The notes beneath the pieces were generated by a model. That model searched no databases and was not told where the DNA came from. It worked only from the letters and a program-made list of their open reading frames with translations. Made by a program: the position numbers and the translations under genes. A stretch of DNA of 64,000 bases from an uncultured Desulfobacterales bacterium (GTDB lineage Bacteria; Desulfobacterota; Desulfobacteria; Desulfobacterales; SpSt-501): positions 218,538-282,537 of the forward strand of contig CALIUY010000012.1 of NCBI GenBank assembly GCA_938048455.1, in the 5' to 3' direction. Numbering within the stretch: the stretch's first letter is position 1; each line of letters starts with the position of its first letter. This document shows positions 1 to 64,000 of this stretch, piece by piece.

Positions 1-2
1 CG

Positions 3-677
3 GTGATGACGGCGCAGTTCCTGTTTTTCTTTTTCCTTTTCCTCTACACGCTTTTTTTCTTCTGGCTGGACGGGGAGCGGATGCTTTCGTGGATCCTCGC
101 TCATCTGCCCTTGAAACGCGGGGAGTCCGAACGCATGCTTGCCCGCTTCACCGCGGTCACCCGGGCGACCCTGCGGGGGGTCGCCGTCATCGGCTTTCTC
201 CAGGGGGCGCTGGTCGGGGCGGCCTTCGCCGTGGTGGAGGTTCCGAGCGCCGTCTTCTGGGGGACGATCGCCGCCGTCTGTTCGCTGGTCCCCGGGATCG
301 GCACGGCGCTCGTGTGGCTGCCGGCGGTGATCGTGCTCGCCTCGAGCGGCAAGACGGTCCAGGCCGCAGGCCTGTTCGCCTTTTGCAGCCTGATCGTCAC
401 GAGCGTCGACAATTTTCTGCGGCCGCGGCTGGTCGGACAGGACACGCGGCTGCACGAGCTGCTGGTCCTTTTCGGAACTCTGGGGGGGATCTGGATGTTC
501 GGGGCGGCGGGCATTCTGCTCGGCCCGATCGTCGCCGCGCTCGTGGTCACGGTCTGGGAAATCTATGCCGCGGTCTTCGGCGAAGAATTGGACGACAGGG
601 AATCCGGCGGGCGCCCCGGCTCGGAGTCGCCGCCGGAGGAAGACGACGGCGGCGGATCCCGCGGCGAGACAAGCTGA
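3..677 (+). CDS. AI-2E family transporter, C-terminal part
   Basis: This is the C-terminal 224 residues of an AI-2E (PerM/UPF0118) family membrane protein, a group of poorly defined exporters and antiporters. Full-length members are about 350 residues, so roughly the first third lies before the window. Hydrophobic segments are visible at the start, around 55-75, 80-110, 120-135 and 155-190. The family-typical stretch SLVPGIGTALVWLP (about residues 93-106) and the late LLGPIVAALV segment are present. The last 30 residues are a soluble Glu/Gly-rich tail. The stop is 2 bases before the stop of the convergent PHP gene. The family assignment is fairly sure; the substrate is unknown. Confidence 0.85.
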   Translation: MMTAQFLFFFFLFLYTLFFFWLDGERMLSWILAHLPLKRGESERMLARFTAVTRATLRGVAVIGFLQGALVGAAFAVVEVPSAVFWGTIAAVCSLVPGIGTALVWLPAVIVLASSGKTVQAAGLFAFCSLIVTSVDNFLRPRLVGQDTRLHELLVLFGTLGGIWMFGAAGILLGPIVAALVVTVWEIYAAVFGEELDDRESGGRPGSESPPEEDDGGGSRGETS

Positions 678-679
678 AG

Positions 680-1579
680 TCAGGGACCCCTGCGCTCGGC
701 CGCCCGCAGGCGCCCGGTGAGGCTGCGCTGCACGGAGTCGCAAATCCGCCGCGAGGTGGCGTTGAGAAAGCGCAGGTTTTTGCCGACGAGGTCCGGGGCG
801 TGACGGATGCCCGTGCGCAGGCGGGCGCCGTTTTCGGTCACCTTGCGCAACAGGTCGATCTCCTTGCCGACCACGCGCGCCCGGCCTTCCTTCACGGCCT
901 CCAGGAAGGCGCGCCGGCTCCAGGGACATGCCGCGGCGGTGACCGCACGGCCGAGGCGGGCCAGCCGGTGGCCGTCGCTTCCGCCGGTGAGTGCCTTGCC
1001 CAGGTTGAAACCGAGCAGCGCGCTCTTCAGGTTCCAACGGTTCAGGTTTTCGGCGTTGATCGCCTCGATCCCGTCGACTTGCTCGTAGAAGGCCGCCCGC
1101 TCCTGCTCGTCGAAGAGCGGGTTCTGCACCCCGGTGTAGTTGCCGCAGTAGGGGTGGGGAAAGACGGTCAGCGTCTCGAAGTCCTGCGCGCGCTCGAGCA
1201 GGGAGGCCAGCCCCAGCGACAGCGAGGACATGACCTCGGCCCCCCGGAAGGGCTCCACGTGACGGCGGAAAAAGCGCCGCAGGCTTCGCGGATCGTAAAA
1301 ATAGACGAGCAGGTGTGTCCCCTCCCAGGAGGTCAGCTCGATGCCGGGGATGCTGAGCACGTCCTCGAAGCGATCGAGCTCGAGGGCGGTCGCGACGGCG
1401 TTGTGATCGGTGACGGCGACCCCGATGCCCAGCCTGCGGGCCCGTGCGGCGATCGCCGCGGCGTCGTCGCGGCCGTCGGAGAGGCGGCTGTGAAAATGCA
1501 TGTCCACGACGGCCCCGTCACGGGCGAGATCCTCGAGCTGCGGGCGTTCGAACCGGACCCGATAGGTTTCTTCGTTCAT
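680..1579 (-). CDS. PHP domain phosphoesterase
   Basis: This 299-residue protein has an N-terminal PHP (polymerase and histidinol phosphatase) metal-hydrolase fold. The metal-binding motifs are visible: DMHFHSRLSDG near residue 26, TDHN near 58, a GIE motif near 80, FPHPYCGNY near 140 and GSDGHRLARLGRA near 199. The family hydrolyses phosphate esters using a multinuclear metal centre. Proteins of this standalone cytosolic type act on nucleotides or small phosphates, but the substrate cannot be read here. A GGAAAAGG sequence precedes the ATG. The C-terminal 80 residues are Arg-rich and not recognised. It lies 52 bases downstream of the fused glycosyltransferase gene and may share its transcript. 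Confidence 0.85.
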   Translation of the reverse strand: MNEETYRVRFERPQLEDLARDGAVVDMHFHSRLSDGRDDAAAIAARARRLGIGVAVTDHNAVATALELDRFEDVLSIPGIELTSWEGTHLLVYFYDPRSLRRFFRRHVEPFRGAEVMSSLSLGLASLLERAQDFETLTVFPHPYCGNYTGVQNPLFDEQERAAFYEQVDGIEAINAENLNRWNLKSALLGFNLGKALTGGSDGHRLARLGRAVTAAACPWSRRAFLEAVKEGRARVVGKEIDLLRKVTENGARLRTGIRHAPDLVGKNLRFLNATSRRICDSVQRSLTGRLRAAERRGP

Positions 1580-1631
1580 CGGCCTTTTCCTGTGCTGCGC
1601 GTCTCCCGGGATCCCTCGGCCCCGAAGGGGA

Positions 1632-2993
1632 TCATCGACCGTCCACCGGAAAAGCTTGAGCCGCGGCCCCGGAGCGGTACCAGGCGGCCAGCCTCCGGGG
1701 CGGAACGCCGGCGAGGAAGGCCGCGACGAGCAGCTGGTTGATCAGCCAGGTCCGGACCACGCCGAGCCTGAGCCAGCGGCGGGCCGAGGTGGCGACCGCT
1801 GCGGGCGCGAGCGCGATCCTCCCGCGGCGCCGCAGGCGACGCAAGAAGGCGAAATCCTCGAAAAGGGCAAGCGGCGGAAAGGCCCCTTCCTCCCAGAAAA
1901 CCTCGCGCCGCAAAAAAAGCCCCTGGTCCCCGTAGGGCAGGCCGAAGCGGCGGCTGCGCCACGCCGCCCCCCGTTCGATGATCCGCAGGCTCCTTGCGGG
2001 AGCGTCGATGCCGAGCCGGAAAGCGCCCGCCGCCGACCCCGGGCGGTCGAGCACGCGCCGGACGATCGCCGGGTAGTCGGGCGGAGGCCGCGTGTCGGCA
2101 TGGAGAAACAACAGCACGTCGCCGGTCGCGAGGGCCGCCCCCGCGTTCATCTGCCAGGCGCGCGGCGGCTCGCCGGCGAGAACGCGCAGGCCGGATGCGG
2201 CGGCGATCTCGCGCGTTCGGTCGCGGCTCGCCCCATCGACGAGCACGGCCTCGACCCCCGGGTGGGATCCCAGGGCCAGGGAGGCGATCGTTGTGGAGAG
2301 CAGCTCCGCTTCGTTACGGGCCGGCAGGACGACCGTGAGCCACGGGCGGCCCGGGCCCCGGCACAGGTGCTCGAAGGCGGCCGCGAGATCGCCGGGGCGG
2401 TCGACGTCGAAGAGCGTCGGCAGCAGCGCGGCCGGCCGGCCGCGGTCCCGCAGGCGGCCCAAGGCTTCCGCGAGCACCCGTTCCGTCCCCCAAGGCATGC
2501 CGGGGTCGAGATGGGGGGTTCCCCGCCGGAAGGCGCGCGCGGTCATGCCGTGCAGGGTGAAGCCGCCGTCCGACGCCGGCCCGAAAACGAGATCCTCCCC
2601 CGCGAGCCGGGCGAAGGCCTCCGCCAGGTAGCCGGCGTCCAGGCCGGGGGCGTCCGCACCGATCAGAACACAGCGCGTTGCGCCCTCGGCGAAGGCCCGG
2701 GAGAAGGCCGCGCGCATGCGGCATCCCAGATCCCCCGCCTGCTGCGCGAGGAAATCGAGCTCGCCTCCCAGCCAGGCCGCCATCTCCTCTTCGCCGCCTC
2801 CGTCATGGCAGACGATCAGGCGGGTGCCGCGGCGTGCGGCCGCTTGCCGGGCCGCGCGCAGGGCATGTTCGGTCAGACGCCGGTGAAAGGCCGCCGCCCC
2901 CGAGGGGCCGAGAAGCGGGATGAGCCGGGTTTTGACGGCACCGGGCCGCGGCGCCCGGGTGAAGAGAATCAGCGTCTCGGAGGCGGCGCTCAT
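1632..2993 (-). CDS. Fused DUF2064 (TIGR04282) and family 2 (TIGR04283) glycosyltransferase
   Basis: This 453-residue protein joins two GT-A domains. Residues 1-215 match the DUF2064/TIGR04282 type: KTRLIPLLGP near 21, GADAPGLD near 113, and GPASDGGFTLHGM near 138. Residues about 219-453 are a family 2 glycosyltransferase of the TIGR04283 type: LTVVLPARNEAE, VDGASRDRT, LFLHADTRPP and GLPYGDQGLFLRRE. Both families are labelled arsenosugar-biosynthesis glycosyltransferases in public models, usually as neighbouring genes. No arsenic methyltransferase or ArsS-like gene lies nearby here. No clear Shine-Dalgarno precedes the ATG, so the start is moderately sure. The family call is strong; the sugar substrate is unknown. 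Confidence 0.85.
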   Translation of the reverse strand: MSAASETLILFTRAPRPGAVKTRLIPLLGPSGAAAFHRRLTEHALRAARQAAARRGTRLIVCHDGGGEEEMAAWLGGELDFLAQQAGDLGCRMRAAFSRAFAEGATRCVLIGADAPGLDAGYLAEAFARLAGEDLVFGPASDGGFTLHGMTARAFRRGTPHLDPGMPWGTERVLAEALGRLRDRGRPAALLPTLFDVDRPGDLAAAFEHLCRGPGRPWLTVVLPARNEAELLSTTIASLALGSHPGVEAVLVDGASRDRTREIAAASGLRVLAGEPPRAWQMNAGAALATGDVLLFLHADTRPPPDYPAIVRRVLDRPGSAAGAFRLGIDAPARSLRIIERGAAWRSRRFGLPYGDQGLFLRREVFWEEGAFPPLALFEDFAFLRRLRRRGRIALAPAAVATSARRWLRLGVVRTWLINQLLVAAFLAGVPPRRLAAWYRSGAAAQAFPVDGR

Positions 2994-3041
2994 ACAGTCG
3001 GTGCCGCAGCGCCGACCGAAACCGAGGGCCGGGCCCCCGGC

Positions 3042-5786
3042 TTAGCGGCCCTTAAGGAGTTGGCGCAGCACATAGGGCAGAATGCCCCCGTGGACGTAGT
3101 AGTCCAGCTCGATTTCGGTGTCCACGCGGGCGATCCCCTCGAAGACGATTTCGCTTCCGTCGGCCTTGCGCGCGCGGATTTCCAGCCGCTTGCGCGGGCG
3201 CAGGTCCGCGATTCCGGTAATGTCGAAGCGCTCGGTGCCCTCGAGGCCGAGGTGCCGACGGTTTTCGCCCTCGCGGAACACGATGGGCAGCACGCCCATG
3301 CCGATCAGGTTGCTGCGGTGGATGCGCTCGAAGGATTCGGCGATCACCGCCCGCACTCCGAGCAGGCTCGGGCCCTTGGCCGCCCAGTCGCGCGAGGAGC
3401 CGGATCCGTACTCGCGGCCGGCGAGCACGATCATCGGGCGGGATTCCGCGCGGTAGGCGGCCGCCGCCTCGAAGACGGTCATCTCGTGGCCTTCCGGGAA
3501 CTTGCGCGTGATCCCGCCCTCGCGGGGGGCGACAAGCCAGTTCTTGATCCGAATGTTGGCGAAGGCCCCGCGCATCATGACCTCGTGGTTCCCGCGTCGG
3601 GTTCCGTAGGCGTTGAAGTCCTTCGGCTCGACCCCCAATTCGAGGAGATAGCGGCCCGCCGGGGTCTGCGGCGCAATCGCTCCGGCGGGTGAAATGTGAT
3701 CGGTCGTCACCGAGTCGCCGAGAACGAGCAGCACGGCCGCGTCGCGGATGTCGGTGGGCCGGGGCGGGGCGGGCGTGAAGCCTTCGAGAAAGGGCGGCCG
3801 CCGGACGTACGTGGAGGCGGGGTCCCAGGGAAACGTCGTGCTGCCGCGGACGGAGAGACGGCGCCAGAACTCGTCGCCTTCGAAGATGCGGCGGTACTGC
3901 TCGCGGAAGAATTTCGTCTGCACGTGGCGGCCGGCCAGGGATGCGATCTCCTCATGGCTCGGCCAGAGGTCGCGGTAATAAACCGGGCGCCCGAGCGGAT
4001 CGGTCCCCACCGGCTCGGCGGCGAAATCGATGTCGATGCGGCCGGCGAGCGCGAAGAGCACGACCAGCATCGGCGACATGAGGAAGTTCGAGCGCACCCG
4101 CTGGTGGATCCGGGCCTCAAAGTTGCGGTTGCCCGAGAGCACCGCGGCGACGTTCAGGTCGTGTTGCCGGATCGCCTCTTCGATCTCGGGCCGAAGCGGG
4201 CCGGAGTTGCCGATGCAGGTCGTGCATCCGAAAGCGGCGAGGTGGAAGCCCAGCGCCTCGAGATAAGGCAGCAGCCCCGCATCCCGGAGGTAGTCGGCCA
4301 CAACGCGCGAGCCCGGAGCCAGCGAAGTTTTCACGTGGGGCGGCACCCGCAGGCCGTGCTCGACCGCTTTGCGGGCGATGAGTCCCGCCCCGATCAGGAC
4401 CGAAGGGTTGGAGGTGTTCGTGCAGGAGGTGATCGCGGCGATCACGATGTCGCCGTCGCACAGCGGGACCTGCCGCCCGTCGAGGTTCAGGCTGCAGGAT
4501 TTCTTGCGGGGGCTGCACGCCTCGGGTGGTTGGGCGGTGACGGCCGATTCCTGCTGAAAGGTCTCGAGATGGGCCGGGTCGACCCGACGCTCGGTCCCGC
4601 AGGCGAGCGTCTTCAGAAAAACGGCCGGAAGCTCGGGCAGCGCGATCCGGTCGTGCGGCCGCGCCGGTCCGGCGACCGAGGGAACGACGGTTCCGAGGTC
4701 GAGCTCGAGGACGTCGGTGTAGTCGGGTTTTTCTTCGCCCGAGTAGAAGAGGTGCAGGGCGCGGGCGAGGCGCTCGACCTTCCGCGCATGGGCGGCGCGG
4801 TTGGTGAGCCGCAGGTAGTCGAGGGTCCGGTCATCGACCGGAAAGAACCCGACGGTCGCTCCGTACTCGGGGGCCATGTTGGCGATCGTCGCCCGGTCCG
4901 GGACCGAGAGCGCCGGCAAGCCCGGCCCGAAGAACTCGACGAATTTCTCGACCACGCCCCGCCGGCGCAGCATCTCGGTCAGCGTGAGCACGAGATCGGT
5001 CGCCGTCACCCCCTCGCGGAGGGTGCCGCTTACGCGCACTCCGATCACCTCGGGGATCGAAAAATAATAGGGCTGCCCCAGCATGACGGCCTCGGCCTCG
5101 ATGCCGCCCACCCCCCAGCCGAGAACGCCGATGCCGTTGACCATCGGCGTGTGGGAATCGAGCCCGACCAGGGTGTCGGGATAGGCGAGACGCCCGCTCC
5201 GGTCGCGATCGATCAACACGACGCGGCCGAGCGCCTCGAGGTTCACCTGGTGGCAGATTCCGGCGTTCGGCGGCACGACCCGGAAGCGGTCAAAGCTTTC
5301 CTGGGCCCACTTGAGGAGCGCATAGCGCTCCGCGTTGCGGCCGTACTCGGCGGCCACGTTTTCCCGCAGCGCCTCCCGTGTACCCCAGGCGTCGATCTGA
5401 ATCGAGTGGTCGACGATCAGGTCCACGGGGACCAGGGGGTTGACGCGGCGGGGATCCCCGCCGAGCGCCTGGACCGCATCGCGCATCGCCGCGAGGTCGA
5501 CGACGGCCGGCACGCCGGTGAAATCGTGCATCAGCACCCGCGCCGGAAAATAGGCGATCTCCTTGGGCGCGGCGTAGCTCTTCTGCCACCGTGCGAGGGC
5601 GAGGAGATCGTCCTCCCGTACCACCCGTCCGTCCAGGTGGCGGAGCAGGTTTTCGAGGAGAATGCGGATCGAGAAGGGCAGGCGGCCGATGCGGGCCACC
5701 CCTTTTTTTTCGAGCAGCCCGATGTCGAAGAAGCGGTAGGTTCGGCGATCGAGGCTCAGCTTGCGCAGCAGGTCGTTTCGTTTCAT
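3042..5786 (-). CDS. acnA: Aconitate hydratase AcnA
   Basis: This is an aconitase of the AcnA/IRP1 type (914 residues), interconverting citrate and isocitrate in the TCA cycle with a [4Fe-4S] cluster. Cluster and active-site motifs are present: ITSCTNTSNPSVL, GCTTCIGNSGPL, SGNRNFEARIH, and GREYGSGSSRDWAAKGP in the C-terminal swivel domain. VGLDSHTPMVNGIGVLGWGVGG is partly conserved as in the family. The start is set at the ATG at 5786 because AAGGAGGAG stands 8 bases before it; an upstream in-frame codon would add 15 residues without an RBS. It follows rpiA by 49 bases, suggesting one transcript with the pentose-phosphate genes. Confidence 0.97.
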   Translation of the reverse strand: MKRNDLLRKLSLDRRTYRFFDIGLLEKKGVARIGRLPFSIRILLENLLRHLDGRVVREDDLLALARWQKSYAAPKEIAYFPARVLMHDFTGVPAVVDLAAMRDAVQALGGDPRRVNPLVPVDLIVDHSIQIDAWGTREALRENVAAEYGRNAERYALLKWAQESFDRFRVVPPNAGICHQVNLEALGRVVLIDRDRSGRLAYPDTLVGLDSHTPMVNGIGVLGWGVGGIEAEAVMLGQPYYFSIPEVIGVRVSGTLREGVTATDLVLTLTEMLRRRGVVEKFVEFFGPGLPALSVPDRATIANMAPEYGATVGFFPVDDRTLDYLRLTNRAAHARKVERLARALHLFYSGEEKPDYTDVLELDLGTVVPSVAGPARPHDRIALPELPAVFLKTLACGTERRVDPAHLETFQQESAVTAQPPEACSPRKKSCSLNLDGRQVPLCDGDIVIAAITSCTNTSNPSVLIGAGLIARKAVEHGLRVPPHVKTSLAPGSRVVADYLRDAGLLPYLEALGFHLAAFGCTTCIGNSGPLRPEIEEAIRQHDLNVAAVLSGNRNFEARIHQRVRSNFLMSPMLVVLFALAGRIDIDFAAEPVGTDPLGRPVYYRDLWPSHEEIASLAGRHVQTKFFREQYRRIFEGDEFWRRLSVRGSTTFPWDPASTYVRRPPFLEGFTPAPPRPTDIRDAAVLLVLGDSVTTDHISPAGAIAPQTPAGRYLLELGVEPKDFNAYGTRRGNHEVMMRGAFANIRIKNWLVAPREGGITRKFPEGHEMTVFEAAAAYRAESRPMIVLAGREYGSGSSRDWAAKGPSLLGVRAVIAESFERIHRSNLIGMGVLPIVFREGENRRHLGLEGTERFDITGIADLRPRKRLEIRARKADGSEIVFEGIARVDTEIELDYYVHGGILPYVLRQLLKGR

Positions 5787-5835
5787 GGCCTTCTCCTCCT
5801 TGTGCGACGAAGGCGTGAGGGGACCGGGCATCGGC

Positions 5836-6528
5836 TTACGACGGACGCCGGAGCCGGCGGATCCCCTCGGCCGCGGCGACGATCACCTCATGGGCGAGAC
5901 CCAAAAAAAGCCCGTGCTCGACGATGCCCGCGCGGCGATCCAGCGCACGCGCGAGGGCCTCCGGATCGGCGATCGGCCCGAAGGCGGCGTCGAGAATCCA
6001 GTTTCCCTGGTCGGTCGCCGCCGGGCGGCCGTCCCGCTGGCGAAGCCGCACCGCGGCCCCCAGCGAGGCGAGAAAGCGTTCCTCGGCCGCACGCGCGAAA
6101 GGGACGACTTCGACCGGCAGCGCCCAGCGGGTCCCCAACCGGGGGGAGAGCTTGCTTTCATCCACCACGATGAGGTTGCAGCGGCTCGCTTGGGCGATCA
6201 CCTTCTCGCGCAGCAACGCGCCGCCGCCCCCTTTGATGAGGTTCAACGCGGGGTCGACCTCGTCGGCACCGTCGATCGTGAGGTCGATCGCCGGATGGTC
6301 CTTGAGATCGCCCAGAGGGATGCCCAAGCTTCGCGCCGTCTCCTCGGTGCGCGTGGAACTCGGGATGCCCACGATGTCCGCCAGGCGGCCCGCGCGCAGA
6401 AGCTCGCCGATCCGCAGCAGGGCGAAATGGACGGTGCTCCCCGTCCCCAGGCCGAGCACCATTCCCGGGCGCACCGCCTCGCAGGCGGCGTGCGCGGCGC
6501 GGCGTTTGAGCTCTTCGGCCGAGTTCAT
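5836..6528 (-). CDS. rpiA: Ribose-5-phosphate isomerase A
   Basis: RpiA (230 residues) interconverts ribose 5-phosphate and ribulose 5-phosphate in the non-oxidative pentose phosphate pathway. Diagnostic motifs are visible: [13 protein letters not shown] near residue 25 (phosphate loop), [40 protein letters not shown] at about 82-110 with the catalytic Asp/Glu, and VVDESKL. The length is normal for the family. The start codon overlaps the stop of the transaldolase gene by four bases (ATGA), implying translational coupling of two enzymes of one pathway. Confidence 0.97.
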
Positions 6529-7643
6529 GGGCGTTTTTGCTCCTCCCCGCGGCGTTTTTCGGCGATGGCCGCAAGCAGCTTGCGAAACGGCTGTTCGAAG
6601 AGGACGACCCCTTCTTCCTGGAGGCGTGCGGCGACGGCTTCGAGTTCGATCCCCAGCCGTGCCAGCCGCTCGATGTGGGCGCGGGCCCCTTCAAGATCCC
6701 GGGTGACGGTGACTTCGGCGCGGCCGCCGGCGAGAAAGGCGGTGAGCGTCTCGGGCGGCACCGTGTTCACCGTCTCCGGTCCGATCAGCTCGTCCACGTA
6801 CCGGGTCGGGGGGTAGGCGGGGTTCTTCGTGCTCGTGCTCGCCCAGAGCAGACGCTGCCGCCGCGCCCCGAGGGCCTCGAGTTCGCGCCACCGCGGCAGA
6901 GCGAAGAGGTCGCGGAACTCGGCGTAGGCGAGGCGGCCCCAGGCGACCGCCGCCTTGCCGGCGAGTTCCGACGCCCCGCGGGTATCGAGTTCGCGGTCGA
7001 CCGCGGTGTCGATGCGGCTGACGAAGAAGGAGGCGACGGAGGCGACCCGCTCCACGGGATGCCCCCCCCGAACCCCGGGCCCGGATGCGGCCAGTCGCTC
7101 GAGGCCCGCGAAGAAGGCCTGGACGACCTCGCGATAGTTGTTCAGGCCGAAGATGAGGGTCACGTTCACGTTGACCCCTGCGGCCAGGCTCTCCGTGACC
7201 GCGGGCAGGCTCTCGACCGTGGCCGGAATCTTGATCATCAGGTTGGGCCGTCCGACGCGCTCATAGAGTCTTTTCGCCTCCGCGGCCGTGGCCGCGGCGT
7301 CCCGGGCGAGAAAAGGGTCGACCTCGAGGCTGACGTAACCGTCTTGGCCCTCCGAGTCCCGATAGACGGGCAGGAGCTCGTCGGCCGCGCGGCGGATGTC
7401 CTCGACGGCGAGCGTTTCGTAGATCTCCCGGTCGGAGAGCCCCCGGGCGGCCAGGGCGGCGATTTCGGAATCGTATTCCTTCGATCCGGCGATCGCTTTT
7501 TCAAAGATCGCCGGGTTGGAGGTCATGCCGCGGACTCCGCGGGCGACGAGCGCGGCCATCTCCCCGGAATCGAGAAGCGAGCGGCGGATGAAATCGAGCC
7601 AGATCGACTGTCCCAGGGCGAGAAGATCGGTGAGTTGCGGCAT
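6525..7643 (-). CDS. tal: Transaldolase
   Basis: Transaldolase (372 residues) transfers a dihydroxyacetone unit between sugar phosphates. The length and N-terminus resemble the longer transaldolase subfamily rather than the 220-residue MipB type. Motifs seen are [23 protein letters not shown] near residue 40, [10 protein letters not shown], the Schiff-base lysine in [10 protein letters not shown] near 133, and [13 protein letters not shown]. The C-terminal half has the expected [11 protein letters not shown] and [14 protein letters not shown]. It is the first gene of a tal-rpiA-acnA run, and an AAAAGGAGC Shine-Dalgarno lies 11 bases before the ATG. Confidence 0.95.
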
Positions 7644-7673
7644 GGGCGGGAGCTCCTTTTCGGACGAACGGCG

Positions 7674-7696
7674 GCCCTCGAGGGCGGCCGGCCGCC
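7674..7696. repeat. Tandem GC-rich palindromes upstream of tal
   Basis: Two overlapping perfect palindromes lie in the tal leader: a 12-mer GCCCTCGAGGGC (7674-7685) and a 14-mer GGCGGCCGGCCGCC (7683-7696). They could form a leader hairpin or be an operator, but no T-run follows on either strand. The function is unknown. Confidence 0.4.
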
Positions 7697-7761
7697 TTGT
7701 TACCTGCCAGAAATCGGAGTTTTTTTCAAATCCTCAACCCCTTACCCGGCCGCCTCCGAAG

Positions 7762-8508
7762 TCAGCGGCTGTTCAGACTCCAATCCCAATTGAGGAAGCG
7801 CACCTGGAGGCGGTCCCCGGCAACCGTGAGGCGCTCCCGCAGTCCGTTCCGGGCGAAACGGAGGTAAAAGGCGGGCACTCCTTGCGGGAAGTCTTCGGCG
7901 AACCACTGGAAGAGCGAACTCACATAAAAATCGGGCTCCTCAAGACGATAGCGGGAGGGGTCGTTGAGGAAATCGGCCGTCGCGCGCTCCAGCTGCTGCT
8001 CAAGCGTCGCCCCGCGGAAGGGTACAGCGAGAAGCGGCGGGCAGCCCCGCGAGGCGCAGTTCACGGCGAAGTGCACGCGGGGGTCGGCGAAGCGCGGCCG
8101 GAGGATCCCGTGCTCGATCTCATCGAGCGTCAGGAGACGTCCGCCCAGACGGACGAGGGGGATCCGCCAAGGGCTTCGGAACCAGGTCCCGAGATCCTTG
8201 ATCGAGGAGAGCCGCGGCCAGCGGCTGAGAACGAGTTTGATCGTCCAGGCATTGTAGGCGTTGATGTAGAACGCGAATTGCTCCGCACGGGGGAGCCTTT
8301 CGGGGTCGATCCGCGAGAGCCGATCGAGGTAGCCGTCGAGGGTGTCCTCCTCGCGCTTGAACCCCGCGTAGTCCACAAGACCGTTTTCCACATGGCGGGC
8401 GAGGAGCGCGGCATAGAGGTCGTGGTCGACCTCTTCCTTCCCCTGAGCGAAGGCCGAGGCCGTTGCGAGAAGCGGCATCAACATGACGAGACGGGCGAAG
8501 CGAACCAT
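7762..8508 (-). CDS. DUF547 domain protein, secreted
   Basis: This 248-residue protein begins with a signal peptide (hydrophobic core LVMLMPLLATASAFA, cleavage about residue 22) and then carries a DUF547 domain. Family signatures are FYINAYNAW near 90, DEIEHGILRP near 140, NCASRGCPPL near 160 and the C-terminal FLNWDWSLN. No enzymatic function is established for DUF547; the conserved Cys, His and Trp positions are retained. It should act in the periplasm. The Shine-Dalgarno is weak. It lies 27 bases after the azoreductase gene on the same strand. Confidence 0.85.
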   Translation of the reverse strand: MVRFARLVMLMPLLATASAFAQGKEEVDHDLYAALLARHVENGLVDYAGFKREEDTLDGYLDRLSRIDPERLPRAEQFAFYINAYNAWTIKLVLSRWPRLSSIKDLGTWFRSPWRIPLVRLGGRLLTLDEIEHGILRPRFADPRVHFAVNCASRGCPPLLAVPFRGATLEQQLERATADFLNDPSRYRLEEPDFYVSSLFQWFAEDFPQGVPAFYLRFARNGLRERLTVAGDRLQVRFLNWDWSLNSR

Positions 8509-8535
8509 GGAGGGCCCTGCCGAATCAAGAACGGC

Positions 8536-9165
8536 TCAGAAGGAGCGCGCGATTTCCGCCGCCCGCGCCCGAGCTTCTTCCAGGCGGCGTGCGGTGAGTC
8601 CGGGATCGCCCAGCGTGGGCTCCACGGTGAGGGTTTCGATCCGGGTGAAGCCGATGAAGCCGAGAACGGTTTTGAGGTAGCGGCTCTGGAAATCGAAAGC
8701 CTCCGCCTGTGTCCCCGGCGGATATTCACCGCCGCGGGCGAGCGCCAGAAACGCCGGTTTTCCGGTGACCAGCCCGTGGTAGCCGCTTGCGGGAGAAAAG
8801 CGGAAGGTGAGCCCCGGCTGAATGAGAAGGTCGAGGTAGTGTTTCAGACGGTAGGGGATCGAGAAATTCCACATCGCGGCGGCGATCACGAACTTGTCGT
8901 GGGCGGCGAACTCGGCGGCGATCCGCTCGACCGCCTTCCAGGCTTCGGCCTGCGCCGCCGTGTGCGGCTGTCCCTGAAGCAGAGCGTATTTCGCGGCGAG
9001 CACCGCGCCGTCGAAGGGAGGAAGGTCGGCCTGGAACACGTTCCGCACGGTGACCGTGTCCGCGGGATGAAGTCCGCGGTAAGCCTCCAGAAACGAATCG
9101 GCCAGGGCGAGCGAAAGGGACTGTTCCGCCCGCGGCGAGGCCTGAAGGTAGAAGATCCGGCTCAT
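8536..9165 (-). CDS. azoR: FMN-dependent NADH-azoreductase/quinone reductase, AzoR type
   Basis: This 209-residue flavodoxin-like protein has the AzoR pattern: an N-terminal YLQASPRAEQSLSLALAD phosphate-binding loop for FMN, AAAMWNFSIPYRLKHYLDLL near residue 95, and FLALARGGEYPPG near 138. Such enzymes reduce quinones and azo compounds by two electrons with NAD(P)H and are linked to electrophile and thiol stress. AAAGGAC stands 9 bases before the ATG. It is transcribed divergently from the thiol peroxidase gene, so the 254-base spacer may hold a shared redox-responsive control region. Confidence 0.88.
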   Translation of the reverse strand: MSRIFYLQASPRAEQSLSLALADSFLEAYRGLHPADTVTVRNVFQADLPPFDGAVLAAKYALLQGQPHTAAQAEAWKAVERIAAEFAAHDKFVIAAAMWNFSIPYRLKHYLDLLIQPGLTFRFSPASGYHGLVTGKPAFLALARGGEYPPGTQAEAFDFQSRYLKTVLGFIGFTRIETLTVEPTLGDPGLTARRLEEARARAAEIARSF

Positions 9166-9295
9166 CGGGTGCGTCCTTTCGGTGGCGCTGAAAAAGGAGG
9201 GTGCCGGGATGAAAGCGTCACCGGCGCTCTTGGATTTCTAATCGAATCATGATGCCGTTTGCCGAAGCTGTCAAACCGGCGATCTGCGGCGGGCC

Positions 9296-9323
9296 TTGAT
9301 TCGAAGCCCGGCGATCTTATGGT
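9296..9323 (+). promoter_or_regulatory. Possible sigma-70 promoter for tpx
   Basis: TTGATT (9296-9301) and TATGGT (9318-9323) are separated by 16 bases, about 97 bases before the tpx ATG. The match is moderate. The rest of the azoR-tpx spacer (9166-9419) contains nothing else I recognise. Confidence 0.35.
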
Positions 9324-9419
9324 CTACCATCGGTTTCCGAAATGGCCGCTGCGGGCTACCCCCGGGGCGGCCTCGCCGCTTGTCCGTCAATTCCGAACCA
9401 CAAAAAAGGAGAAATCGCG

Positions 9420-9938
9420 ATGTCGGAACGCAAAGGAGCCGTGACGCTGCGAGGAAATCCGCTGACGCTCGTGGGAGAGGAGATCCGGGAAGGGACGCCC
9501 GCCCCCGATGTCGTCCTTCTGGACAACGATCTCAAAGCGGTCCGTTTGTCCGACTTTCGGGGCAAGGTGCTGATCGTTTCCGCCGTCCCCTCGCTCGACA
9601 CTCCGGTCTGCGACATGGAGACGCGGCGCTTCAACACCGAGGCCGCCGCTCTGGGACCGGAGGTCCAGGTGCTCACGGTCAGCATGGATCTTCCGTTCGC
9701 GCAGAAGCGCTGGTGCGGAGCGGCCGGTGTGGACAAGGTGAAAACGCTCTCCGACCACCGCGAGGGGGCTTTCGGACGGGCCTACGGCGTGCTGATCCAG
9801 GAGTTGAGGTTGCTGGCGCGCTCGATCTTCGTCGTCGACCGCCAGGGGGTCGTGCGCTATGTGCAGCACGTGAAGGAAGTCTCGCAGGAGCCCGACTACG
9901 GTGCGGTGATCGCCGCGGTGAAAAAGCTCCTCGTCTGA
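9420..9938 (+). CDS. tpx: Thiol peroxidase
   Basis: Tpx (172 residues) is a thioredoxin-dependent atypical 2-Cys peroxiredoxin reducing H2O2 and alkyl hydroperoxides. The peroxidatic Cys is in SLDTPVCDMETRRFN (about residue 60) and the resolving Cys in RWCGAAGVDK (about 94), the usual Tpx spacing. The N-terminal GNPLTLVGEEIREGTPAPD is typical. The ATG at 9420 is chosen because AAAAAGGAG precedes it by 8 bases; the longer in-frame extension lacks an RBS. Confidence 0.96.
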   Translation: MSERKGAVTLRGNPLTLVGEEIREGTPAPDVVLLDNDLKAVRLSDFRGKVLIVSAVPSLDTPVCDMETRRFNTEAAALGPEVQVLTVSMDLPFAQKRWCGAAGVDKVKTLSDHREGAFGRAYGVLIQELRLLARSIFVVDRQGVVRYVQHVKEVSQEPDYGAVIAAVKKLLV

Positions 9939-10025
9939 TCCTGCGGTGAAGCGGTAAAGGAAGGAACCATTCGGGGCGCTTCGGCCTTCGAGCCGATCAC
10001 GATCGGCCGCCCGGCTGCTTTGGCC

Positions 10026-10307
10026 TCAGAAGAGACCAAAGAGGCGGCGCAGCGCATCGCGGCGTTCGACGCGCTCCTCGGAGGCAAGGGATCGTTCGTT
10101 GCGGCGTTCCGGGGTCCGGCGCCGGTCGATGCCGCTGCGGCGGTCGAAGCCGCGGCGCCGATCCCGGCCGCTGCGACGCTCGTTGCCGTCATAGGGCAGG
10201 TCACGCTTGCGACGCTCTCCGCCGGATCGCGTTCCCCCGCGGTCGGAGACGATCTCCTCGGCCGTCTCCTCGGGTGTCGAGGGGTTATCATTGTCCGAAA
10301 TTCCCAC
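10026..10307 (-). CDS. Small Arg-rich protein with DRR/ERR repeats
   Basis: This short gene of 93 codons was read on the minus strand with a GTG start at 10307, chosen because GGAGGTGA (10313-10320) lies 5 bases upstream. The first half is acidic (SDNDNPSTPEETAEEIV). The second half is a low-complexity series of ERRSGRDRR, GFDRRSGIDRR and ERRNERS units ending in RRDALRRLFGLF. Similar YDG-ERRSG-DRR strings occur in small proteins and protein tails of anaerobic proteobacteria; no function is known to me. Alternating charge suggests a nucleic-acid- or membrane-associated disordered protein. The ORF remains open far upstream, so the start is an inference. Confidence 0.6.
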   Translation of the reverse strand: MGISDNDNPSTPEETAEEIVSDRGGTRSGGERRKRDLPYDGNERRSGRDRRRGFDRRSGIDRRRTPERRNERSLASEERVERRDALRRLFGLF

Positions 10308-10477
10308 CCCGTTCACCTCCGATCGTCTTGCGGCCCGCGTCGGGCCGTCAGTCGGCAGTTGTCTCTCCTCCGTTCTTCGAGGACGAGCAAGCCTCATGCC
10401 ATGCCTTGCTCGAGGGGCGGGGAAACCGAAAAGGCGATGTTTTTCTTGAGGATTGACAAGGCGGTCGGCTCTTCCGG

Positions 10478-10502
10478 CGGCGGGTGCAGGACCCGCCGTT
10501 TT
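10478..10502 (+). terminator. GC hairpin followed by TTTT
   Basis: CGGCGGGT (10478-10485) and ACCCGCCG (10491-10498) form an 8-bp stem with a 5-base loop followed by TTTT on the plus strand. The form is that of an intrinsic terminator, but both flanking genes are on the minus strand, so it may instead block antisense transcription or act as a hairpin after the SLOG gene. The 263-base stretch 10308-10570 otherwise shows only a 7-bp GAGCAAG/CTTGCTC inverted repeat. Confidence 0.35.
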
Positions 10503-10570
10503 GGGATCTCCATTTCCCAATTCTAGCGCGAAAAATTCCTTTTTCCGAAGTGGGGTCGTGGCGACGGCGC

Positions 10571-11380
10571 TCAGCGAATGCGACGCAAGGGGTGGGTGCG
10601 GCGCAAGTCCAGCCACAGGGCGCGCAGGAGAATTCCGGCCGCATCTTCGGCATCCCGCAGCGGGCGGCGGGCCCTGAAGCGGCAGGAGCGCAAAAGCGTT
10701 TCGTTCTCCCCGTCCAGGCCGAAGCGCAGGATGATCCGTTCGCCCAGAGTGCGCTCCAGGCTGTTCAGCTCGCTTTCCGCCAGGTTGGCGATACGCACAC
10801 GGTCCTTGAGCGGCAGATCGTTCTTGATCTGCTCCACGGCTTCGCGCACGCGCTGCGGCGGCGGGGTATCGGCTGGCGGGCGGGAACGCTTCGTTGCGGA
10901 GGGCCGGGGCGAGGCGGCATCCAGGATGAGGACCGCCTCGAGCAGGCGAAGGGCACGATCGTAGATCCCGGGATCTTTGCTCGCCCGGGGTCCGGCGACG
11001 TTCAGCACCCGGATCTCGTGTCGTGCAAGCCACTCGAGAATGCGCTGCGAGGCTTGGAAGGCGCTTGTGCGCGCAAGATCGACGTGCAGCACGGGGCGGC
11101 CGATTTCCCGTGCGATACGTCGGGTGAGCTCGGAGCCCCCGGTCAAGGGGCCGCGGGAGAGGATCAGGGTTCCGTCCGCGTCGCGGACGTTCCACGCGGT
11201 GCGCTCGGCATACTCCTCGTTTGGGGTTTCCCGCAGCCGGTAATGCGCCGGCACGGGGCCGTCCTCGGCGCGACGGCCCCGCGGCACCCAGCCGCCGTGA
11301 GGGATTCCCAACTCGATGGCGGCGTCGAGCGCCGCGCGGTCGACTCCCGTCTGGCCGCCGGAGACGATCTTGCGGACCAT
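10571..11380 (-). CDS. SLOG-family putative molybdenum carrier domain fused to DUF6794-like domain
   Basis: The N-terminal 155 residues match the cpYpsA-related SLOG (putative molybdenum carrier, PF12694) domain: KIVSGGQTGVDRAALDAAIE at the start, GWVPRGRRAEDG, YAERTAWNVRDADGTLIL, and LTGGSELT. SLOG domains are Rossmann-like nucleotide or ligand binders. After a Pro/Ser/Thr linker, residues about 178-269 form an alpha-helical region (REAVEQIKNDLPLKDRVRIA) resembling DUF6794, a domain sometimes appended to such proteins. No molybdenum cofactor synthesis gene is adjacent, although a molybdoenzyme (NarG) lies elsewhere in the window. Ligand and partner are unknown; the fold assignment is fairly confident. 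Confidence 0.75.
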   Translation of the reverse strand: MVRKIVSGGQTGVDRAALDAAIELGIPHGGWVPRGRRAEDGPVPAHYRLRETPNEEYAERTAWNVRDADGTLILSRGPLTGGSELTRRIAREIGRPVLHVDLARTSAFQASQRILEWLARHEIRVLNVAGPRASKDPGIYDRALRLLEAVLILDAASPRPSATKRSRPPADTPPPQRVREAVEQIKNDLPLKDRVRIANLAESELNSLERTLGERIILRFGLDGENETLLRSCRFRARRPLRDAEDAAGILLRALWLDLRRTHPLRRIR

Positions 11381-11439
11381 CGCCTCGAGTGCTTGCTCTT
11401 CTCCGCCGGCGGAGCGAATCGGGATGCCGGCGGCGGGTC

Positions 11440-12015
11440 TCAGGGTTCGATCACGAAGTGAGCACGACGGTTTTTCGCCCAGGCCTCCTCGGTGCTCCCT
11501 TTGGCGATCGGACGTTCCTCGCCGTAGCTGATCGTCGCCAGCCGCTCGGCCGGGATCCCGAGATCCACGAGAAAGGCCTTGGCGGCTTTGGCCCGGGCCT
11601 CGCCCAGGGCGAGGTTGTATTCGTTGGTGCCGCGCTCGTCGCAGTGGCCCTCGATGGTGACCCGGACTTGGGGATGGGCCTTGAGGAAGGCCGCTTTCTT
11701 CCGCAGGATCGCCTGGGCTTCCTGCGAGAGGGCGGCGCTGTCGAAGGCGAAGTAGATGTCCTCGTTCTCAAACGCCGTACGCTCGGAGGCGGGCACCGCG
11801 GCCGCTGCTCCGCCCGGGATTCCCCGGCCCGCGGTTCCGCCGAGATCCTGCTCGCCCATGCCGGGCCGACGACCGGTTCCGGCGGCGCCGCTGGCATCGC
11901 CCGCCGCACCGTAGCCCGCACCGGAGGCGATCTCCTTTTTCTGGCAGCCGAGGGCCGCAAGGAGAAGCGCCGCGGCCAGTACCAGGCAGAAAGCGAACCG
12001 ATTTGCTTTTTTCAT
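11440..12015 (-). CDS. pal: Peptidoglycan-associated lipoprotein Pal
   Basis: This 191-residue outer-membrane lipoprotein has a signal sequence ending in the lipobox LAALGC, then a Gly/Ala-rich linker, then an OmpA-type peptidoglycan-binding domain (about residues 80-191). Domain motifs are DIYFAFDSAALSQEAQ, VTIEGHCDERGTNEYNLALG and RLATISYGEERP, all typical of Pal in the Tol-Pal envelope system. The ATG at 12015 is preceded by AAGGAG; the GTG one codon earlier is less likely. tolQRAB are not adjacent in this window. Confidence 0.93.
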   Translation of the reverse strand: MKKANRFAFCLVLAAALLLAALGCQKKEIASGAGYGAAGDASGAAGTGRRPGMGEQDLGGTAGRGIPGGAAAAVPASERTAFENEDIYFAFDSAALSQEAQAILRKKAAFLKAHPQVRVTIEGHCDERGTNEYNLALGEARAKAAKAFLVDLGIPAERLATISYGEERPIAKGSTEEAWAKNRRAHFVIEP

Positions 12016-12189
12016 CACGTACTCCTTTTCCGCAACGACCCGGATTCGGCCCCCCCCCGGAGGCGAAGGCCGCCCGCCGATGGTTCCGCCGGCGAATGGC
12101 TTTTTCCGGGATTTCTACTCCACGCGGCCCCGCTTGTCAAAAGCGGCAGAGCCGAGGAGGGGGTTCTTCCGCCGTACGTGTGGGCCGGA

Positions 12190-12330
12190 TCCACGGTTCA
12201 AAAAATTCACTTTTGTTCTTTACTAATCTTGATAATACATTTTTGTCGCTATTTTACCGCTATGGGGTTCAATGCGAAAAGAAATAAAAGTATAGGTTTT
12301 TAGACAGTTATCTCCATACATGAGATCTTG
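12190..12330. other. AT-rich intergenic island between pal and amt
   Basis: The pal-amt spacer (12016-12438) has no gene. About 140 bases of it are markedly AT-rich, unlike the rest of the window. It probably holds the divergent promoter elements and activator sites, since A/T-rich DNA bends and melts easily. I found no convincing perfect NtrC-type dyad in it. Confidence 0.5.
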
Positions 12331-12344
12331 GCACGGTGTTTGAT
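12329..12344 (+). promoter_or_regulatory. Sigma-54-like -24/-12 promoter for amt
   Basis: TGGCACG, four bases, then TTGAT matches the sigma-54 consensus TGGCACG-N4-TTGC(A/T) at all of the -24 element and the TTG of the -12 element; the usual C after TTG is A. It lies 95 bases before the amt ATG. Ammonium transporter genes are commonly NtrC/sigma-54 controlled, which supports the call. Confidence 0.55.
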
Positions 12345-12438
12345 GCTCCGCCTACCGCAAGCGACCTGACCGGCGGCGGTGCAAAACCGACTTCCAGGCT
12401 GGGGCCGCGAAAAAACCTCGGTCAAGGAGAGGATCGTC

Positions 12439-13851
12439 ATGAACAAACGATTCGTCTTGTGCTGTACCCTCGGCCTTTTCGCCGTCAATGCCTGGGCGGC
12501 GGACGAGCCGCCCTCCGTCGCCTCGAACCGCGCGGCGATCGAGCTCGTTCAGGTCCATGCCGACTATGTCTGGACGCTCATCGCCGCCGCGCTCGTCTTT
12601 TTCATGCAGGCCGGTTTCGCGATGGTCGAGACCGGCTTCACGCGGGCCAAGAACGCGATCAATATCCTGATGAAGAACCTCATGGATTTCTCGGCGGGAA
12701 CCCTCGCCTTCTGGGCGGTCGGCTTCGGGCTGATGTTCGGGGAGAGCCCCTTCGGCTGGTTCGGAACGAGCGGCTTTTTCTTAAGCGGGTTCACGCCCGG
12801 CGGAGATCCCTGGGTGCTCGCCTTCTGGATGTTTCAAGTGGTCTTCGCCGCCACCGCGGCGACCATCGTCTCGGGGGCGATGGCCGAACGCACGAAATTC
12901 GCGGGCTACCTGATTTACAGCGTCGTCGTAAGCGCGGTCATCTACCCCGTCTTCGGCTCCTGGGCCTGGGGCGGCCTTCACCACGGCAAGGGATGGTTGG
13001 AGTCGCTCGGCTTCATCGACTTCGCCGGCTCGACGGTGGTCCACTCCGTCGGCGGCTGGGCGGCGCTCGCCGGGACGCTCGTGCTGGGGCCGCGGCTGGG
13101 CAAGTACCTGCCGGACGGACGGGTGAAACCCATCCTGGGGCACAACATGCCGCTCGCCGCACTCGGGGTGTTCGTTCTCTGGTTCGGCTGGTTCGGCTTC
13201 AACCCGGGCTCCACCACGGCGGCGAAGAAAGAGATCGCCTTGATCTTCGTCAACACCAACCTCGCCGCCGCCGCCGGGTCGCTGCTGGCGATGGCGACCT
13301 CATGGATCCGTTTCGGCAAGCCGGAGGTCGGCATGACCCTGAACGGCGCGCTGGCCGGGCTGGTGGCCATTACGAGCCCCTGCGCCACGGTCACGCCGGC
13401 AAGCGCCGCCTTCATCGGCGCCGCGGCCGGGGTGCTGGTCGTGTTTTCGGTGCTCTTCTTCGAGCACCGCAAGGTGGACGACCCCGTGGGGGCGATTTCC
13501 GTCCATGCCGTGAACGGGGCTTGGGGGACGTTGGCCGCGGGCCTTTTTCACATGGAGGGATTTGATCTCGGCCGGCTCGGGGTCCAGGCCTTGGGGGTGG
13601 CGGCCTGTTTCCTGTGGACGTTTCCCACGGCCTGGCTGCTGTTCAAAGCCATCGCCGCCACGGTCGGCTTGCGCGTCTCGCCCGAAGAGGAACTCGAGGG
13701 GCTCGACCTGAGCGAACACGCCGGCATCGCCTACCCCGATTTCGAGGCCTTGGCGCACGGCGGCGGAATCGGGGCCCCTGCCCCGGCCGCGGCGGGGTTT
13801 CCTGTCGGTGCGGCATGCCCGCCGCAGATCGCACCCGTTCGGAAAGCCTGA
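12439..13851 (+). CDS. amt: Ammonium transporter
   Basis: This is an Amt/MEP/Rh channel for ammonium uptake (470 residues). A cleavable signal peptide (residues 1-21, ending AWAADE) precedes eleven predicted membrane segments, as in AmtB. Family motifs include FFMQAGFAMVETGFTRAKN, ISVHAVNGAWGTLA with the second pore His, DFAGSTVVHSVGGWAALAG with the first pore His, and FGWFGFNPGST. The C-terminal tail includes the usual GLDLSEHAGIAYPDF followed by an extra 35-residue Ala/Pro-rich extension ending with one Cys. The start was chosen by AAGGAGAGG before the ATG. No glnK gene follows, which is unusual for Amt operons. Confidence 0.95.
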   Translation: MNKRFVLCCTLGLFAVNAWAADEPPSVASNRAAIELVQVHADYVWTLIAAALVFFMQAGFAMVETGFTRAKNAINILMKNLMDFSAGTLAFWAVGFGLMFGESPFGWFGTSGFFLSGFTPGGDPWVLAFWMFQVVFAATAATIVSGAMAERTKFAGYLIYSVVVSAVIYPVFGSWAWGGLHHGKGWLESLGFIDFAGSTVVHSVGGWAALAGTLVLGPRLGKYLPDGRVKPILGHNMPLAALGVFVLWFGWFGFNPGSTTAAKKEIALIFVNTNLAAAAGSLLAMATSWIRFGKPEVGMTLNGALAGLVAITSPCATVTPASAAFIGAAAGVLVVFSVLFFEHRKVDDPVGAISVHAVNGAWGTLAAGLFHMEGFDLGRLGVQALGVAACFLWTFPTAWLLFKAIAATVGLRVSPEEELEGLDLSEHAGIAYPDFEALAHGGGIGAPAPAAAGFPVGAACPPQIAPVRKA

Positions 13852-14005
13852 GCAGGAGGCGCAGAGACGGACCGCCTCGATCTCGCGCTGCCTTAGGAAT
13901 TCGTCCTTTACGGCCTGGTCGGCTACCAGGGGGTCGAAGGCGACCGAAGCACGGGCGACGGCGCCGGCGAAAACGGTGGCGACGGCTACGACGACATTCA
14001 CTAAA

Positions 14006-14034
14006 GGGCGGTCCGGCCTTCAGGCCGGCCGCCC
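14006..14034 (-). terminator. Probable terminator of the cus operon
   Basis: GGGCGG-T-CCGGCCT pairs with AGGCCGG-CCGCCC through a 2-base loop, giving a 13-bp stem with one bulge. Read on the minus strand it is followed by CTTTAG. It sits 15 bases past the stop of the last cus gene and in the convergent gap with amt, so it may serve both directions. The rest of 13852-14048 contains no gene I can support. Confidence 0.55.
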
Positions 14035-14048
14035 CTCCCCGCCCCGGC

Positions 14049-14534
14049 TCATTGTCGTTCCCAAGCGATCCCCGCCGTCTTTCGCTCCTCGCCGATGCGG
14101 ACCACCACGAGGAATTCGTAAGTTCCTTTTTCGGGCAAACGAAAGAAGCCCTCGTAGCCCTGCAGGCCTTCGTTGTAGGAGAGCGGCCGGATCTGTTCGC
14201 CCCCCCGCGGGTCGACGACCTTCATGCCGACCGAGGCCCCCGTGAGCGGTTTCTTGGTTGCGGCATCCGCGAGCGTCACCGTGATGTTGTGCGTGCTCTC
14301 GGGCTCCACGTTGTCCGGGAGCTTCATCTCCCGCAGCATCTTGCGGTGCTCGGCGTTGCCCATGACGTGGAAAGCGATCCGCAGTCCGTCGACGAGGAGC
14401 TCCCGGCCGGCCGTCGAAGCGCCGCCGTGCCCTGCGCCGTGGGAGTGTCCATGCTGGGCGAAGCTCGGGAAGGCCGGAGCCCAGAGCGTCAGCGCGGCCG
14501 CTGCGGCCGCGAGGATGGCAGGAGCTGTTTTCAT
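14049..14534 (-). CDS. Periplasmic His-rich protein, YtkA/FixH-like, in cus operon
   Basis: This 161-residue protein has a signal peptide (to about residue 26), then a His/Gly-rich segment (HGHSHGAGHGG) suited to binding Cu or other soft metals, then a beta-sandwich-like domain (VTLADAATKKPLTGASVGMKVVDP, YEGFFRLPEKGTYEFLVVV). The domain resembles the YtkA/FixH type found near copper-handling genes. Its start overlaps the cusA stop by four bases (ATGA), and AAGGAGGAA lies 6 bases before the ATG. An accessory metal-delivery role in the Cus efflux system is inferred from position; it is not a CusF sequence homologue that I can recognise. Confidence 0.7.
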   Translation of the reverse strand: MKTAPAILAAAAAALTLWAPAFPSFAQHGHSHGAGHGGASTAGRELLVDGLRIAFHVMGNAEHRKMLREMKLPDNVEPESTHNITVTLADAATKKPLTGASVGMKVVDPRGGEQIRPLSYNEGLQGYEGFFRLPEKGTYEFLVVVRIGEERKTAGIAWERQ

Positions 14535-17500
14535 GAATGTTCCTCCTTCGGGGGAGCCGGGGACGGGGCGTTTCCTGTTCCCTCGGCGTTTGAAGGACCC
14601 AGGCGCCCCCGGCGCAGTGCGCGTTCCTTGACCATGGCGAAGATGACCGGAGTGACGATCAGCACATGCAGAGTCGAGGTGACCAGCCCTCCCACGATCG
14701 GGGCGGCGATCGGCTTCATGACGTCGGCTCCCACTCCGGAGGAGCCGAGAATGGGCAGCAGCCCGATCAGGGTCGTGGCGACGGTCATCACCTTGGGCCG
14801 AAGCCTGAGCACCGAACCCTCGAGGGTCGCATCGAGAATGTCCGGCGGGCTCACGGAGCCTAGCTTCAGGCGGCGGTCGAGCGCTTCCTGGAGGTAGAGG
14901 ACCATGACGACTCCGGTTTCGACCGCGATCCCATAGAGGGCGATGTAGCCCACCCAGACCGCGACGCTGAAGTTGTAGCCGAGCAGCACCTGCAGGATCA
15001 CTCCCCCGGTCATGGCGTAGAGCACGGCGACCATGAGGATGAGGGATTCGGAGAGCGAGCGGAAGGCGAGATAGAGCAGAATCAGGATGACGAAAAAGAC
15101 GACGGGAAGCAGGATCTGCAGCCGCTCCCGGGCGCGGAGCTGGAACTCGTATTGCCCGCTCCAGGAAAGAAACGTGCCCGGCGGAAGCGCGACCTGCTCG
15201 CGGACGATCCGGCGGGCTTCCTCGACGTAGCCGCCGAGGTCGCGGCCGGCGACGTCGATAAAGACGTATCCCGCGAGCAGGCCGTCCTCGTTGCGGATCA
15301 TGGCCGGGCCCGCGCTGACGCCGATGTCGGCGAGCTGGGCGAGCGGAATCTGGGCCGGCGGCCGTCGGGCGGGTTCCATCGTCCGTCCTTCCGGCGGGGG
15401 GACCGGAACCAGCACCCGCTCGATGCGTTCCAGGTCGTCGCGCAGCTCGCGCGGGTAGCGCAGGTTCACCGGAAAACGGGCGCGCCCCTCGACGGTGCGG
15501 GTAAGATTCATCCCCCCGATCGCCGACTGAATCACCTCCTGGACCTCGGCCACGGTGAGTCCGTAGCGGGCGATCGCCTCGCGACGGATGTCGATGTCCA
15601 CGAAATAGCCGCCGGCGGCGCGTTCGGCGAAGACGCTCCGTGTTCCGGGGAGATCCTGGAGCACCGCTTCGATCTTCAAGCCGATGTCCTCCACGGTGTT
15701 CGGATCGGGGCCGAAGACCTTCACCCCCACCGGCGTGCGGATGCCGGTCGAGAGCATGTCGATGCGCGCCCGGATGGGCATGGTCCAGGAGTTCTGCACC
15801 CCCGGGAAACGCATCGCCCGATCCATTTCGGTGACGAGTTCCTCGTAGGTGAGCGTCCGCTCCGGACCGAGGAAAAACGCGGCCAACGGCCGGAGAGACG
15901 AAGGCCAGGAGGCGAAGTCGTTCTTCACCCGTCGCCATTCGTTCCGGGGCTTGAGCAGGACCGTCGTCTCCATCATGCTGAAAGGTGCAGGGTCGGTAGC
16001 GGTCTCGGCGCGGCCGGCCTTGCCGAAGACGCGCTCCACCTCCGGAAAGCTTTTCAGAATCCGGTCTTGGAGGGCAAGCAGCCTTCCGGCCTCGGTGACC
16101 GAAATCCCCGGCGCGGTGACCGGCATGTAGAAGATCGTCCCCTCGTAGAGGGGCGGCATGAACTCGCTTCCCGCTTTGAGGCCGAGTCCGATGCTCAAGG
16201 GGATGAGCAGGGCGTTCAGAAACAGGGTGGTCTTGCGGCGGCGGAGCGCCAACCGGAGGACCGGCTCATAGATCCGGTGCAGGAAGCGCGAAACGGGGTT
16301 TTCGGCCTCGGGACGGATCCGCCCGCGGGCGAGAAACACGGTCATGAGCACGGGGACGAGGGTCACGGCGAGGATCGTCGCCGCGGCCATGGCGAAGGTC
16401 TTGGTGAAGGCGAGCGGCCGGAAGAGTCTTCCCTCCTGGGCTTCGAGGAGGAAGACCGGGGCGAAAGAGACGAGAATGATGAGCAGCGCGAAGAAGAGGC
16501 CGCGTCCCACCTGAAGGCAGGAGCGGACGAGGATCTCCCGGCGGGAGGCCGTGCCGCCTTCCTCGGCGAGCCGGCGCATGCCGTTTTCCACCATGACGAT
16601 CGCCGCGTCCACGAGAACGCCGATCGAGAGCGCGATCCCGCCGAGGGACATGATGTTCGAGGGGATGCCGAGCAGCATCATCGGGATAAAGGAGACCGCG
16701 ACCGCGACCGGCAGCGCCAGGATCGGAACCAGGGCCGAGCGGAAATGGAAGAGAAAAACGATCACCACCAGGCTTACGGCGGCGATCTCGATCAACAGCG
16801 TCCTTTGCAGCGTGCCGATGGCGAGAAGGATCAGCTCCGAGCGGTCGTAGGTGGGGACGATGCGCACCCCCTCGGGGAGCCCCGGGGCGATCTGTGCGAT
16901 CTTCTCCTTGACCGCGTCGATGACGCGGAGCGCGTTTTCGCCGTGGCGCATGACCACGATCCCGCCCACCACTTCGCCGCGCCCGTCCAGTTCCACCAAG
17001 CCGCGGCGGATATCCGGGCCGAGGCCGACCTGGGCCACATCCCCTAAAAGAACGGGGGTCCCGCCGCGCGAAGCCACCACGATCCGGCGGAGGTCCTCCG
17101 CCCCGCGGAGGTAGCCGCGGCCGCGGACCATGTACTCGCGGCCTCCCATCTCGAGCACGCGCCCCTCGACATCGCGGTTGGAGAGACGGATGCGCTCCAT
17201 CACCTCGCGAATCGAGATCCCGTAGGCCGAAAGCCGCTGCGGGTCGACGTTCACCTGGTACTGGCGGACGAAGCCCCCGACGCTCGCCACCTCGGCGACC
17301 CCCGGGACGCTCGCCAGCGCGTAGCGAAGGTGCCAATCCTGGAGCGCCCGCAGTTCGCCCAGATCCCGCCGGCCGCTGGCGTCGACCAGGGCGTAGGTGA
17401 AGACCCAGCCTACCCCGCTCGCATCGGGGCCGAGGGCGGGCGAGGCGCCCTCGGGCAGGCGGCGGGCGATCTGCTGCAGGTATTCGAGAACCCGCGAGCG

Positions 17501-17818
17501 GGCCCAGTAGATGTCGGTGCCGTCTTCGAAAATCGCATAGACGTAGGAGTAGCCGAAATCGGAGAGGCCGCGCACGGTCTTGACCCGTGGGGCCGAAAGC
17601 AGGGCGGTGACGATGGGGTAGGTGACCTGGTCCTCGACCAGGTCCGGACTGCGGCCTTCCCAGGGCGTGTAGACGATCACTTGGACATCGGAGATGTCCG
17701 GGATGGCATCGAGCGGGATGTGCCGTAGGCTGTAGACGCCGGCCAGGGTCGCCAGCAGCACGACGGCGAAGACGAGAAAGCGGTTGCGTGCGCAGCGCTC
17801 GATCAGGGTCTCGATCAT
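14531..17818 (-). CDS. cusA: CusA-type heavy-metal RND efflux pump
   Basis: This 1095-residue inner-membrane RND protein exports metal ions with proton motive force through a tripartite complex. It shows the HME-RND N-terminus (LRHIPLDAIPDISDVQV), the TM4 signature GVLVDAAIVMVEN, and RIDMLSTGIRTPVGVKVFG near residue 690. The Met in RIDMLSTGI corresponds to the copper/silver-binding Met of CusA, whereas CzcA-type pumps lack it, so Cu(I)/Ag(I) is the likely substrate. Length and the two large periplasmic loops are normal. It lies 26 bases after the adaptor gene. Confidence 0.93.
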   Translation of the reverse strand: MIETLIERCARNRFLVFAVVLLATLAGVYSLRHIPLDAIPDISDVQVIVYTPWEGRSPDLVEDQVTYPIVTALLSAPRVKTVRGLSDFGYSYVYAIFEDGTDIYWARSRVLEYLQQIARRLPEGASPALGPDASGVGWVFTYALVDASGRRDLGELRALQDWHLRYALASVPGVAEVASVGGFVRQYQVNVDPQRLSAYGISIREVMERIRLSNRDVEGRVLEMGGREYMVRGRGYLRGAEDLRRIVVASRGGTPVLLGDVAQVGLGPDIRRGLVELDGRGEVVGGIVVMRHGENALRVIDAVKEKIAQIAPGLPEGVRIVPTYDRSELILLAIGTLQRTLLIEIAAVSLVVIVFLFHFRSALVPILALPVAVAVSFIPMMLLGIPSNIMSLGGIALSIGVLVDAAIVMVENGMRRLAEEGGTASRREILVRSCLQVGRGLFFALLIILVSFAPVFLLEAQEGRLFRPLAFTKTFAMAAATILAVTLVPVLMTVFLARGRIRPEAENPVSRFLHRIYEPVLRLALRRRKTTLFLNALLIPLSIGLGLKAGSEFMPPLYEGTIFYMPVTAPGISVTEAGRLLALQDRILKSFPEVERVFGKAGRAETATDPAPFSMMETTVLLKPRNEWRRVKNDFASWPSSLRPLAAFFLGPERTLTYEELVTEMDRAMRFPGVQNSWTMPIRARIDMLSTGIRTPVGVKVFGPDPNTVEDIGLKIEAVLQDLPGTRSVFAERAAGGYFVDIDIRREAIARYGLTVAEVQEVIQSAIGGMNLTRTVEGRARFPVNLRYPRELRDDLERIERVLVPVPPPEGRTMEPARRPPAQIPLAQLADIGVSAGPAMIRNEDGLLAGYVFIDVAGRDLGGYVEEARRIVREQVALPPGTFLSWSGQYEFQLRARERLQILLPVVFFVILILLYLAFRSLSESLILMVAVLYAMTGGVILQVLLGYNFSVAVWVGYIALYGIAVETGVVMVLYLQEALDRRLKLGSVSPPDILDATLEGSVLRLRPKVMTVATTLIGLLPILGSSGVGADVMKPIAAPIVGGLVTSTLHVLIVTPVIFAMVKERALRRGRLGPSNAEGTGNAPSPAPPKEEHS

Positions 17819-17844
17819 GGGGCCACCCCGTTTGCCGCGGGCGC

Positions 17845-19047
17845 TCAGTGCGGATGCCCGCCGCCCAGGGCCTCGCGCAGCCGTGACTCCGAGTCGATCA
17901 AGAAATTGGCGCTCGTGACCACGCGCTCGCCCGCGGCAAGGCCTTCGAGCACCTCGACGTCGTCCCCGGCCCGGACCCCCAGGCGCACCTCGCGGGGCTG
18001 AAGAAATCCCTGCGCCGCCTCCACGAAAACGATACGGCGCAACCCCGAGTCGATCACCGCGTTTCCGGGCACGCAGAGCCGCCGGCCCAAGGGGACGGCG
18101 ATTTCGACCTCGGTGAACATCTCGGGTTTGAGCAGACCCCGGGGGTTGGGAATCTCGTAACGCACGCGGGCGGTGCGGGTCTGAGGGTCGAGGGTCGGGT
18201 AGAGGTAACCGGCCCGGACGGTGAAGCGCTCCCCCGGGGCGGCGGAGAGCCGGACGACCGCCTCCTGGCCCGGCTGCAGCGCGGCAAGCTCGTTTTCGTA
18301 GATTTCGGCGCTCATCCAGACGACCGAAAGATCGACGATCTTGAAAAGCTCGGTCCCCGCTTCAACGAACTGGCCGCGGAGGACCCGTTTCTCCAACAGG
18401 TGCCCCTCGAGAGGGCTGTGGAGGGTGAGCGTGGTCTCGGCTGTGCCCCGTTCCTCGAGGCGGCGGATCTCGGATGCGGAGATTCCCCACAGCAGCAGAC
18501 GCCGCCGGGCCGCGGCGGCCAGCTCCCGTCCCGCAGCGGCGACTTCGGAGAAAGGGCTCCGCCCCCACTCCCGCTCCGCCCGGAGGGCGAGAAGGTATTC
18601 TTCCTGCGTGGCGACGAGCTCCGGACTGTAAATCGCAAGCAACGGCTCTCCCCGGCGCACGAAGCGGCCGGTGAAATCGGCGTGCAGCGCCTCGATCCAG
18701 CCGCCGATGCGCGCGGAGACGACCGCGATCCTTCGCTCGTCGGGCTCGATGCGGCCCACGGTACGGATCGTTTTCCGAAGGAACTTTTTCTCGACCGCGG
18801 CGAAGCGGATTCCGATCCGTTTTCCGACCTCGGGTGCGATCTCGACCGCTCCCGGCGGGATCTCGCGCGCCTTGCCTTCACGGCGCAGCTGATCGAGGGT
18901 CAGCCCTTTCAGCATTTCGAGATCGTCCCGGGGCGAAGGCGCTAAAGGAGCGGCCGGCCCCGGCGCGTGGGCATGCTGGGCCGGGGCGGGCCGGGAAAGG
19001 GAAAGGATCAGGCCGAGCGCAAGGAGGAGTGCGGCCGAGGCGTTCAT
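17845..19047 (-). CDS. cusB: CusB-type periplasmic adaptor (membrane fusion protein)
   Basis: This 400-residue protein bridges the RND pump and outer-membrane channel. It has a signal peptide (to about residue 24), a short His-containing N-terminus (QHAHAPG), the adaptor signature VGRIEPDERRIAVVSARIGGWIEALHADFTG split by lipoyl/barrel-sandwich halves, an alpha-hairpin (about 140-200) and LEGHLLEKRVLRGQFVEAGTELFKIVDL partly conserved after it. GGGAGGTC precedes the ATG. It overlaps the TolC-like gene by four bases. Confidence 0.92.
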   Translation of the reverse strand: MNASAALLLALGLILSLSRPAPAQHAHAPGPAAPLAPSPRDDLEMLKGLTLDQLRREGKAREIPPGAVEIAPEVGKRIGIRFAAVEKKFLRKTIRTVGRIEPDERRIAVVSARIGGWIEALHADFTGRFVRRGEPLLAIYSPELVATQEEYLLALRAEREWGRSPFSEVAAAGRELAAAARRRLLLWGISASEIRRLEERGTAETTLTLHSPLEGHLLEKRVLRGQFVEAGTELFKIVDLSVVWMSAEIYENELAALQPGQEAVVRLSAAPGERFTVRAGYLYPTLDPQTRTARVRYEIPNPRGLLKPEMFTEVEIAVPLGRRLCVPGNAVIDSGLRRIVFVEAAQGFLQPREVRLGVRAGDDVEVLEGLAAGERVVTSANFLIDSESRLREALGGGHPH

Positions 19048-20309
19048 TTCGACCTCCCGGAGGCGAGCGGTCCGCCGACGGCGGCCTCCAGCGCAGCGAT
19101 CGTCTTTGCGTATTCCGTCAACGCCTCATGGCCGTCGAGCTCGAGTCGGTGGAGCCGCAGGCGGGCGTCCACGACTTCGGCGAAACCGGTGCGGTCGACG
19201 CGGTAGGCGCTGAGGGTCGCTTCCAGCCGCAGCCGCGCCTGGGGAAGAATCCCCGAGCCGAAGAGCGCCATGCGGCGCTCGAGCGACTGCAAGCGGGCCT
19301 CGAGCCGGGCGATCCGGGCGAAGAGCTCGTTTTGCGCGGCTGCAAGACGGGATTCGGCGGCGCGCACGAGGGCGAGCTCCTCGGCGATGCGGCGCTCCTG
19401 CTTGGAGCGGTAGTAGATCGGAACGTTCATCTCGAGCATGCCGCTCACCATGTCGAGGCGGTCGTCCCGCTGGCCGTAGGCGAACTTGAGCGTGAAATCG
19501 GGATAGGCCGCGCGCCGGGCGCGCTCGACCTCGGCTCTGCGGGCGAGCACGGCGAGCCGGAGCGCGCGCAGCCCCGGGTTCTCCTCGGCGGCCCGCCGCC
19601 GGAGTTCCTCGAGAACGAGCCGCAGGGGCTCGAAGGCCGGGTCGACCGGTCGTTCCCACACCTCCCCGGCCGGGCGGTCGAGGAGCTCGGCGAGCCGCGC
19701 TTCGGCCGCCGTTTTCTGCTCCTCGAGGCGGAGCAGCTCATCGGCCATCCCCGTGATCTCGAGCTCCGTCCGCAGAAGTTCCTCCTGCAGCCCGCGCCCC
19801 ACGGCATAGCGGGCGCGGCCGATGCGAGCGAGCTCCTCGAGCAGCTCCCGGTTCCGGCGCGTCAGCTCGAGCGCGCGGTGGGTGTGGGAGAGCTCGTGAA
19901 AGGCCTCCTTCACCGCGGCCGCCACGCGGTTTTCCGTCTCTTCGGCCTCGGCACGGGCGGCCTGAGCCTCGAGCTCCGCGGCATCCACCGCGGCTTGGAG
20001 CTTTCCCGGGAAGGGAAACTTCTGCGCCAGGGAAAGCTCCTTGGCGGTCATGTCCTCCTCGTCCAGCTCGAGGTTTCGCGGCACGTTCAGGAGCCCGAGG
20101 CCGATGACGGGGTCCTCGAGTGCCCCGGCCTGCGGGATCCGTTCCCGCAAGGCGTTTTCCCGCTCGCGTGCGGCGCGGATCTCCGGGTTGCGGGCCATCG
20201 CCTCGCGGACCAGGGACTCGATTTCGAGGCCGGCGGCGCCGGCCGTGGAGAAGGCCGCCCCGACAGCGCCGAACCACAAGCCGAGGACACGCCAAGCCCG
20301 CATAGACAT
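19044..20309 (-). CDS. cusC: TolC/CusC-type outer-membrane efflux protein
   Basis: This 421-residue outer-membrane factor has a signal peptide (to about residue 25) and two long alpha-helical repeats with heptads (LEAQAARAEAEETENRVAAA; LVRAAESRLAAAQNELFARI), the pattern of TolC channels. It is the first gene of the four-gene cus operon and starts with MSM after GGAAAGGGG. The symbol is assigned by operon position and fold, not by a specific CusC signature. Confidence 0.88.
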   Translation of the reverse strand: MSMRAWRVLGLWFGAVGAAFSTAGAAGLEIESLVREAMARNPEIRAARERENALRERIPQAGALEDPVIGLGLLNVPRNLELDEEDMTAKELSLAQKFPFPGKLQAAVDAAELEAQAARAEAEETENRVAAAVKEAFHELSHTHRALELTRRNRELLEELARIGRARYAVGRGLQEELLRTELEITGMADELLRLEEQKTAAEARLAELLDRPAGEVWERPVDPAFEPLRLVLEELRRRAAEENPGLRALRLAVLARRAEVERARRAAYPDFTLKFAYGQRDDRLDMVSGMLEMNVPIYYRSKQERRIAEELALVRAAESRLAAAQNELFARIARLEARLQSLERRMALFGSGILPQARLRLEATLSAYRVDRTGFAEVVDARLRLHRLELDGHEALTEYAKTIAALEAAVGGPLASGRSK

Positions 20310-20351
20310 CTTTTCCCCTTTCCGCGGGGTTTCTGTCCGGCTTCAATCTGT

Positions 20352-20384
20352 CGTATACCCTAATGATGCAGAGGGGGATGTCAA
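20352..20384 (-). promoter_or_regulatory. Long-spacer promoter with dyad upstream of cus operon
   Basis: On the minus strand, a consensus TTGACA (20379-20384) and TATACG (20352-20357) are 21 bases apart, too long for normal sigma-70 spacing. The spacer contains a CCCT/AGGG inverted repeat. This layout is characteristic of MerR/CueR-type metal-activated promoters (spacers of 19-20), though CsoR-like repression is also possible. No regulator gene is adjacent. Confidence 0.45.
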
Positions 20385-20415
20385 TTTCGCGGCCGGGAAC
20401 CGTGGACGCCGAGCC

Positions 20416-21372
20416 TCAAGCCCCCGTTTCTTTTTGCGTCGTCGGGATGGAGAGGTAAATCAGCCGTTTCATTTCGCGGCGGCCGTGGGTGACGGTGTCG
20501 AGAACGAAGCCGCAGCTGAGGCTCAAAAAGGCGAGGATCATGAGTCCGGTCGCGAGGATCGCGGTCGGAAAGCGGGGGACGAGGCCCGTTTCGAGATAGG
20601 TGGCGACGATCGGGACGGCCAGCAAGATCGCGGTGAGCGAGAGCACCCCGGCGATGATCGAGAAGAAGGCGAGCGGCCGCTCCTCCTTGAAGAGGTCGAG
20701 AATCATCATCAGGATGCGGAAGCCGTCGCGGTAGGTGCGGAGCTTGCTTGCCGAGCCCGCGGGCCGGGCGCGGTAGGGCGTGGCGACTTCGGCGGTCGGC
20801 ATGCGCAGCTCGAGGGCGTGCACGGAGAGCTCGGTTTCGATCTCGAAGCCGGTCGAGAGGGCGGGGAAGGATTTGACGAAACGCCGCGAGAAGACACGGT
20901 AGCCGGAGAGGATGTCGCGGAAGGTGCGGCCGAAGCAGAGTCCGAGAAAGCCCGTGAGGAGATCGTTTCCCAACCGGTGGCCGGGCCGGAAGGCCGACCC
21001 CTCGTAGGTGGTGAGCCGGGATCCGACGACCATGTCGAGTCGCTCCGCGAGGAGCTTTTGGATCATGGCCGGGGCGCTTTGCGCGTCGTAGGTCCCGTCC
21101 CCGTCGGCGAGAACGTAGATGTCGGCCTCGACGTCGGCGAACATGCGGCGCACGACGTGGCCCTTGCCCTGGCGGGTCTCGCGGCGCACCAGCGCGCCGG
21201 CCGCGGCCGCGACTTCGGCCGTGCGGTCGGTCGAATTGTTGTCGTAGACGTAGATTGCGGCCTGGGGCAGGGCGCGGCGGAAGTCGTGCACCACCTGGGC
21301 GATCGCCGCCTCCTCGTTGTAGCAGGGAAGAATCACGGCCGTACGCGGCGCCGGAAGGCTGTCGCGATCCAT
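20416..21372 (-). CDS. Family 2 glycosyltransferase, polyprenyl-phosphate sugar transferase type
   Basis: This 318-residue protein has a GT-A domain (TAVILPCYNEEAAIAQVV, YVYDNNSTDRT, YVLADGDGTYDAQSAP) followed by two C-terminal membrane segments (about 235-260 and 270-295). It resembles the DPM1/GtrB group that loads sugars onto polyprenyl phosphate at the inner membrane. SGYRVFSRRFVKSFP is typical of the group. A GGGAGG sequence precedes the ATG. The downstream position after the multi-TM protein by 13 bases suggests donor synthesis and transfer in one lipid-linked glycosylation step. Confidence 0.88.
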   Translation of the reverse strand: MDRDSLPAPRTAVILPCYNEEAAIAQVVHDFRRALPQAAIYVYDNNSTDRTAEVAAAAGALVRRETRQGKGHVVRRMFADVEADIYVLADGDGTYDAQSAPAMIQKLLAERLDMVVGSRLTTYEGSAFRPGHRLGNDLLTGFLGLCFGRTFRDILSGYRVFSRRFVKSFPALSTGFEIETELSVHALELRMPTAEVATPYRARPAGSASKLRTYRDGFRILMMILDLFKEERPLAFFSIIAGVLSLTAILLAVPIVATYLETGLVPRFPTAILATGLMILAFLSLSCGFVLDTVTHGRREMKRLIYLSIPTTQKETGA

Positions 21373-21385
21373 GGAGAGCCTCCCT

Positions 21386-22987
21386 TCAGGGGGTCGCCCG
21401 CCGGGTCACCCGGCAGAGAAAGAAGGGGTGCTCCGGCTGGGGTTCGATGCCGGGGACGAAGCCCTGGCAGGATTCACGGTCCAAGGCGAGCCCGTAGAAC
21501 TCGAGGGCGTGCAACGCGTGCCACTCCTCGTAGATGCGATAGAGCAGGAGAAGCGGACCCTGGTGCTCCGCCACCGCGCGCATCATCCGGCGGTCGGTTT
21601 CGTTCAGCTTGGGCGAGGGTCCGGTCACGAAGCCCTGAATGCGCAGAAAGCGCGCCTCCGGGGGAAAGGAAGGGATCAGGTAGCCGACCGGGTCGTGTCC
21701 CGTCACGAGAACGATCGCCTGGCGCTCGGCGGCAAGCGGGGGAAGCGCGATGTCGAAGTAGTCCTCCGTCCAGGGTCTTCTTCCCCAGTGGCCGGGATCG
21801 AGGGTGAGAACGAGGAAAGCGACGGCGGCGAGCGCGGCGGCCTTGATCCGCCGCGGCCTGCGGAGGAGCCGGGCAAGCAGGAAATAGATGGTGAGCGGGG
21901 TGAGGTACTCGCAGACGACCGCGTAGCGGTAGACGGAGAAGAGCTTCATCCACAAGAGAAAGGAGACGAGGAGAAAGGTGACGAAAAACCCGGCGAGCCC
22001 GGAGGAGGGAGGCTCTTCGCCCGCGGCGGCGTTCGCCCCGCGAAGCAGGCGACGGACCTCCACGATCATGGCGGCGACCAGAAGCACGTAAAGCAGGGGA
22101 AAACGCAGGTCGCGAAAGCCCACCTCGCCCACGCGGGTGGGCTCCACGTTGAACCAGAAGGGGAAGAGCAGCCACATCGCCGGGCCGCGCGGGATGAAGC
22201 GCTCGTCGCGGTAGGAGCCCTCCGCCCCCCAGGGGGAGCGGAACCACTCGTTGAAGTAGGGAAAGACGGGGTTTTCAAACCGCCGCCACATCGCGAGCAG
22301 CCAGAAGCCCCCGGTCGCCGCGATTCCAAGCAGGACCCCGATGCCGAAGAGAAAGGCGAGGGTGAAGCGTCTTCGGAAGGGCCACGGAAAGGCGAAGAGC
22401 GCCGTGCAGAGGCCCACGCAGTAGATGGCGAAAGGAAGCTTCACCCCACAGGCCGAACCGGCGAGCACGCCGGCCGCGAGCGCAACCGGAGCGCCGCCGG
22501 CGAGAGGGCCGCCGAGCCGTTCCCGGAACCTGACCAGCAGAAAGACCGCCCCAAGCACCGGAAGGCTCACGACGGTGTCGCCGAAGCTCGTTCCGATCTC
22601 GGCCAGGTGAATCATGCCGAGCATCGCCCCCGCGGTCAGCGCCAGGCAGAACCAGCGGGCTTTCGCCGAATCCGCGGGTTCGATCGCCCGCCGGGTGATG
22701 GCGTAGAGGAGCCAGGCGTTCAGGCCGGGGAGAAATCCCAGCAGAAAGCCGACCGTTTTGGGCGGCAGACGAGTGACGGCATGGTAGAAGGGGATGTAGA
22801 GCAGGGGGTTGTAATAGGTGGCCACATGGGCGACGGCGACGTCATGGTCCAGACGGTCGAAGAGAAAGGCGAAGGGGTTGTAGTAATGGTAGTTCCGTAG
22901 ATCCCAGGAGATGTCCTGGCCGAGTCCCAGGACCGAGGCCCCGAAGGCGAAGGGGGTGAGGAAGAGAAGGATGCGGATCGTGGCCAT
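21386..22987 (-). CDS. Multi-spanning membrane protein, GT-C glycosyltransferase-like
   Basis: This 533-residue protein has about ten or more hydrophobic segments. The N-terminal loop DISWDLRNYHYYNPFAFLFDR, split by an Asp and Arg pair, resembles the acidic first periplasmic loop of GT-C enzymes that use polyprenyl-phosphate sugars. The last 130 residues are a soluble periplasmic-type domain. No exact family is recognised. Partnership with the adjacent polyprenyl-phosphate GT2 gene supports a role in transferring a lipid-linked sugar outside the inner membrane. The acceptor is unknown. Confidence 0.65.
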   Translation of the reverse strand: MATIRILLFLTPFAFGASVLGLGQDISWDLRNYHYYNPFAFLFDRLDHDVAVAHVATYYNPLLYIPFYHAVTRLPPKTVGFLLGFLPGLNAWLLYAITRRAIEPADSAKARWFCLALTAGAMLGMIHLAEIGTSFGDTVVSLPVLGAVFLLVRFRERLGGPLAGGAPVALAAGVLAGSACGVKLPFAIYCVGLCTALFAFPWPFRRRFTLAFLFGIGVLLGIAATGGFWLLAMWRRFENPVFPYFNEWFRSPWGAEGSYRDERFIPRGPAMWLLFPFWFNVEPTRVGEVGFRDLRFPLLYVLLVAAMIVEVRRLLRGANAAAGEEPPSSGLAGFFVTFLLVSFLLWMKLFSVYRYAVVCEYLTPLTIYFLLARLLRRPRRIKAAALAAVAFLVLTLDPGHWGRRPWTEDYFDIALPPLAAERQAIVLVTGHDPVGYLIPSFPPEARFLRIQGFVTGPSPKLNETDRRMMRAVAEHQGPLLLLYRIYEEWHALHALEFYGLALDRESCQGFVPGIEPQPEHPFFLCRVTRRATP

Positions 22988-23059
22988 GGGGTCGCCCGAA
23001 GCGAACGGGACTTCCCCATAGCCCAGAGCCCGAACCCTGTCAAACGAAGGATTTCGGAG

Positions 23060-23272
23060 TCAGGCGCAGGCGGCCGCCTCTCTTGCCGTCCCGGCGGCGA
23101 GGGAATGCTCCTGCTCCGGGCAGCGGGAACAGTCGAGGGCGAGGTTCGCCGCCGCCGCCGCTCCGAGGCAGCCCCGGTAGAGGGGGCAGCCCGTCTCGCG
23201 CGGCGGGGGGTCTTCCTCGAGCTGCGGGGTGAGCCTCAGGAATTGAGGGCCGACGACGCGTGCGGTCTTCAC
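23060..23272 (-). CDS. Small Cys-rich protein (70 residues)
   Basis: A short ORF with a GTG start at 23272, selected because GGGGAGGA precedes it by about 6 bases. It encodes a 70-residue protein with a CPLYRGC motif and a later CSRCP motif (residues about 29-52), a spacing suggestive of a small zinc or Fe-S site. Comparable tiny proteins with C-P-L-(F/Y)-x2-C and C-x2-C are frequent in anaerobic proteobacteria; the function is unknown to me. The reading frame stays open upstream, so the start is inferred. Confidence 0.5.
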   Translation of the reverse strand: MKTARVVGPQFLRLTPQLEEDPPPRETGCPLYRGCLGAAAAANLALDCSRCPEQEHSLAAGTAREAAACA

Positions 23273-23370
23273 GGAGTCCTCCCCACCGGGCTGATGCACC
23301 TTCTCCGATCCGGAGTATCGCCCTTTCGGAAAATCCCTTGAGGGTTTTTTGATCCGCCGGGCTTTGGAAA

Positions 23371-23553
23371 TCAGCAGCTGCCGAGGCGGCAGGAAGATCC
23401 CTTTTTCCCGGAAAAAATCCCGCCAGGAATGACGAAGGCCCAGACGCCCGCAGCCCCCAACGCCAGCACGAGAAGCGCATAGGGGATGAAGAGGTTGACC
23501 GCCGTGAACGCCGCCAGGATGACCATCGCGGAGACTGCGCAGATCGCTTTCAT
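23371..23553 (-). CDS. Small membrane protein (60 residues)
   Basis: This 60-residue ORF starts with ATG after AGGAGGGATTCC. It has two hydrophobic segments (about 4-20 and 23-42) and a Gly/Lys/Cys tail ending CRLGSC. It is not a recognised family. The excellent ribosome-binding site and hydrophobic composition favour a real gene. It sits between methylglyoxal synthase and the small Cys-rich protein, all on the minus strand. Confidence 0.6.
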   Translation of the reverse strand: MKAICAVSAMVILAAFTAVNLFIPYALLVLALGAAGVWAFVIPGGIFSGKKGSSCRLGSC

Positions 23554-23627
23554 CGGAATCCCTCCTCTTCGGAAGGGGTGTGCCCATGCTAAGCACCGGA
23601 AAGCGTAGGGCAAGGTCGGATCTCCGC

Positions 23628-24062
23628 CTAACCCGTCACGCGCATGGCGGCCTGGGCGTCGCCTGCGGCCGGGCGGTAGTCGCGGTGGAAGAGATCGCTC
23701 GAGATGAGGTAGTCGGCGGTCGCGCGGTTGCAGGCGATGGCGACGTTATAGAGAACCGCCATGCGCAGGAGGGCCTTCACGTCCACGTCGTGCGGGTGGG
23801 CGGTCATCGGGTCCCAGAAAAAGATCAGGATGTCGAGCTCGCCTCCGGCGATCATCGCCCCGAGCTGCTGGTCGCCGCCGAGGGGTCCGCTCTTCAGCAG
23901 GCGGATCTCGAGATCGCAGGCCTCGGACAGGATCCTGCCCGTGGTGCCCGTCGCCCAGAGCGCATGGCGCGAGAGGGTCACACGGTTGAAGCGCACCCAC
24001 TCCAAAAGGTCTTTCTTGCGCTCGTCGTGGGCGACGAGCCCGATGCGTCGTCGGGAACTCAT
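23628..24062 (-). CDS. mgsA: Methylglyoxal synthase
   Basis: MgsA (144 residues) converts dihydroxyacetone phosphate to methylglyoxal and phosphate, a glycolytic bypass under phosphate limitation. The motifs IGLVAHDERKKDLLEWV, ATGTTGRIL, KSGPLGGDQQLGAMI with the catalytic Asp, and FFWDPMTAHPHDVDVKAL are all present. Length is normal. GGAGGAGGG lies 3 bases before the ATG. It is divergent from the hydrolase gene across a 256-base spacer (24063-24318) in which I found no clear site. Confidence 0.96.
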   Translation of the reverse strand: MSSRRRIGLVAHDERKKDLLEWVRFNRVTLSRHALWATGTTGRILSEACDLEIRLLKSGPLGGDQQLGAMIAGGELDILIFFWDPMTAHPHDVDVKALLRMAVLYNVAIACNRATADYLISSDLFHRDYRPAAGDAQAAMRVTG

Positions 24063-24318
24063 GAACCCTCCTCCGACGGGCGGAGGTTTTGGCCGAGCCT
24101 CTTCCGCCCGAATGGAGAAAAAGAGTCGTCTTTCCAGGTTGGCGCGACGTTAGCCGAAGGTTCGAAATGGGTTGGGCGGCCGATCCGCCGACGGTTTCGC
24201 GATTGACACCTTTTCCCCTTCCTGCCAAGTTGCCGGCGAGGGCCGAAGCCGGTTCCCGTTCCCGTGCCCGCACCTTTGGGACGACACCGGCGTCCTTCCC
24301 CGCGGCGAGGTCGGCTTC

Positions 24319-25161
24319 ATGCTTTCGGCGCTGAAAATCCTGTTGCTCCTTTACCTGGGCTGGTGCTTCGTTCTCTTTGCGCTGCAGCGCCAGGTGCTCT
24401 TTCCCCGCTGGATGATCCCCGCGCCCGAAGAGCCTGCGTTCGAAGGGCGGGACTTCGAGCGCTGGTGGCTTTCCGCCTCCTTCGGCCGCGTCGAGGCCTG
24501 GTACCTTCCTCCGCCGGCGAACCCGGAGCCCTCCCCGGCGATCCTTTTCGCCCACGGCAACGGCGAGCTGATCGACTTCTGGCCCGAAACGCTGGGCCGA
24601 TTCCGGGAGCTCGGCCTTGCGCTTCTGCTCGTCGAGTACCCCGGCTACGGGCGCTCGGAGGGTTCCCCCTCGCAGCGACGGATCGCCGAGGCCTTCGATC
24701 TCGCCTACGACCGGCTCGTCTCCCGGCCCGAGGTCGACCGCGGCCGCATCGTTTTTCTGGGCCGCTCGCTCGGCGGCGGGGCGGTCTGCGATCTTTCTTT
24801 GCGGCGTCCCGCCGCGGGGCTCATCCTGCTCTCCAGCTTCACGAGCGTGAAGGCCTTCGCCGCGCGCTATTTCGCCCCGCCGTTTCTCCTCCGCGACCCC
24901 TTCGACAACCTCGCCGCGCTCGAGCGCTACTCCGGGCCGGTGCTCCTGATGCACGGAAGACACGACGAGATCGTCCCGTTCGGCCATGCGGAAAAACTTC
25001 GGAACGTCTCCCGCCGCGCAAGGCTCATCGCCTACGAGGCGGGGCACAACGACTGCCCGCCCGAGGGAGAACGCTTTTTTCGGGACGTCGAACGTTTCCT
25101 CCGGGAGGAAGGCCTCCTGAGGGGGGAAGGCCCTCCGCGGGAAGGCGCGAGCGATCCATGA
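24319..25161 (+). CDS. Membrane-anchored alpha/beta hydrolase
   Basis: This 280-residue protein starts with one membrane anchor (LKILLLLYLGWCFVLFALQ) and has an alpha/beta-hydrolase fold of the YfhR/ABHD13 type: ILFAHGNGELIDFWP, VEYPGYGRSEG, nucleophile elbow GRSLGGG (Ser about residue 154), HGRHDEIVP with the acid, and AGHNDCP with the catalytic His. It probably acts as a serine hydrolase on the periplasmic or cytoplasmic membrane face; substrate unknown. The ATG at 24319 is chosen because the anchor then starts the protein; the upstream extension is non-hydrophobic and improbable. It overlaps the next gene by four bases. Confidence 0.85.
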   Translation: MLSALKILLLLYLGWCFVLFALQRQVLFPRWMIPAPEEPAFEGRDFERWWLSASFGRVEAWYLPPPANPEPSPAILFAHGNGELIDFWPETLGRFRELGLALLLVEYPGYGRSEGSPSQRRIAEAFDLAYDRLVSRPEVDRGRIVFLGRSLGGGAVCDLSLRRPAAGLILLSSFTSVKAFAARYFAPPFLLRDPFDNLAALERYSGPVLLMHGRHDEIVPFGHAEKLRNVSRRARLIAYEAGHNDCPPEGERFFRDVERFLREEGLLRGEGPPREGASDP

Positions 25162-25805
25162 GCGGCACAGAATTCGGCCGCCGGCCGGCGGCGGACACCA
25201 CCGTCTTTCTTGTGCGCCACGGGCATGTGCACAATCCGGGGCGCATCCTCTACGGCCGGTTGCCGCGATTTTCCTTGAGCGCCCGCGGCCGGGAAGAGGC
25301 GCTCCGGGCGGCGCGGCTGCTGGCCGCGATCCCCCTGCAGGCCCTCTACGCGAGCCCGCGGCTGAGGGCACGGCAGACGGCACGTGCGATCGCCGCCCCG
25401 CAGGCGGGCCTTGCCGTCCGCATCTCGCGGCTGATCGACGAGGTCTACACGCGTTTCGAAGGCGAGCCGCTGGAGATCCTCAGCGTGCGCCGCGACGATT
25501 TTTATACCGGCGAGGGTCCGCCTTACGAGCAGCCGCAGGATATCGTGCGGCGCATGGTGCGTTTCCTCGGGCTCCTGCGGCGGCGGCACGAAGGAGGGGC
25601 GGTGGCCGCCGTCACCCACGGGGACGTCATCGCCTTCACCCTGCTCTGGGCGATGGGAGAGGAGCTTCACCCGCAGAACAAGGCCCGTCTTCGTCTTGCC
25701 GGCGCGAGCGGCTACCCCCCGACCGGATCGGTCGTGCGCCTGATCCTTCCTGCCGCGGGTCCGCCGCGGGTTTCGCAGATCGCCTTTCTCGCAGAGCGAC
25801 CCTGA
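25158..25805 (+). CDS. Histidine phosphatase family protein
   Basis: This 215-residue protein belongs to the phosphoglycerate mutase/histidine phosphatase superfamily: the catalytic loop FLVRHGHVHNPGRILYGR near residue 18, YASPRLRARQTA near 65, and AVTHGDVIAF near 155 with the second His. LYGRLPRFSLSARG resembles cobalamin-phosphatase-like and 2-phosphoglycerate-mutase-like members, so the substrate is uncertain. Translationally coupled to the hydrolase gene through ATGA. Its stop is 24 bases from the stop of the convergent PIG-L gene. Confidence 0.85.
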   Translation: MSGTEFGRRPAADTTVFLVRHGHVHNPGRILYGRLPRFSLSARGREEALRAARLLAAIPLQALYASPRLRARQTARAIAAPQAGLAVRISRLIDEVYTRFEGEPLEILSVRRDDFYTGEGPPYEQPQDIVRRMVRFLGLLRRRHEGGAVAAVTHGDVIAFTLLWAMGEELHPQNKARLRLAGASGYPPTGSVVRLILPAAGPPRVSQIAFLAERP

Positions 25806-25829
25806 TCCCCGCCGAGCGCGGAAGGCTCC

Positions 25830-26525
25830 TCAGGGCGGGGCTTCCACGCGGTGAAACCCCTCGGCCAACCCGAAGGACTCGCCGGCCGCCGTCTCGCGGC
25901 AGCGCTCGCGCAGCCAGGCTACGGGGTCGCCGCGGGGGAAATCGCGAAGCTGGCTTTGGTGGCAGCGCAGGGCGGCGATCTTGAGATCGAAGGTTTCCGT
26001 GATGTCGACCCGGCAGTTGATCTCCTCGGACCCCCAGCAATAGATCTCGCGCACTTTGTGCGGAGCGAGCCCCTCGGCCAACAGCTCGGGGAAGGATAGC
26101 CGGTCGCGGGCGCAGGGGAAGACGGCGTCCAGGACGACCTGGCCGACGATGCGGTGGTCGCGGTGCCAGAGGTAGCGGCGGTAGGGGTCCGAGGTGAGAA
26201 CGACGCGCGGGCGGTAGCGACGGATCTGGCGCACGAGCAGCCGCCGGAAATCGGCGCAGTCCTCCAGGCCCTGGTCGGGAAGTCGCAGGAAAACCGCCTC
26301 GCGCACGCCGAGCAGAGCGCAGGCCGCGCGCTGTTCCTCCTCGCGGATCGCGGCCAGGGCCTCGGGCGTAAGCTCCGGGTCGCTCGTTCCCTTCTCGCCG
26401 CTCGTGCAGAGCACATAGACCACGGATTTCCCCTCGCGGATCCAACGGGCGATCGTGCCGGCGGCCCCGAACTCGCAGTCGTCCGGGTGGGCGGCGATGG
26501 CCAGCACGTCGGCGGGGGCGCTCAC
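25830..26525 (-). CDS. PIG-L family deacetylase (MshB/BshB-like)
   Basis: This 231-residue zinc-dependent N-deacetylase has AAHPDDCEFGAAGT (His13, Asp15, Asp16) and WHRDHR (about residues 120-125), the metal-binding and catalytic motifs of PIG-L/LmbE enzymes. Family members remove acetyl groups from GlcNAc conjugates, including MshB in mycothiol and BshB in bacillithiol synthesis. The GTG start at 26525 follows AAGGA by 7 bases. It is the last gene of a four-gene coupled operon and lies 11 bases after the GT4 gene, whose product could make its substrate. The substrate is inferred, not shown. Confidence 0.85.
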   Translation of the reverse strand: MSAPADVLAIAAHPDDCEFGAAGTIARWIREGKSVVYVLCTSGEKGTSDPELTPEALAAIREEEQRAACALLGVREAVFLRLPDQGLEDCADFRRLLVRQIRRYRPRVVLTSDPYRRYLWHRDHRIVGQVVLDAVFPCARDRLSFPELLAEGLAPHKVREIYCWGSEEINCRVDITETFDLKIAALRCHQSQLRDFPRGDPVAWLRERCRETAAGESFGLAEGFHRVEAPP

Positions 26526-26536
26526 GGGGAGTTCCT

Positions 26537-27835
26537 TCAGCGGTGGCCCCGGCCGAGGCCGCAGCCGCAGCAGAGGCTTGTCCCGGCCGCGGCGGTCGAG
26601 GTGTTTTCCCGGCCGGAGAGCAGCGCCCGGTAGACCGCCAGCGCCCCCGCGGCCGTCCGTTCCCAGCCGTAGGCCGCGATGGAGCGGCGGAGCGACTCCG
26701 CCATGAACGGCGAGTGCAGGTGGGTATCGAGGAGATCGGCGATCGCCCGGGCGAGGTCGGCGGGGGCGAAGCCGGAGGCAAGCCGGCCCCGTTTGCCGTC
26801 GCGGAGGAGAAACTCCGCGGCCCCGACCGGGGTGGCGGCGACCGGCGTGCCGCAGGCGAGCGCCTCGAGGACCACGAGGCCGAAGCTCTCGTAGGAGGAG
26901 GGCAAGGCCAGGAGATCGGCCGCGCTGTAAAAGAGGGGAAGCGCCTCCGGCGTGACCCGGCCGCAGAAGGTGACCCGGTTTTCGAGACCGCGGGCCCGCA
27001 TGTGGGCGGCGAGCAGGCGCAGCCGCGGGTCGTCTGCACCGTCGCCGCCCACGACGAGAAGGCGGAGTCGCGCGCGCCCCCGCAGATGGGCGAGGGCGGA
27101 CATCAGACGCTTCAAGCCCTTTTCCGGGACGACCCTTCCCACGTAGAGCACGACTTCGGAAGCTTGCGGAATGCCGAGCCGCCGTCTCGCCTCCCGCCGG
27201 GGGATCGGCCGGAAGCCCTCGAAGTCGACGCCCCAGGGGACGACGGCCGTGCGGTCGGACGCCGTGGGGCAGAACCGCAGCAAGATCTCTTTTTCGCGCG
27301 GCGAAGGCACGATCAGCCCGTCGCAGGCGGCGGCGAGACGGCGCTCGGTCGCGAGGCGGACGGAGTGCTCCTGCCCGCCTGCCCGGAAGCGCCGTTTGCC
27401 GGCGGCGAGCGTGTGCAAGGTCAGGACATGCGGGACGCCCCAGGCGCGGCAGGCGAGCTCGGCCGTGCGTCCCGAGGCCCAGTAGTGGCTGTGGACGAGG
27501 TCGTAGCGGGCTGCCGCCCGCCGGCGAAGGCGCTCGATGGTTCCCAGGATCTCCTCCGCCTGGCGATAAAGGTCGAGGGCGGAGCTGGAAATCCCGGCGG
27601 CCACGGGGAAGAGGCGGACGTTCGGCGCCAGGGGGAGCGGTTCCTCCCCATGGGCATCCCCGGGCGGGGGAGCGAAGAGATCCACGCGATGACCGGCTCG
27701 ACCCAGTTCGCGGGCGAGCGCGCGCAGGCAGACGCTCAGCCCCCCGGTGCGGCTCGCCCCGAGGGGACCGAGTGGGCCGGAGTGAAGCGAGATCATCGCG
27801 ATCGAAAGGGCGGCGGAGGGCGCGGGCGGATTCAT
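26537..27835 (-). CDS. GT4 glycosyltransferase, MshA-like
   Basis: This 432-residue GT-B enzyme has an N-terminal domain with IAMISLHSGPLGPLG and a GG loop at residues 31-32, YDLVHSHYW (111-119), and TLHTLAAGKRRF (139-150), then a C-terminal domain with VVPWGVDFEGFRP, YVGRVVPEKGL and the E-x7-E motif at Glu316/Glu324. The N-terminal pattern and HSHYW with HTLAA are shared with MshA, the GlcNAc transferase that starts mycothiol synthesis, and with sucrose-phosphate-synthase-like GT4 enzymes. The last 25 residues include CCGC, which is unusual. It lies between the acyltransferase and deacetylase genes. Confidence 0.85.
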   Translation of the reverse strand: MNPPAPSAALSIAMISLHSGPLGPLGASRTGGLSVCLRALARELGRAGHRVDLFAPPPGDAHGEEPLPLAPNVRLFPVAAGISSSALDLYRQAEEILGTIERLRRRAAARYDLVHSHYWASGRTAELACRAWGVPHVLTLHTLAAGKRRFRAGGQEHSVRLATERRLAAACDGLIVPSPREKEILLRFCPTASDRTAVVPWGVDFEGFRPIPRREARRRLGIPQASEVVLYVGRVVPEKGLKRLMSALAHLRGRARLRLLVVGGDGADDPRLRLLAAHMRARGLENRVTFCGRVTPEALPLFYSAADLLALPSSYESFGLVVLEALACGTPVAATPVGAAEFLLRDGKRGRLASGFAPADLARAIADLLDTHLHSPFMAESLRRSIAAYGWERTAAGALAVYRALLSGRENTSTAAAGTSLCCGCGLGRGHR

Positions 27836-27838
27836 GTC

Positions 27839-28795
27839 TCAGGCTCCGAGTTCGATGCGGCAACCGAAAAGAGGCACAGGCTTCCCGCCCAGCCGGCGTT
27901 TGTAGGGTTCCTTTCCCTGGAGAAAATCGTAGCGGGAAAGCCCACGGGCGAGGGCATCGCGGATGCTCAGGATCTTGCACGCCATTCCCACGCCCAAGGG
28001 GGAGAACGCCGTATCGTAGGCGCTGTTGTAGAGGTAGCGGGTCCCGCGATAGTCAAAGCAGAATACCGCGGCGGCCGGAGTCCCGTCAACGCGGACCAGC
28101 CCCAGCCGGAACTCCGGCAGCCGCAGCGCGAGCAGCCGAAAGAACGTTTGGGTCTTCTCCGTAAGGAAGGCCGCCTTCTCCGGGCGACCGCGGCGGAAGA
28201 GCCGGAAGAAAATCTCGACGGCGGCCGCGGCTTCTTCTTTCCCCGCGTGCAGTTCGAAGGGGGCGAAGCCGCGTTCTTCCAAGCGCCGGAGCTTGCGGCG
28301 CACCTCGTGGCGCTCTTTGGGGGAGAGCCGCGCGAGGTAGTCCTCCCAGCGGGCGGGGAGGTCCATGGCGAAGAGCAGGGCGCGCTCGCGGATTTCCACT
28401 TCGAGGCCCGCCTCTTGGGCCGCGGGGACAAGCGCGGTGAGCACCGCGGCGTCGGGCCGCAGCGCGAAGAGATCGAGGCCCCCGATCCCCTCGGCCGCCA
28501 GCGTTTCGAGAACGGACCGGGCGAAGAGCCGCTCGCGACCGGGTGCGGGCAGCAGGTCGAGGTGGTCGCATACCTCCGGGTCGCCGGCCAGAAGGCCCCG
28601 CCCCCCTTCGATCCGCAGGGCCGCGGCACCGAGAAGCTCCTTGCCGGCGTAGAAGGAGCGCACCCAGAAATCCTCTTTCGGGGAAAAGACATCGCGCCAG
28701 CTCGCCATCCATGCCGGAAGCGTGAACGGGCAGGGAAAGGGGAGGGGAAGTCGGGAGAGCCCCTCCAGGCTTTCGGCGCGGGCGCGGAGGATCAC
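27839..28795 (-). CDS. GNAT/FemAB-type acyltransferase (CelD/BcsL domain)
   Basis: This 318-residue protein carries an acetyltransferase domain of the CelD/BcsL (Acetyltransf_6) type: RLSPKERHEVRRKLRRLEE near residue 155, AAVFCFDYRGTRYLYNSAYD near 250, then SPLGVGMACKILSIRDAL and RYDFLQGKEPYKRRLGG, the usual family ending. The fold is two GNAT domains, as in FemABX aminoacyltransferases. The GTG start at 28795 overlaps the upstream TGA (GTGA), so translation is coupled. In this operon it could acylate an amino sugar, a step analogous to MshD, but the substrate is inference. Confidence 0.8.
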   Translation of the reverse strand: MILRARAESLEGLSRLPLPFPCPFTLPAWMASWRDVFSPKEDFWVRSFYAGKELLGAAALRIEGGRGLLAGDPEVCDHLDLLPAPGRERLFARSVLETLAAEGIGGLDLFALRPDAAVLTALVPAAQEAGLEVEIRERALLFAMDLPARWEDYLARLSPKERHEVRRKLRRLEERGFAPFELHAGKEEAAAAVEIFFRLFRRGRPEKAAFLTEKTQTFFRLLALRLPEFRLGLVRVDGTPAAAVFCFDYRGTRYLYNSAYDTAFSPLGVGMACKILSIRDALARGLSRYDFLQGKEPYKRRLGGKPVPLFGCRIELGA

Positions 28796-30048
28796 CGGCC
28801 TTCTCCCTCGGCGGGGCGCCACCGCGGCCCCTGCGGGGTGTCTTCGACCACGATGCCCTGGAGGCCGAGCAGTTCCCGCAGGAGATCGGCTTCGGCCCAC
28901 CGGCGGTTGCGGCGCATCTCCTCGCGCAACGCGAGCGTCCGCTCCACCAGCGCTGCGATCGCCCCCGGCCGGGTCCGGGGGCAGGCGCTGCAGGCGGCCC
29001 CGAGAAGGGCGATCCATTCCCGCAGAAGCTCACGGCCCTGAGCGAGCGTCTCGGGGTTTTCGATGTCCTGGAAGGCGGACCAGAGCAAGGCGTCGAGCTC
29101 CAGCACCGCCGCCGCCATGGCTCCGGGGTCGGTGGCGTCCTGCCCTCTCTGGAAGGAGGCGGCAAGGCCGTGCACGCGGGACCAGAACGGCTCCGCCGCG
29201 GCTTGCCGTCCTGCGGGGGGCCGCGGGGGCGAGGGGGCGTCGGTCCGCTCTGCACCGGCCTTATCTCCCAGAGCGGTCAGCGGGACCCGCGCCCCCCTTT
29301 CCATACGGAGCTCGGTGCCCCTGCGCCGCAGCGTGATCCCTCCGGTACCCCGGACGCGGGCCTCGCCGGCGGCGAGATCGAGGATACAGGCCGTGTGCTC
29401 ATCCAGACCCAGCACGGCGCAAGAGGCCGGGAGCATTTCCTCGAGGACGCGGAAGCGAGGCTCGCCCATGAAACAGAAGCGCGTGTCGTGGGTTCCGCCC
29501 TCGGCGTTGTTCCAGTGCGGCACGACGACAAGCGGAAGATCGAAGCGGCCGAGGAGATCCAGGCCCGGCTCCCAGCGCAGGTCCTCCCCGACCTTGTAGA
29601 TCTCGTAGACGGGAAGCGTGAAGCGGCCCACGGTGAGGGCCGCCGCGCTCGCCGCGACGAGACAGGCGCCGGCCGCGATCCGGCGGGCGAGAATGTCGGC
29701 AACGGGAGTTTCGCGCCAGTGGCGCAGGGCATAGGTCGGGCTTCCGGGACCGATCAGAATGTAGTCGGCCCCGCGCAGCACGGCGAGCGCCTGCTCCCCT
29801 TCGGGGGAAGAAGGAAAAGCGCGCCTCTTCCAGGAGACGGTCGTGAGCTCGCAGCCGACCCGGCGGCGGAAGTACTGCCGCGCGCGGTCGGCGATCTGGT
29901 CGGCGTTCAGCTGGAAGCCGGCCGGTGTGTCGAGGAACACCGCTTTGGCTTGAGGGCCCAGGCGGGAAAGCCTCTCCTTGTGCACCTCCACCATGGTGGC
30001 GGTGAGCTCCCCCGAGCCCATAAGCACGATCGATCCCGCGGCCGGCAT
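28792..30048 (-). CDS. S51-like (class I GAT fold) domain fused to CysRS C-terminal domain
   Basis: This 418-residue protein has two parts. Residues 1-250 look like the peptidase S51/cyanophycinase-like class I amidotransferase fold: IVLMGSGELTATMV at the start, a candidate nucleophile Ser134 in VAASAAALTV, and VVPHWNNAEGG near 175. After a Pro-rich linker (about 262-286), residues 290-418 are helical and end in WAEADLLRELLGLQGIVVED and TPQGPRWR, the signature end of cysteinyl-tRNA synthetase. The catalytic ATP-binding HIGH/KMSKS domain of CysRS is absent. It is the first gene of the operon; AGGAATCGAGG precedes the ATG. The function is unknown; a cysteine- or tRNA-related role is inference. 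Confidence 0.75.
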   Translation of the reverse strand: MPAAGSIVLMGSGELTATMVEVHKERLSRLGPQAKAVFLDTPAGFQLNADQIADRARQYFRRRVGCELTTVSWKRRAFPSSPEGEQALAVLRGADYILIGPGSPTYALRHWRETPVADILARRIAAGACLVAASAAALTVGRFTLPVYEIYKVGEDLRWEPGLDLLGRFDLPLVVVPHWNNAEGGTHDTRFCFMGEPRFRVLEEMLPASCAVLGLDEHTACILDLAAGEARVRGTGGITLRRRGTELRMERGARVPLTALGDKAGAERTDAPSPPRPPAGRQAAAEPFWSRVHGLAASFQRGQDATDPGAMAAAVLELDALLWSAFQDIENPETLAQGRELLREWIALLGAACSACPRTRPGAIAALVERTLALREEMRRNRRWAEADLLRELLGLQGIVVEDTPQGPRWRPAEGEGR

Positions 30049-30152
30049 CCTCGATTCCTGTTTTCCGGGAAAAAGGGTTACGACCGGCGGATGATAACCT
30101 GCGGCCGGCCGAAGTCAATTCCGCACTCGGCGGCGATCCGCGGCGGTTTGCC

Positions 30153-30182
30153 TTGACACTTCGCTTCTTCGCCGTCTAATAT
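30153..30182 (+). promoter_or_regulatory. Sigma-70 promoter for the TAXI TRAP operon
   Basis: Consensus TTGACA (30153-30158) and TAATAT (30177-30182) are 18 bases apart, 82 bases before the ATG of the solute receptor gene. This is among the best sigma-70 matches in the window. Confidence 0.65.
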
Positions 30183-30264
30183 GACTTTTCCTCAAATGCG
30201 TCACCCAGCGGTCCGAGGGCTACTCGGACCTCCGCCAACCCAACCCCCAAAAAGGAGGTGCTTC

Positions 30265-31212
30265 ATGTCGCGACGGTTTGCAATCGGTCTTCTGGTTCTG
30301 GCGCTGGTCGGAACGGTGGCGGCGGCGCAGGCCGCCGAAAAACTGGTTCTGGCGACCGGCGGAACGGCGGGCACCTACTATCCCTTCGGCGGCGCGATGG
30401 CCAAGATCTGGAGCGCGAAGATCAAGGACATGAGCGTGACCGCGCAAACCAGCGGCGCTTCGGCGGAGAACGTGCGGCTGATCAACAAAAAGGAGGTGGA
30501 GCTCGCGCTGGTCCAGAGCGACACGCTCGATTTCGCCTTCAACGCCAAAGAGGCTTTCAAGGAACCCCTCAAGGGCATGAGTGCGATCGCCGTGCTCTAC
30601 CCCGAGATCATCCAGGTCGTCGTCCGCGCCGACAGCCCGATCAAGAGCTTCGCCGACCTCAAGGGGAAAAAGGTGGGCGTGGGGGCCCCGGGCAGCGGCA
30701 CCGAGGCGAACTTCCGGCAGCTCATGGACATCTACGGTCTCAAGAAGGAGGACGTGAACCCGCAGTACCTCTCCTTCGCCGAGAGCGCGGACGCCTTCAA
30801 GGACAAACACATCGACGCCTTCATCGTGACGGCGGGCATCCCCAATGCCGGCATCATGGACGTTTCCACGCAGCATGCGATCCGCATCCTCGACATCAAG
30901 GGGCCCGAAGCCGAAAAACTCGTCGCCAAATATCCTTTCCTCGCTCCGGCGAAGGTCCCGTCCGGCACCTATAAGGGTCAGGACGCCGAGGTGAACACGG
31001 TGGCGGTCAATGCGGTGTTGATCGCCGGCAATCAGCTGAAAGAAGACGTCGTCTACAACCTGACCAAGGCGCTTTTCGAAAATCAGGTCGAACTGGCCGC
31101 GGCGCATGCCAAGGGCAAGGAGCTTGACCTGAACAAGGCGGTCAAGGGCGTTTCGATCCCCTTCCACCCCGGGGCCGTGAAATACTACAAGGAAAAGGGC
31201 GCGATGAAGTAG
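30265..31212 (+). CDS. TRAP transporter solute receptor, TAXI family
   Basis: This 315-residue periplasmic binding protein has a signal peptide (to about residue 26, ending QAAEK) and the TAXI opening LVLATGGTAGTYYPFGGAMA. Later family motifs are VGAPGSGTEANFRQLMD, DAFIVTAGIPNAGIMD and NTVAVNAVLI. TAXI receptors deliver carboxylates such as glutamate or 2-oxo-dicarboxylates to fused DctQM permeases; the ligand here is unknown. The ATG at 30265 follows AAAGGAGGTG, one of the strongest ribosome-binding sites in the window. The permease and DUF1850 gene follow. Confidence 0.93.
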   Translation: MSRRFAIGLLVLALVGTVAAAQAAEKLVLATGGTAGTYYPFGGAMAKIWSAKIKDMSVTAQTSGASAENVRLINKKEVELALVQSDTLDFAFNAKEAFKEPLKGMSAIAVLYPEIIQVVVRADSPIKSFADLKGKKVGVGAPGSGTEANFRQLMDIYGLKKEDVNPQYLSFAESADAFKDKHIDAFIVTAGIPNAGIMDVSTQHAIRILDIKGPEAEKLVAKYPFLAPAKVPSGTYKGQDAEVNTVAVNAVLIAGNQLKEDVVYNLTKALFENQVELAAAHAKGKELDLNKAVKGVSIPFHPGAVKYYKEKGAMK

Positions 31213-31355
31213 CCCGCGCCGTCACCGGCAAAACCGAAGAAAAGGGCCGAAGCGGGCATGAGCCGATTTCCTTGCGAAAGCCGCCCCTTCGGCCTTTTCT
31301 TTCCGGTTTCGTCGCCGGTGCCGTGAGGCTTTCCCGCGGGGAAGGGCGCGGCGCA

Positions 31356-31853
31356 TTGAAACGGATTTTTCCGCTTGCCGCGGCCATGGCGGCCGCCTTC
31401 CTCTCCGCCTGCGCCGCAGGAGGGGTTCTCGAGGTCGTTCGGGAACCGGAAGGGGTGCGGGTCTTCTGCCGCACGCTGCCGACCGGCGAGGAAGTGGTTC
31501 TCGCCTACGTGCACTCGGTGAACCGCAGGCCCGTCTATGACACGCTGCGGATCGAAGAGGGGGAACTGGTGATCGTGAAGTCCCGCTTCGACGCCTTCGG
31601 CGCGGGCATGCCGGACGGATCGACGGACGAAGGCACGCTCCGGGTGCTCGAAGGCGGGATTCTCGAATGGACGGTCAATCGGCCGGTCGGCGAAGTCACC
31701 CTGCGGGTGGGGCGGATGGCCGACCACCGGCTCCTCTTCCGGGAAGAAGTGGTTTTCCTGGATCGCCTGGCCCCTCCCGGAGCGGCACTGACCTTGCGTC
31801 CCGGGAAGGCGGAGATTTCCGATTTGCTCTGGAAAGGCAGGTGCTCCCCGTGA
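31356..31853 (+). CDS. DUF1850 lipoprotein-like TRAP accessory protein
   Basis: DUF1850 proteins are small companions of TAXI-type TRAP transporters. YVHSVNRRPVYDTLRIEEGEL and FDAFGAGMPDG are the family motifs. A TTG start at 31356 is proposed because it places a signal sequence (IFPLAAAMAAAFLSAC) at the N-terminus with a possible lipobox LSAC; GTG at 31323 and TTG at 31272 are alternatives, none with a strong RBS. That gives 165 residues. Its stop overlaps the permease start (GTGA). Role unknown; association with uptake is established by recurrent gene order. Confidence 0.8.
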   Translation: MKRIFPLAAAMAAAFLSACAAGGVLEVVREPEGVRVFCRTLPTGEEVVLAYVHSVNRRPVYDTLRIEEGELVIVKSRFDAFGAGMPDGSTDEGTLRVLEGGILEWTVNRPVGEVTLRVGRMADHRLLFREEVVFLDRLAPPGAALTLRPGKAEISDLLWKGRCSP

Positions 31854-33862
31854 GTGCGAAAGAGAAAGAGCAGGACCCGAAGGCGGTCCCGGCCGCCGGG
31901 ACGGCGCCCGAGGCGGAGGAAGTCGTTTCCCAAGAGGAGATCGAGCGCATCCTGAAAAAGGTCGACCGCGAGTCGGCCGTGCGCGATCTCTCCGGTTTTT
32001 CGAAGTGGCTCGTTTATGGAATTGCCGTCTGCTGGTCGATCTTTCAAATTTACACCGCCGCCTTCGGCCTGCTCCCGGCGCAGCTGCAGCGCTCGGTCCA
32101 CCTCGCCTTCGCGCTGACCCTGACCTATCTCCTCTATCCGGCCCGCCGGGAGGGAGGAGACGGTCGCCTGCGCTGGCACCACTGGGCGCTCACGGCGCTC
32201 GCCTGCTACATCGGTCTCTATATGGCCTTGAACTACATGCGGATCATGATGGCCGGCGGGGACTATACGCGTCTGGATTATACTGCCGGGGTTCTCGGCG
32301 TGCTCCTGACGCTCGAGGCCGCGCGGCGGGTGGTGGGGTTGCCGATCGTCTGCCTCGCCTCCTTCTTCATCCTCTACACCTACTTCGGCAATTACTTCCC
32401 GGGCTTTCTCGCCCACCGCGGCTACTCGATCGAACGCATCGCCTCGCACATGTACCTCACCACCGAGGGGATCATCGGCATCCCGCTCGGAGTCTCGGCG
32501 ACCTTCATCTTTCTTTTCATCCTTTTCGGAGCGTTCGCCGAAAAGTCCGGCCTGGGCCAGCTGTTCATCGACATCGCCAATGCCGTGGCGGGCTGGGCCT
32601 CGGGCGGCCCGGCGAAGATGGCGATCGTGACCAGCGCCCTCGAGGGTACGGTTTCGGGCAGCTCGGTGGCCAACACGGTGCAGTCGGGCAGCCTCACGAT
32701 CCCGATGATGAAACGCCTCGGCTACCGCCCCGAGTTCGCCGCCGCCGTCGAAGCCTCCTCCTCGACCGGGGGCCAGATCATGCCGCCCATCATGGGGGCG
32801 GCGGCCTTCATCATGGCCGAGTTCCTGAACATCCCCTACATCCAGATCGCCAAGGCGGCCGCGATCCCCGCCTGCCTTTACTTTTTCGGCGTCTTCATGG
32901 AAGTTCATTTCGAGGCCAAGCGCTGCAACCTGCGGGGATTGAACCGCGACGAGTTGCCCCGTTTCTGGCAAGTCGTGAAGGATCGCGGGCATCTCATCGC
33001 GCCGCTCTTCGTCATCATCTACTTTCTCACCTCGGGCTTCACGCCCATCTACGCCGCCCTGCTGGGTCTGATCACCGCCGTGATCGCGGGCCTGATCAAG
33101 AAGGCGACCCGGATGAGCCCCCAGGACATCGTCGATGTGCTCGCCGCGGGAGCCCGCGGCGCGATCGGGGTGGCGCTTGCCTGCGCTTCGGCCGGCATCA
33201 TCATCGGCGCGGTCACCCTGACCGGGATCGGCCTCAAGCTCGGCAACGGCCTGGTCGAGCTGGCCGGCGGAAGCCTCCCCCTCACGCTCGTCTTCACCAT
33301 GATCACCTCGATCATCCTCGGGATGGGTGTGCCGACGACGGCGAACTACATCATCACCTCGACCATCGCCGCCCCGGCCCTCACCCAGCTCGGCGTGCAT
33401 CCGCTCGCCGCGCACATGTTCGTGTTCTACTTCGGGATCGTGGCCGACATCACCCCGCCGGTCGCGCTTGCGGCCTACGCGGGCTCCGGTATCGCCAAAT
33501 CCAATCCCTTCAGAACCGGCGTCACCTCGACCAAACTCGCGATCGGGGCCTTTATCACCCCGTACATTTTCGTTTACAACAACGCGATGCTCTGGGTGGA
33601 CACGACCTGGTACGAGATGATCCACACGCTGCTTACCGCCTGCGGGGGGATGACGGCGATCGGCGCCTCCATGATCGGCTTTTTCTGGGCGCCGATGAAC
33701 TGGGCGGAGCGGGTTCTCTTTTTCGCGGGGGGGCTCACCCTGATCCACCCCGATGTCCGCACCGACGTGCTCGGCCTCGTCGTGCTGGCCGTGCTGTTGG
33801 TCTATCAGCGCTACAAGAAGCGCAAGGGGATCGTCAGCCGCGCGACCGTCTCCGATGCCTGA
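31850..33862 (+). CDS. TRAP transporter fused permease (DctQM type)
   Basis: This 670-residue membrane protein joins the small (DctQ-like, four segments in about residues 45-160) and large (DctM-like, about 170-640) permease subunits, as is usual in TAXI systems. DctM motifs include GTVSGSSVANTVQSGSLTIP, SSSTGGQIMPPIMGAAAFIM, and VPTTANYIITSTIAAPAL, plus DITPPVALAAYAGSGIA. It drives sodium-coupled uptake of the ligand captured by the upstream receptor. The GTG start overlaps the DUF1850 stop. The N-terminal 40 residues are an acidic cytoplasmic extension. Confidence 0.93.
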   Translation: MSAKEKEQDPKAVPAAGTAPEAEEVVSQEEIERILKKVDRESAVRDLSGFSKWLVYGIAVCWSIFQIYTAAFGLLPAQLQRSVHLAFALTLTYLLYPARREGGDGRLRWHHWALTALACYIGLYMALNYMRIMMAGGDYTRLDYTAGVLGVLLTLEAARRVVGLPIVCLASFFILYTYFGNYFPGFLAHRGYSIERIASHMYLTTEGIIGIPLGVSATFIFLFILFGAFAEKSGLGQLFIDIANAVAGWASGGPAKMAIVTSALEGTVSGSSVANTVQSGSLTIPMMKRLGYRPEFAAAVEASSSTGGQIMPPIMGAAAFIMAEFLNIPYIQIAKAAAIPACLYFFGVFMEVHFEAKRCNLRGLNRDELPRFWQVVKDRGHLIAPLFVIIYFLTSGFTPIYAALLGLITAVIAGLIKKATRMSPQDIVDVLAAGARGAIGVALACASAGIIIGAVTLTGIGLKLGNGLVELAGGSLPLTLVFTMITSIILGMGVPTTANYIITSTIAAPALTQLGVHPLAAHMFVFYFGIVADITPPVALAAYAGSGIAKSNPFRTGVTSTKLAIGAFITPYIFVYNNAMLWVDTTWYEMIHTLLTACGGMTAIGASMIGFFWAPMNWAERVLFFAGGLTLIHPDVRTDVLGLVVLAVLLVYQRYKKRKGIVSRATVSDA

Positions 33863-33898
33863 AGAACAGACGCGGCGGGAAGCCGGGGACCGGTGGGC

Positions 33899-34822
33899 TC
33901 AGGCGGCGGGTTGTCCTTCGGTGCGGTTGCGGCCCTTCTCTTTGGCGAGATAGAGCGCGCGGTCGGCGCGCTCGATCAGCCCGGAAAGGGCCTCCTCGGG
34001 AGATCGTTCGCCGATCGGCTCGAGATGGAAGCCGAGCGAAACCGAGAGCACGAGGGTGACCGTGTCGAAGCTCACCGGGCAGGCCTCGACGCGAAGGCGC
34101 AGCCGTTCGCAGTAGGAATAGAGATCTTCGGCGCTGATTCCGCCGCGCGGCAGCAGGATGAACTCGTCCCCCCCGTAGCGGCCGAGCAGGTCTTCCGAGC
34201 GCTTGCTCTGCGCGAGAATTCCCGCGAATTTCGTCAGGACGAAATCCCCCCAAAGGTGGCCGTAGCGGTCGTTCACCGCTTTGAAGCGGTCGAGGTCGGC
34301 GAGGACGACGCCGAGCGGTTGGCCGTGGCGCTGGGCCCAGGCCGCCTCCATTGCGGCGAGTCGCAGGAAGTGGGCGCGGTTGAAGACCCCGGTCAGGCTG
34401 TCGAAGGTGGCGGAGTGGACGAGGCTTTCCTCCATGCGGATTTCGGCTTCGGTTTTGAACTCGAGCCGCATCATGGAAAGCCCGATCTGCAGGGCGACCC
34501 CCGGCGTCAGCACGGCCCGGGCGATGCGGCAGCCGTCGACGAAGGTACCGTTCGTCGAGCCCTTGTCCTCGATCACGATCTGCTCGCCGAGCCATTCGAG
34601 CGTACAGTGGATGCGCGAGACGCGGTTGTCGTTGACGACGAGATCGGCCTTCGGGGAGCGGCCGATCGTCGTGAGGCCGCAGTTCAGGCGGAAACGCCGC
34701 CCGCTGTGGGGTCCGGAAAAGATCGTGAGGTGGGGGTGATAGGAGCCGGCCGTCGAGGGGGTTTCGCCCTCGATCACGATGGTCTGGCCGAGATTAGCGG
34801 ACTCAACCGGCTGCATAGGCAA
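33899..34822 (-). CDS. FHA domain diguanylate cyclase
   Basis: This 307-residue cytoplasmic protein has an FHA phosphothreonine-binding domain (about 30-115: TTIGRSPKADLVVNDNRVSRIHC, GSTNGTFVDG) and a GGDEF domain (about 135-300). The active-site RYGGDEF is intact, and RSED lies exactly five residues before it, a canonical RxxD product-inhibition site. It should make c-di-GMP, with output coupled to a Thr kinase or phosphoprotein partner. A TTG start at 34822 is preferred because GGGGAG lies 7 bases upstream; the ATG two codons on would be 13 bases away. Confidence 0.9.
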   Translation of the reverse strand: MPMQPVESANLGQTIVIEGETPSTAGSYHPHLTIFSGPHSGRRFRLNCGLTTIGRSPKADLVVNDNRVSRIHCTLEWLGEQIVIEDKGSTNGTFVDGCRIARAVLTPGVALQIGLSMMRLEFKTEAEIRMEESLVHSATFDSLTGVFNRAHFLRLAAMEAAWAQRHGQPLGVVLADLDRFKAVNDRYGHLWGDFVLTKFAGILAQSKRSEDLLGRYGGDEFILLPRGGISAEDLYSYCERLRLRVEACPVSFDTVTLVLSVSLGFHLEPIGERSPEEALSGLIERADRALYLAKEKGRNRTEGQPAA

Positions 34823-34823
34823 G

Positions 34824-34835
34824 GGGGAGCTCCCC
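34824..34835 (-). promoter_or_regulatory. Shine-Dalgarno inside a 12-base palindrome
   Basis: The ribosome-binding site of the diguanylate cyclase (GGGGAG on the minus strand, 34830-34835) lies inside the perfect palindrome GGGGAGCTCCCC. The RNA can fold into a 4-bp GC hairpin that would mask the site, a possible brake on translation. Confidence 0.4.
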
Positions 34836-34922
34836 GACAGGTTCCACCGTATCGTCGCGGCTTCAAAGCACAGTATCGGGCGATCCGGTGGAAACCTTTA
34901 GCCGGAAAGCGGCAAGGCGGCT

Positions 34923-36251
34923 TCAGGCGAAAGGCAACACCCAGATCAACATGGCCGGAACGTAGCAAGAAAGGAGCGAAACGAGGACGTAGGGCACGGA
35001 CATGGAGAGAAATTGGCGCACCGTGCTCTCCCGGCCGTCCTCCTTTTCGGCGAGGCTCTTGGCGACGAAGAGCGCCGGGGCTCCCGCGACCGTGAGGTTG
35101 CTGCCCAAGGTGCCGGCCCAGAGGACCATCCAGTAGAGCGGCCAGGGATTGACCCCCTCGGCGCCGAGGTCGCGGATGACGTAGAGCAGGGTGAGAATGT
35201 AGGCGTCGTGTTCGACGATACCGACGATCGGTGCGGTCACCCAGTAGAGGACCGTCGCGCCGGCGACAAGGCTGTCGCGCATGAGCGGGGTGATGTGGGT
35301 GACCAGGATCTTGATCACCCCGGAATGCTCGAGCCCTCCCACCAAGGCGAAGAGGGCGATATAGAAAAAGACCGCGCGCCAATCGAGCTCTTTGAGGACC
35401 TCCTCGACATCGGGGATTTCGACGGTGAAGCGCTCCCGGAACAGCGTGAAGAAGAGGATAATGGTCAGCGCCCCCCACATGGCGATGAACCCCAGGTGAA
35501 AGCCCAAGTATTCGCGCAACGCCATGGCGAGGATGGTCAACAGAAAGATGGCGCAGGTGATGATGGCGAAGGGCTTATCGCGGATGTGGTCGAGGGGTTT
35601 CTCCTCCAGCATGCAGGAGATGTCCATGCAGAGGCCGCGATAGCGCCTCCGAAAACGCCAGTAGAAACAGCCGCAGGTGAAGAGGTAAGCGATCAGCAGG
35701 ATAAAAAACGAAGAGGGGCGGCCCATGTGCCAAATGAAGCCCCAGAACTCGATCTTGGAAACGCTGTGGAGCATCTGCGGCGGCAGATCGCCCAAGAGTA
35801 GCGCCGTGCCCATGAAATTGGCGCACATGCCCATAAAGAGCACGGGCTCGAAGGCGGGGAACCGGAAGCGCCGACAGGCATGGAAGATGACCGGTGCGAA
35901 CATGAGCACCACGACCACATTGTCGATCAGCATGGAGACGAATCCGGCGAGCGCCCCCACCCCGACCACGAAGAGGGCGACATCGCCGCCCGAGGCCCGC
36001 AGCACGACCGCGGAGAGGTATTCCGGAACGCCGGATTTGCCGAAGAAGCCGGAGATGATCCAGATCGACAGCAGGATGACGATTAGGTTCCAGTCGACGG
36101 TCTGAAAGGCTTCGAGATCGGTCATGAGGCCGCAGAGGATCATGGCCGCAACCCCGATCAGTGCCGCCAAAACACTGTCGATCCATCCGGCGATCACGAA
36201 GGTGATGGTCACGAGGAAAATGATCAAAGCGGCGGTTTCGGCAAAAGCCAT
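34923..36251 (-). CDS. ArsB/NhaD-like ion transporter (SLC13/IT superfamily)
   Basis: This 442-residue protein has 11-12 hydrophobic segments and ArsB/NhaD family features: IISGFFGKSGVPEYLS, FVSMLIDNVVVVLMFAPVI (about 107-125), and the late GSNLTVAGAPALFVAKSLAEK. Family members include arsenite exporters, Na+/H+ antiporters and anion symporters, so the substrate is open. GAGGAGGACC precedes the ATG at 36251. It lies downstream of TerC on the same strand, with a structured leader between. No ArsR-type regulator or other ars gene is near. Confidence 0.8.
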   Translation of the reverse strand: MAFAETAALIIFLVTITFVIAGWIDSVLAALIGVAAMILCGLMTDLEAFQTVDWNLIVILLSIWIISGFFGKSGVPEYLSAVVLRASGGDVALFVVGVGALAGFVSMLIDNVVVVLMFAPVIFHACRRFRFPAFEPVLFMGMCANFMGTALLLGDLPPQMLHSVSKIEFWGFIWHMGRPSSFFILLIAYLFTCGCFYWRFRRRYRGLCMDISCMLEEKPLDHIRDKPFAIITCAIFLLTILAMALREYLGFHLGFIAMWGALTIILFFTLFRERFTVEIPDVEEVLKELDWRAVFFYIALFALVGGLEHSGVIKILVTHITPLMRDSLVAGATVLYWVTAPIVGIVEHDAYILTLLYVIRDLGAEGVNPWPLYWMVLWAGTLGSNLTVAGAPALFVAKSLAEKEDGRESTVRQFLSMSVPYVLVSLLSCYVPAMLIWVLPFA

Positions 36252-36303
36252 CGGTCGGTCCTCCTCCGAGAGGGGGCGTTGGGCCCCGGTGGGCGCAAGA
36301 CGA

Positions 36304-36380
36304 AAGAGCCTCTCGCCGGTGTGACGGCCGGATCCGCGCGAATCGGATCGCCAACCGTCATCTCCCCGCGAAAGGCTCTT
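36304..36380 (-). ncRNA. Structured 5' leader, candidate riboswitch
   Basis: On the transporter transcript three nested pairings are visible: AAGAGCCT/AGGCTCTT (outer, 36373-36380 with 36304-36311), TGACGG/CCGTCA (middle, 36355-36360 with 36322-36327) and GATCCG/CGGATC (inner, 36344-36349 with 36331-36336). Unpaired purine-rich segments join the stems. The element ends about 50 bases before the start codon. Cation transporters of this kind are often under riboswitches, but I could not match it to a known class. Confidence 0.45.
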
Positions 36381-36410
36381 CCGGTCCCCTGTGCCTCCCG
36401 CAAGCGGCAA

Positions 36411-36453
36411 GCGCCCCTCTACCATCGGCATGCGGACGGTTCAAGAGGGGCGC
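36411..36453 (-). other. Long hairpin after terC
   Basis: GCGCCCCTCT and AGAGGGGCGC (10 bp, perfect) flank an inner ACCGTC/GATGGT stem on the minus strand, 19 bases past the TerC stop. It looks like a transcription terminator or processing stem, but no U-run follows. Confidence 0.45.
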
Positions 36454-36471
36454 CGCAAAAACCGCAGGCGT

Positions 36472-37275
36472 TCAGCAGTAGGGATAGGCGCCGGGCCCCC
36501 AGGGAATGCGGGCCCAAGCGACCGGCGAGGGCCAAAGGGGCACCGGCCCTCCCGCCCATGTCGAGCAGTAAGCCGGAGGGCTCTGCCTGCGGCGCACGAG
36601 GATCCAGCGGCTCACAAGAAGCACGAAGAGAGTGAAGAAAACCATCGCGGCGTACTCAGCGCCGTGGGGAAGCTCGAGGCGCGCGTGTACGAAAGGGTCG
36701 GTCGCCATCATTTCGCCGCCCACCTTGCCGAGGATCGCCGCTCCCAGCCAGAGGATGATCGGGAAGCGGTCCATGAGGCGGGCGAGCAAAGTGCTCATGA
36801 AGACCACGAAGGGAATGGAGAGGAACAGACCGAAGAGGAGGAGAAAGAGGTTCCCGTGGCTTGCCGCCCCGACGGCGAGCATGTTGTCGATCCCCATGCT
36901 CAAGTCGGCGACGACGATGATCCAGAGCGCCTGCAGCAGACCGCGTCCCGCCTTTACCTCGTGCCCCTCCTCGGACCCGGAGGTGAGGAGCTTGACGGCG
37001 ATCCAGACGATCACCGCGCCGCCGATCAACTTGATGAAGGGAAGCGAAAGGAGGCGTGCGACCGCAAAGGTGCAGGCCACACGCACCAGGACCGCCGCGC
37101 CGGCGCCACAGGCGATCGCGAGCGTGCGCTTCCGGCCCTCGAGATGCTTCACGGCCATGGCGATCACCACCGCGTTGTCCCCCGCAAGGACGAGGTCAAT
37201 CAGCACGATGCTGCCCACGGCGAGCAGAAAGCTCCACGAAAACTCGATGCTGCCCCATGTGCCCAGGTCGATCAT
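36472..37275 (-). CDS. TerC family integral membrane protein
   Basis: This 267-residue protein is a TerC/Alx (YjbE subgroup) transporter: IVLIDLVLAGDNAVVIAMAV near residue 20 and VVADLSMGIDNMLAVGAASHGN near 118 hold the paired Asp/Asn residues thought to bind metal, usually Mn(II). Seven membrane segments are visible. The last 40 residues after the final helix (RRRQSPPAYCSTW, ending YPYC) are Pro/Trp/Cys-rich and not part of the family. AAAGGAGCG precedes the ATG. Mn export or homeostasis is the likely role. Confidence 0.88.
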   Translation of the reverse strand: MIDLGTWGSIEFSWSFLLAVGSIVLIDLVLAGDNAVVIAMAVKHLEGRKRTLAIACGAGAAVLVRVACTFAVARLLSLPFIKLIGGAVIVWIAVKLLTSGSEEGHEVKAGRGLLQALWIIVVADLSMGIDNMLAVGAASHGNLFLLLFGLFLSIPFVVFMSTLLARLMDRFPIILWLGAAILGKVGGEMMATDPFVHARLELPHGAEYAAMVFFTLFVLLVSRWILVRRRQSPPAYCSTWAGGPVPLWPSPVAWARIPWGPGAYPYC

Positions 37276-37583
37276 CTTTCGCTCCTTTCCTCCATTTTTC
37301 CGTCTCCCTCCCACTGCTTCGGCAGGCGGCGGGCCGGCGGCGGGGCACCGAAATTTCCTCCGCATGGCCCCGAAAACAATCCATCAAGAAACATGCCATC
37401 TTGACCCAAACCGGCGGCATTCTTTTTCTCTTATAATCAACCCACGGATATTCCATCGGATACAGAGACCATCCGTCCGATTGGGGTGAAGCCGAGGCGG
37501 CAGGCGACTGTCTTCTTTTCCTGGACATTTGCCGCCGAATGGAAACGCGGGGAAGACGGAGGGCACGACCGCCAGGCCGAAGT
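37276..37583 (-). promoter_or_regulatory. Leader and promoter region of terC, no gene
   Basis: This 308-base gap holds no gene. It should contain the terC promoter: a moderately AT-rich patch at about 37415-37450 reads TTGATTATAAG on the minus strand. TerC-family genes often follow a Mn-sensing yybP-ykoY riboswitch; I looked for its conserved loops and did not find a convincing match. Confidence 0.35.
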
Positions 37584-38717
37584 TCAGCGGAGATTCTTGC
37601 GATAGATTCGGGTGCGGCGGCGGGAGATCCCCTCAAAGCGCGACCAGATGCCCACGATCATCGTGTTGGTTTCGAGCTCGCGGTTGGTTTCGATGAAGGT
37701 GACGTCGGCCGCGCGCAGGTTTTGCCACATGCCGACTACCAGGAGCGGGAGCACTTTGCGTGGATTGATCCCCGGGCGCACGCCGGCGAAATAGAAATCG
37801 ACCGTGTCGAAGCACCGCAAAGCGCGCGTGATCGCCACCCAGCCGAAGGGCAGCAGGCGCCCCCCTGCTTTCTGGAAGGCGCGGCTGAGCGAGGGCAGGC
37901 CCAGGAAGAAGCCCTGAAGGCGTCCTTCACGGTCGGCGACGAGCTGGACGAAGCGGGGATCGAGAAAGGAAAAATATTTTCGCTCGTAGAAGCGCCGTTG
38001 CTCCGCGCTGAGCGGCGTGACCCCGTAGAGGGGCGCGAAGGCCTCCTCGAGGACCTCCCAGAACGGCTCCGCCCAATTGCGGAGGCTCTTTTTCGTCAAC
38101 CCCGCGACAAGCTGCAACCCCTCCTCCCGTGCCGCGGGAAGCGCCCGCTCTTCCATCCTGCGGATCAGCGCCGGGGTCTCCTGCGGGAGGCGGAAACGGG
38201 TTTCCAAATAGTCGACTTCCTTTTCCAGACCGAAGCCCTCGAGCAGGCGCGGGTAGTAGGGCTTGTTGTAGCTTCCGGCCACGGTCGGCAGGGACTCGAA
38301 GCCTTCGATAAGGAGCCCCTCGGGGTCGAGATCGGAAAAACCGTGCGGTCCGGTCATCTCGCGGCAGCCCTGCGCGCGGAACCAGCCCTCGAGCTCCCCG
38401 AGAAGGGCCCGGGCGACCGCGGGGTCCTCGGTGCTTTCGAACCATCCGAACCGCCCGCGGCGATAACCCAGCTTTTCGGCCTCCAGGCGGTGGAGGATCC
38501 CGCAGACGCGGCCGACCGTCCGGCCTTCCCGTTTCGCCAAAAGCAGGCGGACGTCGGCGATCCGAAAGGCAGGGTTTTTCTTTCGCGAAAAGAAATCCCG
38601 CTCGTCACGCAGCAGCGGCGGGACGAAACGGGCATCCCCCCGATAGTGCGTCAGGGGAAATCGAATCCACTCCTCGAGATCCCCCGGCCGCTGCACATCC
38701 AGAATTTCGATTTTCAT
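37584..38717 (-). CDS. GNAT-fold protein, YghO-like
   Basis: This 377-residue cytosolic protein resembles the YghO-type family of acyl-CoA N-acyltransferase fold proteins with two GNAT-like halves. Conserved strings are FPLTHYRGDARFVPPLL near residue 20, MTGPHGFSDLDPEGLLIEGF near 120, YYPRLLEGFGLEKEVDYLE, and ETNRELETNTMI near the C-terminus. No substrate is known for the family. The ATG at 38717 is chosen over one 21 codons upstream because the family starts here and GAAGG precedes it. It is divergent from the KAS III gene. Confidence 0.75.
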   Translation of the reverse strand: MKIEILDVQRPGDLEEWIRFPLTHYRGDARFVPPLLRDERDFFSRKKNPAFRIADVRLLLAKREGRTVGRVCGILHRLEAEKLGYRRGRFGWFESTEDPAVARALLGELEGWFRAQGCREMTGPHGFSDLDPEGLLIEGFESLPTVAGSYNKPYYPRLLEGFGLEKEVDYLETRFRLPQETPALIRRMEERALPAAREEGLQLVAGLTKKSLRNWAEPFWEVLEEAFAPLYGVTPLSAEQRRFYERKYFSFLDPRFVQLVADREGRLQGFFLGLPSLSRAFQKAGGRLLPFGWVAITRALRCFDTVDFYFAGVRPGINPRKVLPLLVVGMWQNLRAADVTFIETNRELETNTMIVGIWSRFEGISRRRTRIYRKNLR

Positions 38718-38871
38718 GCCTTCGCCGCCGGCTGCTTCGTTTTCCCCCAGGAGCGCAACCGCAGGACGGCCTTGTATCATGGCCGCGTCATGCTGGCCAG
38801 AGCGGGTGCGAGAGGGCTTGACCGGTAACCGTTTCCCATGCCGCAGCCTGCGAAACCCCCCTTCTTTTTTC

Positions 38872-38900
38872 TTGATTGCCTATTTGAAAAAAGCTATCTT
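38872..38900 (+). promoter_or_regulatory. Sigma-70 promoter for the KAS III gene
   Basis: TTGATT (38872-38877) and TATCTT (38895-38900) are 17 bases apart inside a short AT-rich patch, 39 bases before the ATG. Confidence 0.55.
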
Positions 38901-38938
38901 GAACTATTTATCATCCAAGGAGCCGGTGTGCATTCATC

Positions 38939-40006
38939 ATGGCCGCAGGGCGATCGATCATCACCGCGACAGGCAGCTACATCCCTCCCCTGAGGATTCC
39001 CAACCAGCGTTTCCTCGAAAACACCTTTTTCGACCCGCGGGGCGGGCGCCTCGAAAAGAGCAATTCCGAGATCATCCGCAAGCTTCACGAGATCACCGGG
39101 ATCGAGGAGCGTCGTTACGCGCCGCCGGATCTTTGCGCCTCGGACATGGCCGCCGCCGCGGCCGAGGCCGCTCTCGAGGGGCGCGACCGCGAAAGCCTCG
39201 ACTACATCATCGTCGCCCACAACTTCGGGGATGTGAAAAACGGCAACCTCCGCTGCGATACCGTCCCCACGCTCGCCTCGCGCGTGAAGCACCGCCTCGG
39301 CATCCGCAACCCTTACACCGTCGCCTTCGACCTGCCCTTCGGCTGCCCCGGCTGGCTCCAGGGCATGATCACCGCCGACGGCTTCATCCGTGCCGGCATG
39401 GCGCGCCGCATCCTCGTCATCGGGGCGGAGACGCTGGGGCGGATCGCCGACCCGCATGATGTGGACAGCATGATTTACTCCGACGGCGCGGGGGCGACGC
39501 TTCTTGAGGCGAGAGCCGGGGAGGCGGGGATCGTTTCGCATCTGGCGCGCACCGACGCCGTCGACCATGCTTATCTCCTGCACATGGGCGCCTCTTACAA
39601 CCCGGAGAAAAACGGCGGCGAGCTCTACATCAAGATGAACGGCCACGAAATCTACAAGTACGCCGTCAAGACCGTTCCCCTCGTGGTCAAGCAGAACCTG
39701 GAGTCCTCGGGAATCGACCTTCAGGAGGTGAAGAAGATCCTCGTCCACCAGGCGAACGAAAAGCTCGATGCGGCGATCATCCGGCGGCTCTTCGACCTCT
39801 ACCGCGTGCGCGAGGTCCCCGAGGACATCATGCCGATGATCATCTCCTGGACGGGGAACAGCTCGGTCGCCACCCTGCCCACCCTGCTCGACCTCATTCT
39901 GCGCGGCCGGCTGGACGGTCATCGCCTGCACTCCGGGGATATCGTCGTCTTCGCCTCGGTCGGGGCGGGGATGAATGTCAACTCGATGATCTACCGTATG
40001 CCCTGA
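38939..40006 (+). CDS. 3-oxoacyl-ACP synthase III family protein
   Basis: This 355-residue thiolase-fold enzyme has the KAS III triad: Cys136 in DLPFGCPGW, His in ILVHQANEKLD (about 253) and Asn in SWTGNSSVAT (about 291). Canonical FabH reads GNTSAAS at the last site, so this belongs to a side branch that may use other acyl primers or act in secondary metabolism. The glycine-rich GAGMNVNSMIYRMP end is typical. AAGGAG lies 16 bases before the ATG, longer than ideal, so the start is moderately sure. No other fatty-acid gene or ACP is adjacent, leaving its pathway unclear. Confidence 0.85.
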   Translation: MAAGRSIITATGSYIPPLRIPNQRFLENTFFDPRGGRLEKSNSEIIRKLHEITGIEERRYAPPDLCASDMAAAAAEAALEGRDRESLDYIIVAHNFGDVKNGNLRCDTVPTLASRVKHRLGIRNPYTVAFDLPFGCPGWLQGMITADGFIRAGMARRILVIGAETLGRIADPHDVDSMIYSDGAGATLLEARAGEAGIVSHLARTDAVDHAYLLHMGASYNPEKNGGELYIKMNGHEIYKYAVKTVPLVVKQNLESSGIDLQEVKKILVHQANEKLDAAIIRRLFDLYRVREVPEDIMPMIISWTGNSSVATLPTLLDLILRGRLDGHRLHSGDIVVFASVGAGMNVNSMIYRMP

Positions 40007-40021
40007 CCGGGCCCGGCGCCG

Positions 40022-40033
40022 CCCCCCCCCCCC
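40022..40033. repeat. Homopolymer of 12 C
   Basis: An uninterrupted run of twelve C follows the KAS III stop codon by 15 bases. Such tracts are slip-prone in replication and sequencing; here it is noncoding. Confidence 0.9.
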
Positions 40034-40117
40034 TTCCGCCGTTTCCCCTTCTCCCGTTTTTCTTCTGAAGTCCATCCGCGCTGTGCTAAAGGACATTTAA
40101 TTTTATGATCGTTGTTC

Positions 40118-40141
40118 AAAAATATTTTCTTTCATATTTTT
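40118..40141. promoter_or_regulatory. AT-rich inverted repeat, candidate GntR operator
   Basis: AAAAATAT (40118-40125) and ATATTTTT (40134-40141) are a perfect 8-bp inverted repeat with an 8-base spacer, ending one base before the -35 of the operon promoter. It could bind the GntR/FCD regulator encoded just downstream or act as an UP element. Confidence 0.5.
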
Positions 40142-40142
40142 C

Positions 40143-40172
40143 TTGACATCCCCTCAGGCCCCTTGCTATGCG
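40143..40172 (+). promoter_or_regulatory. Sigma-70 promoter of the 15-gene operon
   Basis: TTGACA (40143-40148) and TATGCG (40167-40172) are 18 bases apart, 45 bases before the GntR start. The -35 is consensus; the -10 is weak, as expected if an activator or UP element helps. Confidence 0.45.
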
Positions 40173-40217
40173 CAAAGCCGTCTCTCCGCGCCGCCCCCTT
40201 TTCCCGGGAGCCGCCTC

Positions 40218-40979
40218 TTGACCCGGCTTTCGCTCGCCGATCAGGCTTATGCGCATCTCAAGGACTGGGTGGTGCATCACCGCCTCAAACCCGGTGCCCG
40301 TCTGCGCGTGGGCGATCTCGCCCGGGCGCTCCAAATGAGCCCGACGCCGGTGCGCGAGGCGCTCAGCATGCTCGAGAAAGAGCAGTTGATCGCGCGAGAA
40401 CCCCGGCGGGGCTTCCGCGTGAGCGCCCTCGACCTCGAAGGCGTGGCCGATCTTTACGATCTCCGGATCGCTCTCGAGGCGCTCGCCGCGCGCCAGGCGG
40501 CGAAGCGTTTATCCCCTTCCGATCGCCGTCGGCTCACCCAGCTGCTTGCCGAGGTCGAACGTTGCATCGCCGGCGGCGACAAGCCGCGCATTCTCGATCT
40601 CGAGCAGGATTTTCACATTCTGATCTTCGAGGCGAGCCGCAACCGGCCGCTCGCCGAGATGGGCCGGACGATCCTCGGCCGGATCTGGATGATCCAGAAC
40701 GTGAACCTCTTGACGACCGACCATCTGCACCGGGCCCATCCGCAGCATGTCGACATCTTTCGCGCGATCGAGGACGGCGAGGCGCGCCGGGCGGAGATCC
40801 TGATGCGGCGGCATCTCGCCTTCGCCCGGCAATTTGTCCTCTCGCGGCTGCGACGCAAGGGCGATCTGCTCTCCCACATCCTGCTCGGCTTCGAGGACGG
40901 CCTCGTTGCCGTCGCCGGTGGGGAAAAGCCTTTGCCGCGGAGGACTTCGCGTCGGGTGCTCTGCGCGGAGAGCCTCTGA
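40218..40979 (+). CDS. GntR family regulator with FCD domain
   Basis: This 253-residue regulator has an N-terminal winged helix (LADQAYAHLKDWVVHHRLKPG, MSPTPVREALSMLEKEQLI) and a C-terminal all-helical FCD ligand domain (LYDLRIALEALAARQAAKRL, DFHILIFEASRN, HVDIFRAIEDG) with the usual Asp and His metal/ligand residues. The family commonly senses organic acids and represses its own catabolic operon. The TTG start at 40218 is chosen because GGGAG precedes it by 8 bases and it begins just before the wing domain. It is the first gene of the large operon, 13 bases before the dehydrogenase. Confidence 0.9.
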   Translation: MTRLSLADQAYAHLKDWVVHHRLKPGARLRVGDLARALQMSPTPVREALSMLEKEQLIAREPRRGFRVSALDLEGVADLYDLRIALEALAARQAAKRLSPSDRRRLTQLLAEVERCIAGGDKPRILDLEQDFHILIFEASRNRPLAEMGRTILGRIWMIQNVNLLTTDHLHRAHPQHVDIFRAIEDGEARRAEILMRRHLAFARQFVLSRLRRKGDLLSHILLGFEDGLVAVAGGEKPLPRRTSRRVLCAESL

Positions 40980-40992
40980 AGGGAAACGGCGC

Positions 40993-42102
40993 ATGCAGGC
41001 GAAAGCCATGGTCGTGACGACGCCGGGTCGCCTCGAGTTTCGGAGCTTCCCGGTCGGAGAGCCTGCCCCCGGAGAGGTCCTGGTGCGCACGCGCGCGACC
41101 TCGGTCTGCGCGACCGACGTCAAGGTTTTCCACGGCCAGGTCGGCCGCGCGCGATTTCCCCTGATCATGGGCCACGAGTTCGTGGGCGAGGTCGTGGCCG
41201 CAGGCCGGGAGGCGGCCGCGCGCCACGGCTGGAAGGAAGGCGACCGGGTGACCCCCGAGCCCTACATCCCCTGCGGCCGTTGCGCCTGGTGCCGCACCGA
41301 GCACCACTACCACAACTGCCCCGACGTGCGGCTCTACGGGATCTCGATCCCCTGCGACCGGCCGCCGCACCTGGGCGGCGGATACGGGGAATACGTGATC
41401 TTGGTCGAGGGCAGCCTTCTTCACCGGGTCGCCCCGCAGACCCCGGATCTCGCAGCCTGCCTCTCCTCGGTCGTGGGCAACGGCTTTCGCTGGGTGAAGA
41501 CCTTGGGGGAGGCCGGGTTCGGAACCCGGCTCGTGATCAGCGGGGCGGGCGCGCAGGGGCTGTGCACGCTTGCGGCGGCGATCGCCTGCGGAGTCGGGCC
41601 GATCGTGCTTCTGGGGCTGTCCGCGGACGAGACCCGCTTCGCCCTCGCCCGCGAGTTCGGCGCCGAGCACATCGTCGCCGTCGACCGCGAGGACCCGCGC
41701 GAGGCCGTGCCCGATCTTTTGAGGGGGCCGCCCGATGTGGTGATCGAGACCTCGGGGGTGCCCGCAGCCATTCGCACGGCCTTGGCGCTGGTCCGCCCCT
41801 CGGGCCGGGTCGTGTGCATCGGGCTCTCGGGCGGCCGCGAGACGCCGGTCGCCTTCGACGACCTCGTCTGGAGGGATGTGAGGGTCGTCTGCGGCAAGGG
41901 GCAGGCCGGAAACGTCGCCGACGCCGTGCGCCTGATCGACTCCCGGCGCGTCCCTTTCGAGAAGATCAACAACACGATCTTTCGGCTGGACGACCTCGAG
42001 AAGGCGCTTGCCGCAACCGAGCATCCGCCCGCAGGCTTCATCAAGGCTGCGGTCGTCTTCGAGGCGGAAACCCCCACGGCGCAACGCGGGAGCGGGCGGT
42101 GA
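40993..42102 (+). CDS. Zinc-dependent alcohol dehydrogenase (MDR family)
   Basis: This 369-residue medium-chain dehydrogenase has the catalytic Zn site (SVCATDVKVFHG, GHEFVGEVV) and a structural Zn loop CGRCAWCRTEHHYHNC with four Cys. The Rossmann motif is GAGAQGLCTLA followed by a conserved acidic region. It resembles polyol, 2,3-butanediol and threonine dehydrogenase-like enzymes, and should oxidise a secondary alcohol with NAD(P). Position in an operon with a TRAP uptake system and an acetoin/pyruvate-dehydrogenase-type complex suggests it makes the ketone or oxo-acid upstream of the complex. The substrate is unknown. Confidence 0.88.
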   Translation: MQAKAMVVTTPGRLEFRSFPVGEPAPGEVLVRTRATSVCATDVKVFHGQVGRARFPLIMGHEFVGEVVAAGREAAARHGWKEGDRVTPEPYIPCGRCAWCRTEHHYHNCPDVRLYGISIPCDRPPHLGGGYGEYVILVEGSLLHRVAPQTPDLAACLSSVVGNGFRWVKTLGEAGFGTRLVISGAGAQGLCTLAAAIACGVGPIVLLGLSADETRFALAREFGAEHIVAVDREDPREAVPDLLRGPPDVVIETSGVPAAIRTALALVRPSGRVVCIGLSGGRETPVAFDDLVWRDVRVVCGKGQAGNVADAVRLIDSRRVPFEKINNTIFRLDDLEKALAATEHPPAGFIKAAVVFEAETPTAQRGSGR

Positions 42103-42137
42103 TGCGCCGCCGCGCCTCCCAACGGAAAGGAGGAAGC

Positions 42138-43184
42138 ATGAAGAAACGGGTTCTCATCATCGGGTGGGTGTGCCTGCTTTCGCTCGCCTTGGCGGCGGGG
42201 TCGTTGCAGGCGGCGGACAAGGTCGTCAAGTGGAAAGGGGAGTCCTGCTTCGGGATCGCCTCGCCGCTCGGCAAGCACACGATCGTTCTGTGGAAAAAGT
42301 ATGCCGAGGAAATGAGCGGGGGCAGGCTTCAGCTCACGCTTCACGATGCGGGCGAGATCGTCCCGCCGACCAAGATTTACGACGCCGTGCGCGACGGCAT
42401 GCTCGACTTCGGGCTGAACACCCCGGCCTGGCAGAAAGGCAAATACCCGGCGGGCGACCTTTTTTACACGCTGCCGGGCGGGGTTCTCGAGATGAACGAC
42501 CTGATCGTCTGGATGTACGGCGCGGGCGGCAAGCAACTCGCCCAGGAGATGTACGGCGACGAGCTGATCGTCTTCCCCTTGGGCCTCACCCCCCCCGAGC
42601 AGGTGTGGACCAAAAAGCCGGTCAAGACCCTCGCCGACATCAAGGGCCTCAAGATCCGCGCCGCCGGTCTGAGCATGGATCTCTGGGAAAAGCTCGGGGC
42701 CTCCGTCGTCCTGCTCGCGGGCGGCGAGGTAGTTCCCGGTCTGCAGCGCGGGCTGATCGATGCGGCCGAAATGCTCGAGCCCTCCTACGACATGAGCCTC
42801 GGCCTGCACGAGGTCTGCAAGTACCGCTTCGGGCCGCCGGTGCACATGTCGAACAACATCTTCCAGCTCATCATCAAGACGAAATCCTGGAAGGAGCTTC
42901 CCGCCGACCTTCAGGGGATCGTCGAAAAAGCGGCCCTGGCGGCCACGATCCAGGGCTACGCCGATTTCTGGCAGGACACGATCGCCGCCAACAAAAAGCT
43001 CGAGGCTTACGGCACGATCACGACCAAGCTCTCGAAGGAGGACCAAGCCAAGACGCGCGAGATCACGATGCAGATCATCGACGAAAAATCGGCCAAGGAC
43101 CCCTTCTTCAAGAAGGTCTGGGAGTCGCAGAAGAAGTTCATCCAGGAGTTCCGGCCCTACTACGACTTCACCAAGTTCGATTGA
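42138..43184 (+). CDS. dctP: TRAP transporter substrate-binding protein DctP
   Basis: This 348-residue periplasmic receptor of the DctP type has a signal peptide (to about residue 28, SLQAADK) and the family fold: LQLTLHDAGEIVPPTKIYDAVRDG, DIKGLKIRAAGLSMDLWEKLG with the ligand-carboxylate Arg, and GEVVPGLQRGLIDAAE. AAAGGAGGAAG precedes the ATG. The conserved Arg in KIRAAG indicates an organic acid ligand. It works with the next two membrane subunits; the ligand is probably the operon substrate. Confidence 0.93.
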   Translation: MKKRVLIIGWVCLLSLALAAGSLQAADKVVKWKGESCFGIASPLGKHTIVLWKKYAEEMSGGRLQLTLHDAGEIVPPTKIYDAVRDGMLDFGLNTPAWQKGKYPAGDLFYTLPGGVLEMNDLIVWMYGAGGKQLAQEMYGDELIVFPLGLTPPEQVWTKKPVKTLADIKGLKIRAAGLSMDLWEKLGASVVLLAGGEVVPGLQRGLIDAAEMLEPSYDMSLGLHEVCKYRFGPPVHMSNNIFQLIIKTKSWKELPADLQGIVEKAALAATIQGYADFWQDTIAANKKLEAYGTITTKLSKEDQAKTREITMQIIDEKSAKDPFFKKVWESQKKFIQEFRPYYDFTKFD

Positions 43185-43270
43185 GGCTGGGCGAAGCCTT
43201 CTCTTAAAACCCCGGCCGCCGGGGGAGGAATCCATCGCTTCCCCGGCGGCCGCCCCGGAGACTCCGAGAG

Positions 43271-43774
43271 ATGCTCCTCTTCAAAATCATCGACGGCGCA
43301 AGCCGCCTTACGGGCAACCTCGCCGCCTGGCTCGTGATCCCCCTGCTCTTCGTCGTCGTCCACGAGGTGACGGCGCGCCACGTCTTCAATGCGCCCACGG
43401 GTTGGGGTTACGACACGAGCTGGATGCTCTTCTCGGCGCAGTTCCTGATCGGCGGGGCCTACACGCTGCTGCAGAAAAACCACATCCGCATCGACATCGT
43501 CTACAACCTCCTCTCCGAGCGGGCGAAGACGGTCTATGACCTGATCATCTATCTCCTCTTTTTCCTGGTGCCGGCCGCGCTCTTCACCTGGGCGGGCGTG
43601 CGCTTTGCGGCCGAGGCCTTCGCCGCCGACGAAAAGCTCTCCACGACCAACTGGTTTTTCCCCTCCGGGCCGCCGAAGAGCCTCATCCCCCTCGGGTTTT
43701 TCCTGCTCGGCCTCCAGGCCGTCTCCGAGATCGCGCGCTGCATCCGGACCCTGCGCGCGGGGAGGCCCGCATGA
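43271..43774 (+). CDS. dctQ: TRAP transporter small permease DctQ
   Basis: This 167-residue protein has four membrane segments and the DctQ pattern: NLAAWLVIPLLFVVVHEVTARHVFN near the start, YDTSWMLFSAQFLIGGAYTLLQKNHIRIDIVYN in the middle, and WFFPSGPPKSLIPLGFFLLGLQAV near the end. It stabilises the large permease and overlaps its gene by four bases (ATGA). Confidence 0.92.
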   Translation: MLLFKIIDGASRLTGNLAAWLVIPLLFVVVHEVTARHVFNAPTGWGYDTSWMLFSAQFLIGGAYTLLQKNHIRIDIVYNLLSERAKTVYDLIIYLLFFLVPAALFTWAGVRFAAEAFAADEKLSTTNWFFPSGPPKSLIPLGFFLLGLQAVSEIARCIRTLRAGRPA

Positions 43775-45096
43775 TCCCCGATCAGGCCGCGGCCGTGATC
43801 ATGATGGGGTTGCTTCTGGTGCTGGTGATCGGAGGGGTACACCTCGCCTTCGCGCTCCTGCTGCTCGCGATCGTCTTCGGGTTCGCCTACATGGGGCCGA
43901 TGATCTTCCAGATGTCGATGCTCTCCTTTTTCGGCACCATGGAAAGCGAGGAGCTGATCGCCGTGCCCCTGTTCGTCTTCATGGGGACGGTCCTCGAAAA
44001 GACCGAGGTCGCCGAGAACGTCTACCAGACGCTCTACGAGCTCTTCGGCCCGGTGCGCGGCGGGCTGGCCTTCGCGACCATCCTCACCTGCACGGTCTTC
44101 GCCGCCTGCACCGGGGTGATCGCGGCGACCGTGACCACGATGACGCTGCTCGCCGTGCCGGCGATGCTCAAGCGCCGTTACAACAAAGGGCTCGCCACCG
44201 GCGTCGTCTGCGCCGGCGGCAGCCTGGGAATCCTGATCCCGCCGAGCGTCATGCTCGTCATGTACGGACCCATGGCGAACCTCTCGGTCGCCAAGCTCTT
44301 CGCCGCGGCCCTCTTCCCCGGCCTGCTCCTCTCGGCCCTCTACCTTCTCTACATCGGGATCGGCGCCTGGCTGAATCCGAATCTCGCCCCGGCCATCGCG
44401 CGCGAGGAGATGCCCCGGCGCGATCGGCGCTTCTGGCTCCGGGCCATCTGGCAGATGGTCCCGACGGTGCTTCTGATCGTGGCCGTGCTGGGTTCGATCA
44501 TCGAAGGGATCGCCTCCCCGACCGAGGCCTCGGGGGTGGGGGCCTTTTGTGCCCTGGTGCTCGCCGCCTGCTACCGCAAGCTCACCTTCGCGACGCTCCG
44601 CGCGGCCGCGCAGACGACGCTGCTGGTGACCGCGATGGTCTTCTTCATCATCATCGGCGCCGGCGTCTTCAACTCCGTCTTTCTCTTCCTGGGCGGGGGC
44701 GAACTCGTCAAAAGCATGCTCCTCGGGCTTCCTTTCGGGCGCTGGTTCATCTTGGGCGTGATGATGTTCACGCTCTTCATCGGCGGGTTTTTCATCTCCT
44801 GGCAGGGCCTGCTCTACATCGTCGTTCCGATCTTTCTTCCGATCTCCTCGGCCCTGCAGTTCGATCCCCTCTGGTTTGCGATCCTGGTCTGCGTGAACCT
44901 GCAGATGTCGTTTCTGACCCCGCCCTTCGCCTACGCCATTTTCTTCGTGAAGGGGGCCTCGCCGCCCGAGATCAAGACGACCGACATCTACAAGGGGGTC
45001 GTCCCCTTCGTCGTCCTGCAGATTGCGGGGCTGGCGATTTGCATGATCTTCCCGGAAATCGTCCTCTGGCTGCCGCGGGTGACGCTCGGCGGCTGA
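43771..45096 (+). CDS. dctM: TRAP transporter large permease DctM
   Basis: This 441-residue membrane protein is the transport subunit of a three-gene TRAP system, importing an organic acid with sodium. DctM motifs are VPLFVFMGTVLEKT, VFAACTGVIAATVTTMTLLAVPAML, GGSLGILIPPSVMLVMYGPM, and the late VNLQMSFLTPPFAYAIFFVKG. About twelve segments are visible. It is coupled to dctQ and followed by the SDR gene after 33 bases. Confidence 0.94.
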   Translation: MIPDQAAAVIMMGLLLVLVIGGVHLAFALLLLAIVFGFAYMGPMIFQMSMLSFFGTMESEELIAVPLFVFMGTVLEKTEVAENVYQTLYELFGPVRGGLAFATILTCTVFAACTGVIAATVTTMTLLAVPAMLKRRYNKGLATGVVCAGGSLGILIPPSVMLVMYGPMANLSVAKLFAAALFPGLLLSALYLLYIGIGAWLNPNLAPAIAREEMPRRDRRFWLRAIWQMVPTVLLIVAVLGSIIEGIASPTEASGVGAFCALVLAACYRKLTFATLRAAAQTTLLVTAMVFFIIIGAGVFNSVFLFLGGGELVKSMLLGLPFGRWFILGVMMFTLFIGGFFISWQGLLYIVVPIFLPISSALQFDPLWFAILVCVNLQMSFLTPPFAYAIFFVKGASPPEIKTTDIYKGVVPFVVLQIAGLAICMIFPEIVLWLPRVTLGG

Positions 45097-45129
45097 GAAA
45101 GAGGAACGGCCGGCCCAAAGAGGGGTTCC

Positions 45130-45897
45130 ATGGTCTGGAATCTATCGCTCGAGGGGCAATGCGGGATCGTGACCGGAGCGGCGAGCGGCATCGGCCGCGC
45201 GGCCGCGCGGCACCTCGCCGCCATGGGGGCCGATCTTCTGCTTGTGGACCTGGACGAAGGGCGCTTGGAGGAAGCTGCATCCGAGATCCGGCGGAGCTTC
45301 CCGGAGCGACGCCTTGCGGCCGCCCGTGCCGATGCCGCCCGCGAGCCCGAGGTCCGCGCCGCGGTCGCCGGCGCGCTTTCCTATCTCGGCGCGCTCGACT
45401 TTCTGGTGAACGGGCACGGCATCCTGCGCCGTACGGCCTTCGCGGAGATCGAGAGCGCGGAGTGGGATCTCGTCCTGGCGGTCAACCTGCGGAGCTGCTT
45501 TCTTTTCTGCCGCGAGGTGATCCCCCACCTGTTGCCGCGGGGCAAAGGGGCGATCGTGAACGTCGCCTCGCTCGCCGGCCGCAGCTGCAGCATCCTCGGC
45601 GGGGCGCACTACACGGCCGCCAAGCACGGCCTGGTCGGCTTGTCCCGACATCTTGCCCGCGAGTACGGGCGGCAGGGGATCCGCGTCAACGCCTTTTGTC
45701 CCGGGGCGACCCTCACCCCGATGACGCTCTCCACCACGACGCCCGAGGAGATCGAGCGCGTGGCGGCTTCCATTCCGCGCGGCCGCTGGGCGGATCCCGA
45801 GGAGCAGGCCTGGGTCATCGGGTTTCTGCTGAGCGATGCCGCGGCCAACATCACCGGAGCCTGCATCGACGCCAACGGCGGCTCGCTCATGGTTTAG
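45130..45897 (+). CDS. Short-chain dehydrogenase/reductase
   Basis: This 255-residue SDR shows the NAD(P) motif GIVTGAASGIGRAAARHL, NGHGIL, the catalytic Ser in VNVASLAGRSCS and Tyr/Lys in HYTAAKHG, and the C-terminal GACIDANGGSLMV. Asp65-type acidic residues (LLLVDLDEG) after strand 2 favour NAD(H). It could act on the same substrate series as the Zn-dehydrogenase in this operon. The exact reaction cannot be read. Confidence 0.9.
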   Translation: MVWNLSLEGQCGIVTGAASGIGRAAARHLAAMGADLLLVDLDEGRLEEAASEIRRSFPERRLAAARADAAREPEVRAAVAGALSYLGALDFLVNGHGILRRTAFAEIESAEWDLVLAVNLRSCFLFCREVIPHLLPRGKGAIVNVASLAGRSCSILGGAHYTAAKHGLVGLSRHLAREYGRQGIRVNAFCPGATLTPMTLSTTTPEEIERVAASIPRGRWADPEEQAWVIGFLLSDAAANITGACIDANGGSLMV

Positions 45898-45921
45898 CGC
45901 ATCCGGGCCGTGGGGGAAGCG

Positions 45922-46407
45922 ATGAAGATCGGGCATGCCGCGGGCGCAATCCGCAAAATCGTGTCCTTCCGCCTCGAGCCGGGCTGCGATGTGCTTGCGG
46001 GGATCGAGCAGGTCTGCCGCGAGCGGGGGATTTCCTGCGCCGTCGTGCTCGCGGCGATCGGAAGCCTGCGGCGCGCCGCGCTTTTCACCGCGGTCCCGCT
46101 TCCCAACAAGGCGGGGGGAGGCTACGGCGAGCCGATCGCGATCGAGGGACCGCTCGAACTCGTCGCTGCCCAGGGGACCATCGGCTTGGAAGAGGACGGC
46201 GGGCGTTACCTGCACGTGCATGCCCTCGTGAGCGACGGATCCGCCCGCTGCCGCGGCGGGCATCTGATCGCGGGCTCCGCCCCGGTGCTCATCACCTGCG
46301 AGGTGACCCTGGGCGTACTCGCCGGGATCGAGGCCCTGCGGCGCTTCGATCCCGCGGTGGAAATGAAGGTCCTCGGCTTCCGCGAAAGCGCCGACCCCGA
46401 ACCCTGA
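45922..46407 (+). CDS. DUF296/PPC domain protein
   Basis: This 161-residue protein matches the PPC (plant and prokaryote conserved, DUF296) domain: a start KIVSFRLEPGCDVLAGIEQVCRE split by Gly and Cys, VVLAAIGSLRRAAL, then HVHALVSDG and a GGHL motif with His residues that bind metal in family structures. Members form trimers and some bind DNA. Here it may be an accessory or regulatory protein of the operon. ATG at 45922 follows GGGGGAAGC; a GTG four codons upstream is possible. Confidence 0.8.
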   Translation: MKIGHAAGAIRKIVSFRLEPGCDVLAGIEQVCRERGISCAVVLAAIGSLRRAALFTAVPLPNKAGGGYGEPIAIEGPLELVAAQGTIGLEEDGGRYLHVHALVSDGSARCRGGHLIAGSAPVLITCEVTLGVLAGIEALRRFDPAVEMKVLGFRESADPEP

Positions 46408-46441
46408 GGCGGCCGGCCGCCGCCGCCGGGAAAGGAGGCTT

Positions 46442-47434
46442 ATGGCCAAAGAGAAGGAGCGCATGGACGATCGCCCGGTCGAAAAGACGGCCTGGCGGAC
46501 GATGTACCGCACGATGGTGAAGATCCGGCTCTTCGAAACCCTGGCCGGGGAGTACTTCGCGGCCGGTCAGATCCCCGGCTTCATTCACCTCTCGATCGGG
46601 CAGGAGGGCTCCAGCGTGGGGGTCTGCTCCTGCCTGCGGCCCGACGACTACGTCGCGACCACCCACCGGGGCCACGGCCACATGATCGCCAAGGGCGCCG
46701 ATGTCCGGCGCATGACGGCCGAGCTTTTCGGCAAGGCGACGGGCTACTGCAAGGGCAAGGGCGGCTCCATGCACATCGCCGATTTTTCGATCGGCATCCT
46801 GGGGGCGAACGGAGTCGTCGCCGGGGGCCTGCCCCTGATCGTGGGGGCGGGGCTTTCGATCCAATTGCGCCGGAGCGACCAGGTGGCGGTCGTCTTTTTC
46901 GGCGACGGGGCCGCCAACCGCGGGCCGGTGCACGAGGCGATGAATCTCGCCTCGATCTGGAGGCTGCCGGTCCTCTTCGTCATCGAGAACAACCGCTACG
47001 CCTCGACGACCCCGCAGAGCTACGCCTGCGCCGTCGGCGATCTCTGCCTGCGGGCGGCGGCCTACAACATGCCGGGCTACGGGGTCGACGGCAACGATGT
47101 GCTCGCCGTGCGCGAGGCGACGCGCAAGGCCGTGGCCGCGGCACGGGCCGGCGAGGGACCGAGCCTGATCGAAAACAAGACCTACCGCGTGCGCGGCCAC
47201 TTCGAGGGCGATCCCCAGAAGTACCGCGATCCCTCCGAGGTGCAGCGCTGGCAGGCGGAAAACGATCCGATCCGCCGCTTTGAAGAATATCTGCGCCGGC
47301 GCGGGGTGCTGACCGCCAAGAAGATCCGGCGCATCGAGGAGGAGGTCCGCGCCGAGCTCGACGCCGCGGTCGCCTTCGCGAAGGAAAGCCCCTTTCCGCG
47401 TCCGGAGGAGGCGCTCGAAGACCTCTTCGCCTGA
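46442..47434 (+). CDS. 2-oxoacid/acetoin dehydrogenase E1 alpha
   Basis: This 330-residue subunit of a thiamine-diphosphate decarboxylating dehydrogenase carries the ThDP motif GDGAANRGPVHEAMN followed by NN, and GKGGSMHIADFSIGILGANGVVAGG partly matching PdhA and AcoA. The conserved THRGHGH active-site loop is present. It works with the next gene as an alpha2beta2 E1 that decarboxylates a 2-oxoacid or cleaves acetoin and transfers the acyl group to lipoyl-E2. AcoA and PdhA of this length are hard to separate by eye, so no symbol is given. AAAGGAGG precedes the ATG. Confidence 0.92.
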   Translation: MAKEKERMDDRPVEKTAWRTMYRTMVKIRLFETLAGEYFAAGQIPGFIHLSIGQEGSSVGVCSCLRPDDYVATTHRGHGHMIAKGADVRRMTAELFGKATGYCKGKGGSMHIADFSIGILGANGVVAGGLPLIVGAGLSIQLRRSDQVAVVFFGDGAANRGPVHEAMNLASIWRLPVLFVIENNRYASTTPQSYACAVGDLCLRAAAYNMPGYGVDGNDVLAVREATRKAVAAARAGEGPSLIENKTYRVRGHFEGDPQKYRDPSEVQRWQAENDPIRRFEEYLRRRGVLTAKKIRRIEEEVRAELDAAVAFAKESPFPRPEEALEDLFA

Positions 47435-47498
47435 GAATCGCGCGGCTGCAGCGGATCCGGCCGCCGGGACGGCCCCCGCGGCGAAAAGGAGGGAGGAG

Positions 47499-48482
47499 AT
47501 GAGCGATCGCCTGTTGAGCGCCTCGGCCGCGCTGGCCGAGGCCCTGATCGAGGAGATGACCCGCGACGAGCGGATCTTCATCCTCGGCGAAGACCTGACC
47601 GCCCATGCCGGGATTTTCGGACAGTTCAAGGGCATTCCCGAGAAGTTCCCGGGCCGCATCCTCGACACCCCGATCAGCGAGACCTGCATCGCCGGCTGCG
47701 GCGTGGGGGCGGCGCTGACCGGCATGCGGCCGATCGTCGATTTTCATTTTTCGGACTTCGTGACCTGCGGCATGGACGAGCTCTGCAACCAGGCGGCGAA
47801 GATCCGCTACATGTTCGGCGGTCAGGTGAAGCTGCCGCTCGTCGTCTGGTGCCCGGACGGCGCCGGACTGCGCGCCGCCGCCCAGCACAGCCAGTCGCTC
47901 GAGGCCTGGTTCGTCCACACTCCGGGCCTCAAGGTGGTCGTCCCCTCCGAGCCGGCCGATGTGAAGGGGCTGATGAAGGCCTCGATCCGCGACGACAATC
48001 CGGTCATGTTCTTCCAGCACAAGCGTCTTTTCCGCCGCGAGGGCCCGGTGCCCGAGGACCCCGAGTTTCTCATCCCGCTCGGTCGGGCGGCGATCAAGCG
48101 CGAGGGGCGGGACGTCACGTTTCTCACCTACGGCTCGGGCTACTTCCTGTGCCGGGAGGCCGCAGACGAGCTCGCCCGCGAGGGGATCGAGGCCGAGATC
48201 GTGGACCTGCGCACGCTCAAGCCGCTCGATTTCGATACCGTCGCCGCCTCGCTGCGCAAAACCTTCCGGGCGGTCATCGTGCACGAGGCCTGTCTGACGG
48301 GGGGCTTCGGCGCGGAGCTCGCCGCGCGCATCCAGGCCGAGCTCTTCGATTTCCTCGACGCCCCGGTTTTGCGGGTTGCGGCGAAGGACGTGCCGATTCC
48401 CTTTTCGCCCCCGCTCGAAGACTTCGTTTTGCCCCGGGCGGCCGACGTGGTCGCGGCCGCCCGCAGCGTCTGCAACCGCTGA
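47499..48482 (+). CDS. 2-oxoacid/acetoin dehydrogenase E1 beta
   Basis: This 327-residue beta subunit shows IFILGEDLTAHAGIFGQFKG, DTPISETCIAGCGVGAALTG, VDFHFSDFV, HSQSLEAWFVHTPGLKVVVPSEPADVKGL and the C-terminal transketolase domain with EAEIVDLRTLKPLDFDTV. It pairs with E1 alpha. AAGGAGGGAGG precedes the ATG. All motifs are intact. Confidence 0.93.
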   Translation: MSDRLLSASAALAEALIEEMTRDERIFILGEDLTAHAGIFGQFKGIPEKFPGRILDTPISETCIAGCGVGAALTGMRPIVDFHFSDFVTCGMDELCNQAAKIRYMFGGQVKLPLVVWCPDGAGLRAAAQHSQSLEAWFVHTPGLKVVVPSEPADVKGLMKASIRDDNPVMFFQHKRLFRREGPVPEDPEFLIPLGRAAIKREGRDVTFLTYGSGYFLCREAADELAREGIEAEIVDLRTLKPLDFDTVAASLRKTFRAVIVHEACLTGGFGAELAARIQAELFDFLDAPVLRVAAKDVPIPFSPPLEDFVLPRAADVVAAARSVCNR

Positions 48483-48497
48483 GAAAGGCGCAAGCGT

Positions 48498-49691
48498 ATG
48501 GCGATCGAAATCGCGGTGCCCAAGCTCGGACTGACGATGGAAGAGGCGGTGCTCGTCGCCTGGAAGGCGGCCCCCGGCGCGCGGGTCCGCAAGGAGGAGA
48601 TCGTTCTCGTGCTGGAAACCGACAAGGTCACCTACGAGATGCCCTCTCCGGGGGAGGGGCTGCTTCATCCGCTCGTGCCCGCGGGCAGCCGGATCGCGGT
48701 CGGCGAAGTCGTGGGATTCCTCGCCGCCGATGCGGCCGAGCTGGCGCGTCTGGCCCTGGAGAAGCCTGGGGCGGCCGTGACCGGGGAGGAGGCGGCGGCC
48801 GTTGCCCCCGCGGCCGCCGCCGCAACCCCTTCCGCTGCTCCTCCCTCCAGCCGAATCAAGGCCTCCCCGGCGGCGCGGGCGATCGCGCGTGCCCACGGGA
48901 TCGATCTCGCCGCCCTCACCGGCTCGGGCCCCGCGGGGCGCATCGTGCGGGCGGACGTGATGCGCGCCCTCGAAGAGCCCCGACCCGCTCCGGCAGCCCC
49001 CGGGGGGAGCGCGCTTACGGTGCTCGAGGAAATTCCGATCGTCGGCGTGCGGCGGGCGATCTTCCGCAACATGCACGCGAGTCTATCCAGCCAGGCCCAG
49101 ATCACGTTGCATACCGAGACCTCGGCCGAAGCGCTCCTGCGGTTGCGCCGGAAAAGAAAAGAGGCCGGTGCGCCCGTGTCCTACAATGCCTTCTTCGTCC
49201 AGGCGATCGCGCGGGCGCTGCGTCGGCACCCCCGGATCAACGCCTCCGTCGAGGGGGAGGTGATCCGCGTCTGGCGGGAAATCCACGTGGGGGTGGCGAT
49301 GGACTTCGGAAACGGGCTCTTCGTCCCCAAGGTGCGCCACGCGGACGCGAAAACGCTCGAGGAGATCGAGGCCGAATTGCAGCGTCTCGCCGCGGCGGGC
49401 CGGGCCGGGCGGCTCACCTTGGATGAGCTGAGCCTCGGGACCTTCACCCTCACCAACCTGGGGGCCTGGGGCATCGACCGCTTCACGCCGATCGTGAATC
49501 CTCCCGAGAGCGCGATTCTGGGAGTCGGCCGCATCGAGGAGAAACCGGTCGCCGTCGCCGGCGAGGTCCGCATCGAGGCGCGGACCGCTCTTTCCCTCAC
49601 CTTTGACCACCGCATCATCGACGGGGCGGCCGGCGCGGCTTTTCTCCAGACCGTCAGCCGCTTCGTCGAAGAACCGGCGCTCATGCTGTGA
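48498..49691 (+). CDS. Dihydrolipoyl acyltransferase E2
   Basis: This 397-residue core protein has one lipoyl domain (residues 1-80, Lys43 in ETDKVTYE), an Ala/Pro-rich linker, a peripheral-subunit-binding domain (about 116-155: ASPAARAIARAHGIDLAALTGSGPAGRI split by Gly) and a catalytic chloramphenicol-acetyltransferase-like domain ending in FDHRIIDGAAGAAF with the catalytic His and Asp. It transfers the acyl group from its lipoyl arm to CoA. The single lipoyl domain is usual for acetoin and many bacterial pyruvate complexes. Confidence 0.94.
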   Translation: MAIEIAVPKLGLTMEEAVLVAWKAAPGARVRKEEIVLVLETDKVTYEMPSPGEGLLHPLVPAGSRIAVGEVVGFLAADAAELARLALEKPGAAVTGEEAAAVAPAAAAATPSAAPPSSRIKASPAARAIARAHGIDLAALTGSGPAGRIVRADVMRALEEPRPAPAAPGGSALTVLEEIPIVGVRRAIFRNMHASLSSQAQITLHTETSAEALLRLRRKRKEAGAPVSYNAFFVQAIARALRRHPRINASVEGEVIRVWREIHVGVAMDFGNGLFVPKVRHADAKTLEEIEAELQRLAAAGRAGRLTLDELSLGTFTLTNLGAWGIDRFTPIVNPPESAILGVGRIEEKPVAVAGEVRIEARTALSLTFDHRIIDGAAGAAFLQTVSRFVEEPALML

Positions 49692-49724
49692 GCCCCGGAA
49701 ACGATCCCGGGAGGCGAGGAAACC

Positions 49725-51095
49725 GTGGCGGAGTCCTATGATGTGATCGTGATCGGCGCCGGTCCGGGCGGGGTTGCGGCCGCCGTCCGGGCAAGCCAGC
49801 TCGGGGCGAAGACCGCCCTCGTGGAGGCCGTGCACTGGGGAGGGTTCTGCCTCAACCGCGCCTGTGTACCGACCAAACTCTTCGCGGCCGCGGTGGAGCG
49901 CCGCCGGGGGCTGGCGGCGGCGGCGCGTTTGGGACTGCGGGATGTGGCCGGCGAAATCGACCCCGGGGCCCTCTTCGGCTTGAAAGACGAGCTCGTCTCC
50001 TATTTCGCCATGGGGACGGAGGGGCTGCTCAAGGCGAAGAAGGTGTCGCTGTTGGCCGGCCGCGGGCGTCTTGCCGGACCCGGCCGCGTGGCCGTCGGCG
50101 AATCCCTCCATGAGGCGAAAGCCGTCATCCTCGCCGTCGGCGCCGCCTGGGCGCGGCCGGATTTCCCGGGCGCCGATCTCGAAGCCGTGGTCCACCCCGC
50201 GCGGCTGCTCGAGGAGGCGAAGATTCCCGCCTCGGCCCTCCTGCTCGGCGCGGGCCCCTGGGCGCTCGAGTGGGCCCAGTTTCTCTCCGCCTGCGGCTGC
50301 CGCGTCACCGTGGCGGCGCGCGAGCGCGGGCTGCTTCCGGGTTTCGACCCCGAAATCGGCCAGCGGCTGCGCGCCGCCTGGAAAAACGACCCGGTGACCT
50401 TTCTTGCCGGATGCCGCGTGATCCGGGCGTCCAGGAACCCCGAAGGGGGCCTTGCGGTCACGCTTTCCGTGAAAGACCGCGAGGAGACGCGGGCCTTCGA
50501 GCGGGTGATCCATTTCGAGCGCCGCCCCGCCCTCGAGGATCTCGGCCTCGAATCGGTCGGGCTGAAGGACCTGCGGGGGAACGAACAGCTGCAAACCGCC
50601 GTTCCCGGCATCTTCGCCGTGGGCGATGCGACCGGTTGCTTTCCCGACCTTTCCCACGGGTCGACGGCCATGGGGATCCTCGCCGCCGAAAACGCCCTGG
50701 GGGCGGCCCGAACCTATGATCCGCGCGTGGTCCCCCGGATCGCCTTCACCAGCCCGCAGGCGGCCTCCGTGGGTCTCGGCGAAGAAGAGGCCGAGGAGGC
50801 GGGATATGATGTCGTCACGGGAACGGCGGCGGTCGCGGCGACGCCGATGGCCATGATCCAGGGGGCGGCCCACGGGGTGGTCAAGGTCGTGGGCGACAAA
50901 CGCTATGGCGAGCTTCTGGGGGTCCATGCGCTCGCCCCGTTTGCCACCGAGATCATCGGCGCGGGGGCGCTCGCCCTGCAGATGGAGGCCACCCTCGAGG
51001 AGCTCGCCCGCGCGGCGCTGCCGCACCCCACGATCGCCGAGTCGCTCGCCGAGGCCGCGCGCGAGGCGCTCGGCTGGGCCATCTATCTCCCCTGA
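49725..51095 (+). CDS. lpd: Dihydrolipoyl dehydrogenase E3
   Basis: This 456-residue flavoprotein reoxidises dihydrolipoyl groups. FAD motif VIGAGPGGVAAAVRASQLG, redox pair GFCLNRACVPTK (the Cys-x4-Cys disulphide), GDATGCFPDL, and the C-terminal His-Glu pair HPTIAESLAEAA are all present. The NAD-binding loop reads LLGAGPWALEWAQFLSACGCRVTV: the usual GxGxxG is GAGPWA, with Ala in place of the last Gly. The GTG start follows GAGGCGAGG. The substitution could affect pyridine nucleotide binding, which is relevant because a possible alternative electron acceptor system follows 4 bases downstream. Confidence 0.9.
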   Translation: MAESYDVIVIGAGPGGVAAAVRASQLGAKTALVEAVHWGGFCLNRACVPTKLFAAAVERRRGLAAAARLGLRDVAGEIDPGALFGLKDELVSYFAMGTEGLLKAKKVSLLAGRGRLAGPGRVAVGESLHEAKAVILAVGAAWARPDFPGADLEAVVHPARLLEEAKIPASALLLGAGPWALEWAQFLSACGCRVTVAARERGLLPGFDPEIGQRLRAAWKNDPVTFLAGCRVIRASRNPEGGLAVTLSVKDREETRAFERVIHFERRPALEDLGLESVGLKDLRGNEQLQTAVPGIFAVGDATGCFPDLSHGSTAMGILAAENALGAARTYDPRVVPRIAFTSPQAASVGLGEEEAEEAGYDVVTGTAAVAATPMAMIQGAAHGVVKVVGDKRYGELLGVHALAPFATEIIGAGALALQMEATLEELARAALPHPTIAESLAEAAREALGWAIYLP

Positions 51096-51099
51096 GACG

Positions 51100-52932
51100 A
51101 TGGCTGCGGTCCTGCGAGTTCTGTCCGTGCTGCTGCTGGGGCTTCTCCCGTCGTCCGGCTCGGCCGAGGGAGGCTGGCTCGTGGACGAGGCGCGCTGGCA
51201 TGCCTCCGGCCACGGGCGCATGCTCTGTCGGGACTGCCATGCCGAGATCGCCCGCCTGCCCCGCCACCCCGAGCCGGGAAATTTCGCCGGGGGAGCCTTC
51301 GACCCCGGCCGATGCGCCGATTGCCACGCCGAGGTCCTCGAGGAGCTGAAAGCGGAGCGCCATGCCGGCAAGACCCTCGCGGCGGGGATGGACTACGGAC
51401 GCTGCGTCGCCTGCCACGACCCGCACGCACCCGCCGCCGGGGCCCCGGAGGCACCGGTTTCCTGCGCCCGCTGCCACGAAGAGCGAAAAGGGCTGCCCGA
51501 ACTGCCGCCTGCGGAAGAGGCCTGCCTGGCCTGCCACCGGCTCCGGGATCCTCGGAGCCCCCAGGCGGCCCGGGATGCCCGGCGCCTCTGCCTTCCCTGT
51601 CACGGCGAGGGCGCAACCGAAGGTGCAGCGGAGGCTTTTGCAACGGCCCCCCGCCTGGAGAGCGAAGAAACCTCGTTTCGCCCCCATGCCGGCGTATCCT
51701 GCCTGGCCTGCCACCGGGAGGCCGCCCGCTACGCCCATGCGGGCCAACCCCGGGTCGATTGCCTCGCCTGCCACATCCGCCACGACGAAACGGTGGCCCA
51801 CGACGCGCACTTGACCGTATCCTGCGTCGCCTGCCATCTGGAGGGAATCACGCCCCGCCGCGATCCGGCAACCGGTCGGGTGACGGCGGCACGGCCCCCC
51901 GGCGCCGCGGCGATCACTCACGACATGACCGCGGCCTCCGCCGCGGACGGCTGTCGCCGCTGCCATCACCCGAAAAACGCGCTCGGCGCCTCCGCCGTGG
52001 CGCTTCCGCCCAGGGGGTTGCTCTGTCTCCCCTGCCATCCCGGCACCCTCACCGCGGCCGATCCCGTGACCCGCGTCGCGCTGCTCCTCTTCGGGCTGGG
52101 GATCGCCGCAAGCCTTTTTTTCTGGTTCGGGGCGGCGGGCGGAGGGGCAGGATCCTCCGCGTTGCGCGCCGGCGATACGGCAGGCGGCGCCCCGATCGCC
52201 CGAAAGCGGCAGGCGCTGCGCCAGGGGGTTGTGCGCTTCGTTCTGGATGGGATGCTCCAGCGCAGGCTCTACCGGCGCGTCCGCGGCCGCTGGCTGATCC
52301 ACGCCCTGATCGCCTGGCCGATCGGCCTGCGCTGCCTCTGGGGGCTCGCCGCTCTTGCCGGCTCGCACCGGGTGCCGCAGAGCGCCTGGCCCTGGGTGCT
52401 CCTTGATCGCCACGCCCCCGCCTCGGCGCTCTTTTTCGAGCTGACCGGCCTTGCGCTCCTTGCCGGAACCGCATCCGCCCTGCTGCGGCGGCTCCTCGAG
52501 GGCGGAAAAGGGCTCCCCGGCCTTCCCGGCGGGGCCTGGGCGGGCTCGGCGCTGCTTGCCGCGATCGCCGCCGCGGGTTTTCTGCTCGAGGGGATGCGGA
52601 TCGCGATGTCGGGGCACCCGCCCGGCGCGGCCTTCGCCTTCGTGGGGGACGGGCTGGCGCGAATCTTTCACGGCCGGCCGGGCTTGGATGAGCTCTATGC
52701 GCCGGTCTGGTACCTGCATGCGGTGCTCACGGGGATCTTCGTCGCCTGGATCCCCTTCGGACCGATGTTTCACATCCTGCTCGCACCGGTGCTGATCGCA
52801 CTCGGAAGCGAGGAGGCCGGCGTTCTCCCCCCCGAGCGGAGGACGCCGCCGGCCGCGGGGAGCATGCGTCCGGGGAATCGCTTCGGGGAAGGAGGGGACC
52901 ATGGAGATCGAAGGCTATCTCATGCCCGATGA
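51100..52932 (+). CDS. 11-haem cytochrome c fused to cytochrome b-like membrane domain
   Basis: This 610-residue protein has a signal peptide (about 1-22), then eleven CxxCH haem c motifs between residues about 41 and 313 (CRDCH, CADCH, CVACH, CARCH, CLACH, CLPCH, CLACH, CLACH, CVACH, CRRCH, CLPCH). About five membrane segments follow (about 325-570) with His residues in WLIHALIAWP, WYLHAVLTG and MFHILLAP, the pattern of NarI/DsrM-like di-haem b proteins. The arrangement suggests periplasmic electron transfer linked to the quinone pool. It starts 4 bases after lpd and overlaps the next gene by 32 bases. I do not recognise a named family with this fusion. Confidence 0.82.
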   Translation: MAAVLRVLSVLLLGLLPSSGSAEGGWLVDEARWHASGHGRMLCRDCHAEIARLPRHPEPGNFAGGAFDPGRCADCHAEVLEELKAERHAGKTLAAGMDYGRCVACHDPHAPAAGAPEAPVSCARCHEERKGLPELPPAEEACLACHRLRDPRSPQAARDARRLCLPCHGEGATEGAAEAFATAPRLESEETSFRPHAGVSCLACHREAARYAHAGQPRVDCLACHIRHDETVAHDAHLTVSCVACHLEGITPRRDPATGRVTAARPPGAAAITHDMTAASAADGCRRCHHPKNALGASAVALPPRGLLCLPCHPGTLTAADPVTRVALLLFGLGIAASLFFWFGAAGGGAGSSALRAGDTAGGAPIARKRQALRQGVVRFVLDGMLQRRLYRRVRGRWLIHALIAWPIGLRCLWGLAALAGSHRVPQSAWPWVLLDRHAPASALFFELTGLALLAGTASALLRRLLEGGKGLPGLPGGAWAGSALLAAIAAAGFLLEGMRIAMSGHPPGAAFAFVGDGLARIFHGRPGLDELYAPVWYLHAVLTGIFVAWIPFGPMFHILLAPVLIALGSEEAGVLPPERRTPPAAGSMRPGNRFGEGGDHGDRRLSHAR

Positions 52933-53323
52933 GCTCTACTACGAAAAGGACCACTACTGGGTGCGCGACGAAGGCGAGTTCCTCGTCATGGGCATGGACG
53001 ATTTCGCCCAGAAGCTTGCCGGCAAGATCGTCTTCGTCCAGCTCCCCGAGCCGGGAAAGCGCCTCGAGGCCGGAAAACGCTTCGCCAAGGTCGAATCCGG
53101 CAAGTGGCTGGGCAAGATCAACGCCCCGGTGAGCGGAGAGCTCGCGGCGGTGAACGAGGAGCTGGAGGAGAACCCCGGTCTCGTCAATGAGGACTGCTAC
53201 GGCAAGGGCTGGATGTACCGCATCCGGCCCGACGACAAGGCCGGGCTCGCCCGCCTCATCCACGGGCCGGAGGCCGTGCGCGCCTGGCTCACAGCCGACA
53301 TCGCAAAGTTCGCCAAGCCATGA
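52901..53323 (+). CDS. GcvH-like lipoyl-carrier protein (LbpA-like)
   Basis: This 140-residue protein has the GcvH fold: YEKDHYWVRDEGEFLVMGMDDFAQKLAG split by Gly, then KVESGKWLGKINAPVSGEL, with Lys68 as the likely lipoylation site, and the ENPGLVNEDCYGKGWMYRI end. No glycine cleavage genes (gcvT, gcvP) are nearby. GcvH-like lipoate-binding proteins (LbpA) of the sHdr sulfur-oxidation system share the gene setting with Hdr-like proteins and a ligase, as here. It overlaps the cytochrome gene by 32 bases and the next gene by four. GAAGGAGGGG precedes the ATG. Confidence 0.85.
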   Translation: MEIEGYLMPDELYYEKDHYWVRDEGEFLVMGMDDFAQKLAGKIVFVQLPEPGKRLEAGKRFAKVESGKWLGKINAPVSGELAAVNEELEENPGLVNEDCYGKGWMYRIRPDDKAGLARLIHGPEAVRAWLTADIAKFAKP

Positions 53324-54525
53324 GCAGAACCGGCTTCCGCCTGCGCCAGATGCTCGAGGCCGGCGCCTGTACGCGCTGCCGGCTGTGCGCCGAGGTCTGC
53401 CCCGCGGCCTCCGCCGCCGCGAGCGGGGGACTGGCCCCCCTTACGCGGCTGCGGGGGGTGGAAACCCTTCTTCTCCGCGACCGCAGGCTGCTTTCCCGGC
53501 TGCTGCGCCGCCGGCCGCCCGACCCGCAGACCCTCGAGCGCTTCGCCGAAGACGCCTTCCGCTGCACGCTCTGCGGCCGCTGCGAGACGGTCTGTCCGCT
53601 CGGGATCCGCCTGAAGGAGCTCTGGGCGGCCCTTCGCGGCGAGCTCGTCCGACGAAAGCGCTTTCCGGCGAAAATCGAGGCGATCCGGCGCCACCTCGAG
53701 GAAAGCCGCAATGTCTTCGGCGAGGACAACGCCGAGCGGGCCGAATGGGTGGAGGAGATGCGCCGGCCCCCCGATCACGGCTTCCGCAAGGAGCGGGCCG
53801 AGGTCGTCTACTTCACCGGCTGTGTTGCGGCCTATTTCCCGCTGGCGCAGAAAATCCCGGTCGCCTTTGCCGAGATCCTGGAGGCGGCCGGGGCGGACTT
53901 CACGCTCCTGGGCGAAGAGGAGTGGTGCTGCGGCTTTCCCATGCTCGGGGCCGGCCTGATGGAGATGTTCGCCGCCTTCCGCGAGCACAACCTGGCCGCC
54001 GTAGAAGGCCGCGGGGCGAAGAGGGCCGTCTTCGCCTGCCCCTCCTGCTACCGCATGTGGCGCGAGCACTACGGGGCGGCCGTGGAGCTTCTCTCCGCCC
54101 CCGAGCTGCTGCTCTCCCTCCTGCGTGCGGGACGGATTCCCCTCAAAGAGCTGCCCCTCGCCGTCACCTACCACGACCCCTGCGATCTCGGGCGCGGGGC
54201 CGGGGTCTACGAGGCCCCGCGGGAACTCCTGCGCGCGATCCCCGGGCTCCGGCTCGTCGAACTCGCCCACCACGGCGAAGATTGCCTCTGCTGCGGGGGC
54301 GGCGGGAACCTCGAGATGGTCGACCCGGAGCTTGCGGCGCGGATCGCCGCGGCGAAGATCGAGGAGGTGCTCGCCACCGGCGCCCGGGCGGTCGTCACCG
54401 CCTGCCAGCAGTGCGTGCGGGTGATGACGGGCCACGTGCGCCGCAACCGCGTGCCGCTCGAGGTGCTGGACATCGTCCAGCTTTTGCGGCGGGCGCTCGC
54501 CGAGCCGAAGCGCCCGCCGGACTGA
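53320..54525 (+). CDS. HdrD/DsrK-like iron-sulfur protein with two CCG domains
   Basis: This 401-residue protein has an N-terminal ferredoxin pair (Cys17, 20, 23, 27 in ACTRCRLCAEVCP; second CTLCGRCETVCPLG near residue 82) and two CCG domains. CCG-1 runs from FTGCVAAYFP through WCCGFPMLG to FACPSC; CCG-2 from YHDPCDLGRG through LCCGGGGN to ACQQC. Both full sets of Cys are present, so two non-cubane or cubane clusters of the HdrB type are expected, the sites that cleave or form disulfides. It is cytosolic and probably docks on the membrane cytochrome encoded upstream. GlpC/LutA-like proteins share the domain, but the context favours HdrD/DsrK. Confidence 0.88.
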   Translation: MSRTGFRLRQMLEAGACTRCRLCAEVCPAASAAASGGLAPLTRLRGVETLLLRDRRLLSRLLRRRPPDPQTLERFAEDAFRCTLCGRCETVCPLGIRLKELWAALRGELVRRKRFPAKIEAIRRHLEESRNVFGEDNAERAEWVEEMRRPPDHGFRKERAEVVYFTGCVAAYFPLAQKIPVAFAEILEAAGADFTLLGEEEWCCGFPMLGAGLMEMFAAFREHNLAAVEGRGAKRAVFACPSCYRMWREHYGAAVELLSAPELLLSLLRAGRIPLKELPLAVTYHDPCDLGRGAGVYEAPRELLRAIPGLRLVELAHHGEDCLCCGGGGNLEMVDPELAARIAAAKIEEVLATGARAVVTACQQCVRVMTGHVRRNRVPLEVLDIVQLLRRALAEPKRPPD

Positions 54526-54572
54526 CGCGCGCGGAAGTCCTCACGGAGGCGATTTCCCGGACGGAGGAGGCG

Positions 54573-55622
54573 ATGGATCTCTACGATCTCGGACGTGTTC
54601 CCGCGCTCGATTCCCAGCTGCTTTACCATGCGCTGGCCGATCTGGGGCGTGAGGGGCTCTTTCTGCTCTCGCCCGCGACCCCTTACGTCTGCGTCGGCTA
54701 CCACCAGGACGCGGCGCGCGAGGTCGATCTCGCCTTCTGCCGCGAGCGGGGCATTCCGGTCTATCGTCGCGAGGTGGGCGGGGGGGCGGTCTATCTCGAC
54801 GGCGGGCAGGTCTTCTTCCAGCTCGTCCTGCGGCGGGACGACCCGCGCATCCCGGCGTCGCGGGATGCCTTCTACCGCCGCTTCCTCGAGCCGGTCGTGC
54901 GCGTCTACCGCCGCATGGGGGTGGCGGCCGAATACAAGCCGGTGAACGACATCGTCGCCGGGGCGCGCAAAGTGAGCGGATCCGGGGTCGGGGAAATCGG
55001 CGAGGGCCTGGTTTTCGTGGGCAACGTGATCCTCGACTTCGACTACAGGACGATGGCCCGGGTGCTGAACGTGCCCGACGAAAAGTTCCGCGACAAGGTC
55101 TTCAAGACCCTCGAGGAGAACCTCTCCACGGTCGGCCGCGAGCTGGGGTCGGAGCGGGCCGCGGCCTGGACACCGGAGCGTGTGCGCGGGCTTCTGGCCG
55201 AGGAGTTCGCCCGCCTTGTGGGGCCGCTCGTCCCCCGGGAGGTCGATCCTGCGCTCCGCGCCAAAGTCGAAGCGCTGCGCCCCGTCTTCGCAAGCGAGTC
55301 CTGGCTGCTCGCGCGGCGCGGCAGAGGGCGCGGGCGCGAGATCCGCATCCGCTCCGGCCTGCATCTTCTCCGCCGCGTGCACAAGGCGAAGGGAGGGTTG
55401 CTTCGGGCCGACTTCGCCCTGCTCGAAGGAAAGCTGCAGGAGGTTTCGCTCTCGGGGGATTTTTTCTGTTACCCGCCGGACGGGGTCGAGCGGCTGGCGG
55501 AGACTCTCGAGGGCGCCCTCCCCGCCGAGGCCGCATCGCGCATCGAAGACTTCCTTGCCCGACAAGGGATCGAAATCCCGGGGGTCGCGGCCGCCGATTG
55601 GGCCGCCCTGTTCACCCCCTGA
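54573..55622 (+). CDS. lplA: Lipoate-protein ligase
   Basis: This 349-residue LplA-type enzyme activates lipoate with ATP and attaches it to Lys of a carrier domain. The catalytic domain shows YVCVGYHQDAAREVDLAFC, RREVGGGAVYLDGG with the phosphate-binding RRxxGGG, and NDIVAGARKVSGSG with the catalytic Lys. A C-terminal accessory domain (about 230-349, KAKGGLLRADFALLEGKLQ) is present. The ATG at 54573 follows ACGGAGGAGG. As the last gene of the operon it likely modifies the GcvH-like protein and E2. Confidence 0.93.
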   Translation: MDLYDLGRVPALDSQLLYHALADLGREGLFLLSPATPYVCVGYHQDAAREVDLAFCRERGIPVYRREVGGGAVYLDGGQVFFQLVLRRDDPRIPASRDAFYRRFLEPVVRVYRRMGVAAEYKPVNDIVAGARKVSGSGVGEIGEGLVFVGNVILDFDYRTMARVLNVPDEKFRDKVFKTLEENLSTVGRELGSERAAAWTPERVRGLLAEEFARLVGPLVPREVDPALRAKVEALRPVFASESWLLARRGRGRGREIRIRSGLHLLRRVHKAKGGLLRADFALLEGKLQEVSLSGDFFCYPPDGVERLAETLEGALPAEAASRIEDFLARQGIEIPGVAAADWAALFTP

Positions 55623-55724
55623 GGGAGCACGGCTCCACGCCTTCCCGCGGCCGTTTGCGCCGCTCTCTCTTTTTCCGTATAGGATGCCGACCCGCCCGCC
55701 TCGGAACCGGAAAGGAGAAGCGCC

Positions 55725-56423
55725 TTGCTGGGAACCCTCGTCAACACGCTCGCCATCGTCGCCGGAAGCCTGATCGGGCTTCTCTTCCGCGGCGGGATCC
55801 CCGAGACCTACACCCGGACCGTGATGCACGCGATCGGCCTGGCGGTGCTCCTGATCGGCATCAAATCGGCGCTCGCCTCCGAGGCGCTTTTGCTCGTGAT
55901 CTTGAGCCTGGCCGTGGGCAGCGCACTCGGCGAGGGGCTGAGGATCGAAGACCGGCTGGAGAATCTCGGCCGCTGGGTGGGAAGGAAGGTCTCCCGCGGC
56001 GACGAGGGGGGCATCGCCCGCGGCTTCGTCTTCACGAGCCTGCTCTACTGTGTCGGGGCAATGGCGATCGTGGGGTCGCTGGAAAGCGGTCTTGCCGGAA
56101 ATCACCAGACGCTCTACGCCAAATCCATTCTCGACGGGGTGGGATCGATCCTCTTCGCCTCGACCCTGGGGGTAGGGGTGCTCTTCTCGGCCGTGTCCGT
56201 TTTCCTCTACCAGGGGCTGATCACGGTCAGCGCCGCTTCCATCCAGCCCCTGCTCCAGCCGGAGGTGGTCGCGCAGATGTCCGCCGTGGGGGGGCTGCTG
56301 ATCGTGGCGCTCGGCATCAACCTCCTCGAGCTGCGCCAGCTCAAGGTCGGCAACATGCTGCCTGCGGTCTTCGTCCCGCTTGCATGGCAGGCCCTGCAGG
56401 GGCTTGCGGCGAGGATCTTCTGA
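55725..56423 (+). CDS. DUF554 family membrane protein
   Basis: This 232-residue protein has seven or so membrane segments and the DUF554 (YdfK/YqgA) pattern: LGTLVNTLAIVAGSLIGLLFRGGIP split by Gly, GEGLRIEDRLENLG, FVFTSLLYCVGAMAIVGSLESGL, and YAKSILDGVGSILFASTLG. Family function is unknown. A TTG start is chosen because AAAGGAG precedes it by 7 bases. It stands alone after the large operon by 102 bases. Confidence 0.9.
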   Translation: MLGTLVNTLAIVAGSLIGLLFRGGIPETYTRTVMHAIGLAVLLIGIKSALASEALLLVILSLAVGSALGEGLRIEDRLENLGRWVGRKVSRGDEGGIARGFVFTSLLYCVGAMAIVGSLESGLAGNHQTLYAKSILDGVGSILFASTLGVGVLFSAVSVFLYQGLITVSAASIQPLLQPEVVAQMSAVGGLLIVALGINLLELRQLKVGNMLPAVFVPLAWQALQGLAARIF

Positions 56424-56468
56424 TCTTCCGCCTTTTCCGGCTGCAGGACGGGAAAGACGCGGTGGGCC

Positions 56469-56831
56469 TCAGGGGGATGGCTCGGAGATGAAGGCGCTGC
56501 GGTCGACCTCCTCCTGCAGACGGCGTACCTCACTCAGAAGCCCGCAGAAACGCTTCCCGAAAGCCGTCATCCGGTAGTGAACCTCGAAAGGCGGCTTTTC
56601 GCCGTGGGCGACGCGCTCGAGGATCCCGAAGCGCACCATCTTTCTCAGTCGTTCGTTCATCACCTTGGCCGAAAGCCCCGGGCAGGCGCGCTGCAACGCC
56701 GCGGGCCGGGTGATGCCCGCCGCGGAAAGCTCGAGCAGGCCGAGCGACCACTTGCAGCCGACGATCTCCTCCACCATGCGGGCGACGGAGACATTCGGCA
56801 GCCGGGCGGCTTTCCCGTTTTTTGCGCTCAT
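56469..56831 (-). CDS. HxlR family transcriptional regulator
   Basis: This 120-residue winged-helix regulator shows the HxlR pattern: VEEIVGCKWSLGLLELSAAGI, RPAALQRACPGLSAKVMNERLRKM split by Cys50, and VHYRMTAFGKRFCGLL. Cys26, Cys50 and Cys96 could serve as redox sensors, as in YodB and HypR. The ATG at 56831 follows GAAGGATC; a GTG at 56897 would add 22 residues that do not look like the family. It is divergent from a small CxxC thioredoxin-like gene with an inverted repeat between them. Confidence 0.85.
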   Translation of the reverse strand: MSAKNGKAARLPNVSVARMVEEIVGCKWSLGLLELSAAGITRPAALQRACPGLSAKVMNERLRKMVRFGILERVAHGEKPPFEVHYRMTAFGKRFCGLLSEVRRLQEEVDRSAFISEPSP

Positions 56832-56861
56832 GGCCGATCCTTCGGGGGGGAGGTTACCGAA

Positions 56862-56878
56862 AAGTACGTTCTTTACTT
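56862..56878. promoter_or_regulatory. Inverted repeat operator, HxlR type
   Basis: AAGTA-CGTTCTT-TACTT is a perfect 5-bp dyad with a 7-base centre, located 31 bases upstream of the HxlR start and about 76 bases upstream of the divergent gene. HxlR family sites commonly carry TACTT/AAGTA halves. Confidence 0.55.
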
Positions 56879-56953
56879 CGCTGGGGCAAGGCTTCACCTT
56901 TCAGGTGCCGTGGGAAGCACGGCGATTTCTCCGAATCCAGGAGGGCGAACGCC

Positions 56954-57190
56954 ATGAAACCGAAAGCCATCTTCTATCATGCCGGTTGCCCGGTGTGCCG
57001 GAGCGCCGAGAGCGCAGTGGTCGGCGGTCTTGACCGCAGCCGTTTCGATGTCGAGATCGTACATCTCGGAAGCGAAAAGACGCGGGTCGCCGAGGCGGAG
57101 AAGCTGGGCGTCAAATCCGTTCCCGCCCTCGTTCTCGAGGGCGGCGTCTTCCACATCAACTTCGGAGCGAGCCTCGCCGACCTCAAGTGA
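56954..57190 (+). CDS. Small thioredoxin-like CxxC protein
   Basis: This 78-residue protein has IFYHAGCPVCRSAES (Cys12, Cys15), EIVHLGSEKTRVAEAEKLGVKSVPALV with the cis-Pro, and FHINFGASLADL. It is a glutaredoxin/thioredoxin fold without a signal peptide, probably a cytosolic disulfide reductant. GAACGCC precedes the ATG; no strong RBS. Divergence from an HxlR regulator suggests redox or electrophile induction. Confidence 0.85.
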   Translation: MKPKAIFYHAGCPVCRSAESAVVGGLDRSRFDVEIVHLGSEKTRVAEAEKLGVKSVPALVLEGGVFHINFGASLADLK

Positions 57191-57264
57191 CGCTCCTTCC
57201 CCCCCGGGGCTGTCGGCCGAACGTCCCGGGGGATCCACCTCCCAAGCCCCAGGGCCGACTGTTT

Positions 57265-57278
57265 TTGACCTAAGTCAA
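57265..57278 (+). promoter_or_regulatory. FNR/DNR-type box upstream of narG
   Basis: TTGACCTAAGTCAA is a perfect TTGAC-N4-GTCAA palindrome, the FNR/CRP-family anaerobic and nitrogen-oxide box. A TAGAAA at 57301-57306 sits where a -10 belongs if the box is centred at -41.5 (class II activation), placing transcription near 57313, about 94 bases before narG. Regulation by FNR, DNR or NarR is likely. Confidence 0.75.
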
Positions 57279-57406
57279 GGTAGGGCAATCTCCTTCGGAG
57301 TAGAAAGTCTGCACCTGCCCGCCGTCCGACAGCTTCTTTCCGCAGGCTTGCGCATCCGCCGAAGGCGGGTTTCCGTTTCTCCCTGGATCTCCGGGAGGCA
57401 TGCGCC

Positions 57407-60400
57407 ATGAACGAAACGGGCTTTCTCTCCCGCCTCCGCTTCCTCCGGCCTTTCAGCCGAACCTGCCGCCGGGAGACCTTTTCCCAAGGCCATGCCGAGT
57501 CGCGCTGCGGGCAGCGGGAATGGGAAGACCTTTACCGCCGCCGCTGGCAGTACGACAAGAAGGTGCGTTCCACTCACGGGGTGAACTGCACCGGCTCCTG
57601 TTCCTGGGATGTCTTCGTCAAGGACGGCATCATCGCCTGGGAGGTCCAGCGGACGGACTACCCCCGCTGCGGGGAGGGTTTTCCGGATCATGAACCGCGG
57701 GGTTGCCCGCGGGGCGCAAGCTGCTCCTGGTACACCTACAGTCCTGTGCGTCTCAAGCATCCTCTGGTTCGCTCCGCGCTCATCCAGCGCTGGCGCGAGG
57801 CGCTTGACCGGGAGGGAAATCCCGTCGCCGCCTGGAAAAGCATCGTCTCGGATCCGGCCCAGCGCCGGGCTTACCAGCAGGAGCGCGGCAAGGGCGGCTT
57901 TGTCCGGGTCTCCTGGGAGGAGGCTTCCGATCTGATCGCCGCGGCCCTCGTGCACACGATTGAAAAACACGGCCCGGACCGCATTTACGGATTCACCCCC
58001 ATTCCGGCGATGTCGATGGTGTGCTACGCCTCGGGGGCCCGGTTCCTTTCCCTGATCGGCGGCGTGCTCTGCAGTTTTTACGACTGGTATTGCGATCTGC
58101 CGCCCGCCTCGCCGCAGGTCTGGGGCGAACAGACCGACGTCCCCGAGAGCGCAGACTGGTACGAGTCGACCTACATGATCGTCTGGGGGACCAACCTGCC
58201 CATGACGCGCACCCCGGACGCCCATTTCTTTACCGAGGCACGCTACCGGGGGGCGCGGGTGGTCGCCGTGGCCCCGGATTACGCCGAGTACGTGAAATTC
58301 GCCGACACCTGGCTTCCCGCGCGGGCCGGGACGGACGCCGCTCTGGCGTTGGCGATGGCGCATGTGATTCTCCGCGAGTTCTACCTCGAAAAGGAAACCC
58401 CGGGATTTGTCGCCTACGCCAAGCGCTTCACCGATCTTCCCTTTGCCGTGGTGCTCGAACCCCGGGGCGATGCCTTTGTGCCGGCCCGTTTTCTGCGGGC
58501 CTCCGATCTGGGGATCGACATCCCCCAGGCGCGCTGGAAAACGGTCGTCCGGGACGCAACCGCCGACCGCTGGGCCGTGCCCAACGGGAGCCTGGGCTTT
58601 CGCTGGACCGAAGAAGGCCGCTGGAACCTCAAGCCGGAAGATGCCCTCCGGGGGGAGCCCCTCGACCCGCAGCTCAGCTTCGCCCGAGGGGCCGAAGGCT
58701 GGGTGGAGGTGCTCTCGCCTTTCTTCGGCGTTCCGGGAAAAGCCGCCCTGCAGCGCGGAAGGGTCCCGGTTCGATTCGCGCACGGTCCCGCCGGGAAGCT
58801 GACGGTCACCACCGTGTTCGACCTGCTCGCTTCCCACCTGGGATTCGCCCGCGACGAGCGCACGGGAAAGGTTGCGGCGGGGGATACGGCGGAGGGCGCC
58901 GCGCGGCCCTACACGCCCGAGTGGCAGGAGGCGATCACCGGGGTTCCGGCCGCGCAGGTGGTGCGGGTAGCGCGCGAGTTCGCCGCAAACGCGGCGAAGA
59001 CGGGCGGAAAATCGATGATCTTTCTCGGCGCGGGCACCAACCACTGGTTTCACAGCGACACGATCTACCGCAGCATTCTGCTGCTCACCACCCTGTGCGG
59101 CTGTCAGGGCGTAAACGGCGGCGGCTGGGCGCATTATGTCGGACAGGAAAAGGTGAGGACCCAGGCCGGGTGGTCCCAGCTGGCCTTCGCGCTCGACTGG
59201 CGGCGGCCGCCGCGGTTGCAGAACGGAACCTCCCTCTGGTACTTCGCCACCGATCAGTTCCGCTACGACACCCTCGACGCGCATGCCCTGCTCTCCCCGG
59301 TGGCTCCTTCCGGGTTGCCGCGCCATCCGGCCGACTACAACGTGACCGCCGTTCGTCTCGGCTGGCTGCCGTTCTACCCGCAGTTTAACCGCAACCCCCT
59401 CGATCTCGTGCGCGAGGCCGAGGCCGGAGGCGCGCGCAGCGACGAGGAGGTCATCGCCCGCGTCGTTGAGCGGCTGCGCGCGGGGGAAATCCGCTTCGGC
59501 GTCGAAGACCCGGATGATCCGGCGAATTTTCCGCGCGTTCTCTTCCTGTGGCGTGCGAACCTGCTGGGGGCGAGCTCCAAGGGGCATGAGTACTTTCTCA
59601 AGCATCTCCTCGGCGCCGAAAACGCGGTGATGAACCGCGAAAGCCCCCTGCGGCCGGAACAGGTGCGTTGGCGGGAGCCCGCCCCGGAGGGCAAGCTGGA
59701 CCTGCTGGTGACCCTGGAGATCCGTATGTCTACGAGCGCCCTCTACGCGGACATCGCCCTCCCGGCGGCCGGCTGGTATGAGATGCACGACATCAACACG
59801 ACCGACATGCATCCCTTCGTTCATCCGTTCACGCCGGCGATCGATCCCCCCTGGGAGGCGCGCACGAACTGGGATCAGTTCAAGACCCTCGCCGCGGCCT
59901 TCTCCCGGCTCGCCGCCGTACACCTGAAAGCCGGCCGCGACCTGGTGGCGACCCCCCTCTTTCACGATACCCCCGGCGAAATCGCTCAGCCCGAAGTCCG
60001 CGACTGGCGGCGGGGCGAGTGCGAACCGGTTCCCGGCAAAACCCTGCCGCAGCTCGCCCTGGTCGAACGCCGCTGGGCCGATACGTTCCGGATGATGACC
60101 GCGTTGGGTCCGCTTGCGGCCGAGGCCGGAGTCGGAGCGAAAGGGCTCGCCTGGCCGGTGCGCGAGGAGATCGAGCTTCTCAAGGAACGCTTGGGCACCG
60201 TCGCTGAAGACGGCATCGCCCGGGGCTTGCCCTCGCTTGCGGACGGACGGCAGGTGGCGGAGGCGATCCTTGCCCTTTCTCCGGAGACCCACGGCGCGGT
60301 CGCCGTGAAGTCCTGGGCGCCGCTCGAAAAACGGACCGGCCTCGCCCTCGCCCACCTGAGCGCCGCCCGCCGCGGCGAAAGCTTCCGCTTCGAGGATCTC

Positions 60401-61108
60401 GTCGCCCAGCCGCGCAAGATCATCACCAGCCCGGTTTGGAGCGGCATCGAAAGCGAGGGGCGGCGCTACGCGCCGTTTGTGATCCAAATCGAACACGGGG
60501 TACCTTTTCGGACGTTAACGGGTCGCGCCCACTGCTATCTGGACCACCCCTGGATCCTGGCCTTCGGCGAGGGGCTGCCTCTCTATCGGCCCGCCCTGGA
60601 TGCGGCGGCGTTGGGCTCGATCCGGCTGGATCGCCGGGAGCGCCGGGAGCTCCTGCTCAACTACCTGACGCCGCACTCCAAGTGGTCCATTCACAGCACC
60701 TACGCAGACACGCTTCCCATGTTGACCCTCTTCCGCGGCGGGGAGGCGATCTGGATCAACGACGAGGACGCCTCCGCCTTGGGGGTACGCGATGCGGACT
60801 GGCTCGAGTGCTTCAACGTGAACGGGGTGGTGATGGCTCGGGCGGTCGTCAGCCCCCGCATTCCCCGGGGCAAGGCCTTCATGTACCATGCGCAGGAACG
60901 TCTCATTCATACCCCGCTGGCGCCCCTTTCCGGCCGTCGCGGCGGCACCCACAACAGCGTCACACGCATCGTCGTCAAGCCGACCCACATGATCGGCGGT
61001 TACGCCCAGATGAGCTACGGGTTCAACTATTACGGCCCGGTCGGTTCGCAGCGCGACGAATGGATCCTCGTACGCAGGGCGGGGGAGGTGATCTGGGATG
61101 AGGATTAG
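57407..61108 (+). CDS. narG: Respiratory nitrate reductase alpha subunit
   Basis: This 1233-residue molybdopterin enzyme reduces nitrate to nitrite at the cytoplasmic face of the inner membrane. The FS0 cluster ligands are His57, Cys61, Cys65 and Cys100 (STHGVNCTGSCSW and RGCPRGASCSW). The Mo ligand Asp lies in YDWYCDLPPA. Other features are WGTNLPMTRTPDAHFF, LYADIALPAAGWYE and the C-terminal NSVTRIVVKPTHMIGGYAQ. Length matches NarG. It overlaps narH by 11 bases. The operon follows a perfect FNR-type box. Confidence 0.96.
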   Translation: MNETGFLSRLRFLRPFSRTCRRETFSQGHAESRCGQREWEDLYRRRWQYDKKVRSTHGVNCTGSCSWDVFVKDGIIAWEVQRTDYPRCGEGFPDHEPRGCPRGASCSWYTYSPVRLKHPLVRSALIQRWREALDREGNPVAAWKSIVSDPAQRRAYQQERGKGGFVRVSWEEASDLIAAALVHTIEKHGPDRIYGFTPIPAMSMVCYASGARFLSLIGGVLCSFYDWYCDLPPASPQVWGEQTDVPESADWYESTYMIVWGTNLPMTRTPDAHFFTEARYRGARVVAVAPDYAEYVKFADTWLPARAGTDAALALAMAHVILREFYLEKETPGFVAYAKRFTDLPFAVVLEPRGDAFVPARFLRASDLGIDIPQARWKTVVRDATADRWAVPNGSLGFRWTEEGRWNLKPEDALRGEPLDPQLSFARGAEGWVEVLSPFFGVPGKAALQRGRVPVRFAHGPAGKLTVTTVFDLLASHLGFARDERTGKVAAGDTAEGAARPYTPEWQEAITGVPAAQVVRVAREFAANAAKTGGKSMIFLGAGTNHWFHSDTIYRSILLLTTLCGCQGVNGGGWAHYVGQEKVRTQAGWSQLAFALDWRRPPRLQNGTSLWYFATDQFRYDTLDAHALLSPVAPSGLPRHPADYNVTAVRLGWLPFYPQFNRNPLDLVREAEAGGARSDEEVIARVVERLRAGEIRFGVEDPDDPANFPRVLFLWRANLLGASSKGHEYFLKHLLGAENAVMNRESPLRPEQVRWREPAPEGKLDLLVTLEIRMSTSALYADIALPAAGWYEMHDINTTDMHPFVHPFTPAIDPPWEARTNWDQFKTLAAAFSRLAAVHLKAGRDLVATPLFHDTPGEIAQPEVRDWRRGECEPVPGKTLPQLALVERRWADTFRMMTALGPLAAEAGVGAKGLAWPVREEIELLKERLGTVAEDGIARGLPSLADGRQVAEAILALSPETHGAVAVKSWAPLEKRTGLALAHLSAARRGESFRFEDLVAQPRKIITSPVWSGIESEGRRYAPFVIQIEHGVPFRTLTGRAHCYLDHPWILAFGEGLPLYRPALDAAALGSIRLDRRERRELLLNYLTPHSKWSIHSTYADTLPMLTLFRGGEAIWINDEDASALGVRDADWLECFNVNGVVMARAVVSPRIPRGKAFMYHAQERLIHTPLAPLSGRRGGTHNSVTRIVVKPTHMIGGYAQMSYGFNYYGPVGSQRDEWILVRRAGEVIWDED

Positions 61109-62510
61109 GGCGCAGCTGGCGATGGTGCTGAATCTCGATAAATGCTTGGGGTGCCATACCTGCAGCCTGCCGTGCAAGAACGTCTGGACCCAGCGCCGCG
61201 GCGCGGAATACATGTGGTTCAACAACGTGGAGACCAAACCCGGCATCGGCTATCCCAAGCGCTGGGAAAACCAGGAGCTCTGGCGCGGGGGTTGGGTCCG
61301 ACGGGGAGAAGAACTCGGGCTGCGCTCCGGGGCCAAGCTCGCGCGGCTGGCCGGCATCTTTTGCAATCCCCATCTTCCCGGGATCGACGACTACTACGAA
61401 CCCTGGACCTATGATTACGAAACCCTGATCTCCTCCCCGGCGGGCCGTCATCAGCCGGCCTTGCGACCCCGCTCGCTGCTCGACGGGGCGGCCATGGACA
61501 TCCGCTGGGGACCGAACTGGGAGGACGATCTTGCCGGCGTACACGAAACGGGCAAGGAGGACGTGAATTTCGCAGGACTCGATGCCGCGGCCTTCCTTCA
61601 CTTCCGCAAGGTCTTCCTTTTTTATCTGCCCCGGCTCTGTGAGCACTGCCTCAACCCGGCCTGTGTCGCCTCCTGCCCCTCCGGCGCCCTCTACAAGCGG
61701 GAGGAAGACGGCATCGTCCTCGTGGATGCGGAGCGCTGCCGCGGATGGCGGTTCTGTGTCTCGGCGTGTCCCTACAAGAAGACGTACTTCAACTGGGATG
61801 CGGGGCGGGCCGAGAAATGCCTTTTCTGCTATCCCCGCGTCGAAACCGGGCAGCCTCCCCTTTGTGCCCACAGTTGCGTGGGGAGAATCCGTTACGTGGG
61901 TGTGCTGCTCTATGACGCCGAGCGCATCCGCGAAGCCGCCGCAGTCGAAGACCCGCGGAGTCTTCTCGGTGCACAGCGCGACCTCCTGCTTGATCCGGAG
62001 GACCCCCGGGTCGCCGCCCAAGCGGTCCGCCAGGGCCTGCCCGCGCCGTGGTTGGAAGCCGTGCGCCGTTCGCCCGTGGATCGGCTGATCCGGAAATGGC
62101 GGCTGGCCCTGCCCCTGCATCCGGAATTCCGCACCTTGCCCATGGTCTGGTACATCCCGCCCCTCAGCCCCGGACGAAGCCTCGACGACGGGGGGGCCGC
62201 GGAGGATCCGGAAGGGATGAGGATTCCTTTGCGCTATCTCGCCCATCTCCTGGCGGCGGGCGACGAGGAGCCGGTGCGCGAGGTCCTGGAACGGATGATC
62301 CTGCTGCGGGCGTTCATGCGCGCGGAACGGTTGGGGGAGACCTTGGACGGCGCACGCCTTGCCCGCGCCGGGCTGGATCCGCAGAGGCTGCGGGCGATCT
62401 ACCGCCTGCTGGCTCTCGCTCCCCTGCAGGAGCGTTTCGTGATTCCCCCGCGTCCGCCCGGCCCCGAGCGCCGGGCGGCTCGGGCACAGGAACGTGCGGG
62501 GTTTCCATGA
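61098..62510 (+). CDS. narH: Respiratory nitrate reductase beta subunit
   Basis: This 470-residue iron-sulfur subunit passes electrons from NarI to NarG. Cys ligands are in KCLGCHTCSLPCKN, LCEHCLNPACVASCPSG, CRGWRFCVSACPYKK (Trp in place of one Cys, the [3Fe-4S] cluster) and KCLFCYPRVETGQPPLCAHSC partly. GGGGGAGGTG precedes the ATG inside the end of narG. The stop overlaps narJ by four bases. Confidence 0.96.
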   Translation: MRIRAQLAMVLNLDKCLGCHTCSLPCKNVWTQRRGAEYMWFNNVETKPGIGYPKRWENQELWRGGWVRRGEELGLRSGAKLARLAGIFCNPHLPGIDDYYEPWTYDYETLISSPAGRHQPALRPRSLLDGAAMDIRWGPNWEDDLAGVHETGKEDVNFAGLDAAAFLHFRKVFLFYLPRLCEHCLNPACVASCPSGALYKREEDGIVLVDAERCRGWRFCVSACPYKKTYFNWDAGRAEKCLFCYPRVETGQPPLCAHSCVGRIRYVGVLLYDAERIREAAAVEDPRSLLGAQRDLLLDPEDPRVAAQAVRQGLPAPWLEAVRRSPVDRLIRKWRLALPLHPEFRTLPMVWYIPPLSPGRSLDDGGAAEDPEGMRIPLRYLAHLLAAGDEEPVREVLERMILLRAFMRAERLGETLDGARLARAGLDPQRLRAIYRLLALAPLQERFVIPPRPPGPERRAARAQERAGFP

Positions 62511-63061
62511 ACCCGGATGCGCCGGGGTGGATTTTCCGCGTACTCTCCGCCTGCCTGAGCTACCCCGAGCCGGAAACGCAGGCCGTGCTGGCGGAGGCCG
62601 TCGCGGAGATCGGCGACGAGTCGGTGCGCCGGCGCCTGTCCGGCTTCGTGCGCGAACTGGCGGCGGAGCCGCTTCTCGTGCGGCAGGAGCGGTACACCGA
62701 AACCTTCGATCTTTCCCCCTCCTGCTGTCTGAACCTGACCGCCCATGGGGTTTCGCCCGGAGAGGAACGCGGCCTGGCCCTTTGCGGTCTACTCGCCCTT
62801 TACCGCAGATGCGGTTGGGAGCCGGCCGGAGGGGAGCTCCCTGATTTCCTGCCGCTGCTGCTCGAGTTTTTGTCGCTCGTGCCGGAGGCCGCGGCGGACC
62901 GCGAGATCGCCTCGCTCGGGGGCGCCGTCGCTGAGCTGCAGGCCGCCCTATGCCAGCGGGGCTCTCCCTATGCCGTGCCCCTGGAGATTCTGTGCGCGGT
63001 GTTCCCGCGATCTCCCGTACCGCCCGGGGCGAAGGCGCGCCAGGAAAGGGACACCCCATGA
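62507..63061 (+). CDS. narJ: Nitrate reductase assembly chaperone
   Basis: This 184-residue NarJ/TorD-fold chaperone inserts the molybdenum cofactor into NarG. LSACLSYPEPETQAVL near the start and YTETFDLSPSCCLNLTAHG with the family's conserved Y-V-E-T-F-D-like motif near 65 identify it. It overlaps both neighbours by ATGA. Confidence 0.92.
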   Translation: MNPDAPGWIFRVLSACLSYPEPETQAVLAEAVAEIGDESVRRRLSGFVRELAAEPLLVRQERYTETFDLSPSCCLNLTAHGVSPGEERGLALCGLLALYRRCGWEPAGGELPDFLPLLLEFLSLVPEAAADREIASLGGAVAELQAALCQRGSPYAVPLEILCAVFPRSPVPPGAKARQERDTP

Positions 63062-63729
63062 ATCCGACCGAGTTGGCCCTCTTCGTCGCATATCCTTACT
63101 TCTGCCTTGCCGTCTTCGTCCTCGGTCACGCCTACCGCTATGTCACCGACCGCTACGGCTGGAACGCCCATTCGAGCGAGCTGCTCGAGAAGCGCTGGCT
63201 TTTTCCGGGGACGATTCTCTTCCATTTCGGGGTGCTCGGAACCCTCGCCGGTCACGCCGCAGGCCTGCTCGTACCTCAAAGCCTCTACGACGCCGTAGGG
63301 ATCGACAGTGCCGCCCACACGGCGATCGCTCATGCCGGCGGCCGCGTGGTCGGCAGCGCCGCTTTCCTCGGTACGCTGCTGCTGCTGGCTCGCAGGACGT
63401 TCATCCCGCGGGTTCGGCGCCTGAGCCGCGCGAGCGATTTCGTGACTCTGCTCGGCCTGGCCCTGGTCACGGGGGTCGGCACCTACAGCGTCTTTGCCGG
63501 CGGCTTCGACGTGCTGCACACGATCGCCCCCTGGATCCGGAGCCTTCTTGTTTTTCAACCCGATCCTTCCCTCATGGCGGATGTCCCGTTGCGCTACCGG
63601 CTGCACGTGCTCGCCGCTTTCACCCTGCTTGCCTATTCACCGTTCTGCCGTCTGGTGCACATCTGGAGTGTGCCGATCACCTATCTGCGGCGGAGGCCGC
63701 TTGTTTTTCGGCGGCAGCCCGCCGTCTGA
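63058..63729 (+). CDS. narI: Respiratory nitrate reductase gamma subunit
   Basis: This 223-residue membrane cytochrome b subunit has five segments and the expected haem-ligand His residues (HFGVLGTLAGHAAGL near 55, and HVLAAFTLLAYSPFCRLVHIWSVP near 180-200). It takes electrons from quinol. The family motif SPFCRLVHIWSVP is intact. The operon order narGHJI is standard. The plus-strand stop is 27 bases before the transporter gene. Confidence 0.94.
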   Translation: MNPTELALFVAYPYFCLAVFVLGHAYRYVTDRYGWNAHSSELLEKRWLFPGTILFHFGVLGTLAGHAAGLLVPQSLYDAVGIDSAAHTAIAHAGGRVVGSAAFLGTLLLLARRTFIPRVRRLSRASDFVTLLGLALVTGVGTYSVFAGGFDVLHTIAPWIRSLLVFQPDPSLMADVPLRYRLHVLAAFTLLAYSPFCRLVHIWSVPITYLRRRPLVFRRQPAV

Positions 63730-63756
63730 AGACGGGCTGGGGAAGAAAGGAGGACC

Positions 63757-64000
63757 ATGGGCGAAAAGCCGGCCGTCTGCCTGGCGGCTTCGTCGCCGCG
63801 TGCCGCTTTGGGCTGGACGACGCTTGCCTTTTTCATCGGTTTCGCCGGAGTCTCGGCCTTCGGGCCCGTGCTTCCCCGGCTGCGCCAAACCCTTGATGCG
63901 GGGCCGTTCTGGCTGGGGCTGCTGGCCGCCTCGCCGGCCCTGACCGGCTCCTTGCTGCGTATCCCCTGCGGCGCCCTCGTCGACCGCTACGGGGGCAAGA
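63757..64000 (+). CDS. narK: MFS nitrate/nitrite transporter, N-terminal part
   Basis: The first 81 residues of a major facilitator protein are present before the window ends. Two membrane segments (TLAFFIGFAGVSAFGPVLP and FWLGLLAASPALTGSLLRIP) and the NNP-family motif RIPCGALVDRYGGK are visible; NarK-type proteins have RIPFGALVDRYGG at this place. AAAGGAGG precedes the ATG at 63757. Position after narI supports nitrate uptake or nitrite export. The symbol is by motif and context. Confidence 0.85.
   Translation, partial: MGEKPAVCLAASSPRAALGWTTLAFFIGFAGVSAFGPVLPRLRQTLDAGPFWLGLLAASPALTGSLLRIPCGALVDRYGGK

Follow-up and report, generated by a model that had tools for sequence, protein, structure and literature searches.

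We describe a four-gene operon of an uncultured Desulfobacterales bacterium that, with a probability of about one half, makes a mycothiol-like low-molecular-weight thiol by Cys-tRNA-dependent cysteinylation of GlcN-inositol. A more specific form of this proposal, which we hold tentatively and at somewhat less than even odds, is that Desulfobacterota and Nitrospirae-labelled anaerobes make a new Cys-GlcN-inositol thiol with cysteine drawn from Cys-tRNA(Cys) by a Fem-type ligase and a partner in which a peptidase S51 domain is fused to a cysteinyl-tRNA synthetase (CysRS) tail. The gene set, its conservation, the domains, the residues and the co-occurrence are computed, and from these we infer each reaction, the product and the role of Cys-tRNA as cysteine donor. 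The operon lies in a stretch of 64,000 nucleotides, here called the window, and gene calls together with domain matches bear out the four coupled genes that a sequence-only reading had placed there, all of them on the minus strand:

28792..30048, minus strand: gene 1, fusion of a peptidase S51 domain (PF03575) and a CysRS tail (PF23493)
27839..28795, minus strand: gene 2, Fem-type double-GNAT protein by predicted fold (PF13480, 99 bits; GTG start)
26537..27835, minus strand: gene 3, MshA-like GT4 (TIGR03449, 255.8 bits, under the cut-off of 462.5)
25830..26525, minus strand: gene 4, PIG-L deacetylase (PF02585, 116.2 bits; likely GTG start)
30091..30118, minus strand: promoter-like site TTGACT-16-TATCAT (consensus match only)
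25131..25805, plus strand: convergent histidine phosphatase (PF00300, 94.5 bits)

Organisation and conservation of the operon

The genes are transcribed in the order S51-CysRS fusion, double-GNAT protein, GT4 and PIG-L. In the window, genes 1 and 2 share the letters GTGA, in which the GTG start of gene 2 runs into the stop codon of gene 1, the ATG of the GT4 gene comes 3 nt after gene 2 and about 11 nt follow before the likely GTG start of the PIG-L gene, whose reading frame is open to 26540 and beyond. The promoter-like site, a consensus match only, precedes gene 1 by about 40 nt and is one of three such sites observed in the region, compared to 0.1 expected from shuffles. A tRNA scan of the window found no tRNA gene.

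A search for conserved neighbourhoods, as the sequence-only reading had suggested, was carried out with tblastn on 80 of 101 confirmed related loci. Genes 1–3 are present in 60 of them and in 57 of these they lie on one strand in the order of the window (the exceptions being L040, L063 and L081); all four genes occur in 44 loci, 42 of which keep the order, and the association of the genes is therefore not due to chance. The carriers are mostly Desulfobacterota MAGs but also Nitrospirae-labelled bacteria, with Desulfatitalea alkaliphila M08but as a named strain. From the 80 loci we collected 73 fusion, 59 gene 2 and 55 GT4 reference sequences. The alignments contain the window sequence along with 72 of the 73 fusions (L035 was left out at a contig edge), 57 of the 59 gene 2 proteins (L025 and L029 were left out for their long starts) and all 55 GT4s, while a separate set of 57 rows was used for the GT4 residue counts. 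Four fusion rows (L024, L039, L052 and L083) were set aside as the extracted sequence contained a stop.

Domains, folds and the proposed pathway

Gene 1 had been described as a protein ending in a CysRS-specific domain with the CysRS catalytic domain missing. The C-terminal domain is confirmed (CysS_C, PF23493, 25.5 bits with a cut-off of 23) and the catalytic domain is indeed absent, its place being taken by an N-terminal S51 hydrolase domain that had not been named (Peptidase_S51, 27.5 bits with a cut-off of 23.9). The S51 domain spans approximately residues 1–260 (window 30048–29269), and the CysRS helical bundle with the anticodon-binding tail approximately residues 289–413 (window 29184–28810). 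Profile searches matched the former to the S51 structure 6nqc (E 4e-9) and the latter to residues 359–486 of the CysRS 8qhp (E 8e-10). The AF2 model (pLDDT 84, pTM 0.63) superposes on 6nqc with Z 25.5 over residues 1–260 and its tail on the CysRS–tRNACys complex 1u0b_B with Z 8.6 over residues 289–413 (rmsd 13.4). S134, H178 and E217, conserved in 73/73 rows of the fusion alignment, are judged by the surrounding motifs to be the probable Ser-His-Glu triad of S51 enzymes, and PVYEIYKVG and PHWNNAEGG stand out as distinctive conserved motifs. In the tail R375 and D388 are kept in 73/73 rows, R379 in 72/73 and W384 in 66/73, the other rows showing F or Y. These residues are the equivalents of R423, D436, R427 and W432 of CysRS, respectively, which PMC12684709 names as G34 contacts in 1u0b; the 4-of-4 count of these G34 readers has p 0.0013, a figure that ignores the conservation of the same residues in CysRS itself. 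The S51 domain in place of the catalytic domain, together with the retained tRNA-reading tail, suggests the use of Cys-tRNA and not an ATP-dependent ligase. On the other hand, no known thiol pathway includes an S51 domain, which counts against a tRNA-dependent thiol.

A serine-hydrolase triad next to a tRNA-binding tail would also suit a deacylase, and the fusion could be a tRNA(Cys) quality-control hydrolase that stands beside a sugar pathway by accident. In agreement with this, among 14 genomes searched (from 15 of the 17 loci without a gene 2 match) those of L030 and L100 possess the fusion but neither gene 2 nor a close GT4 match. However, the overlap of genes 1 and 2 and the order on one strand in 57 of the 60 loci with fusion, gene 2 and GT4 make this the least probable of all explanations considered here.

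Gene 2 found no NCBIfam family at E 0.01 and its profile found no match among PDB sequences. In the AF2 model (pLDDT 95.4) the protein has a Fem-type double-GNAT fold. The best fold matches are the aminoacyl-tRNA-dependent peptide synthases 9wqw/9wqy (Z 21.5), followed by FemX (Z 21.3) and FemA (Z 21.0), and all of the top 21 rows (Z 17.2–21.5) are Fem, Sbb17/Sba18 or MprF/PGS-type proteins. Two entries among the aminoacyl-tRNA-dependent ligases matched were solved with streptothrisamine, which contains an aminosugar and is the compound on which the best matches act. As MshD (2c27) follows only with Z 13.8, well below the Fem-type matches, the predicted fold favours the FemAB side of the earlier GNAT/FemAB assignment over an MshD-like GNAT acetyltransferase role, which we rejected as first choice. 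K299 is found in 57/58 rows and is comparable to the catalytic Lys305 of FemXWv by its C-terminal place only. Fold similarity does not by itself show tRNA use, and it is as a proposal that we regard gene 2 as a Cys-tRNA-dependent cysteinyl transferase.

For gene 3 the MshA-like GT4 assignment of the sequence-only reading gained support, and the motifs named in that reading are present (HSHYW and HTLAA in the GT4 translation, AHPDD and HRDH in that of PIG-L). Apart from GT4 domain matches of up to 125.9 bits, 46 NCBIfam families matched and MshA was the best of them, the next reaching 116.2 bits, whereas BshA scored 80 bits with a cut-off of 273.7. The nearest PDB chain is MshA from C. glutamicum (3c48/3c4q, 204 bits). 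Based on work on 3c4v we take K78, Y110, T134, R154 and N25 to be the acceptor residues of MshA. Equivalents of Y110, T134 and R154 are found in 57/57 GT4 rows, the K78 position is K or R in 52/57 (the equivalent being absent from the window GT4 and L023) and the N25 position is Ser in 54/57. In sucrose-phosphate synthase the residue aligned with R154 is Arg178, and this arginine binds the phosphate of the acceptor according to PMC7264703. All 56 aligned GT4 members match MshA at E 1e-10 or better, with a best E-value of 8e-110 compared to 3e-41 for any other family.

GT4, PIG-L and FemAB-like PF13480 genes are also frequent in polysaccharide loci, 45 other NCBIfam glycosyltransferase families match the GT4 with several exopolysaccharide families among the 25 listed, and a cluster of ABC-ATPases, although a mix of unlike ATPases, appears in 13/80 loci. 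A polysaccharide or exopolysaccharide modification cassette is nevertheless very improbable: MshA scores above every exopolysaccharide family among the matches listed, and the recurrent neighbours are redox genes and inositol-phosphate synthase. Neither a polymerase nor a flippase was seen when the representatives of clusters present in at least four loci were read, ten proteins from those loci and related genomes being searched against families. Within this scope the conservation inside polysaccharide loci that would have spoken against a thiol was not seen, and a polysaccharide locus was rejected as first choice. All neighbour-cluster counts are approximate, since ORFs were called mechanically, and many contigs are short.

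Gene 4 scored 114.7 bits with BshB1, 81.5 with BshB2, 68.4 with Mca and 59.9 with MshB, all under the respective cut-offs (182.5 for BshB1, 195.25 for BshB2 and 224.35 for MshB), and its best matches are BshB1, LnmX and diacetylchitobiose deacetylases rather than MshB. These matches would also fit an aminoacylated GlcN-inositol without redox function, such as an osmolyte, a decoration of the cell envelope or the head group of a GPI-like glycolipid. GPI logic likewise combines a GT4 with a PIG-L protein, MprF-type aminoacyl-tRNA enzymes act on lipids, and Gfo/Idh/MocA dehydrogenases, mostly paired, are present in 33/80 loci, where they suggest further sugar or inositol chemistry. We consider such a product quite unlikely, as the tRNA(Cys)-reading residues are kept in the fusion, the co-occurring reductase described below is mycoredoxin-like, a metallo-hydrolase occurs in 12/80 loci (the example analysed is GloB-like with 81.7 bits, cut-off 200.8) and reading the representatives of clusters in at least four loci revealed no lipid-synthesis or flippase gene. 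One of the Gfo/Idh/MocA dehydrogenases carries a ThuA-like N-terminal part, a label given by reading only.

Returning to a cysteinylated thiol, the pathway would begin with inositol-3-phosphate supplied by an inositol-phosphate synthase (MIPS/INO1), which is found in most operon-positive genomes. The MshA-like GT4 would add GlcNAc, a histidine or HAD phosphatase would remove the phosphate and PIG-L would deacetylate GlcNAc-inositol to GlcN-inositol. The amine of GlcN-inositol might then receive cysteine through the Fem-type gene 2 protein, with Cys-tRNA(Cys) as the donor and the CysRS tail of the fusion as the part that brings in tRNA(Cys). The S51 serine domain may act on the cysteinyl ester, by transferring, releasing or editing it, or else trim the product. 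For the phosphatase step the convergent histidine phosphatase is a candidate with a putative MshA2-like role. Histidine phosphatases are located not more than 2.2 kb from an operon gene in 16/80 loci, several of them adjoining the inositol-phosphate synthase on the same strand, and a histidine or HAD phosphatase is present in 28/80 loci.

Inositol, redox and cysteine-ligase genes of the hosts

Co-occurrence was analysed in 22 operon-positive and 58 operon-negative genomes, the latter being the lowest-numbered of 125 and thus non-random, and the Fisher tests ignore kinship among the genomes. Inositol-phosphate synthase (PF01658) is present in 20/22 positive and 19/58 negative genomes (p 2.6e-6), and two distinct MIPS subfamilies lie not more than 2.7 kb from an operon gene in 17/80 loci. 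The only NCBIfam match of one representative is mycothiol_INO1 (403.6 bits, cut-off 638). A split of MIPS types by E-value, made by eye and not part of the main evidence, gave 18/22 versus 8/58. A fusion of glutaredoxin and thioredoxin reductase (Grx-TrxR), matched by its N-terminal 100 residues, was found in 10/22 positive and 0/58 negative genomes (p 3.9e-7), and among known families mycoredoxin comes closest to the Grx part (82.8 bits, cut-off 89.5). Counting against the thiol proposal, 12 of the 22 positive genomes lack this fusion, the genome of the window itself (96.5% complete) gave neither a PF01658 nor a Grx-TrxR match, and a same-genus relative possesses PF01658 without Grx-TrxR. The same holds for the MshA, BshB and MshB scores under cut-off, the deviating N25 and K78 positions of the GT4, the rmsd of 13.4 for the CysRS tail and the L030 and L100 genomes described above.

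The cysteine ligases BshC and MshC, for which the sequence-only reading had proposed a genome search, were not found. BshC was found in 0/80 genomes, with B. subtilis, Thermus composti and Deinobacterium as positive controls, and the bacillithiol pathway was rejected on this basis. MshC exceeded its cut-off in none of the 22 operon-positive and in one of 14 control genomes, so an MshC orthologue was rejected too. Alternatively, the hosts could make a mycothiol-like thiol by means of an ordinary ATP-dependent cysteine ligase, such as a CysRS paralogue, whose gene lies outside the operon; gene 2 would then be an MshD-like acyltransferase that depends on acyl-CoA, and the S51 fusion would be a Mca-like S-conjugate amidase. 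CysRS-type matches were indeed obtained in 44/44 genomes, often several of them and including class I synthetase cross-matches; a paralogue with KMSKS that lacks the C-terminal domain occurs in G095, and G004 has a match that resembles it in score and frame; the fold of S51 enzymes is that of hydrolases, and the fold alignments of gene 2 extend to tandem GNATs, MshD among them. Against this, the truncated paralogue is confined to one operon-positive and one operon-negative genome among the 44, and a long CysRS-type match (200–290 bits), read as a cysteine synthase fusion in four cases, does not track the operon as it occurs in 20/22 positive and 19/22 negative genomes. The cysteine synthase–CysRS fusion was rejected as ligase candidate, being equally common without the operon. 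As moreover the fold of gene 2 ranks with Fem enzymes over MshD, no MshC was found and a tRNA(Cys)-reading tail is of no obvious use to an amidase, we regard a conventional ligase as unlikely.

Of the gshAB set named earlier as evidence against a novel thiol, gshB was searched for in the 22 operon-positive genomes: gshB-like genes above 100 bits are present in 7 of them, but not in the genome of the window, where two weak ATP-grasp matches (33.3 and 26.2 bits) exceed the cut-off of 23 and lie far below E. coli-type gshB scores. Three of the seven are also among the ten genomes with Grx-TrxR, and in G137 both genes are about 2 kb apart, so that the reductase may serve glutathione there.

Comparison with known systems

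Titles in a licensed PMC subset gave no description of the operon, of a tRNA-dependent thiol or of mycothiol genes in Desulfobacterota. With this operon it can be tested directly whether anaerobic sulfate reducers and allied lineages without bacillithiol genes, and often without strong glutathione genes, buffer redox with a thiol, and with which one. If our proposal is true, mycothiol-type chemistry would extend beyond Actinobacteria and the phosphatases linked to the operon would become candidates for the dephosphorylation of GlcNAc-Ins-P. Should the tRNA-dependent route be right as well, the translation apparatus would be connected to redox-cofactor synthesis, with a tRNA taking part in making a previously unseen thiol of general redox use.

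Of the mycothiol/bacillithiol logic proposed at first, the mycothiol side is supported by the MshA-like GT4, the linked MIPS and the mycoredoxin-like reductase, and the bacillithiol side is not, as BshC was not found. With mycothiol biosynthesis (MshA, MshA2, MshB, MshC and MshD), whose genes mshA-D are found only in Actinobacteria according to PMC6282198, the operon shares the MshA-like GT4, PIG-L and the co-occurring inositol-phosphate synthase, and some hosts share a reductase nearest to mycoredoxin. It differs in its non-actinobacterial hosts, in the S51-CysRS-tail fusion and in a Fem-type protein where MshC, not found over cut-off, or MshD would act; MshC apparently works independently of tRNA, as stated in PMC2922099. 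Bacillithiol biosynthesis (BshA, BshB and BshC) uses the same GT4 and PIG-L pair and then places cysteine on the glucosamine amine, but its ligase BshC was found in none of the 80 genomes and the operon GT4 scores far lower with BshA than with MshA.

Fem-type ligases are also known from natural products, namely Orf11 of BD-12, PacB, VlmA and DhpH-C as well as the solved Sbb17/Sba18, and gene 2 shares with them the double-GNAT fold, a near-invariant C-terminal lysine and a basic helix. Orf11 converts streptothrisamine to glycylthricin using Gly-tRNA(Gly) (PMC12945691), whereas for gene 2 cysteine is the predicted donor and GlcN-inositol the predicted acceptor, and a CysRS-tail protein is encoded alongside. 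Cyanophycinase and dipeptidase E of family S51 have the same fold as the S51 part of the fusion, whose Ser, His and Glu stand where they are expected in 73/73 rows; the fusion differs by its tRNA-binding CysRS tail and by the two distinctive conserved motifs. Cysteinyl-tRNA synthetase, finally, shares the helical bundle and the anticodon domain with the G34-contacting residues, and it is its catalytic Rossmann domain that is replaced by an S51 domain in the operon fusion.

A four-gene operon and its distribution

The sequence-only reading had described four coupled genes at this place and this observation was right: they form a tight unit on the minus strand (window 30048-25830). The GTG of gene 2 overlaps the stop of gene 1 and the remaining gaps are 3 nt and about 11 nt. 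The host genome has 3.38 Mb and is 96.5% complete.

Genes of the operon (window positions)
28792-30048, minus strand: gene 1, fusion with peptidase S51 at the N-terminus and CysS_C at the C-terminus, each domain above the Pfam gathering score
27839-28795, minus strand: gene 2, Fem-type double-GNAT protein (PF13480)
26537-27835, minus strand: gene 3, GT4
25830 to about 26525, minus strand: gene 4, PIG-L deacetylase

Gene 1 has a match in 22 of the 147 genomes of the class, its own included, and in 17 of 82 genera; one of these matches ends at a contig edge (G012) and another has an internal TGA (G027). Among GTDB genomes 101 places were matched, of which 80 (L023-L102) were kept for analysis, the best being L023 from a MAG named Desulfatibacillum sp. 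(77% identity). By their record names the loci belong to Desulfobacterota, Deltaproteobacteria or members thereof, to Nitrospirae/Nitrospiraceae/Thermodesulfovibrionia and to Syntrophomonadaceae, with single cases of Bacillota and Proteobacteria. A tblastn search of the 80 loci, many of which lie on short contigs, found 63 with gene 2, 62 with the GT4 and 46 with PIG-L. Genes 1-3 occur together in 60 loci, in 57 of them on the same strand and in this order (exceptions: L040, L063 and L081), and all four genes in 44, in order in 42. For the 17 loci lacking a gene 2 match a genome-wide search covered 14 genomes, from 15 of these loci: gene 2 is present at some place in 12 of them, ten of which also carry a closely matching GT4 (E at most 1e-70), always on the same contig and about 1 kb or less from gene 2, and neither gene was found in the genomes behind L030 and L100.

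Adjoining the operon and divergent from it (window 30181-33862) are genes for a TAXI-type TRAP transporter solute-binding protein and a DUF1850 protein, together with a large ORF interpreted as a permease; all three clusters recur in 4/80 loci. A methylglyoxal synthase (200 bits, window 23628-24062) lies a few genes away from the operon, and a link to a thiol-dependent glyoxalase is conceivable.

The sugar part and the genes around it

The best family of the GT4 is MshA with 255.8 bits (cut-off 462.5, not reached), followed by a family at 116.2 and BshA at 80, and MshA was matched by all 56 aligned members. The nearest solved chain is MshA from C. glutamicum, whose K78, Y110, T134 and R154 we take to be the residues binding the inositol-phosphate group. 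Equivalents of Y110, T134 and R154 are kept in 57/57 rows of the alignment, and K78 is K or R in 52/57, being missing in five rows, among them those of the window protein and of L023, its sister; the N25 position is Ser in 54/57. Judged from the alignment, the GT4 acceptor is likely phosphorylated, because the R154 place falls (register counted by hand) on Arg178 of sucrose-phosphate synthase, described in PMC7264703 as binding the phosphate of the acceptor. The sugar part of the operon thus looks like that of mycothiol.

Inositol-phosphate synthase (MIPS, PF01658) is present in 20 of 22 operon-positive versus 19 of 58 operon-negative genomes, the latter being the lowest-numbered of 125 (Fisher p 2.6e-6, no kinship correction). 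In 17/80 loci a MIPS gene from one of two distinct subfamilies (clusters 12 and 24) is found at most 2.7 kb from an operon gene, and in 15 of these loci the distance is 0.9 kb or less. MIPS genes follow PIG-L in the same direction in L094 and L101 (cluster 12) as well as in L059, L066 and L067 (the other type). The only NCBIfam match at E 1e-5 of a cluster-12 example is mycothiol_INO1 (403.6 bits, cut-off 638). A histidine or HAD phosphatase occurs in 28/80 loci, a histidine phosphatase also adjoining the operon in the window.

Gfo/Idh/MocA dehydrogenases, matched under cut-off by inositol 2-dehydrogenase models among others, were found in 33/80 loci, mostly as a pair after the fusion. By cluster membership a stand-alone S51-like gene, of about 230-280 aa in most cases, lies upstream of the fusion in 24/80 loci; in the window it is absent from this position. 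As these optional genes vary, the end product may not be the same in all hosts.

Examples of optional genes (locus L025)
L025:11291-12943 and 12946-13968: Gfo/Idh/MocA pair
L025:9257-9943: stand-alone S51 peptidase-like gene

Seven of the 80 loci carry a glutaredoxin-thioredoxin reductase fusion (Grx-TrxR), the distance to an operon gene being 0.8 to 8.8 kb. The N-terminal 100 residues of Grx-TrxR were matched in 10/22 positive versus 0/58 negative genomes (p 3.9e-7, same test), in open frames of 414-459 aa. Mycoredoxin is the closest family for the Grx part (82.8 bits, cut-off 89.5), and for the reductase part it is thioredoxin reductase (310.8 bits, cut-off 343.45). Against an exclusive link between operon and Grx-TrxR count strong gshB-like genes in 7 of the 22 positive genomes, the only ones searched for them; three of these seven also carry Grx-TrxR, about 2 kb from the gshB-like gene in G137. 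A metallo-hydrolase cluster, with a GloB-like example (81.7 bits, cut-off 200.8), occurs in 12/80 loci. The genome of the window itself gave no PF01658 and no Grx-TrxR match, which perhaps reflects MAG gaps or inositol uptake.

A possible route for the addition of cysteine

BshC was found in none of the 80 genomes and MshC over cut-off in none of the 22 operon-positive ones. The mycothiol-type interpretation of the sequence-only reading stands in outline, but on this evidence its view of gene 2 and the reason it gave for the CysRS tail do not hold. The predicted model of gene 2 (pLDDT 95.4) ranks with aminoacyl-tRNA-dependent enzymes, the top matches, at Z 21.5, being the peptide synthases Sbb17 and Sba18, each of which has entries containing streptothrisamine, followed by FemX (21.3), FemA (21.0) and MprF/PGS-type enzymes (17-19), versus 13.8 for mycothiol synthase MshD. 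A conserved helix is very basic (K160, R162, R166, R167, K168, R170 and R171, each in 54-58 of 58 rows), and a C-terminal lysine, K299, kept in 57/58 rows, resembles in position, at motif level, the catalytic Lys305 of FemXWv.

The C-terminal 125 residues of gene 1 match the tRNA-binding part of CysRS both by profile (8qhp, E 8e-10) and by predicted fold (1u0b_B 332-461, Z 8.6, 24% identity); the sub-domains probably adopt a different relative position in the model, as the rmsd is 13.4 over 117 residues. Arg423, Arg427, Trp432 and Asp436 of CysRS are described in PMC12684709 as touching G34 of tRNA(Cys), and the aligned residues of gene 1 are R375 (73/73), R379 (72/73), W384 (66/73, otherwise F or Y) and D388 (73/73). 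In the S51 domain S134, H178 and E217 are each kept in 73/73 rows; it may serve in cysteinyl transfer or release, in editing or as an amidase.

Several CysRS-like proteins were also seen. A PALP cysteine synthase and a CysRS-like module are joined in one protein of about 765-790 aa in three related-genome stretches (L107:261-2558, with DALR and CysS_C domains, L115:1973-4264 and L117:1666-4035), the KMSKS loop looking degenerate in the copies read. CysRS-type matches scoring 200-290 bits occur in 39/44 genomes, operon-positive and -negative alike, and almost all of them lie in long frames. A 433-aa CysRS paralogue (L114:1390-2691) has KMSKS, no CysS_C match and an MshC-like layout (180 bits with the MshC model, cut-off 485), G004:C61 contains a match of similar score, and the genome of the window has a CysRS-like fragment interrupted by a TGA (G000:C25:4947-5189).

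The Fem-type fold of gene 2 and the CysRS tail of gene 1 are thus two unrelated clues to aminoacyl-tRNA from adjacent genes, and the CysRS tail indicates tRNA(Cys) in particular. We infer, rather than observe, the reactions and product of the operon: a mycothiol-like thiol with tRNA-dependent cysteinylation is the best reading, to which as a whole chain we give about even odds, and a GlcN-inositol product taken alone has better ones. Orf11, described in PMC12945691 as converting streptothrisamine to glycylthricin using Gly-tRNA, is of the same aminoacyl-tRNA-dependent kind as the best fold matches of gene 2.
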